DNA of 36,940 nt from an uncultured Sellimonas sp. Lineage in GTDB: Bacteria; Bacillota; Clostridia; Lachnospirales; Lachnospiraceae. The stretch is taken from positions 1 to 36,940 of the forward strand of contig CAJFMZ010000004.1 of assembly GCA_904393575.1 (NCBI GenBank), in the 5' to 3' direction. Both the position numbers and the translations under genes were made by a program. Each line of letters starts with the position of its first letter. Position 1 is the stretch's first letter. This document shows, piece after piece, positions 1 through 36,940 of this stretch. The notes beneath the pieces are model-generated. The model was not told where the DNA came from. It searched no databases and saw nothing but the letters and a program-made list of their open reading frames with translations.

Positions 1-739
1 GGAAGGCCTTCTCCGGTATTTTATCAATTTGTTTTCTCTCCATTCCTTCTATTTTTTCATACTGATAGTACGTCTGGAACATCTCGATACAACTGCTTAA
101 CTGTGCCAAAACAGACATATGTTCAAACGTCGCCCTGTCCATGATCTCATCAATACTCTTTCCGAAACGAATCATATCGATTCCCGGAAACTGATTCTTA
201 TCTGCCAGTAAAGCGGCCGCATTATTAAATCCTCTCTTCTCCGAATAGAGTTCCAGCGTTTTCAGGATATCTTTATTCAGACAGGTAATTCCCAGACTTC
301 CCTTTAACTCTTCTTCCAAGCGGTCAAATGTCAGTTCCTGCATAGATGAAGGAAGCTCCTCGTAAGACTGGTTTTGTCCCTCCAGAATCAGTCTTCCATA
401 TTCCAGACGATCTACCTCAATCGTAGCGGAGTCATTTCGCTTATACGCTTTTCCCTTATAAAGATAAGGTTTATAAGGCCCTTCACAGACATTTAGAATA
501 ATTGTAGCATCTTCTCCAATTTCTATCGAATATTCCGGGACCGGTTTTATGCTGTCATTAATCTTATTTTCCAAATTCAAACAGGCTTCTTCTGGGTTTT
601 CTATTCCTTTTACAGTTTCATCATCCGCAATGCCAAAAATGATTTTCCCACCCTCATAATTTGCATATGCACTGATTGTTTTCAAAAACGTCCCGGAGTC
701 CAAATTTTCTTTATATTCCAGCCTTTTATTCTCTCTCAT
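1..739 (-). CDS. AlbA_2 (Schlafen-like) domain transcriptional regulator / ATP-binding protein, C-terminus beyond window start
   Basis: Manual translation from ATG at 739: MRENKRLEYKENLDSGTFLKTISAYANYEGGKIIFGIADDETVKGIENPEEACLNLENKINDSIKPVPEYSIEI..., matching the E-(Y/F)KE ... ISAxANxxGGxIxFGI pattern of AlbA_2 proteins. Open to window edge; absent from ORF track because it has no stop in the window. Confidence 0.85.
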   Translation of the reverse strand, partial: MRENKRLEYKENLDSGTFLKTISAYANYEGGKIIFGIADDETVKGIENPEEACLNLENKINDSIKPVPEYSIEIGEDATIILNVCEGPYKPYLYKGKAYKRNDSATIEVDRLEYGRLILEGQNQSYEELPSSMQELTFDRLEEELKGSLGITCLNKDILKTLELYSEKRGFNNAAALLADKNQFPGIDMIRFGKSIDEIMDRATFEHMSVLAQLSSCIEMFQTYYQYEKIEGMERKQIDKIPEKAF

Positions 740-759
740 CGCACATCACCTCTTCTATT

Positions 760-788
760 ATTATAAAATCGTCGCAATCGTTTTGCAA
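760..788 (-). promoter_or_regulatory. Predicted sigma-A-type promoter of the AlbA_2 gene
   Basis: On minus strand TTGCAA (783-788), 17-nt spacer, TATAAT (760-765). Confidence 0.65.
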
Positions 789-858
789 CGATTTTATTTT
801 TCGTCGCACTTCTTTTTGCAACGATTCTCCTTTTCGTTGCAAATCAATCGCGCCGATT
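769..858. repeat. Three degenerate tandem 32-33 bp units (TCGTCGCA...TTGCAACGATT)
   Basis: TCGTCGCA at 769 and 801, related TCGTTGCAA at 834; TTGCAACGATT at 783 and 816, degenerate TCGCGCCGATT at 848. Confidence 0.7.
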
Positions 859-952
859 CTTAAATAAAAGGATTTCCAGATCTATTGATTTTTCTACATC
901 ATGCAAAATTTTTTCCATAAAGTTGCACGACGATCACTTGGTTTTCCGGATG

Positions 953-996
953 AAAAAATCGGAAGACTTTCCTCCAGGGAATTCTTCCGATTTTTT
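953..996. terminator. Bidirectional rho-independent terminator
   Basis: AAAAAATCGGAAGA ... TCTTCCGATTTTTT inverted repeat with A-run and T-run on either side. Confidence 0.75.
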
Positions 997-1038
997 ATTC
1001 TACTTTCTTAATAATTATATTTTCATTTTGCTCCGCCT

Positions 1039-3661
1039 CTACTCCTTCTCCACATGTTTCCAGAGATTCCTCTTAAGAACCAGGTATGCAAGCCCCCATA
1101 CGAGGCACCAGATCAGATCTACCACCGCCAGATTTCCGGCAAACTGCAGGGTATCCATCTGAGTGAAAAACCTGGCCTTTGCCGTCAGTCCTGCAAAAAT
1201 CATTTCCAGGAACAGTCCCGGAAGCAGCGGGATCAGGAGGAAACATTTCATCTGATACCGGATGTTCCGTTTCCGGTCTTTCTCTTTCATCCCCAGACGC
1301 TTCAGAAAGACATTCTCCCATCTCCATGTATCTTCTTCAGACTTGATCTTTACAAAGTACTGGAACAGTCCCAGAATCAGCAGCACCAACAGAATAAATC
1401 CGTTGCCGATCTTTGTGAAAAAGATTTCCGATTCTGTATTGGTAATCATCCGGGATCTGACATAAAACGGCTGGATATTGCTGTCCCAGACCGTGTCAAA
1501 ATCCTGTTCTTCCTTCAGATAATCAAGATCCGCAGCCGCCTGGTCCACCCGCGCTTCATCCAGATTCATGCAGAACAGCATAGTCGGACCCTCTGTCAGA
1601 TTGGCCGGATGCCTAATGGCATAGTGCCGCCATTCTTCTCTTGTAATGCTCTGCCTGGTCTCCCAGTTTTCCCGGTTATAAGCCGTGATCCGGTCGTAGT
1701 TTTCCTGAAAGTATGCATCCGAGAGCACCACCAGGTTGTCCTGCATGCCCTGATGAAACATGCCCGTCAGACTGTCCCGTTCTTCGCTTTTGATGGTCCT
1801 CACCGGAAAGACATTGCGGAAATCATCGGTATTATAATATTCCAGAGGCTGGCCAAACCGCAGATGCTTTTCCATACGTCCGGTATCCCAGTCAATGGTA
1901 TGGGCCTTTACAGAGCGGTCCTGCTGATACACCACATGCATCTCTTCCCCTTTCAGGTGGAGCGGCTTTGGCTCTTTCCCAAGGAATTCCCGCATCTCCT
2001 GATAGGTGCTCTCCGAAACCGCGATCTGCTGCCCCTGAGGCCACTGCACCGGTCTGGTCAGTTTTGTCCACGGTTTGATCCTGTCACTTCCGTAAATAGA
2101 TGTCATCCGAAGCATCGGATACTGACAGACCTGTGCCTCGTATTTCTCCGCAGTCTCCTGAAGCTTTGGAAGTTCCGACTCATAGGCGGTCACCACAATA
2201 TCATATGGATACATGGATGCAATCTCCTGGGGAATCCACGCTCCCGCAAGAGGAATGGCAAAGATTCCAAGCGCCAGGAACTGTATGACAGCCAGAAAGA
2301 ACAGCCTGTTCACATTGCTCCAGAACCGATGGTAAAACAGGTTCGTCTTCGTAAGTCCTGCATAGTAGGTTTCCCGTTTCTTCCGTTCCCGAAGCCACCA
2401 TGCCATCCCGCCTGTAATCAGAAGAAACAGTGCTCCTACTGTCAGCACATGGATAAAGCGGCTCTCCGCCCATTCCCTGAAGGCGTACCAGCGCACTGCC
2501 AGCATTGCAAGAAAGAGACCTCCGAGAATCCAAAGGCCAATCCACCTTTGGAGTCGTTTTTCTTTTTGCAGATCCTCATTCCGATCCACTGACCGACCCA
2601 GATCCAGGAAATGCTCCTGATTCAGCACCAGTGAGAGGATCATCAACACCAGATAGACCAAAAGCCCCAATCCCACCGAAGCTCCGGTCACGGTCCCCGG
2701 AAGCGTGATCCCTTCCGGAATTCCCTTTTGAAGCTGTGCCCTAAGTAAGGAGGCTGCCGCCGCTCCCGCACCCAGTCCTGCCGCTCCGGCCACAGATGCT
2801 CCCAGCCAGAATTCCAGAAGGAACTGAGCGTAGGCCGTCCGCCTCCGGATGCCGAGGATCACCAGAATCCGGAAGTCCTTCTTTGCTTCCTTGAGATACC
2901 AGGAGGTCATCATCACCATCATGACAAGACTCAGCGCCATCAGAATCATGCCAAGGCTTCGGAACAGCCCGTACAACCCGTCCCCGGTAATGCCGCTTTC
3001 CATTGTGTAGGTTTTCTTCATGATTCTGTACATGGAAAGGACGATAAAAAGCCCTGCCGCCGAAAAGGCTTCCGACAGCATCATCAATACCTGTACTTTC
3101 AGGCGGGAGCGGAACATCTTCTGGATCACGCGGTAAAATTCCTTCGGATATCTGCCCGGAAAGTATGCTGCCTGTTTTCGGCGCTTCTGCTCTTCTTTTT
3201 CCTGTTCCCGTTCCCTTTCAAACTCCTCTTCCTTGTCCTCCATGGTTTCCTGATACCGGCAGTACAGAAACGTCACCACTCCCAGGATCATAAACACCGG
3301 AATATAAAGGATGATCCCGCCTGTCTGAAATATTGTCGGTGATATCATTATCCCCATAAATGGCGTAAAACTGCCCACCCAGAATGCCATGGGTTCCAGA
3401 CGGTATAGTGCCAATCGGCTTTTTCCTGATCAACAGGAAGATACGCAGAAGATGAAGCAGGGACAACAGGATGTAGACCACAAGAAGAATATATTCGCTC
3501 CTAAATTTCATCTCTGTCACCATGCGTCCGAAAAGCAGAACACCGCAGGTCCGGCTGCCATCCATCGGAAATGGCAGGAAGAACCCTGTTGCGGCTGCAG
3601 CGGCACTCGCAAGGATCTGACAGATCCGTATCTTTTTCTGATATTTCGAATACTCCTTCAT
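1039..3661 (-). pseudogene. FtsX-like ABC transporter permease (copy 1), frameshifted near 3408
   Basis: ORF 1039..3414 is colinear with the neighbouring permease from LYRLEPMAFW onward; the missing N-terminus (MKEYSKYQKKIRICQ...LLIRKKPIG) is in another frame starting at 3661. Alignment with copy 2 indicates a 2-nt deletion. Confidence 0.75.
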
Positions 3662-3674
3662 AACGACTCCCTCC

Positions 3675-6296
3675 CTACTCACGCTCCAGGCTCTTCCAGA
3701 GATTCCATTTCAAGATTTCATAGGCAAGCACCCACACCAGACACCAGATTCCGTAAACTGCGGCCAGGCTTCCCGCGAAGTGCCAGATCTCGCTTCCGGT
3801 ATACAGTCTGGCTTTTGCAGTCAAAGCCGCAAATACTACGCCGCAGAACACTCCGGAAAGCATCGGGAGATACAGGAAGAATCCCATCTGATAGGCGAGC
3901 TTTTCCTTTCTTTTCTTTTCCCTCATGCCAAGGCGTTTCCAGAACTGATTCTCCCATCGCCAGGTATCCTCCTCCGACTTCACCTTCACAAAGTACTGAA
4001 ACAGTCCCAGGAACAACAGCACCATCAGAATAAATCCGTTTGCAATTTTCGTGAAAAAGATTTCCGACTCTGTATTGACGATCATCTGAGATTTCACATA
4101 AAACGGCTGAATATTATTATCCCATATGGTATCAAAGTCATGCTCTTCCTTTAGATATTCCAGATCTGCAGCCGCCTGATCTACAAGCCCGTCATCCAGA
4201 TTCATGCAGAACAGCATGGTCGGACCTTCCGTCAGATTAGCCGGATGTGTGATGGTGTAGGCTCTCCATTCTGCCTTTGTAATCTGCTGTCGGATCTCCC
4301 AGTTTTTCCGATTGTAGGCCGTGATCCGGTCGTAGTTTTCCTGAAAATACGCATCGGAGCATACGACCAGATTGTCCTGTTTTCCCTGATGGAACATGCC
4401 TGTCAGGCTGTCCCGCTCTTCACTGACAATGGTTCTGTCCGGGAAGATCTTCCGAAAGTCCGCCGTATTATAATACTCCAGCGGCTGTCCAAAACGAAGA
4501 TGCTTCTCTGTCCTCGCCGTATCGTACTCGATGGTATGGGCCCGCACGGAGCGATCCTGCTGGTATACCACATGTACCTCCTCCCCTTTCAGGTGCAGTG
4601 GCTTTGGCTCTTTCCCAAGGAACTCTCTCATCCTCTGATAGGTGCTCCCGGAGATGGCAATCTGCTGTCCCTGCGGCCACTGGATCGGCCGTATTCCATT
4701 CCATCTGGACAGCTTCTCACTCCCGTAAATGGACGTCATCCGAATCATCGGATACTGACAGACCTGTGCATCGTATTTTCTGGCGGTCTCCTGGAGCTTT
4801 GGTATCTCCGCTTCATAAGCGGTCACCACGATATCATACGGATACATGGCTGCAATCTCCTGAGGCATCCAGGAACCCGCAAAATTGACGGCAAAGGCCG
4901 CCAGACTCAGGATGTGGATCACCGCAAGCAAAAACAACCGCTCTGTATTGCTCCAGAACCGGTGATAAAGCATGGCTGTCTTTTCCAGCCGGGCATAGTA
5001 ACCCGCTTTCCCTTCCCGTCTTTTCAGCCATAATGCCATTCCCCCTGCCAGGAGAAGAAATGCCCCAACCACAGTCAGGATATGAATATAGAGGGTCTCT
5101 GCCCACTCCCGTCTGGAATCCCATGCAACTGCCAGCCCCCAAAGGACGATCCCCACGGTAAGCCACAGACCGATCCCCTTCTTCAGACGGTTCTCCCGCT
5201 GCAGATCTTCGTTCCGGTCCACAGATTTTCCAAGCTGAAGGAAATTCTCCTGATTCAGGGCCAGCGCCAGCAGCATAAGAATCAGATAAGACAACATTCC
5301 AAGTCCCAGATATCCCGGCGTCAGCACTTCCGGAAGTACACGCCCTTCCGGCATACCTTTTTGGAGCTGTCCTCTCAGGATGACTGCCCCGGCGCTTCCA
5401 ATGCCGGTTCCAATCACCGCGGAGATCAGCGCCCCTGCCCAGTATTCCAGAAGAAACTGGATATATGCCGTACGGCTGCGGATGCCAAGGACTACCAACA
5501 GCCGGTAATCCTTTCGCACCTCCCGCATATACCAGGCAGCCATCAGAACCATCATCAGAATGCTCAGCACGATCAAGATAACACCGAGACTCCGAAACAG
5601 ACCGTAAAGTCCGTCTCCGGTAATTCCGCTCTCCAGTGCATAGGTCTCCTTCATAATTCCATACATGGAAAGGACGATAAAGAGGCTGGCCGCCGAAAAG
5701 ACTTCCGACAGCATCATCAATATCTGCACCTTCATGCGGGAGCGGAACATCTTCCCGATTACCTGGTAAAATTCCTTTGGATATCTCCCCGGAAAGTAGT
5801 CGGCCTGCTTTTGATGCCGCCGCTTTTCCTCGGCCTTCCTTCGTTCCTCTTCCAGCTCTTCTTCCTTCTCTTCCAGCGTTTCCTGAGAACGGCAGTACAA
5901 AAACGTAAGCCCGCCCAGCACAAACCCTACATAGACGTACATTACAGTCCCACCCGGCTGAAAGCTGGATGACAAAATCATGGCTGCTACTGGCGGAGTA
6001 AGAATCCCCACTCCGAATGCGACCTTTTCCAGGCAGTACAGCCATCCAATCTCCCTGCCTCTTACAATCCGCAGGATCCGCCAGAAATGAAACACCGCAA
6101 GCACCCCATAGACGGCAAACAGAATATAGCTCCATTCCCATCCGGTTTCCATCACAATAGTACAGAACAGCCGGACCCCAAAGGTCCGGCTCCCCTCCAT
6201 CTGAATCGGCATAAAGCATACAAGCAGCACCATAAGAATACTGCACATCAGCTTGCTGATTCTGATCTTTCTCTGATATTTGGAACGATTCTTCAT
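3675..6296 (-). CDS. FtsX-like ABC transporter permease (copy 2), 873 aa
   Basis: Long ORF, RBS GGAGGTGAAGG upstream, multiple TM segments, large extracytoplasmic domain, tandem paralog of copy 1. Confidence 0.8.
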   Translation of the reverse strand: MKNRSKYQRKIRISKLMCSILMVLLVCFMPIQMEGSRTFGVRLFCTIVMETGWEWSYILFAVYGVLAVFHFWRILRIVRGREIGWLYCLEKVAFGVGILTPPVAAMILSSSFQPGGTVMYVYVGFVLGGLTFLYCRSQETLEEKEEELEEERRKAEEKRRHQKQADYFPGRYPKEFYQVIGKMFRSRMKVQILMMLSEVFSAASLFIVLSMYGIMKETYALESGITGDGLYGLFRSLGVILIVLSILMMVLMAAWYMREVRKDYRLLVVLGIRSRTAYIQFLLEYWAGALISAVIGTGIGSAGAVILRGQLQKGMPEGRVLPEVLTPGYLGLGMLSYLILMLLALALNQENFLQLGKSVDRNEDLQRENRLKKGIGLWLTVGIVLWGLAVAWDSRREWAETLYIHILTVVGAFLLLAGGMALWLKRREGKAGYYARLEKTAMLYHRFWSNTERLFLLAVIHILSLAAFAVNFAGSWMPQEIAAMYPYDIVVTAYEAEIPKLQETARKYDAQVCQYPMIRMTSIYGSEKLSRWNGIRPIQWPQGQQIAISGSTYQRMREFLGKEPKPLHLKGEEVHVVYQQDRSVRAHTIEYDTARTEKHLRFGQPLEYYNTADFRKIFPDRTIVSEERDSLTGMFHQGKQDNLVVCSDAYFQENYDRITAYNRKNWEIRQQITKAEWRAYTITHPANLTEGPTMLFCMNLDDGLVDQAAADLEYLKEEHDFDTIWDNNIQPFYVKSQMIVNTESEIFFTKIANGFILMVLLFLGLFQYFVKVKSEEDTWRWENQFWKRLGMREKKRKEKLAYQMGFFLYLPMLSGVFCGVVFAALTAKARLYTGSEIWHFAGSLAAVYGIWCLVWVLAYEILKWNLWKSLERE

Positions 6297-6342
6297 AACC
6301 CCTTCACCTCCAGTCGCATCTGCTGAACAACTGAAAACTCTG

Positions 6343-6846
6343 TTATAACTCCGTGAGATCCAGACTGCTGATCTTTCCGTCCGTCACTTCCGCTCTTCCC
6401 TCGATTTCCTGCCGGTTCTCTCCCACGGTCATATTAACATGAAACTTGTACGCGTCATTGTCCCTGGTAACCGTTGTCTCGGTCACTTCCCATGTCTCAT
6501 CCTGCTGATAGAGATCCATCATATAGCCAAGCATCGCTTTGGAAAAATCATCCATTCCCTGGTCATTCAGATAAACCCCGTATACCTCTTTCCATTTCTC
6601 CTCCGCCTGCCGGGACTGTTTTTCGGATGCTTCCGCCGTCTGCGCGTCCACGCCTTCCCCGATGAGAGCCGGTGAATCCAGCAATGCCTGATAAAGGCCG
6701 GCCTGCTCTTCGCTTTTTGTCAATGTCTCATTCAGGAAATCCTTCACCAGCTTTTCCCCTTGGTCCGGCCTGAGAAAGAAAACCGCCGCCCCAATACAAA
6801 TCAAAATCACTGCTGCAACCGCAGCATAAAGATACTTCCTTTTCAT
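6343..6846 (-). CDS. Membrane-anchored/secreted hypothetical protein (start MKRKYLYAAVAAVILICIG)
   Basis: Part of ORF 6343..6903; ATG at 6846 preceded by GGAAAGGAC and followed by a signal/TM segment. Small extracytoplasmic domain. Confidence 0.6.
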   Translation of the reverse strand: MKRKYLYAAVAAVILICIGAAVFFLRPDQGEKLVKDFLNETLTKSEEQAGLYQALLDSPALIGEGVDAQTAEASEKQSRQAEEKWKEVYGVYLNDQGMDDFSKAMLGYMMDLYQQDETWEVTETTVTRDNDAYKFHVNMTVGENRQEIEGRAEVTDGKISSLDLTEL

Positions 6847-6978
6847 AACCAGTCCTTTCCGAACAGGCTGTCCTGTTCTGAAAACATGATCTTTCTTTTC
6901 CAACGGATTCCTTCATCATCGGTCTCACCTCATTTTCCATATCAAATTCCTAAATTTTCTTTCTATTATGTTATTCAC

Positions 6979-7007
6979 ATCATATCATTCGCAATATTTG
7001 TTTTCAA
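6979..7007 (-). promoter_or_regulatory. Predicted sigma-A promoter for the 6846->1039 gene group
   Basis: Minus strand TTGAAA (7002-7007), 17-nt spacer, TATGAT (6979-6984). Confidence 0.6.
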
Positions 7008-7058
7008 TATCAAAATCGTCTATTATTATTAACTATTATGACGATGGTTACGGACCTG

Positions 7059-7751
7059 TTACAGATCCGCCATCCGGCTGATAATCTCCTGATAAAATTT
7101 ATCCTGATTGTCTCCCCGGTTGAGGGTATCCAGAATCACCCCGTCCTTCAATAGAATGATCCGACTGCAGTTGCTTGCCATCTGCGGATCATGGGTTACC
7201 ATGACGATCGTCTTTTTTAAATCCATATTAATACTTTTTAACGCTTCTACAACGATCTGTTCGGATTTGGAATCCAGATTTCCGGTGGGCTCATCTGCAA
7301 GAATGAGATCCGGACTGTTTACAAGGGCCCGACAGATGGCAGTCCGCTGCTTTTCTCCACCTGAAAGTTCATAAGGATTTTTCTCAAGAAGATGTGAAAT
7401 TTCAAACCGCTCTGCGTATTTCCTTACCACCTTTTTCATCTCATCCGATTTCTTCTTTCCCAGAATCATCGGCAGCATAATATTCTCTTCCACCGAAATA
7501 CTATCCATCAAATAAAAATCCTGGAAGACGAATCCGATTCTGTTTCTACGGATATCAGCCAGTTCATCCGGATACAGTTCTTTCGTATTTTTCTCCATGA
7601 ACAGTACCTCACCTTCCGTTGGCCGATCAATCAGACCGAGTATCTTCAGAAGTGTGGTCTTTCCGCACCCGGATTTTCCCATCACAACTTCCGGAAATAC
7701 TGTGCCGTCTGGAATTCCCTTTTGGAGCTGCGCCCGAAGGATAGAATTCTT
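7059..7751 (-). pseudogene. ABC transporter ATP-binding protein lacking its N-terminus, fused in frame to a permease fragment
   Basis: MGKSGCGKTTLLKILGLID (Walker A), YELSGGEKQRTAICRAL (signature), LILADEPTGNLD (Walker B). Upstream residues KNSILRAQLQKGIPDGTVFPEVV match the internal permease segment LLRAQLQKGIPEGITLPGTV; TAA precedes at 7752-7754. Confidence 0.7.
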
Positions 7752-7893
7752 TTATTTCACTGCTTTTAGGTTTCACGAAAAAAGCTTATCGCAGAAAAAC
7801 CTCTTAGTTATGAATTTACAAGAAATTATTTATGCTCTTATCATACCTCAACTTCCTTGTTTCTCACTTCTAAAGTCAAAATGTGTACTCACT

Positions 7894-9135
7894 TTACTCT
7901 TTCACCTGCATTTCATACTGTTTCCACACTTTATCCGCTAAATCCGAAAGGAATTTGTCCCATCCGTTGTCCGGCTCTATTCCCCATTCTACAGTTTCCC
8001 GGATATTCGATATCATCGCCCTTTCCGCATCTGTAATAAAATATGCTCCGTCCAGTTCTTCGAAGCTTTCTTCTACTGACGAAATTGTCGCCTCCGAACG
8101 GTCAGATAACCAGTTTTTAATCTCATTTTTTTCCACCGCAATTCCAGCGCTGCCACTGAGAACCTGGTCTACGTTTTCGCTTCCTTCTTCCTTTATCTTG
8201 TCATTTAAAAACAACATTAAGAACTCATATGCTTCTTCTTTCTGATCACTGGACATACCAACAGCTCCATAGGTCATAATGGACGCCATCTTTCTTCCTT
8301 CTAAATCCGGAATGATTTTTGCAAAAGCCTCTTCTCCTCCGATAAATGAGCGAACCGGCTGAATTTGATATTGCTCTTCCATATTATCTGCCGCATCCGG
8401 AATCTCTTCCTGTCGGAACCGCATGTACGTTTTTGCAAAGGTCGCCCATTTTTCTTTATCAAATAAAACCTGCTGTGCTTCATAATCCGCTGCCGGCTGA
8501 AACCATCGTCCTGATGTCAAATATAAACTTCCATTGATTGCTTCTTTTAATCCGGAATCATCCAGTTGTTCCGCCTGTTCTAGCCATTCACCTAGCGTAT
8601 CCCCTGTTATGTTTTCAATGTCGTTTGTTCCTGATAATACATAATAATAGCAGGAAAGCGGAATCATATATTGCTTTCCGTCATACTGTCCTGCATTTAA
8701 AATTTTCTCATTATAGGTCGTATCTTCCCAATAAGAGTCTGTCTCCATATATTTATCTAACGGAGCCAGCACTCCACTTTGCATCGTTTGGTATGGATTC
8801 GCAAATAGTTCTGTTTTCATCTCCGCCGCATCCGGACTGGTATCCAGCAAATATACATCTGCACCTTTCCCCGCCATAATCTGTGTTTGAAGTTTTTGAA
8901 TTTCCGAATCACGCCCCTCTTCCTTAGAAGGAAGTACCTTCACTTTTATCTCGATCTCTTCCGTTTTCATCATAAAATCAGCGATACTATTTACTTCTTT
9001 TTGAATAGAAGGATCTGTAATTACATTCAGTACTGTTTTATCTTGTTTCTCTTTTTGCTTCTCGCATCCGTCCATTCCTACCAACAGCATTCCAGCACAT
9101 CCTAAAATAATGATTTTTCCTGCTATGTTTTTCAT
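7894..9135 (-). CDS. Extracellular solute-binding lipoprotein (family 1-like)
   Basis: Signal peptide with lipobox-like LLVGMDGC, then TVLNVITDPSIQKEVNSIADFM...; overall SBP-like composition. Confidence 0.7.
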   Translation of the reverse strand: MKNIAGKIIILGCAGMLLVGMDGCEKQKEKQDKTVLNVITDPSIQKEVNSIADFMMKTEEIEIKVKVLPSKEEGRDSEIQKLQTQIMAGKGADVYLLDTSPDAAEMKTELFANPYQTMQSGVLAPLDKYMETDSYWEDTTYNEKILNAGQYDGKQYMIPLSCYYYVLSGTNDIENITGDTLGEWLEQAEQLDDSGLKEAINGSLYLTSGRWFQPAADYEAQQVLFDKEKWATFAKTYMRFRQEEIPDAADNMEEQYQIQPVRSFIGGEEAFAKIIPDLEGRKMASIMTYGAVGMSSDQKEEAYEFLMLFLNDKIKEEGSENVDQVLSGSAGIAVEKNEIKNWLSDRSEATISSVEESFEELDGAYFITDAERAMISNIRETVEWGIEPDNGWDKFLSDLADKVWKQYEMQVKE

Positions 9136-9161
9136 AAAGATTCACCCCTATGTTTTATTAT

Positions 9162-9204
9162 TTAAGCCATGTATTCCGCCTTTAAGAAGCAATACATGGC
9201 TTAA
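9162..9204. other. 14-bp perfect inverted repeat (TTAAGCCATGTATT / AATACATGGCTTAA) upstream of the SBP gene
   Basis: Arms 9162-9175 and 9191-9204, 15-nt spacer, no T-run on either strand. Confidence 0.75.
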
Positions 9205-9505
9205 TAAAAAGAATGTTTAGAATACTTTTAATATATTTGCTATTTACAATAAAAATATTCTATTTTGATTATTTTCAGCTAATTCTACTTTGAGTACATT
9301 TCTTTCAATGATTAATTGTGCCCCGTACATTGTACGCGCGTTTCTGTAGTTGTGCCTACTGTGTAACCATTAGTCTTATCCACCTTCTGGCATTTATTCT
9401 AATATTAAATTTTAAAATACACCGGTATCACCTCATTCCTTCTTTTTTCCGTTATGTTTATGTTAGTTATACTTTAATTCATCAGCATTATTTTTTTCAA
9501 TATTT

Positions 9506-9540
9506 TGTCCATGACTCTAAATTTTCTGTCCTCTAATTTT
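9506..9540 (-). promoter_or_regulatory. Second predicted LytTR-type direct-repeat operator
   Basis: Minus strand AAAATTAGAGGACA...GTCATGGACA with 21-bp spacing, followed at the same offset as the first operator by GAAAAAAAT. Confidence 0.45.
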
Positions 9541-9615
9541 AATTTTTCTTGTTTTTAGACTATTCCTATGAAAAATAAAGTAAAATCCCTCCATATCCAC
9601 TCATAATCCCCGGAT

Positions 9616-10626
9616 TCAATCTCTCCTGTGGAAGTAATCGGAATTTGTCCATAGAAAGAGCTGTTCTCCCAGCCGTCTATAATACTGATGGATATCTTGT
9701 TCCGATTCACAGCTTTGATATTCCACGATTTCACACCAGCTATGGTCGCAACGGGATAAAATTGTATAATGATATTGGCTTGTTCCCGTTCTCTCACTGA
9801 TCCAGTCCAGAAGCCTTGTGAAAAACTCTTCGTTCTCCATAGATCGAGGTTTTAAAAACAGTCTCTTCCCATTTTCCAGACAGATTTTCAATACTTCTTT
9901 TCCGCCATGATGCAGATCAGATAATCCAGATACTATCCCTGTGATCCTGCCAGGACCTTCTCCCTCAAAAAAGAGTTTCCCAATTTTATCATAATCTTCC
10001 TGAAACCACTGCATCACCTGTACATAATACTGAATCTGACTCTCCATACGATCCCGGATACATCGAATCAAAACCGGATAGTTATCTGCGATATGATAGA
10101 AAAACTCTTTACTTCCACATTGTTTGCAAAAGTCCTCATACTGCTCCTTCGCATCCACTCCCTTTAACATTCCCTTCTGTTTGCGGCCATGCATTTCCGC
10201 AATCAAGGTGCGGAGCGCAATGTTTTGCAGACGGACAGCCAGCTCATCCGCAAAATCTCTATATACGTTCGGAGTGATCTTCTCTTTCATAGTATTTAAC
10301 TGAAGTTTTAATTCCTCTATCCCTGTTATTAAAAAAGACTGATAAAATTCTGCAAAGAACAGTTTCGTCTCTCCTATGTTTCTGCGTATCTCATTTGACG
10401 GATCATTCCATTCTCTATATTCCACACGCAAGCTTCCCATGTAAGTCCCTTCTTTTCGCCCAAATATCTGCTCTTCCAGATATGCCTGAAAGGCAGAATA
10501 TCTCTTTTGAAGTTTCGCCACCAAATCTTCTCCTAAAAGCTGATCCCAGTATTGTTTTTTCTTATCATTGACTGGTTTTTCTTGATCATTTCTATAATCT
10601 CTTTCCCACAAATAAGTATCTTTCAT
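9616..10626 (-). pseudogene. Truncated class II lanthipeptide synthetase LanM (N-terminal dehydratase, DUF4135-type)
   Basis: ORF with LanM features (GRITGIVSGLSDLHHGGKEVLKICLENGKRLFLKPRSMENEEFFTRLLDWI...YYRRLGEQLFL) ending in WTNSDYFHRRD*, where the TDxHxEN catalytic motif is expected. ATG at 10626 has RBS GGAGGAATTT. Confidence 0.7.
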
Positions 10627-10637
10627 AAATTCCTCCG

Positions 10638-10668
10638 AAAAAAACAGGATGCTCACATGAACATCCTG
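10638..10668 (-). terminator. Hairpin/attenuator between precursor gene and lanM
   Basis: CAGGATGTTCATGTGAGCATCCTG followed by TTTTTTT on the minus strand. Confidence 0.7.
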
Positions 10669-10680
10669 CTTTATAAATAA

Positions 10681-10830
10681 TTAGCAACAGAAAATTGTTA
10701 AAAAGGATTCTCCAGCTGGATTAGTAAAACGCTCTATTGCTTTTGCCAATTCCAGATCTTGTATTCCGTTTATTTCTTTTAATTCGCTTTTTAAGTCTCC
10801 GGCAGTATACAAATACTCTTCTTGCTTCAT
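10681..10830 (-). CDS. Putative lanthipeptide precursor, 49 aa
   Basis: MKQEEYLYTAGDLKSELKEINGIQDLELAKAIERFTNPAGESFLTIFCC*; acidic leader-like N-terminus and Thr/Ser/Cys-containing C-terminus ending CC, directly before lanM. Below the length threshold of the ORF track. Confidence 0.65.
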   Translation of the reverse strand: MKQEEYLYTAGDLKSELKEINGIQDLELAKAIERFTNPAGESFLTIFCC

Positions 10831-12161
10831 ATTTCGTTTCTCCTTGCCTCTAATCTCCAAAATGTAATGGTTACTATAAATTCTCTTTCGCGGATCTGAT
10901 AAGAAAAGTCTCCTTCGTATTGACGGACAATCTTCTGTACACTTTTGATCCCATATCCATGCAGCTGATGATTTTGTTTATTAGTAATCAATTTTCCCTC
11001 TTGTTCTGACGGTCTGTCTTTGATACTGTTGGAAATGGTAAGATAAAGCATTTCAGATTTTCGTGTAATATGTATCTCAATCCACCGTCTATCGTCCTGA
11101 ATGTTCTCACAGGCTTCAATTGCGTTATCCAAAAGATTGCTGAATAGTGCGCAGATTTCCATATCCGAAAAAGGCAGTTCTCCAATTCGATCCGCTCGGA
11201 TGCGAAATTTGATCCCCTTTGACTCTGCTTTTGTCTTTTTCTGTTCCAGAAGTGTATCCAAAATTCCTATTTGAGTCCACATAGCCTTTTGGGATACCAA
11301 AATATCATCCGATAACTCGTTAAGATATGACATCAGCAGATCCCATTTTTTCTCCTGTCCATACTCACGCATAATCAGCAGATGATGCTTCATATCATGT
11401 GTCTGTATTCTGTTTTTTTCCATCATGATTTCCATTTCTTTTATATGATTCTTAGACAGTGTTCCCAGTTCCGACAGCATTTCATTTTCTGTTTTCAATA
11501 TTTGAAAACGATGAAAAAACACAAAAACACCTGCTGTCAACACACTCACAAACACCATCGAAACTGCCGCTCCCAGTCCTTGTGCTCTTCTGGCACCCGT
11601 TACCATATTCATCATTGTTGCCATGTAGATCCTCAAAATTCCTATAAATATGGCACAAAGGAGTGCAAGCGTCTTTCTGTCCCCTTTCAAAACCAAGTTT
11701 TTATCTTGCCATTTCAACAAAAGTAGAGCTACACCTGCTCTTGGTATCAAAAACAATACACATTGCACCATGGATTGTGAAAACTTATAAATCTCTTCCC
11801 AAAATTGTTTTCCGATTATTTCCATACTGATAAATCCGCAGAAAAAATCCATCAAAGCAAGAATTGTATAAAATAGAATAATGATTTCTATCTTAATTAA
11901 CATATTCTTTTTCTCTACAATCCAGGCACAGAGTAATGTAGATAAAATAATAAATACAAACATAGTACTAGAGAAAAAAAGAATTTTTCGATTGATCCCT
12001 AACAGGATGCCTGCCCCCAGAATATTCCCCCATACCAACACTTTCTGCCAATTCCGCAGATATTTCTTTTCCAGCACTGTCCGGTATAATACCTGATAGC
12101 ACATCCATACCTCACAGATGGAAAGCAGAATCAGTACTATGACGTGGATTTGCCGTTCCAT
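10827..12161 (-). CDS. AgrC/HPK10-like sensor histidine kinase (GHKL)
   Basis: Multi-TM N-terminus, THDMKHHLLIM H-box-like, FSNLLDNAIEAC N-box, HGYGIKSVQKIV G-box. Confidence 0.85.
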   Translation of the reverse strand: MERQIHVIVLILLSICEVWMCYQVLYRTVLEKKYLRNWQKVLVWGNILGAGILLGINRKILFFSSTMFVFIILSTLLCAWIVEKKNMLIKIEIIILFYTILALMDFFCGFISMEIIGKQFWEEIYKFSQSMVQCVLFLIPRAGVALLLLKWQDKNLVLKGDRKTLALLCAIFIGILRIYMATMMNMVTGARRAQGLGAAVSMVFVSVLTAGVFVFFHRFQILKTENEMLSELGTLSKNHIKEMEIMMEKNRIQTHDMKHHLLIMREYGQEKKWDLLMSYLNELSDDILVSQKAMWTQIGILDTLLEQKKTKAESKGIKFRIRADRIGELPFSDMEICALFSNLLDNAIEACENIQDDRRWIEIHITRKSEMLYLTISNSIKDRPSEQEGKLITNKQNHQLHGYGIKSVQKIVRQYEGDFSYQIREREFIVTITFWRLEARRNEI

Positions 12162-12901
12162 TCCCGTTCCCTCCAGTAATCATCAATTTTTTTCTTTGCA
12201 GCATCAATCCGGTATTGGTTCAGCTCAAGTTTGTAGTCTTCCTCCATGTAGATCATATTGTCCTGAATTCCCCGGACATTTCGGAGGCTGATAATATTAC
12301 TTCGATCTACAAGAAAAAATTCCTTACTGTCCAGCTTTTCCATTAACCTGCTCAAAGAAATCCGTTCTCTGAAGGTTCCCTGGAATGTCACATATTCTGC
12401 ATTTTTTCCCATCTTTTTCTTATGGATATAAATGATTTCGCGGAAATAAATTTTCTGCGGTTTTTCCTCCGGCTCATCCTCGCGTTTCAGCATCAGATAT
12501 TCATTTTTCTCTGCGCCCATCCGATACATGAGCTTTTCCAGAATCCGCGGCAGTCTTTCCTCCATCTGGGTTTTCAGGATATATTGGTCTGCCTCGATTT
12601 CATAGCTTTCCAGTGCAAATTCCGTATGGGACGTCAGGAACACAAGTCCACGATTCGGGTAGGTTTTCCGCAGAAGCCTTCCAAACTCAAGTCCGGTCAT
12701 TCCATTTCCTAGTTCGATGTCCACGAAAAAGATATCCCCTTCCTCTCCGTATTCCTTTGTCTTCGCATACTCCAGAAATGCTTCTCCCGATGGGAAAACC
12801 AGAAGTTGTGTACTCAGAAATCGGTCCGCTGTCTCTTTGATTTTGTCCCGAATCATATCCTGCATCCGTTTATCGTCATCTACAATTACAATGTTAAGCA
12901 T
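12137..12901 (-). CDS. LytTR-family response regulator (AgrA-like)
   Basis: MLNIVIVDDDKRMQDMI receiver domain; C-terminal IYFREIIYIHKKKMGKNAEYVTFQGTFRERISLSRLMEKLDSKEFFLVDRSNIISLRNV, a LytTR signature. Confidence 0.9.
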   Translation of the reverse strand: MLNIVIVDDDKRMQDMIRDKIKETADRFLSTQLLVFPSGEAFLEYAKTKEYGEEGDIFFVDIELGNGMTGLEFGRLLRKTYPNRGLVFLTSHTEFALESYEIEADQYILKTQMEERLPRILEKLMYRMGAEKNEYLMLKREDEPEEKPQKIYFREIIYIHKKKMGKNAEYVTFQGTFRERISLSRLMEKLDSKEFFLVDRSNIISLRNVRGIQDNMIYMEEDYKLELNQYRIDAAKKKIDDYWREREWNGKSTS

Positions 12902-13469
12902 GTGTCTCCTCCTTCAACAGCAGATAGTATTGATTATTGTTCACATCGTGAAAAACAGCTTCTCCATTCCGTATCTGAAGCCGGAAAGTATGTTCCCACA
13001 GTCCTTCCTCTCCATCTACGGCTATTTCCCTCCCGCAGTGATAAAGGGAGTCGCCTTCTTCCTGTTCATTCACTTTCCGTATGATATCCTCTACCGCCTC
13101 TGTGATCTTCATGGAATGGCGGGCCGGATTCCATCTGCCGAGCAGCCGGTTGATTCTTGTTTTGTTGACTACGATTTCTTTGCAGAATGCTTTTCGAAAC
13201 GCTTTTCTCACCTCCTTATCTGCTTCCAGCAGATCGAAGGCCCGCTCTGACTGGTCTTTGATATCCTCATAGGGAAATCCCAGCTCTCCATATACCCTCA
13301 TGTGGCAAAGCGCTTTTCGGAGATCCGCCTCTTCCTTCCGCTGTTCATACCGTCCAAGGAGCCACCGGATACTCTCCATCAGGATCTCCCGGCACAAGAA
13401 CGCATCGGTTCTGTAAAACCTTGAGACCGCCAGTTTGATTCCTTCGATTTCCACCTTACTGCACTTCAT
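12894..13469 (-). CDS. Hypothetical protein, first gene of the regulatory operon
   Basis: 191-aa ORF whose 3' end overlaps the response regulator start by 8 nt. Confidence 0.6.
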   Translation of the reverse strand: MKCSKVEIEGIKLAVSRFYRTDAFLCREILMESIRWLLGRYEQRKEEADLRKALCHMRVYGELGFPYEDIKDQSERAFDLLEADKEVRKAFRKAFCKEIVVNKTRINRLLGRWNPARHSMKITEAVEDIIRKVNEQEEGDSLYHCGREIAVDGEEGLWEHTFRLQIRNGEAVFHDVNNNQYYLLLKEETHA

Positions 13470-13517
13470 TCTTTTTCACTCCTGTTCCCTCTTCCCACTA
13501 TCTTTTGTCCCCTCAAA

Positions 13518-13586
13518 ATTGTACTACATTTCCCGATTTTTTTCGCCCTTCTGTCCTCGAAATCTCCATTTTTGTCCTCGAAATCT
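13518..13586 (-). promoter_or_regulatory. LytTR-type direct-repeat operator plus promoter
   Basis: Minus strand AGATTTCGAGGACA twice (13573-13586, 13552-13565), 21 bp apart; -10-like TACAAT at 13518-13523; expected -35 position reads GCGAAA. Confidence 0.7.
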
Positions 13587-13640
13587 TTGTTTTTCTTTCT
13601 ACTCTTTTGCTCTATTCCGCTCCTGCACAATGGATCAAAA

Positions 13641-13664
13641 GGGCGGAAGATCTGATCTTCCGCC
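13641..13664 (-). terminator. Rho-independent terminator
   Basis: GGCGGAAGATC/GATCTTCCGCC inverted repeat followed by TTTT on the minus strand. Confidence 0.6.
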
Positions 13665-13695
13665 CCCTGCTATGCCTGGATTCTGTTTTATTTTC

Positions 13696-13929
13696 CTAGC
13701 CGTTGATCATGAAGGATACGAGCTTGTCGATATCTTCCTTTTCATAGGCAATAATTTCCAGTTCCGGGATCTCACCGTTGGAAAAGATATTTGCCAGAGA
13801 TACGTATTGAGCCAGTTTGGATTTGAGATTCAGTCTGTCTCCCTCTCCTGTTACCAGTTCTACCTTTCCTTCACAGCTGTCCACTACTTTAAAAAATTTG
13901 TCGATATCCGTGATGTTCTGTACTTTCAT
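13696..13929 (-). CDS. Small hypothetical protein (77 aa)
   Basis: Intact ORF MKVQNITDIDKFFKVVDSCEGKVELVTGEG..., RBS-like AGGAG upstream, terminator downstream. Confidence 0.65.
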   Translation of the reverse strand: MKVQNITDIDKFFKVVDSCEGKVELVTGEGDRLNLKSKLAQYVSLANIFSNGEIPELEIIAYEKEDIDKLVSFMING

Positions 13930-13962
13930 CTGTGTTTCTCCTTTCTGTTTCTTGTTTGTCTT

Positions 13963-14799
13963 TTATATGATTGATTTGTCTGCAAGGACAATGTCCTTCT
14001 CCCTGATTTCAATTTTTTTCTCTTTCAAAAGGCGTCCTACCGCACGTTTGAATTCGTTCTTGCTCATCTCGAATTCGGCCCGGATCGTCTCCGGAGATGC
14101 CTTGTCCGTAAACGGGATCCGTCCACCGTGCTGCTCCATGTACTCCACAAGCCGCGCCGCATCCACATCCATCTGGATGAAGGCCTTTTCCCGGACGCTT
14201 AAATCCAGCTTTCCGTTGTCCTTCACTGCAGCTACTCTGGCACGGATCGTCTGTCCCGGACGGTAGTTGTGGTATACTTCCCGTTTTGGGATCAGTGCGG
14301 AATATTTTCCGTCCACCGCCACGAAGACGCCGAAGCGGTCGCTGAGTTCATAGACGATGCCCTCCACCATGTCATCTTTCTGGTACGGGGAATCGCAGGA
14401 CAGCTTTTCGTAAACCTTCATCGTCGCGCAGAGACGGCTGCTTTTATCAATATAGAGGCTGACCAGAACATGGTCTCCTTTTTTGACCGGTCTGGTCTGT
14501 TCCCGGAATGGAAGAAAGAGATCCTTTTCCAGCCCCCAGTCCAGGAAGGCTCCGTTCTTTCCGATATCCACCACTTCCAGGACCGCCAGCCCTCCCAGGG
14601 TGAGCTTTGGCTCATTGGTCGTTGCAATCAGCCGGTCTTTGGAGTCCTTGTAGAGAAAAACTTCCACCGGATCTCCCGGTTCAGCCCCTTTTGGCACCTG
14701 CTTTTTCGGAAGCAGCACATGCTCTTCTTCTGATCCCAGATATACCCCAAAATCCACTTCTTTTTCAATCGTCAATACTTGCTTTTCGCCCAATTTCAT
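13963..14799 (-). CDS. cvfB: CvfB-family S1 RNA-binding domain protein
   Basis: S1-like repeats (KNGAFLDWGLEKDLFLPFREQ; DRFGVFVAVDGKYSALIPKREV) and winged-helix-like C-terminus. Confidence 0.8.
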   Translation of the reverse strand: MKLGEKQVLTIEKEVDFGVYLGSEEEHVLLPKKQVPKGAEPGDPVEVFLYKDSKDRLIATTNEPKLTLGGLAVLEVVDIGKNGAFLDWGLEKDLFLPFREQTRPVKKGDHVLVSLYIDKSSRLCATMKVYEKLSCDSPYQKDDMVEGIVYELSDRFGVFVAVDGKYSALIPKREVYHNYRPGQTIRARVAAVKDNGKLDLSVREKAFIQMDVDAARLVEYMEQHGGRIPFTDKASPETIRAEFEMSKNEFKRAVGRLLKEKKIEIREKDIVLADKSII

Positions 14800-14813
14800 T
14801 CTTTTGTTCTCCT

Positions 14814-15527
14814 TTATGCTTTCAGCTCTACCACTGCGTATGGCTTTTTGTTTTCATCACACAGGGCGACCGTCGTCCCCCCGTCCGCTGCTTCTGTCAG
14901 CGGGTACAGCGTATCTCCGTAAAGCGCTGATTTTTTATATTCTACACGAAGTCTGGACACATCCGTCTCTTCTCCCTGTTCTTCCAGAAGTTCCACTGCC
15001 ATCTGTACATACCGGCAGTTATTGACGTGATGATTGGTGTCAATATGGTATTTCCGGACTTTAATAGGTTCTCCCGGTATTCCTTCCTTTGGCATCGGGA
15101 CTTTCCGGGAGGCATATTCCATCGGATAAGGCTCTTCCGTTCCATACCGGCTGATTTCCTCCTGGGATGGCTTTGCCGGGCGTCCGGACTCCAGATCCAT
15201 ATATACCCAGATGGAATTGGCATAGGCGATGACTTCTCCTTGCTCATCTTTCATGACGAAGTTCCTGTCCCCGAAGAATCCATGAAATTCCGTGGCCCAG
15301 GTAGCGGTCCTGATCTCTTCGCCCAGTGCGGGATACCGGTTGATTTCCACCTGCCAGGAGGAAAGTACCCAGGCTTTTTTCTTTTCTTCCAGATACCTGG
15401 TTCCTACGCCCAGATCTTCTGACTGGAAGATGCTTGCATCCTGAAATGTGTTGATGATTCCGGTCAGCGTCATGCATCCGTTGTCCGACACTTCGCTTAA
15501 CCTGACTCTTGTTTTGATTTCGTACAT
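14814..15527 (-). CDS. Acyl-ACP thioesterase
   Basis: Hotdog-fold features: WQVEINRYPALGEEIRTATW, DTNHHVNNCRYVQMAVE. Confidence 0.8.
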   Translation of the reverse strand: MYEIKTRVRLSEVSDNGCMTLTGIINTFQDASIFQSEDLGVGTRYLEEKKKAWVLSSWQVEINRYPALGEEIRTATWATEFHGFFGDRNFVMKDEQGEVIAYANSIWVYMDLESGRPAKPSQEEISRYGTEEPYPMEYASRKVPMPKEGIPGEPIKVRKYHIDTNHHVNNCRYVQMAVELLEEQGEETDVSRLRVEYKKSALYGDTLYPLTEAADGGTTVALCDENKKPYAVVELKA

Positions 15528-15539
15528 ACAATCCCTCTT

Positions 15540-16727
15540 TTATTTTTCCTTTTGTTCCGCAACAAAGCTTTTTTCCATTGTAATCACACACTGATAACGC
15601 TCGTCCAGATAGTGGATCTTTTCCATCACCCGATGCAGCAGCGCATTCTCCTCTTCTTTATCATACCCGTGAGGCAGCACCATGTCAAAGATCAGATTGA
15701 CCCGATGCTCTCCCGGTACCATGCGGAAGTCATGAATACTTGCCTCCGGAGCGGTCTCTTTCACAATTTTTTCCACCTTGTCCCGGACTTCGATGACATC
15801 CTGATTTTTCGTCTCAATCGGGTCCATGTGAATCAACAGGTAGATGCCAAGACGTTTTCTGGCATCCCGCTCGATCCGGTCGATAATCTCGTGGGATACT
15901 TCAATATTGACGTCATTTGGCACTTCCGCGTGAATGGACGCCATGCTTCGGCCCGGTCCGTAATTATGTACCAGCAGATCGTGGGTGCCGACAATGCCGT
16001 CGTAGGACTCCACGAATCTGGTGATCTCGTCAAAGGTCTCCTGTGGAACCGCTTCTCCGATCAGCGGCTCCAGCGTGTCTCTTGCGATGCCCACTCCGGC
16101 CCACATGACAACAAGTGCCACACCGATGCCGACAAATCCGTCAATGTTGATTCCTGTTACGCGGAAAAAAAGGACCGACAGAATGGTAGCGGTTGTCGTC
16201 ACCACATCTCCCATGGCATCCGCCGCCGTTGCCATCATAACTTTGGAATCAATCTTTTTTCCGAGTTTTCTGTTGAATGCCGCCATCCAGATCTTGACTC
16301 CGATAGACAGAATCAGGATCACAACAGATATGGTGTTGAAGGTGAGCACCTCCGGATTCCGGATTTTTCCGATGGCGTCTTTCAGAAATGTGAATCCCAC
16401 CTCCAGTACGATAAATGCCACAATCAGTGCGGCGATGTATTCGATCCGCCCGTGTCCGAAAGGATGTTCCTCATCGGCGGGCTTTTCCGCCATCTTGACC
16501 CCAACAAGGCCAATGATCGAGGAACCGGCGTCCGAAAGGTTGTTAAACGCATCCGCCGTAACGGAAATACTGTGAAGCATGATTCCTACGATCCCTTTTA
16601 CAAGAAAAAGAAATACATTGCAGAGGATGCCTACCACACTTGCCAGGACGCCATAGGCTGTCCGTACTGCAACAGTCTCTGTCTGCTCATAATTTTTTAC
16701 AAACCGTCTGATTAAAAATTCTGTCAT
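15540..16727 (-). CDS. Cation diffusion facilitator family transporter
   Basis: SVTADAFNNLSDAGSSIIGLVG, HPFGHGRIEYIAAL, ADAMGDVVTTTAT motifs. Confidence 0.88.
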   Translation of the reverse strand: MTEFLIRRFVKNYEQTETVAVRTAYGVLASVVGILCNVFLFLVKGIVGIMLHSISVTADAFNNLSDAGSSIIGLVGVKMAEKPADEEHPFGHGRIEYIAALIVAFIVLEVGFTFLKDAIGKIRNPEVLTFNTISVVILILSIGVKIWMAAFNRKLGKKIDSKVMMATAADAMGDVVTTTATILSVLFFRVTGINIDGFVGIGVALVVMWAGVGIARDTLEPLIGEAVPQETFDEITRFVESYDGIVGTHDLLVHNYGPGRSMASIHAEVPNDVNIEVSHEIIDRIERDARKRLGIYLLIHMDPIETKNQDVIEVRDKVEKIVKETAPEASIHDFRMVPGEHRVNLIFDMVLPHGYDKEEENALLHRVMEKIHYLDERYQCVITMEKSFVAEQKEK

Positions 16728-16769
16728 TTTGTTTTCCTTTCTCTTTCGTCCCAGGACAGTTTTCTTTTT

Positions 16770-17390
16770 TTATGATCCAAAGAAAAACCATTTCACCTTG
16801 AATTTTGAGGCTGCAGTCACCATCTCATATTCGTCATCTGTCAGGACGTTTTCCAACTGCTTTTTCCCGCGGTCCGGTACAACTGCATGGACGCTGTCGA
16901 TGAAGCAAAGGCTTGGATAGAGGACGCACCACCAGTTGTGCCCCTGGGCTTTCCCGATCTGAATCCGAAGCGCCTCGTAGGTTCCGGCGGGAAAGGTGAT
17001 GTCTCCGTATGTCTTTTCCGGAAATGCCGTCCACTCCAGGGATGCCCGTACCGGATAAGAGGCTCCCTCTTCCTTCAGTGTCTCCCTGGAAACCGCTTCG
17101 ATTTCGGAAAGATGGGAGCGGATAAAGGCTTTTGTCTGGTCAAGGCTTTCTGTATCCATCTGCTCTTCCATCCAGGATACCACTGCATCCTTTACCTTCA
17201 TCTTCAGCTTCTGGTCTCTGGTGCTGTCGCTGTTTGCCAGCACATGGAAGCGCAGCACCTCTTCTGCCATGTGCCTTTGTGTCTGTTCCATCTTTGCACT
17301 GACTGTCTCTGTGCGCCAGACACAGGCAGTCAGAATCAGGGAAATCATGACAGCTGCCGCTGCCATGATCCGGTTTCTTCGTCTGTTCAT
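16770..17390 (-). CDS. spoIIR: Stage II sporulation protein R
   Basis: RFHVLANSDSTRDQKLKMKVKDAVV...; NWWCVLYPSLCFID motif typical of SpoIIR. Confidence 0.9.
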   Translation of the reverse strand: MNRRRNRIMAAAAVMISLILTACVWRTETVSAKMEQTQRHMAEEVLRFHVLANSDSTRDQKLKMKVKDAVVSWMEEQMDTESLDQTKAFIRSHLSEIEAVSRETLKEEGASYPVRASLEWTAFPEKTYGDITFPAGTYEALRIQIGKAQGHNWWCVLYPSLCFIDSVHAVVPDRGKKQLENVLTDDEYEMVTAASKFKVKWFFFGS

Positions 17391-17448
17391 GATCCGTCAT
17401 CCTCCTGTCTTTTCCATGTTAACGGGAGTATTGCCGGATCGTCTGGAT

Positions 17449-18144
17449 TTATTCTGTTTTTTCCGGATTTTTATTCCGGCGGATCGTCTCAAGCACAGCC
17501 ATGGCCTGCTTGTCAATGTGTACGCCGATCTTCTCCTCGGCCTGTTCCTTCTCTCTGGACTCCAGGTAGGTGATCAGCTCTTTGTGTTCTTTGGAAATCT
17601 GCGGATGGAATTCCCGGTGCTTTAAGTATTCTACCCGGTACCGGTACATCTGTTCTCCCAGATTGTTGAGAAGCTGAATCAATCTCTGGTTATCCGTGGA
17701 ACGGTAAATGATATCATGGAAATGGACGTCTGCCTCTGCGGTTCTTGTCACATCGTCGGATGTGAGGGACCGTTCGAACTCCTCCGCCGCCTCCTTGAGC
17801 TCCTGGATCTGTTCTGTTGTGATCCTGTCGCAGCTCAGGCTGACTGCCAGAACTTCCAGTGCCCTTCTGACTTCCAGTACGTCACGCATGCTCTTTTCCG
17901 TGATTTCCGCTACCTCTGCTCCTCTTCTTGGAATCATCAGGACCAGCCCTTCCAGCTCCAGTTTCCGGATCGCTTCCCGGATCGGCGTGCGGCTCACTCC
18001 CAGCTTTTTGGCAAGCTGGACTTCCATCAGCCGTTCTCCCGGCTTTAACTCCCCCCGTAAAATCGCCTGTCGGAGTGTATTAAACACCACGTCCCGCAGC
18101 GGAAGATACTCATTCATTTCTGCTCCAAAATCTGCTTCCATCAA
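17449..18144 (-). CDS. GntR-family transcriptional regulator (FCD domain)
   Basis: VFNTLRQAILRGELKPGERLMEVQLAKKLGVSRTPIREAIRKLELEGLV wHTH with FCD-like C-terminus. Confidence 0.9.
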   Translation of the reverse strand: MMEADFGAEMNEYLPLRDVVFNTLRQAILRGELKPGERLMEVQLAKKLGVSRTPIREAIRKLELEGLVLMIPRRGAEVAEITEKSMRDVLEVRRALEVLAVSLSCDRITTEQIQELKEAAEEFERSLTSDDVTRTAEADVHFHDIIYRSTDNQRLIQLLNNLGEQMYRYRVEYLKHREFHPQISKEHKELITYLESREKEQAEEKIGVHIDKQAMAVLETIRRNKNPEKTE

Positions 18145-19028
18145 TCGTTCCTCCTGTTCTTTCGTACATTGTGAATGGTTGTTGTGTAAACCTGTCTTGC
18201 AAATCCCTTCTGTCGAATCTGTTCCGCTGTTTTCTTTGCCATACTGCGTTCCTTAAACAGGCCGAATACGGTCGGGCCGCTGCCGCTCATCATGGCGTTC
18301 ATGGCTCCGCCTTGAAGCATCTCTTCTTTGATCTTTGTGATCACCGGATACTGCTTTTCTGTCACGCTTTCCAGGACATTTCCCATGGATCCTGCCACAC
18401 GGGCAAGATCCTTTGCCCGGAGTCCGTCGATGATACCATCGATATCCGGATGCTCTGTGATCCTGGCTGCATCCAGCTTTTCATAGACTGTCTTTGTGGA
18501 GACGCTGACAGGCGGCTTGGCAATGAGGATATGGCACTTTGGCATGGCCGGAAGGCGGGTCAGCTTTTCCCCGATTCCCTCTGCCAACGCTGTCCCTCTC
18601 ATAATGCAGTACGGGACGTCTGCCCCCAGAGAAACTCCCCGCTCCATCAGATCCTTCTCACCAAGCTTCCAGCCAAAAAGCCGGTTCATCCCAAAGAGCA
18701 CGGCGGCGGCGTCCGCGCTTCCGCCTGCCATCCCTGCCGCAACCGGGATGTGCTTTTTCAAGGTGATGGAAACTCCTCGTTTTTCTCCAAATTCATCCAG
18801 CAAAAGCCGGGCCGCCCGAAATGCAATATTGCCTTCGTCCGCCGGCAAAAAAGCGAGATTAGACGAAACGGTGATGCCAGGCTCCTCCCGCTTTTCCAGC
18901 GTGACCTCGTCATACAGATACACCGTCTGCATGATCATCCTGACATCATGATATCCGTTTTCTCTTTTTCCAAGTACATCGAGCCCCAGATTAATCTTTC
19001 CAAGTGCTTTTAACTGAATCCGTTCCAT
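18141..19028 (-). CDS. ispE: 4-diphosphocytidyl-2-C-methyl-D-erythritol kinase
   Basis: KINLGLDVLGKRENGYHDVRMIMQTV; PVAAGMAGGSADAAAVLFGMN; MSGSGPTVFG. Confidence 0.93.
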   Translation of the reverse strand: MERIQLKALGKINLGLDVLGKRENGYHDVRMIMQTVYLYDEVTLEKREEPGITVSSNLAFLPADEGNIAFRAARLLLDEFGEKRGVSITLKKHIPVAAGMAGGSADAAAVLFGMNRLFGWKLGEKDLMERGVSLGADVPYCIMRGTALAEGIGEKLTRLPAMPKCHILIAKPPVSVSTKTVYEKLDAARITEHPDIDGIIDGLRAKDLARVAGSMGNVLESVTEKQYPVITKIKEEMLQGGAMNAMMSGSGPTVFGLFKERSMAKKTAEQIRQKGFARQVYTTTIHNVRKNRRND

Positions 19029-19145
19029 CCAATCTCTCCTTGCTTTTCCTCTTTTCTCTCATGGTCCGTTCTTCTCCAGGCTGCCCCTTGAGAGCCTTTC
19101 TTTTATATAGAAGAAACAGACATTATGTATTTTGTATACATTTCC

Positions 19146-20705
19146 TTATAGTATACTCAAATTTTCCTTAAAAATCAATATCCTCTCCCCTGGCTGCAGA
19201 CCTTTTTCCTTTTCTATTCCATTGACTTCACAGATGCTCTCCTCGGTAGTTCCAAAGCGTTTGGCCAGGGAAAAAAGATCGTCTCCCTCCTTGACAGCAT
19301 ATCCGACAATGCCCGGCCGTTTTGCCAGCTCTTCCATGGAACGTTCCTCCATTTGCAGTTCCGTAATTGTTTCAATGGAAACTGGTTTTCTTACCAGCGT
19401 CCGGAAAGAAAGCGCTGCCTTTACTTCCGCTTTGCCCTGTCCCAGCAGATTGACATCCAACTGTTCCATACAGCCATTCAAAGAGCAGCGGATATCCGGA
19501 TACATCTCGTTGCATTCCAGCAGACAGGAAAACGGCACCATTCCCTGCCAGGTGTCAAAGGGAATCTCATCGTCCGGTTTGATGTAGAGAAAGGCAATAT
19601 GAAGAATCCCTTCTACCCGGATTCCTTCTTCTCCGGGTTCCGTCCGTACAATTTCCAGGCTGCCCGATGTATGGCAGATCTGAAAAATGTTGTCTTTGAG
19701 TTCCGGAAGGGAGAGCGTCTCGCCAACCGTACATTTCATCTGATTCTGCATCACGATCTGTTCCCACTCTTTTGTCTCTTTTTCGGCTGTCAGGATACAG
19801 CTCAAGGAGTAAAGATCCTCCAGGATCTCTACTTCTTCCTCTTCAAAAACAGACGCCTTTGCTTCCAGAGAAGCCTCGACTCCGATGATCCGCATCTCCC
19901 CGTCCTCGTCAAGCCGCACTTCCGCATTTTCATCGGTAAAGGCCGTGTCGATCTGATGAAACATCGTCTCATCCGCCCCCGGGCACGGGATCCGCCCCTC
20001 AAACCGCACGGGCTCTTCGATCCAGTTCAACGTCTCATCCGGCGTCTCATAAAGAGCGAATACAAGAAGTTCCCCTTCCACAATCAGTCCGTCCGTCACC
20101 AGCTTGGTGTCAAGTCTCCGTGGTTTGATATCTGTCCAGAGCAGGGATGCAATATTTTCTTTTCCCTTCGGGAGACGGATTTCCTCCTTGATCCGGTATG
20201 TATCCCGGATCGTAGTCAACATTTTCAGAATCTTTTTCGTCTCCTTTTTCCTAAAACAGCGGTCTACGCCCTCCACATCCACGGTCAGCTCCCCTTCTTC
20301 CGCCTCTTCCGGCACCAGTACGATCTCCGCCATGGTCCGGATATTCAGCTTTCTGGAGTGAATCATCACCGCCGTTACATCTGTCCTGGTACTTCTGATC
20401 AGCCAGTCGCCCCGCTCTTCCTCGGTGTATACCATCTCCTCAAACGGGAACTGCCCGGTCAGTTCCGCCATCTTTTCTTCCGCCTCGTCTGTCACATAGA
20501 GAATTTGAAACATCAGCTTCCCCTGGATTTTTACATAATGATCCACTTTACGGATCTCCTCGATCCGAAGTGTTCCCTCGCTGATCATAACTTTTTTGAT
20601 ATCCGTTTTGTTATCCGGTACGTTGTAATCCTCATCGATCAGAAACTGATCCGTCACCGGCTTCCCGCTCCACTGTTTCATAACCTGTTTTTTTACCAAC
20701 TCCAT
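19146..20705 (-). CDS. sipL: DUF3794 + LysM spore envelope protein (SipL-like)
   Basis: Repeated DUF3794-like segments and C-terminal LysM (VGYAVKEGDDLFSLAKRFGTTEESICEVNGIEKEKGLQPGERILIF); RBS AGGAGG before ATG 20705. Confidence 0.75.
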   Translation of the reverse strand: MELVKKQVMKQWSGKPVTDQFLIDEDYNVPDNKTDIKKVMISEGTLRIEEIRKVDHYVKIQGKLMFQILYVTDEAEEKMAELTGQFPFEEMVYTEEERGDWLIRSTRTDVTAVMIHSRKLNIRTMAEIVLVPEEAEEGELTVDVEGVDRCFRKKETKKILKMLTTIRDTYRIKEEIRLPKGKENIASLLWTDIKPRRLDTKLVTDGLIVEGELLVFALYETPDETLNWIEEPVRFEGRIPCPGADETMFHQIDTAFTDENAEVRLDEDGEMRIIGVEASLEAKASVFEEEEVEILEDLYSLSCILTAEKETKEWEQIVMQNQMKCTVGETLSLPELKDNIFQICHTSGSLEIVRTEPGEEGIRVEGILHIAFLYIKPDDEIPFDTWQGMVPFSCLLECNEMYPDIRCSLNGCMEQLDVNLLGQGKAEVKAALSFRTLVRKPVSIETITELQMEERSMEELAKRPGIVGYAVKEGDDLFSLAKRFGTTEESICEVNGIEKEKGLQPGERILIFKENLSIL

Positions 20706-20716
20706 ATGGAACCTCC

Positions 20717-21148
20717 TCATTCTTCAAAGACAACATGTCTGTCCTGATAATCCAGTTTGACCACGAGATACGGCCAGGTATGCTTCTCTATGACCTGTTC
20801 TTTTTCTCCTGGTCCTTTCAGCTCCGTGCGGATATGTACGGCATTTTCCGTCTCGTAAATCTCTTTGACCTCAATGCTGTACCCGCTTGTGTCTTTTTTC
20901 CCATACCCTCTGACCAGATACATCTGTCCCTGGTCCGTATAGGTCAGCTTCATCGGTTCGTCCTTTTTCTCTTCAATTTCTGTCTTTAATTCTTCTGGAA
21001 TGTCTTCCTTTTCCAGGACCGTAAAATCCAGCTCCTGCTTTTTTGTTCCTCCCAGATCCGTCACTGAGCAGCCGGATATGCAAAAACCTAAGAAGGCCGC
21101 AATGCCAAAGAGGATGATGTTCCGGAAATTTCCAGCTTTTTTTCCCAT
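20717..21148 (-). CDS. PrcB-like lipoprotein
   Basis: Lipobox LGFCISGC; C-terminal YLVRGYGKKDTSGYSIEVKEIYETENAVHIRTEL.. typical of PrcB_C proteins. Confidence 0.65.
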   Translation of the reverse strand: MGKKAGNFRNIILFGIAAFLGFCISGCSVTDLGGTKKQELDFTVLEKEDIPEELKTEIEEKKDEPMKLTYTDQGQMYLVRGYGKKDTSGYSIEVKEIYETENAVHIRTELKGPGEKEQVIEKHTWPYLVVKLDYQDRHVVFEE

Positions 21149-21316
21149 ATCATGCGATCCTGTAGTTTCTCTTTATCATCTTACACAAACTTCACATAAA
21201 AAATGCCAAATCTGGATTTCTTTTCCCGCATTTTTATAGTATAATAGTGTTACTTTGTAAGTGCGTCGTTTTTCGACATACTGTCTATTAATTTTTTGTG
21301 GAAAGGAGCGTATCCT

Positions 21317-22054
21317 ATGATTCGCTTTATCTGTGTCGTCATCTATCTGGTGATCTATCTGATTCTATCAATTCCGGTCTTTTTTGTGGAATGGCTGATC
21401 GGAAAGAAAAACCGGGAACTGCGCGACCGGTCTTCCCTGCGGATTGTCCAGTGGGGGTTTCGATGCATCCTCAAAATCGCAGGTGTGGACGCCACGGTGA
21501 TCGGCTTTGAAAATGTCCCAAAAGACGAGCCGGTCCTCTATATCGGCAATCACAGAAGCTATTTTGATATTCTGCTGACGTATTCCCGTTGTCCGGGACT
21601 GACAGGATATATCGCCAAGAAGGAGATGGAGAAGATTCCTCTTCTCTCTACATGGATGAAATACCTCTACTGCCTGTTTCTGGACCGCCACGATCCAAAG
21701 CAGGGTATGAAGACGATCCTGACGGCCATCGACTATATCAAACGCGGGATTTCCATCTGTATTTTCCCGGAAGGCACCCGGAATACCGGAGAGGAGTTAA
21801 GCCTCCTTCCTTTTAAAGAAGGTTCCTTTAAGATCGCCGAGAAAACAGGCTGTGCCATCGTTCCCATCAGTTTGAACAATACCGCCCAGATCTTTGAGGC
21901 CCACCTTCCATTTATCCGGAAGACCCACGTTGTCGTTGAGTACGGACGCCCGATCTATCCAAAGGATCTGGACAAGGAGACCCGAAAGCATCTGGCTGTC
22001 TATTTTGAAGAGATCATCCAGGAAACCATCGATAAAAACGCAAAGATGGTGTAG
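21317..22054 (+). CDS. plsC: 1-acyl-sn-glycerol-3-phosphate acyltransferase
   Basis: NHRSYFDIL (HX4D) and FPEGTRN motifs. Confidence 0.88.
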   Translation: MIRFICVVIYLVIYLILSIPVFFVEWLIGKKNRELRDRSSLRIVQWGFRCILKIAGVDATVIGFENVPKDEPVLYIGNHRSYFDILLTYSRCPGLTGYIAKKEMEKIPLLSTWMKYLYCLFLDRHDPKQGMKTILTAIDYIKRGISICIFPEGTRNTGEELSLLPFKEGSFKIAEKTGCAIVPISLNNTAQIFEAHLPFIRKTHVVVEYGRPIYPKDLDKETRKHLAVYFEEIIQETIDKNAKMV

Positions 22055-22080
22055 ATAGGAATCTTGTTTCCTACAGACAA

Positions 22081-22115
22081 AGAAGCATGCCGGCTGTGGC
22101 ATGCTTCTCTTTTTC
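22081..22115 (+). terminator. Rho-independent terminator after plsC
   Basis: AGAAGCATGCC...GGCATGCTTCT followed by CTTTTTC. Confidence 0.8.
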
Positions 22116-22148
22116 TATCGCACGGGACCATTCTGATCTGATACCGAT

Positions 22149-22403
22149 CTATTCATTTTTCAGAAACGATTCCAGTCCGTCGACTGCCTTCTCCTCATCT
22201 TCGCCTTCTGCGGAAATCTCGATCTCCATTCCCTTTGACGGTCGGAAAGCCATCATCCCCATAATACTTTTTGCATTCACATGCATCTCTCCGCTTTTCA
22301 GAATAATCCTGCTCTGGAACTGGCATGCAATACGAACCAGTTCTGCGCCCGGTGCCTCATATCTGCTCCCGATATCTGCTGCTATCACTTTTCGTGTGGT
22401 CAT
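22149..22403 (-). CDS. HPr-family protein lacking catalytic His-15
   Basis: MTTRKVIAADIGSRYEAPGAELVRIACQFQSRIILKSGEMHVNAKSIMGMMAFRPSKGMEIEISAEGEDEEKAVDGLESFLKNE; RBS GGAGGAG. Confidence 0.85.
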   Translation of the reverse strand: MTTRKVIAADIGSRYEAPGAELVRIACQFQSRIILKSGEMHVNAKSIMGMMAFRPSKGMEIEISAEGEDEEKAVDGLESFLKNE

Positions 22404-22592
22404 ATTGACTCCTCCTTCCATCTGGAACTGTTCTTTTTTTAAGCTTATTATATAACAGTTCCACCTGTCTTTCAATTTGAAGTTTCCAATTTTTCTTTCC
22501 CTTTGCCCGGATGAGTGCTATAATGTTTCCAGTATTATGCTGAAAAAACAGCCTGGCGCCCTATGGCGCGCGGCAAAAAAGGAGTGTGTCCT

Positions 22593-24053
22593 ATGTTGGA
22601 ACGTAATTTGACATTATTGACAGATCTGTATGAGCTGACAATGATGCAGGGATATTTTAAGGAGCAGGATCACGACAAAGTCGTTGTATTTGACGTCTTT
22701 TATCGTGCCAATCCATGCAATAACGGCTATTCTATTGCAGCAGGACTTGACCAGGTAATCGAGTATATCAAGGGGCTGCATTTTTCTTATGAAGCGGTGG
22801 ATTATCTGAGAAGCCTCCATATTTTTGACGAGGACTTTCTTCATTATTTAAGCGGCTACCATTTCAGCGGGGATATCTATGCGATTCCGGAAGGAAGCGT
22901 CATCTTTCCGCGGGAACCGCTTATCAAAGTGGTGGCACCGATTATGGAGGCCCAGCTTGTGGAGACTGCGATTTTGAATATCGTCAACCATCAGTCTCTG
23001 ATCGCCACCAAGACCGCCCGTGTCGTCTATGCGGCAAATGGCGGCGGTATCATGGAGTTCGGCCTTCGCCGGGCCCAGGGACCTGACGCGGGACTCTACG
23101 GGGCGAGAGCTGCCATGATCGGCGGATGCATCGGCACCTCCAATGTGCTGGCAGGGCAGATGTTTGACGTACCGGTTATGGGAACCCATGCCCACAGTTG
23201 GATCATGAGTTTTCCAAGTGAATACGAGGCTTTCAAGGCTTATGCCAGACTGTACCCGGATTCCTGCACTCTTCTTGTGGATACGTACGACACCTTAAAA
23301 TCCGGTGTGCCGAACGCCATCCGCGTCTTCCAGGAGATGCGTGCGGAGGGAATCCACTCGAAAAGCTTCGGAATCCGTCTGGACAGCGGCGATCTTGCAT
23401 ATCTTTCTAAGAAGGCCCGCAAGATGCTGGATGAGGCTGGATTCCCGGACGCCAAGATTTCCGCTTCCAATGACCTGGATGAATACCTGATCCACGATCT
23501 GAAACAGCAGGGAGCCGCCATTGATGTCTGGGGCGTAGGAACGCATCTGATTACCTCAAAGGACTGCCCGTCCTTCGGCGGTGTCTATAAGCTGGCTGCC
23601 ATCCAGGATGAAAACGGCACCTTTGTTCCGAAGATCAAGCTGTCTGAAAACACAGAGAAAATCACCAATCCGGGCAATAAAACGATCTACCGGATTTATG
23701 AAAAAGAAAGCGGAAAGATCAAGGCGGATCTGATCTGCTTTGCGGATGAAACATTTGATGAGAATGATGATCTGCTGCTCTTTGACCCGATTGAAACATG
23801 GAAGAAGACGAAGCTGAAGGGCGGCACCTACACGATGCGGGAGATGCTCGTCCCGGTGTTCATCAATGGCGAATGCGTCTACCATTCACCGTCCGTGATG
23901 GAAATCGCCGAGTACTGTCAGAAGGAAAAAGATACGCTGTGGGATGAGACAAAGCGTCTCTTCTACCCGCACAATGTGTATGTGGACTTGTCCGACCGGC
24001 TCTACCAGGTGAAGAAAGAGCTGCTGGATCAGATGAGTATGGATAATTTATAA
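22593..24053 (+). CDS. pncB: Nicotinate phosphoribosyltransferase
   Basis: LTDLYELTMMQGYF, EFGLRRAQGPDAGL, GIRLDSGDLAYLSKKARKMLD. Confidence 0.92.
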   Translation: MLERNLTLLTDLYELTMMQGYFKEQDHDKVVVFDVFYRANPCNNGYSIAAGLDQVIEYIKGLHFSYEAVDYLRSLHIFDEDFLHYLSGYHFSGDIYAIPEGSVIFPREPLIKVVAPIMEAQLVETAILNIVNHQSLIATKTARVVYAANGGGIMEFGLRRAQGPDAGLYGARAAMIGGCIGTSNVLAGQMFDVPVMGTHAHSWIMSFPSEYEAFKAYARLYPDSCTLLVDTYDTLKSGVPNAIRVFQEMRAEGIHSKSFGIRLDSGDLAYLSKKARKMLDEAGFPDAKISASNDLDEYLIHDLKQQGAAIDVWGVGTHLITSKDCPSFGGVYKLAAIQDENGTFVPKIKLSENTEKITNPGNKTIYRIYEKESGKIKADLICFADETFDENDDLLLFDPIETWKKTKLKGGTYTMREMLVPVFINGECVYHSPSVMEIAEYCQKEKDTLWDETKRLFYPHNVYVDLSDRLYQVKKELLDQMSMDNL

Positions 24054-24067
24054 GGAGGACTTGATTT

Positions 24068-25126
24068 ATGAAGATTATTGTATTAGCAGGCGGACTCAGT
24101 ACCGAGCGGGATGTTTCCTTGAGTTCCGGTGCCGGAATCTGCCGCACATTGAGAGAAATGGGACACGATGCCTTCCTGCTGGATCCGTTTCTTGGGCTTC
24201 CGGATGCCGGGGAGGATCTGGAAGCAGTCTTTACCAGACCGGACGCCGGACTTGCCATCGCATCCGGTATCCGTTCTACCGAACCGGACCTGGCAGCGGT
24301 CAAGGCATCCAGAGAAGACAAGTCAGACTGCTTTTTTGGCGCCAATGTAATCGAGCTGTGCCGGCTTGCTGATATCGTATTTATGGGGCTCCACGGCGAT
24401 GTCGGGGAGAACGGAAAGCTTCAGGCAGCCTTTGATGTCCTCGGTATCCGCTATACGGGTCCAAGTTCTCTTGGCTGTGCCCTTTCCATGGACAAAGAGA
24501 TCACCAAAGTGATCTTTGAAGCCAACGAGATCCCGACCCCTAAGGGAACCTGGATGAAAAAATCTGCCCCGGATCATTCCCTCGCCTCCACCGGACTTTC
24601 CCTTCCCCTTGTGGTCAAACCGTGTTCCGGCGGTTCCAGTATCGGAGTTTATTTTGCCCATACGGAAGAGGAATTTGACCAGGCGGTCAAAGAATCCTTC
24701 CGCTACGAGGACGAAATCATTATTGAAGAATATATCAAAGGACGAGAGCTGGCCTGCGGCGTCATTGACGGCAAGGCCCTTCCTGTGATCGAGATCTGCC
24801 CGAAAAACGGGTGGTTTGACTACGCAAACAAATATCAGGACGGCATGACCGAGGAGATCTGTCCTGCCCGGATTCCGGAGGAGACTGCCCGTCAGATCCA
24901 GGCCATCGCTGAAAAGGCATTTAAAGCACTCAAGCTCGATGTCTATGCCCGGGCCGATTTCCTTCTGACCGAAGACGGCCGCATATACTGCCTGGAATAC
25001 AACAGCCTCCCTGGCATGACAGCAGCAAGTCTGCTGCCAAAAGAGGCAAAGGCATCCGGCATTGAATTCGGGGATCTCTGCGAACTGTTAATTGAAAAAT
25101 CCATGGACGCCCGTTACCGCGGGTAA
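24068..25126 (+). CDS. ddl: D-alanine--D-alanine ligase family protein
   Basis: ATP-grasp: VFMGLHGDVGENGKLQAAFDVLGIRYTGPSSLGCALSMDKEITK; CLEYNSLPGMTAASLLPKEA. Confidence 0.85.
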   Translation: MKIIVLAGGLSTERDVSLSSGAGICRTLREMGHDAFLLDPFLGLPDAGEDLEAVFTRPDAGLAIASGIRSTEPDLAAVKASREDKSDCFFGANVIELCRLADIVFMGLHGDVGENGKLQAAFDVLGIRYTGPSSLGCALSMDKEITKVIFEANEIPTPKGTWMKKSAPDHSLASTGLSLPLVVKPCSGGSSIGVYFAHTEEEFDQAVKESFRYEDEIIIEEYIKGRELACGVIDGKALPVIEICPKNGWFDYANKYQDGMTEEICPARIPEETARQIQAIAEKAFKALKLDVYARADFLLTEDGRIYCLEYNSLPGMTAASLLPKEAKASGIEFGDLCELLIEKSMDARYRG

Positions 25127-25149
25127 TTACCAAAGACAGGAGAACATAT

Positions 25150-26580
25150 ATGAAAGGGTTATCTCTGGCAGCAATTGCCACCGCCTGCGGAGGCACCTGT
25201 TTCGGTCCAAAAGAGCTTCTTCACCGGGAAATCACCGGCGTGGCGATCGACAGCCGCAAAATTGAAGAAGGTTTCCTTTTCGTTCCGATCAAAGGGGCAC
25301 GGGCAGACGGACATGATTTTATTGAACAGGTAATGGAGCAGGGCGCACTTTGCACCCTGTCCGAACATCCTCTGGGGGATGTATCATACCCGTATATTCT
25401 TGTGACTTCCACGGAACAGGCGCTCAAAGACCTGGCGCGCTATTACCGCAGTCAGCTGAACCTGAAAGTAATCGGCATCACCGGCAGCGTCGGAAAGACC
25501 AGCACCAAAGAGCTGATCGCCTCTGTCCTGGAGCAGAAATACCGGGTATTGAAAACAGAAGGAAACTACAATAACGAAATCGGTCTTCCTCTGACCATCT
25601 TCCGGCTGACAGAAGAAGATGAAATCGCAGTTCTGGAAATGGGCATTGACCATTTCGGCGAGATGCACCGGCTGGCGGACATTGCCCGCCCGGATGTAGG
25701 GGTCATTACCAATATCGGCTACGCCCACCTGGAAAATCTCGGCTCACGGGAGGGAATTCTCAAGGCAAAAACCGAAATGTTCGACCATCTCCAGCCGGAT
25801 TTCAGCGTGGTTTTAAACGGAGACGATGACATGCTGCGGACCATCACCGAGGTTCACGGACAAAAGCCCGTGTTTTTCGGCATTGACTCCGCCGCCCCGG
25901 TTTTCGCCTCCCACATCGAAAACAGAGGACTCAAGGGAACACTTTGCACGATTCAGCTTCCGGCCTGCCAAAGCTTCCCGGAAATCACGATTCAGGCCGA
26001 CATTCCGATCCCAGGAAGACATATGGTATACAACGCCCTGGCGGCCTCCTATATCGGACGCCTTTTCGGGCTTTCAAAGGAAGAAATCGAAGCCGGAATC
26101 CACGCACTTCAGCCGGTAGCCGGCCGGAATCATCTGATTGAGACACCTGCTCTCACGATTCTGGATGACTGCTACAACGCTAACCCGGCTTCCATGAAAG
26201 CATCCCTTGATGTACTCTCTCTTGCATGCGGACACCGCACCGCTGTCCTGGGAGATATGAAAGAACTGGGAGAAAACGAGGACCGCCTGCATTTCGAGAC
26301 CGGGGAATACGCTGCCCGCAAAGGCATCGACCAGATCATCTGCATCGGACCTCTTGCTGAAAACATGTACCAGGGAGCCAAAAATATTGCCTCCGGCAAT
26401 ACGGTACTCTACTATCCGGACAAAGAACAGTTTCTGAAGGAACTCCCTTCCTTATTTCATGCCGGAGACACCATCCTGGTCAAGGCATCCAATTCCATGA
26501 AATTTGCTGAAATTGTAGATACATTAAAAAAATTTGACTGCCCGGACACCGGCAGCACTGACAAAGGAGAAACACTATGA
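25150..26580 (+). CDS. murF: UDP-N-acetylmuramoyl-tripeptide--D-alanyl-D-alanine ligase
   Basis: GITGSVGKTSTKELIASVLEQKYRVLKTEGNYNNEIGLPLT; DDCYNANPASMKASLDVL. Confidence 0.93.
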   Translation: MKGLSLAAIATACGGTCFGPKELLHREITGVAIDSRKIEEGFLFVPIKGARADGHDFIEQVMEQGALCTLSEHPLGDVSYPYILVTSTEQALKDLARYYRSQLNLKVIGITGSVGKTSTKELIASVLEQKYRVLKTEGNYNNEIGLPLTIFRLTEEDEIAVLEMGIDHFGEMHRLADIARPDVGVITNIGYAHLENLGSREGILKAKTEMFDHLQPDFSVVLNGDDDMLRTITEVHGQKPVFFGIDSAAPVFASHIENRGLKGTLCTIQLPACQSFPEITIQADIPIPGRHMVYNALAASYIGRLFGLSKEEIEAGIHALQPVAGRNHLIETPALTILDDCYNANPASMKASLDVLSLACGHRTAVLGDMKELGENEDRLHFETGEYAARKGIDQIICIGPLAENMYQGAKNIASGNTVLYYPDKEQFLKELPSLFHAGDTILVKASNSMKFAEIVDTLKKFDCPDTGSTDKGETL

Positions 26581-27383
26581 TGGATTACCGGCTTCTGGCC
26601 CTGGATCTCGATGGCACACTGACCAATTCCAAAAAAGAAATCACCCCTCCTACCAGGGAGGCACTGATCCAGATACAGGAGAATGGAATCAAAGTAGTTC
26701 TCGCAAGCGGACGCCCTACCACAGGCGTCCTTCCACTTGCCAGAGAACTGGAGCTGGAACGTTTCGGAAGCTACATTCTTTCCTTCAACGGCGGCAGAAT
26801 CACCGACTGCCGCAGCCAGGAGATCATTTACAACCGGCTCCTTCCAAAAAACATTGCCGCACCCCTGTTCGAAATTGTCAGCCACTATGACGTCGACCTT
26901 GTCGGCTACTCCAAAGGAGCCATTCTATCCGGTCTGCACACCAACCAGTACACGGAACTGGAATCCCGGATCAACGGTCTGCCAATCCAGCAGGCAGTAC
27001 CCTTCACAGAACATATCGAAGCAGAAAACAACAAATTCCTCGTCACCGGGGAACCTGACGAAATTTCACGAGTCAGAAAAGAACTCATTCCGCATTTTCA
27101 CGGACTGCTCAACATCTACTGCTCCGACCCGTTCTTCCTGGAGATCATGCCACAGAACATCGACAAGGCACATTCCCTTGGGAAACTCCTCTCAAGCATC
27201 GGACTGACCGCCGACCAGATGATCTGCTGCGGCGACGGCTACAACGACATCACCATGATCGAATCCGCCGGCCTCGGCGTCGCCATGGCAAACGCCCAGC
27301 CCGCCGTCAAAGAAGTCGCCGACTACATCACACTTTCCAACGATGACGACGGCATCCTCCACGTAATCCAACAGTTTTTCTAA
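26577..27383 (+). CDS. Cof-type HAD-IIB hydrolase
   Basis: LLALDLDGTLTNSKKEI; GDGYNDITMIESAGLGVAMANAQPAVKEVADYIT. Confidence 0.9.
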   Translation: MMDYRLLALDLDGTLTNSKKEITPPTREALIQIQENGIKVVLASGRPTTGVLPLARELELERFGSYILSFNGGRITDCRSQEIIYNRLLPKNIAAPLFEIVSHYDVDLVGYSKGAILSGLHTNQYTELESRINGLPIQQAVPFTEHIEAENNKFLVTGEPDEISRVRKELIPHFHGLLNIYCSDPFFLEIMPQNIDKAHSLGKLLSSIGLTADQMICCGDGYNDITMIESAGLGVAMANAQPAVKEVADYITLSNDDDGILHVIQQFF

Positions 27384-27387
27384 CTAC

Positions 27388-27421
27388 GGGGACGTGTACC
27401 TGTGAATCGGTACATGTCCCC
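27388..27421. repeat. REP-like imperfect palindrome
   Basis: GGGGACGTGTACC-TGTGAATC-GGTACATGTCCCC, between convergent genes, no T-run. Confidence 0.6.
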
Positions 27422-27428
27422 AAGATGG

Positions 27429-28541
27429 TTATTCGAACATCCGGGCGGCGTCTTTGAGGAGTTGCCGGATCTGGAGGTGTTGTGGACATGCTTTTTCGCA
27501 TTTGCCGCATGCTATGCAGTCGGATGCTTTTCCTTTGTCCTGTGTGATGGTTTGGTAGTCGTTTTTGCTTTTTTCGTTTTCGTACTGGATTTTGTCGTTG
27601 ACGCAGTTGAAGATGTCCGGAATCGGGATCTGTTTTGGGCATCCGTCGGTGCAGTATCTGCAGGTGGTGCAGGAGATCATTTTCTGTGCGTGGAAGATCT
27701 CTGCTACGTTTTTGACTGCGTCCTGTTCTTTCCTGGTCAGTGGATGGAAGTCTTTCATAAAGCTTATGTTGTCGTTCATCTGTTCCATGTTGCTCATTCC
27801 GGAGAGTACCATCATGATGTTGTCGAATCCTGCGGCGAAGCGGATTGCGTAGCTTGCGTTGGTTCCTCCCTGAAGGGCGTCGAAGATATCCTGTGCTTTT
27901 TTCGGCAGACGGATGAGTTTGCCTCCTTTGACCGGTTCCATGACGATCACTGGTTTCCCGTGTTTTTCGCAGACATCATAACAGGCTTTGCTCTGTACTT
28001 CTTTGTCCAGATAATCTGCGTAATTGAACTGGAGCTGTACGGCTTCCAGTTCCGGATGATCTGTCAGAATCTGATCCAGTACTTCTGCAGTATCGTGGAA
28101 GGAGATGCCTACATGGCGGATTTTTCCTTCTTCTTTTAATTTCTGTGCCATCTCATAGGCATGGCATTTCTGGAATTTCTTATAGTTCTCTGCGTTCTGC
28201 GCATGCATCAGATAGAAGTCAAAATAGGTGACTCCGCATGCTTCCAGCTGGCTTTCGAAAAACGGACGGATGTCCTCTTCTTTTTCGAAGTATGGATCCG
28301 TCAGTTTATCGGTCAGAATGAAGCTTTCTCTTGGATGCCGTTTTACGAGGCATTCCCGGATCGCTGTTTCGCTTTTTCCCTGCAGATATCCTCTGGCCGT
28401 GTCAAAGTAGTTAAATCCCGCATCCAGGAACGTATCAATCATTTTGATAAATTCCTGCTGATCCACTTCCTCTCCGTTCATAGGAAGGCGCATGCATCCG
28501 AATCCGAAGTTCTTTTTTACGTTGTCAAATCTGTTGTTCAT
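27429..28541 (-). CDS. Aldo/keto reductase with C-terminal 2x[4Fe-4S] ferredoxin module
   Basis: FGFGCMRLPM, AKR core, CTTCRYCTDGCP and CIACGKCEKACP. Confidence 0.9.
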   Translation of the reverse strand: MNNRFDNVKKNFGFGCMRLPMNGEEVDQQEFIKMIDTFLDAGFNYFDTARGYLQGKSETAIRECLVKRHPRESFILTDKLTDPYFEKEEDIRPFFESQLEACGVTYFDFYLMHAQNAENYKKFQKCHAYEMAQKLKEEGKIRHVGISFHDTAEVLDQILTDHPELEAVQLQFNYADYLDKEVQSKACYDVCEKHGKPVIVMEPVKGGKLIRLPKKAQDIFDALQGGTNASYAIRFAAGFDNIMMVLSGMSNMEQMNDNISFMKDFHPLTRKEQDAVKNVAEIFHAQKMISCTTCRYCTDGCPKQIPIPDIFNCVNDKIQYENEKSKNDYQTITQDKGKASDCIACGKCEKACPQHLQIRQLLKDAARMFE

Positions 28542-28651
28542 GTTCTATTCACCGCTTTCTTTTTTCTTCTCTTTTTATTGTAATCCATTCTTATTTCCGG
28601 GGCAATCCTTTGGCCAGTCTTTCTGCCATGCCATCCAAAACAGGTCCATTC

Positions 28652-28692
28652 AAAAAATCCGCCGGCTGGAATCTGAAATTCCCTCCGGCGGA
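28652..28692 (-). terminator. Rho-independent terminator of the ABC exporter operon
   Basis: Minus strand TCCGCCGG...CCGGCGGA stem followed by TTTTTT. Confidence 0.8.
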
Positions 28693-28733
28693 GTGTTCTC
28701 TGAAACAGGCGGTATCCTGTATCTTTGTATGTT

Positions 28734-30632
28734 TTAGGACGCAAAGTTTCCTGTATACAGCTGATAATATTTTCCTTTTGCCTCAATGAGGTCATCGTGG
28801 GTTCCTCGTTCAATGATTCGTCCCTGTTCCATAACCATGATGCAGTCGGAATTCTTAACAGTAGACAGACGATGGGCGATGACAAAGGTCGTTCTTCCTT
28901 TCATCAGGGCGTCCATACCGGCCTGTACCAGCTTTTCAGTACGGGTATCGATAGATGAGGTCGCCTCGTCCAGAATCAGTGCCGGCGGATCTGCCACTGC
29001 CGCACGAGCGATGTCAAGGAGCTGCCGCTGTCCCTGGCTTAGGTTGGATCCGTCTCCGGTCAGCATGGTGTTGTATCCATCCGGGAGACGCCGGATAAAT
29101 CCATCGGCGTTTGCAAGTTCCGCCGCCTTGATACATTCTTCGTCCGTGGCATCCAGTTTTCCGTATCGGATATTGTCCATTACGGTTCCGGTGAACAGGT
29201 GGGTATCCTGAAGCACCATACCAAGAGATCTTCTCAGATCCTGTTTTTTAATCTTGTTGATATTGATACCATCATAACGGATCTTTCCATCTACAATGTC
29301 GTAGAACCGGTTGATCAGGTTGGTGATGGTCGTCTTTCCGGCTCCTGTAGCGCCGACAAACGCGATCTTCTGCCCTGGTTTTGCGTACAGGGAAATATTG
29401 TGCAGGACGATCTTGTCTTCGTTATATCCGAAATCCACATCATCAAAGACCACGCCGCCTTCCTGCTTCCGGTATGTAACCGTTCCATCCGCTTTATGCG
29501 GGTGCTTCCACGCCCAGATATTCGTCCGGACAGGAGATTCGGTCAGGTTGCCGTTCTCGTCTTCTTTTGCGTTGACCAGTTCCACATACCCTTCGTCTTT
29601 TTCCGGTTCCTGATCCATCAGCTCAAAGACACGCTGTGCTCCGGCTGCCGCATTGACAACGAAGTTGATCTGCTGGCTGACCTGGGTAATCGGGTTGGTA
29701 AAGCTCCGGTTGAGTCCCACAAAGGTAACAACGGTACCGATGGTCACTCCTGCCAGTCCATTGATTCCCAGAATCGCTCCCACAATCGCTACCAGTGCAT
29801 AACTGATCCATCCGATATTGGCATTGATCGGCATCAGAAGGTTTGCGTACCGGTTCGCCATGTTGGTGCTGTGCCGAAGTCTTTCATTGACTTTGTGGAA
29901 ATCCTCCATTGCCTGCTCTTCGTGACAGAATACTTTGACTACCTTCTGTCCGTCCAGCATTTCTTCGATGAAACCGTCGACGGTTCCCAAATCGATCTGC
30001 TGACGGATGTAATATTTTCCGGACAGTTTGGAAAAATTGGCTGTCACAGTCAACATGACACAGGCGGTCAGGATCGAAATAATGGTCAGTGCCGGATTTA
30101 AAATGATCATGGTGATCAAGGTGGCTGTCATGGAGATCAGTGAGTTAATGATCTGTGGAATACTCTGACTCAAAAGCTGTCTGAGGGTATCCACGTCGTT
30201 GGTGTATACCGACATGATGTCTCCATGTGCATGGGTATCAAAATATTTGATCGGCAGAGATTCCATCCTGCGGAACAGATCATCTCTTAAATGCCGCATG
30301 GTACCCTGGCTGACATTAACCATAATCCGGTTATAGCAAAAGGCGGTAATGACTCCGGTTCCCATAACACAGACAAGCTGCACCAGATCTTTGGCAAGTC
30401 CGCTGAAGTCCCTGGAGCCGCTCTTAAGCATCGGCGTAATATAGTCATCAATCAAAGTCTGAGGGAATGTGGCCCCCACAACCGTTGCCACAGCGGTGAT
30501 CAAAATGCAGATGACCACAATCAAAAATGGAATTTTATAATAGTGAAGCATATATCGAATGACCCGGCTGATCAGCCTGGTAGCCGTATTCATCCTGGAT
30601 CCTGATGGTCTTTCATTGCTCTTTTCGCTCAT
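28734..30632 (-). CDS. ABC exporter permease/ATP-binding protein (canonical catalytic half)
   Basis: ABC TMD; GATGAGKTT Walker A, LSQGQRQ signature, ALILDEATSSID Walker B. Confidence 0.92.
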   Translation of the reverse strand: MSEKSNERPSGSRMNTATRLISRVIRYMLHYYKIPFLIVVICILITAVATVVGATFPQTLIDDYITPMLKSGSRDFSGLAKDLVQLVCVMGTGVITAFCYNRIMVNVSQGTMRHLRDDLFRRMESLPIKYFDTHAHGDIMSVYTNDVDTLRQLLSQSIPQIINSLISMTATLITMIILNPALTIISILTACVMLTVTANFSKLSGKYYIRQQIDLGTVDGFIEEMLDGQKVVKVFCHEEQAMEDFHKVNERLRHSTNMANRYANLLMPINANIGWISYALVAIVGAILGINGLAGVTIGTVVTFVGLNRSFTNPITQVSQQINFVVNAAAGAQRVFELMDQEPEKDEGYVELVNAKEDENGNLTESPVRTNIWAWKHPHKADGTVTYRKQEGGVVFDDVDFGYNEDKIVLHNISLYAKPGQKIAFVGATGAGKTTITNLINRFYDIVDGKIRYDGININKIKKQDLRRSLGMVLQDTHLFTGTVMDNIRYGKLDATDEECIKAAELANADGFIRRLPDGYNTMLTGDGSNLSQGQRQLLDIARAAVADPPALILDEATSSIDTRTEKLVQAGMDALMKGRTTFVIAHRLSTVKNSDCIMVMEQGRIIERGTHDDLIEAKGKYYQLYTGNFAS

Positions 30633-30655
30633 AATGCTGTTCTCCTCCTTTCTGA

Positions 30656-32395
30656 TTATGCCGGCTGGTCAAAGTCTCCGCTTCCTTCCAGCTGTGAGTT
30701 GTAAATTTCCTGGTAAATTGCATTGTATTTCAGAAGATTTTCGTGAGTGTCAAAGGCGTCAATTCTTCCTTCTTCCAGGACGAGAATCCGGTCTGCGGAC
30801 TCCACGCTGGAAACACGCTGCGCAATGATAATCTTTGTAGTTCCTGGAATTTTCTTGGCAAACGCAGCACGGATGCTGGCATCCGTTGCTGTATCCACGG
30901 CACTGGTAGAATCATCCAGGATCAGTACCTTTGGTTTTTTCAGAAGGGCACGGGCAATACACAGACGCTGTTTCTGTCCTCCGGAGACATTGGCTCCGCC
31001 CCGCTCGATCCGGGTCTCATATCCTTCCGGCATCCGGTCGATAAACTCATCCGCGCATGCTGATTTACATGCCTCGATGCACTCTTCCTCCGTTGCATCC
31101 GGATTTCCCCATCGGAGATTATCCAGAATGGTTCCGGAAAACAGTGTATTTTTCTGAAGTACCACGGAAACCCGATTTCTCAGTACTTCCGTATCATATT
31201 TACGGACGTCCACGCCTCCTACGCAGACCGATCCCTCATCTACATCATAAAGACGGCAGATCAGATTCACAAGACTGCTCTTTCCAGAACCTGTTCCTCC
31301 GATGACTCCAATCGTCTCTCCGCTCTTTATGTGCAGGTCGATATCCGACAGCGCATTTTTTCCGCTTCCATGTTTATATGAGAAATTCACATGGTTAAAG
31401 TCAATACGTCCGTCTTCCACTTCCATGACCGGGTTCTCCGGATCCGTCAGATCTGCCTTTTCATCAAGCACTTCGCTGATACGACGGATACTTGCCATGG
31501 ACATACTGATCATTACGACAACCATGGACAGCATCATCAGACTCATCAAAAGGGACATGATGTAGCTGAACAGACTGGTCAGATCACCGGTCGTTAACGT
31601 ACCGCCCACAATAAACTGTGCGCCAAACCAGGATACGGAAATAATACAGAAATATACCGCAACCATCATGGCCGGGTTGTTAAATGCCAGAAGCCCCTCT
31701 GCCTTGACTGACAGATCATAGAGCATCTTGGACGCTTTTGCGAATTTTTCATTTTCATAGTCTTCACGCACAAAGGCTTTTACGACACGGATGGCCGTTA
31801 CGTTTTCCTGGACACTGGCATTTAAGTCATCGTATCTGCGGAAAACCTGACGGAAAATCTTCAATGTCACCACCATAATGGAGCCGATGACTATGACCAG
31901 AAAGAAGACCGCGATCAAGAACATGCTGCTGAGCTGCCTGTTGATGATCAGACACATGGCAAAACTGAAAATCAGATTCAAAGGTGCCCGGACGGCCACA
32001 CGAATCACCATCATATATGCGTTCTGTACATTGGTGATATCCGTTGTCATACGGGTTACAAGTCCCGGCACACTAAACTTGTCAATATTGGAAAAAGAAA
32101 ACGTCTGGATATTGGCATAAATTGCCTCACGCAGATTTGCAGACAGCCCGGATGATGCACTCGCCGCGTTCTTTCCGGCAAGTCCTCCAAATGTCAGGCT
32201 CAAAAATGCCATAACGACCATCAGGGCGCCATAACGGTATACCACAGATAGATTGGACTGTTGGAGTCCTCTGTCAATAATGATGGCCGTAACAAAAGGC
32301 ATCAGTATTTCCATAATTACTTCGAGAGCGGTCAGTCCAATACACAGAAAAGTATCCCGTTTATACTTTCCCAGTTGCTGTATTACTTTTCTCAC
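30656..32395 (-). CDS. ABC exporter permease/ATP-binding protein (degenerate-site half)
   Basis: GGTGSGKSS Walker A, VSGGQKQR signature, VLILDDSTSAVD Walker B with Asp in place of catalytic Glu. Confidence 0.92.
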   Translation of the reverse strand: MRKVIQQLGKYKRDTFLCIGLTALEVIMEILMPFVTAIIIDRGLQQSNLSVVYRYGALMVVMAFLSLTFGGLAGKNAASASSGLSANLREAIYANIQTFSFSNIDKFSVPGLVTRMTTDITNVQNAYMMVIRVAVRAPLNLIFSFAMCLIINRQLSSMFLIAVFFLVIVIGSIMVVTLKIFRQVFRRYDDLNASVQENVTAIRVVKAFVREDYENEKFAKASKMLYDLSVKAEGLLAFNNPAMMVAVYFCIISVSWFGAQFIVGGTLTTGDLTSLFSYIMSLLMSLMMLSMVVVMISMSMASIRRISEVLDEKADLTDPENPVMEVEDGRIDFNHVNFSYKHGSGKNALSDIDLHIKSGETIGVIGGTGSGKSSLVNLICRLYDVDEGSVCVGGVDVRKYDTEVLRNRVSVVLQKNTLFSGTILDNLRWGNPDATEEECIEACKSACADEFIDRMPEGYETRIERGGANVSGGQKQRLCIARALLKKPKVLILDDSTSAVDTATDASIRAAFAKKIPGTTKIIIAQRVSSVESADRILVLEEGRIDAFDTHENLLKYNAIYQEIYNSQLEGSGDFDQPA

Positions 32396-32541
32396 TGCAA
32401 AAACCTCCTGTCTAGTTACTTCTTACCGTTTTTGTATTTCTTTTGCCGAGTCGGAAGCTCTTTTCTTTTGTCAGCTTCCTAACTGTCTCCTATGATATTA
32501 AATCATAAATTCTCTTGAATGAAAATTGAAAAAATGGTATC

Positions 32542-32564
32542 ATTGATGCAATAAACGCATTAAT
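32542..32564 (+). promoter_or_regulatory. Candidate LysR operator
   Basis: ATTGATGC-AATAAAC-GCATTAAT inverted repeat 17 nt before the LysR ATG; fits T-N11-A. Confidence 0.5.
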
Positions 32565-32581
32565 AGAAAGAAGGAACGCCT

Positions 32582-33472
32582 ATGAACACTCAGCAGTTGA
32601 AAACATTTATTCAGGTGGCGGAAAATCTGAACTTTGCAAGAGCCGCTGAATCGCTCAATATTACCCAGTCCGCTGTCTCCCGGCAGATCCACGCTCTGGA
32701 AGAAGAGCTGGACGCCAAACTGCTCCACCGCACTACCCGTACCGTCCGTCTTACTCCTGCGGGAATCAGCTTCTTAGACGATGCGAAGCAGGTCGTAGAG
32801 CGGCTGAATTACGCCACCGCCAAGCTGCATCATCATACAGAAACCAGTATGCAGATGATCTCCGTTGGATGCGGGAGCGAAGCCCATCTCGATTTTCTCG
32901 ATGGCGTCCTGGATATCTGTCTCAAGGAGATGCCTTCCCTCCACCCGTTTTTGAGAATCATCTCCCACCGGTCGCTATTAAACCTGTTTTACCACGGGGA
33001 GATCGATCTCCTGATCGGATTTCAGAATGATGTTCCTCTGAGAGGATCTGTGGTGTACGATGAGCTGCTTCACACGCCGCTGTGCTGTGTTTTCCCACGG
33101 ACCCATGCCTTTGCCGAAAAGGACGAGATTTCGGAAAAGGATCTCTTTTCGGAACGGCTTGTCTTCTGCAATTCCTATGCCCTTCCCTCGGAAGCCTCCG
33201 AGTATCAGAACCGCATCGCCGGGTACATGCCGCCGGAATCCATCTATTTCTGCGACAATCTTCAGGCGGCCCTGACTCTTGTCCGGGCAGGCTACGGCTA
33301 TTGCATTCTTCCTCAGTCCCGGTTTCCTGACCGGAGACTTTGCTACATTCCGCTGACCGGAGCCGCTTCCCTTTCCTACGGACTCTTCTATAAAAAAGGG
33401 AACGACAATCCTACTTTGAAAAAATTCATCTCCATCGCAAAAAACAGTGTGAAAACGGATACCCTGTCCTGA
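32582..33472 (+). CDS. LysR-family transcriptional regulator
   Basis: MNTQQLKTFIQVAENLNFARAAESLNITQSAVSRQIHALEEELDAKLLHRTTRTVRLTPAG. Confidence 0.94.
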   Translation: MNTQQLKTFIQVAENLNFARAAESLNITQSAVSRQIHALEEELDAKLLHRTTRTVRLTPAGISFLDDAKQVVERLNYATAKLHHHTETSMQMISVGCGSEAHLDFLDGVLDICLKEMPSLHPFLRIISHRSLLNLFYHGEIDLLIGFQNDVPLRGSVVYDELLHTPLCCVFPRTHAFAEKDEISEKDLFSERLVFCNSYALPSEASEYQNRIAGYMPPESIYFCDNLQAALTLVRAGYGYCILPQSRFPDRRLCYIPLTGAASLSYGLFYKKGNDNPTLKKFISIAKNSVKTDTLS

Positions 33473-33479
33473 AAAACAA

Positions 33480-33513
33480 AGCCATGGGCTCTTTTGTCAG
33501 TCCCATGGCTTTT
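33480..33513 (+). terminator. Rho-independent terminator after lysR gene
   Basis: AGCCATGGG...CCCATGGCT followed by TTTT. Confidence 0.75.
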
Positions 33514-33536
33514 GCCTGTTTATCTTATTTCTTCTT

Positions 33537-34589
33537 TCAGAAGGGCTTCCCTGTTCCGATTTCCTTGCACAAAATATGCCGGAGCGATTTTCCATACTTT
33601 TCTTTTGTGGCCCGGATCTCATACCCTCGCTTTTGTACGTTGGCAAGGCTGTAGGGGTTGTCCGGATGTACTGTTGCCAGAAGGTAACGGATTCCCCGCC
33701 TTTTCATCTCTTCCTCGCAGGCCTCCATCATCCGGTCCTGCAACTGGTGTCCCCGGTAAAGGGGATCGACGGCCGCCGTATCCATATGGGCGGATTCCAT
33801 CAACTGTTCTTTTGTAAATTCCAGATCACGTCCCAGATTGTAGGAAACGTCCCCCGGAATCTCCACCAGAAAACAGCCGGCAAGAATTCCTTCCTTTTTT
33901 GTTCTTGCCGTAACCGCATATCCTGCTGTCTCATCCTCCTTGAGACAGGTCCTTACAAACTCTTTTCCACCTTCATAAAACCAGTCCGGATTCTCCATCA
34001 TGGCCGTTGTCTTCGCCAGCAATGCCTGAATATCCGCCAGATCCGCCTCCACGGCTCTCCGGATCGTAAATTCAGCCTGCTGAATTTCCCGGTACGCCTC
34101 CTCGTAGGCCTTTTTCGTCCCCGCATCAAAACAGACCATCGTCACCTCCCGAACCGTGCTCTGCGTCCGCAGAAAGGTCAGAATCTCCCGGACCGCTGTC
34201 CGGGCCGCAAGAGAAACCGGATATCCGTAAATCCCGGTACTGATGGACGGGAAGGCCACTGTACGCAAACCGTGTTCCGCCGCAAGTTTCAAACTGTTCC
34301 GATAGCAGGCGGCAAGTACTTCGGACTCACCGGCCCTGCCTCCTTGGTATACCGGTCCCGGCGTATGGATCACACAGGAAGCCGGCAGGCGGTATCCTTT
34401 TGTGAGTTTGGCTTCGCCAGGTCTGCACCCGTGCAGAGTCCTGCATTCCTCCAGAAGTTCCGGTCCGGCTGCTCTGTGGATGGCGCCGTCCACACCCCCT
34501 CCTCCCAGAAGAGATGGATTGGCCGCATTGACAATGGCATCCGTCCTGCATGTTGTAATGTCACCTTGAATGATCCGAAATGTTCCCAT
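33537..34589 (-). CDS. Macro domain (ADP-ribose-binding) + GNAT acetyltransferase fusion
   Basis: N-terminus [34 protein letters not shown] (macro); C-terminus [21 protein letters not shown]...[18 protein letters not shown] (GNAT). ATG at 34589 has GGAGGAG RBS. Confidence 0.88.
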
Positions 34590-34609
34590 GACCGCTCCTC
34601 CCTGAACGA

Positions 34610-35278
34610 CTACTTCTCCTGTCCGTTCCATGTTTCAATCATCTGTGGAATCTCCCTTAGGGACTCGGCCTTCTGATCCAGAATGGCAAGAAGGCTCTCA
34701 TCCGGCTGTGTAAGATCCGGCACCATGATCACCCGGCATCCCGCATCTGCGGCTGACCGTACTCCGTTGGGCGAATCCTCTACCGCCACACATTCTTCCG
34801 GCTTTCTTCCGATTTTCTCACAGGCATACTCATACACATCCGGGAAGGGCTTCCCCCGCTCTACCATGGTGGCGCAGACAATATCGTCAAACAGATCCAG
34901 AATATGAATCTCGCTTAAATAGCTTCTCGTCCGCTCCTCATCTGTGGCTGTCACCACAGCCGTCTGGTATCCTGCGGCCTTCAAGGTGTGAAGCACCTCG
35001 TCCACACCTTCCTTTTTCTCAATGCCGTACTGGTCCAGATGTTCCTTCATCAGTTCTTTTCTCCGCTCCCGGATCGCCCAGTAATCGTACTGCGTGCCGT
35101 AGGTCTTTGCAAACCACGGTGCTGCATACTTGCTGGAAAAACTGCGGAACTGATACGATTCTTCTTCGCTCAGAGACAACCCGGCTTCCCTGGCCGCCTG
35201 ACGCCAGAACCGTGTCAGATATTTTTCCGTATCGATCAGGACCCCGTCCATATCAAAGAGTACTGCTTTTATCTTCAT
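34610..35278 (-). CDS. HAD-superfamily hydrolase (beta-phosphoglucomutase-like)
   Basis: [43 protein letters not shown]. Confidence 0.9.
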
Positions 35279-35282
35279 CTTC

Positions 35283-36935
35283 CTACCATATTCCTTCCAT
35301 CTTTTCTACGATCAGCGATTTTACCGCTCCCTTTTCCTGCACATGGAATTCAAAATTCCCCGTTTCGGACTGCTGATAAAACTTCTTTGCGCCTGCCGCC
35401 TGTCCTTCATTCAAGAAGACCTCGCACACATTCCGGTCCGCAAAGACTTCCACCGTGGTAACCGGATCCGAATCCGCCGGATAGAGAATATTTTTCGCGC
35501 CTTCCCCGACCGTGCGGAAACGGCACTGGCCGTCTTTTTGTTCCAGATAAAGCTTGCGGTCCTTCCACTTATAGAGTGTCATACGGAAATCTGCCGGCTG
35601 CTCCAGCTCCAGCTTCACATAATAGGTATTTCCCTCGATGCCCGACAGCTCCACATCCTCTCCGCTGCCTTCATAGACCGGATAACGGATCAGCTGGTAA
35701 ATCCCCCGAATCGGGTTCTGGTAAAGTCTTCCATCCTTGATATGAAGCACCCGTGGAATGCTCATGCTTCCACATGCTCCGTTCGGCGATTTGACATGCT
35801 CTTTTGCCGGGTCACTGATCCATCCAACAGCAACTCTTCCGATTTCCGTGTTGATGGTCTGCACCGCATAAAAGTCCGCCCCAAAATCATAGAGTCCTGT
35901 GGTCTCTGCATGAAACTGATCCTGATACCATTCGCCGATATGGTAATATGTCCCGTTCTTTCTTCCATGCGCATCCACATGACCGCAGTATCCGGCCGTC
36001 AGCACCCACTGATTGTCCAGCGGATACAGATCCGGACACTCCAGCGGAAAACTGCCCTCCACCTTTTGTTCTTCAAATATATTCTGGCAATGTGTCCACT
36101 GTACCAGGTTGTAGGACTTATAGAGGGCGGCTGCAGGATGCTCTTTTGTCCTCGTTCCCAGAATCATCTTGTACTCCCCGTTTTCAAAAAAGACCTTTGG
36201 ATCCCGGAAATCCCGAATCTCAGAATCTTCCGGTCCGTCAATCATCCGGATCTCCCGCTCCCAGGAAAGTCCGTCCCGGCTCTCCGTCATCACCTGATAT
36301 TCCAGCATGTCCTGCGGGTCCTTCCGCCTTCCGATATGGCGGGTAAAGAACAGTCTAAGTTTCTGCTCCTCATCGATCAGTGCGGTCCCGGAATAGGCGC
36401 CTCCGATCAGCTCCGGGTGAGTCAGGATTTCCTGCTGCGGCTCCATGCATACCGGAAGGTGCACCCAGTGGATCAGATCCTGGCTGACCGCATGTCCCCA
36501 GTACATATTGTCCCATTCCTCGGAGAACGGGTGAAACTGGTAGAACAGATGATAATACCCATGATAGAAGCAAAATCCATTCGGGTCATTCATCCACCCC
36601 TTCAGCGGTGAAAGATGAAACTGACTGCGGATCGGCGTATCGTACCACTCGCCCCACTGGCTTCTATCGTAAAATCTGCCGTCCTGGATCAGACAGATTC
36701 CTCTTTCCATGATCTGTTCACATCCGCTTAAATAGGCATAGGAAATCTCACAGTCCTCTGCCGCCACCTCGTAGGTCGTCCCCTGGTTGACAGCAATCCG
36801 CATCCATTTTCTGTACTGGTCAATCCTGAACATCTTACGGGCGCTTCCGGAAATCATATGAAGTCTGCCTGTCTTCCCAGGTTCTGTCTTAATAAACAAT
36901 TCCAGCTGTCTGTATTTTTGTGTATTAAATCTCAT
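35283..36935 (-). CDS. Glycoside hydrolase family 32 (sucrose-6-phosphate hydrolase/fructanase-like)
   Basis: WMNDPNGFCFYHGYYHLFYQF, FRDPKVF, ECPDLYPL motifs; ~105-aa N-terminal extension. Confidence 0.88.
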   Translation of the reverse strand: MRFNTQKYRQLELFIKTEPGKTGRLHMISGSARKMFRIDQYRKWMRIAVNQGTTYEVAAEDCEISYAYLSGCEQIMERGICLIQDGRFYDRSQWGEWYDTPIRSQFHLSPLKGWMNDPNGFCFYHGYYHLFYQFHPFSEEWDNMYWGHAVSQDLIHWVHLPVCMEPQQEILTHPELIGGAYSGTALIDEEQKLRLFFTRHIGRRKDPQDMLEYQVMTESRDGLSWEREIRMIDGPEDSEIRDFRDPKVFFENGEYKMILGTRTKEHPAAALYKSYNLVQWTHCQNIFEEQKVEGSFPLECPDLYPLDNQWVLTAGYCGHVDAHGRKNGTYYHIGEWYQDQFHAETTGLYDFGADFYAVQTINTEIGRVAVGWISDPAKEHVKSPNGACGSMSIPRVLHIKDGRLYQNPIRGIYQLIRYPVYEGSGEDVELSGIEGNTYYVKLELEQPADFRMTLYKWKDRKLYLEQKDGQCRFRTVGEGAKNILYPADSDPVTTVEVFADRNVCEVFLNEGQAAGAKKFYQQSETGNFEFHVQEKGAVKSLIVEKMEGIW

Positions 36936-36940
36936 GTTTT

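Follow-up and report, generated by a model that had tools for sequence, protein, structure and literature searches.

A putative autoinducing class II lanthipeptide signalling cassette of Lachnospiraceae, present as a relic in an uncultured Sellimonas sp.

Gene order at the locus

We analysed a stretch of 36,940 nucleotides from an uncultured Sellimonas sp. (GenBank assembly GCA_904393575.1, contig CAJFMZ010000004.1, positions 1 to 36,940 of the forward strand), hereafter the window. Its minus strand carries a cassette in the order 191-aa protein gene, response regulator (RR) gene, histidine kinase (HK) gene, lanA and lanM. The features of the locus, some of them recognised by comparison with Drancourtella massiliensis (An770; locus L004), are as follows.

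13552..13582 (-), operator TTCGAGGACA-N11-TTCGAGGACA with a 21-bp period, upstream of the cassette; the sole perfect match in the window's genome
13518..13523 (-), TACAAT, putative -10-like hexamer 28 nt past the operator (sequence)
12894..13469 (-), gene for a 191-aa protein, the first of the cassette, present at 13 of 18 loci
12137..12901 (-), LytTR response regulator with receiver and LytTR DNA-binding domains (Pfam PF00072, PF04397)
10827..12161 (-), AgrC-like histidine kinase with GHKL ATPase (Pfam PF14501)
10840..10845 (-), AAGGAG, Shine-Dalgarno-like site of the peptide gene, within the end of the kinase gene (sequence)
10681..10830 (-), lanA-like precursor gene, 49 aa, C-terminal SFLTIFCC (18-member family, alignment, dN/dS)
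10641..10672 (-), terminator- or attenuator-like hairpin between lanA and lanM, followed by a T run (dG -18.9 kcal/mol)
9616..10626 (-), lanM remnant: start and first part of the dehydratase, 336 codons, out of frame past a junction near 9653 (TIGR03897 positions 1-235 of 932)
9566..9653 (-), last ~30 codons of lanM, out of frame after a loss of ~1.96 kb (aligns to the 3' end of L004 lanM from 12462)
9506..9536 (-), second operator with one mutated repeat, GTCATGGACA; the intact D. massiliensis copy precedes the next gene
9423..9505 (-), leftover promoter and ribosome-binding site of a lost downstream target gene (alignment to D. massiliensis)

In window coordinates, the 191-aa reading frame overlaps the RR gene by 8 nt and the RR gene overlaps the HK gene by 25 nt, and the TGA of the kinase gene (10829-10827) and the ATG of the peptide gene (10830-10828) share the 4-nt sequence ATGA. 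These overlaps at the minus-strand junctions had been given in a first-pass annotation and are exact; the peptide at 10681-10830 (-) also reads as quoted there. The same annotation had singled out the ATGA coupling as a notable trait, a view that did not survive the comparison of loci. Between the kinase stop and the peptide start lie 17 nt in D. massiliensis and 13-14 nt in the other congener, with spacings of up to about 150 nt elsewhere; the gap carries an operator of its own in two relatives, and an overlap of the two genes was seen again at only one cassette locus (L063). In the window, moreover, the peptide gene is preceded by a Shine-Dalgarno-like sequence of its own. Because the gap between the kinase gene and lanA is not conserved, ATGA coupling was discarded as a cassette-defining feature, and judged by these alignments the junction in the window is a local accident, incidental to the cassette.

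Outside the cassette genes, an inverted repeat (AAGCCATGTATT...AATACATGGCTT, 9220-9165) lies in the window directly before a gene for a 413-aa lipoprotein-like product (7894-9135, minus strand). At L004 (14891-16277), downstream of the D. massiliensis cassette, a gene for a Radical SAM/SPASM-like protein (409 aa) is followed by one for a small Cys-rich peptide, LCFGCRESCFLVSCEGTCSLNC; the pair looks like a separate RiPP locus. Further sets of the 191-aa, RR and HK genes occur at two other loci: one at L055 (10636-13000), about 2 kb past a complete lanA-lanM cassette, and one at L020 (G032:C5:4000-18000), which lacks lanA and lanM, precedes a gene for a small secreted protein and is possibly a receiver-only copy.

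The 49-aa frame belongs to a family of LanA-like precursors

An initial search of 116 relatives for the peptide frame returned D. massiliensis An770, a second genome of the genus; a third congener has it as well, and both carry the frame at the same place. The three congener peptides have the leader AG[DE]L.xEL.E in common and an invariant C-terminal end, SFLT[IL].CC. A profile built from these three peptides brought up further copies in Lachnospiraceae, and a second one was built from 18 members, with 397 Lachnospiraceae genomes sampled. The 18-member profile detected 18 copies in 17 of the 397 genomes (~4%), all at E <= 3e-12 (9e-16 for the window copy), with a clear gap to the noise, which starts at E 9.6e-4. 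Among 397 genomes from elsewhere in the phylum no family member was found at E <= 0.01, besides four weak matches within longer frames. One earlier match, in G044 (L003), runs antisense to a Mg-chelatase-like gene; it dropped out with the better profile and was rejected as a relative.

Throughout the family the leader motif AG[DN][LI]xxE is conserved and the C-terminal CC is invariant. Most members carry the ring motif [ST]x[ST]xxC, the window member being without the first ring motif, and most are missing a GG or GA before the core. At all 18 loci Ser/Thr and Cys occur in the C-terminal core of a peptide encoded beside lanM. The window peptide matched no NCBIfam or Pfam family; four of the 18 members match the plantaricin C family (NF000539) weakly, the best at E 0.0021, under the curated cut-off. 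No mention of the core strings was found in the open-access literature, a coverage outside which most subscription journals fall.

At each of the 18 loci, lanA adjoins lanM on its upstream side and is preceded by the HK and RR genes, the cassette of G208 being split across two contigs. Comparison of the window with D. massiliensis gave a dN/dS of 0.30 for the lanA frame. The homologues of the frame and its constant linkage to the HK gene and lanM rule out a chance open reading frame, and this conservation marks the 49-aa frame as a real gene, the genuine LanA of a recurrent minimal cassette. The first-pass annotation was therefore right to call the peptide a LanA-like precursor, given the leader motif, the invariant CC and the fixed spot before lanM, and we agree that it has no GG/GA cleavage site. 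That reading hinged on homologues with a conserved frame, which exist, and on a constant linkage to LytTR/HK and LanM, which holds at 18 loci. The further suggestion that the peptide might be the signal of the AgrC-like kinase gains weight, as it is the sole candidate signal beside that kinase.

No LanT, protease, immunity gene or AgrB is common to the 18 loci compared, and no exporter or leader protease for the peptide was identified at them. Nor are other proteins shared across the loci, beyond the neighbours expected of close species and a generic ABC component at varying positions. A bifunctional C39-type exporter is absent from 14 of the 17 carrier genomes and lies away from the cassette in the remaining three. 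AgrB is likewise absent from 14 of the 17 and not near any cassette; in those 14, then, no AgrD-type signal competes.

Operator, promoter and hairpin

AgrA-type operators have two direct repeats spaced by about 21 bp, and the cassette operator is built in the same way, with the consensus TTNRRGGACA-N11-TTNRRGGACA and a period of exactly 21 bp. Near cassettes, the sense strand holds 10 pairs of GGACA exactly 21 bp apart, where 0.005 are expected per shuffle; this is the one spacing at which such pairs cluster. The motif occurs upstream of the cassette in several genera and past lanM in D. massiliensis, G032 and G208; the strict pattern is missing from some cassette loci. Within a genome the letters of the operators co-vary: both D. 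massiliensis sites read TTCGAGGACA, with one repeat there reading TTAGAGGACA, and both sites of G208 read TTCGCGGACA. The operator at 13552-13582 is the presumed site of the LytTR regulator. It is followed by the putative -10 element, at which TAGTACAAT is found also in D. massiliensis and G001; in an activator-dependent promoter, no -35 element is expected. Further targets in the window's genome were sought and set aside, one match lying within a 898-codon open frame and another being weak; both were taken as chance.

A hairpin between lanA and lanM recurs at most loci, its sequence differing between them, and would fit partial termination that leaves LanA in excess of LanM.

Several neighbourhoods of the operator have features of their own. 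In G208 (L056, contig C68), a cassette-type operator after lanM precedes a type VII secretion locus encoding an EsaA-like protein, YukD and YukC/EssB (E 1e-82 for the latter). At L053, L054 and L112 the operator is separated from the cassette by a divergent HTH regulator gene upstream of the 191-aa gene, and L051 has a similar divergent gene upstream of its 191-aa gene.

Kinase, regulator and 191-aa protein

By hydropathy the kinase is predicted to span the membrane six times, and its H-box, HDMKHH, is AgrC-like. The dN/dS values are 0.145 for the HK gene, 0.154 for the RR gene and 0.145 for the 191-aa gene, so that these three genes, like lanA, have been held by purifying selection since the lineages diverged. 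Whether the peptide core co-evolves with the membrane domain of the kinase was tested, and no signal beyond background emerged (partial r 0.13, p 0.12).

Among 61 relatives searched, the 191-aa protein is almost confined to carriers of the cassette, the one exception being a weak match in G020. It matches no Pfam or NCBIfam family at cut-off, and its AF2 model (pLDDT 88) found no PDB match at E<=0.001.

lanM is lost in the window and kept in most relatives

The first-pass annotation had implied a functional LanM partner; in the window this partner is broken by an out-of-frame deletion of ~1.96 kb, which had gone unnoticed there along with the tandem operator, the lanA-lanM hairpin and the lack of transporter, protease, immunity and AgrB genes. 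By alignment, the window lanM (start 10626) tracks the intact D. massiliensis gene to ~9653 and then jumps frame, and its score is 191 bits against the TIGR03897 cut-off of 304. Window positions 9653-9423 align to 12462-12686 of L004, and the similarity ends exactly at the start codon of the D. massiliensis gene beginning at 12688, which is operator-controlled there. In six intact relatives that were tested LanM scores 665-885 bits against the same cut-off, and the dehydratase and zinc motifs DxH, KP, WCHG and CHG are conserved in the intact copies.

An assembly artefact is disfavoured as the origin of the deletion, since the breakpoints show no obvious direct repeat in the intact relative and the adjoining second operator is mutated too. 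Supply of LanM in trans was rejected too, no other DUF4135 domain or LanM dehydratase being found in the window's 91%-complete assembly. With lanM deleted, no lanthionine product is possible from the window locus. As far as its sequence tells, the window cassette is a production-dead relic that has lost lanM and the downstream target but retains an intact sensor half and peptide. Two further loci have a damaged lanM beside an intact kinase and peptide, L051 through insertion sequences and L065 through truncation; at the remaining 15 of the 18 loci lanM is intact or near-intact. Damage at three loci suggests that some lineages can do without the modified product.

It is an even question whether the window copy is merely decaying, its peptide, kinase and regulator being leftovers that do nothing. 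Besides the loss of lanM and of the downstream gene, the mutated second operator and the lack of another DUF4135 protein speak for decay. However, all four upstream genes have intact frames and low dN/dS values, and the main operator matches perfectly. Possibly, the deletion is too recent for decay to show in the upstream genes. In any case, decay would account for the window genome alone and not for the 15 loci with an intact or near-intact lanM.

Comparison with known systems

The cassette resembles the ruminococcin A cluster, of the lacticin 481 group, in combining LanM, LanA and two-component regulators in a Lachnospiraceae host and in having a core that ends in CC. In Ruminococcus gnavus that cluster holds three copies of lanA, together with rumFEG for immunity and rumT/X for processing and export (PMC6071512). 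The cassette, in contrast, has no common immunity or export genes, opens with a 191-aa protein that matches no family, and encodes a peptide with no GG site and a shorter core not ending in FTCC. As in plantaricin C and mersacidin-type peptides (NF000539), the ring motif is found in most members; unlike them, the cassette peptides are without the conserved E/D before Cys and their leader is without GG. Like agrBDCA, the cassette places an AgrC-like multi-pass kinase and a LytTR regulator beside a small peptide, but it has LanA and LanM in place of AgrB and AgrD. A LanM-family gene is also tied to an Agr-type sensor system in the case of the CA_C0082 LanM-like proteins of Clostridium, which adjoin a complete agrBDCA, without lanA and without conserved catalytic residues (PMC10301443). 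The cassettes differ in that lanA is present and the LanM active sites are kept in the relatives.

A putative signalling circuit

We somewhat favour the view that the locus is an autoinducing class II lanthipeptide signalling cassette, a relic in the window genome. In intact relatives, LanM would dehydrate and cyclise the C-terminal core of ~9-17 residues ending in CC, and the modified peptide would most likely serve the neighbouring AgrC-like kinase as its dedicated autoinducer. The LytTR regulator would then bind the GGACA repeats of 21-bp period before the cassette, giving positive feedback, and in several species also those before the gene following lanM, giving an output; the hairpin between lanA and lanM may hold LanM below LanA. 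We infer ring formation, export, the ligand-receptor relation and operator binding. A signal function seems the most economical because the constant partners of the peptide are only a receptor, a regulator and a modifying enzyme, and the gene content would thus favour a signal rather than an antimicrobial. The adjacency of these genes could instead mean regulation of an antimicrobial and not a pure signal. The damaged lanM copies, the co-evolution result and the failure to identify an exporter or leader protease also weigh against the signalling reading.

It seems unlikely that the product is an ordinary self-inducing antimicrobial lantibiotic (lacticin 481- or mersacidin-like) that acts as nisin does, with signalling secondary. 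The core, [ST]x[ST]xxC...CC, does resemble those of class II lantibiotics, and four members weakly match plantaricin C; lantibiotic clusters also often include two-component regulators, rumRK of ruminococcin A being an example (PMC6071512). However, published class II peptides are described as having GG/GA, FTCC ends and the motif TVSx[ED]C (PMC13289728), and the present family lacks both the GG/GA site and the FTCC end, the E/D of that motif being mostly absent. The lack of common immunity genes or LanT, together with the C39 exporter missing from 14 of the 17 genomes, also counts against an antimicrobial.

Quite improbable, in our view, is that the window species is a receiver without a sender that eavesdrops on the lanthipeptides of relatives through its kept kinase and regulator. 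The intact sensor half beside a lost producer half, recurring at L051 and L065, would fit such a role, as would the 191-aa, RR and HK set of G032, which has a perfect operator and neither lanA nor lanM. However, lanM is the longest gene and about half of the cassette, so that three lanM lesions need no selection. Moreover, only the cassette's own promoter retains a perfect operator in the window, which leaves no evident output. A peptide that has nothing to do with LanM and works in unmodified form, for example as a linear or disulfide signal, is very improbable: the frame is intact in the window genome without LanM, but the invariant CC after Ser/Thr, the strict adjacency to lanM at every locus and the preserved LanM active sites all argue against it.

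More broadly, and tentatively, the autoinducing cassette may represent a lanthipeptide quorum sensing of Lachnospiraceae. LanA and LanM would replace AgrD and AgrB, a ligand with a GG-less leader, exported without LanT, would act on the AgrC-like kinase, and the LytTR regulator would activate the cassette and a species-specific output. As part of the same tentative reading, the outputs could be small secreted proteins, a secreted C39-like peptidase or, in one species, the type VII secretion locus. Genes for small secreted proteins of 134-162 aa, of differing families (one DUF2712), lie just after lanM at L055, L058, L059 and L064 and are possible outputs.

Genome mining as now practised would overlook both the precursor family and the 191-aa protein, since neither reaches the cut-off of any curated model. 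The cultured carrier D. massiliensis makes the cassette directly testable. Lanthipeptides are known mainly as antimicrobials that are sometimes self-inducing. A minimal LanA/LanM pair joined to an Agr-type sensor, with its own operator and no genes for export, cleavage or immunity, points to lanthipeptides that may serve primarily as signals in abundant gut bacteria.
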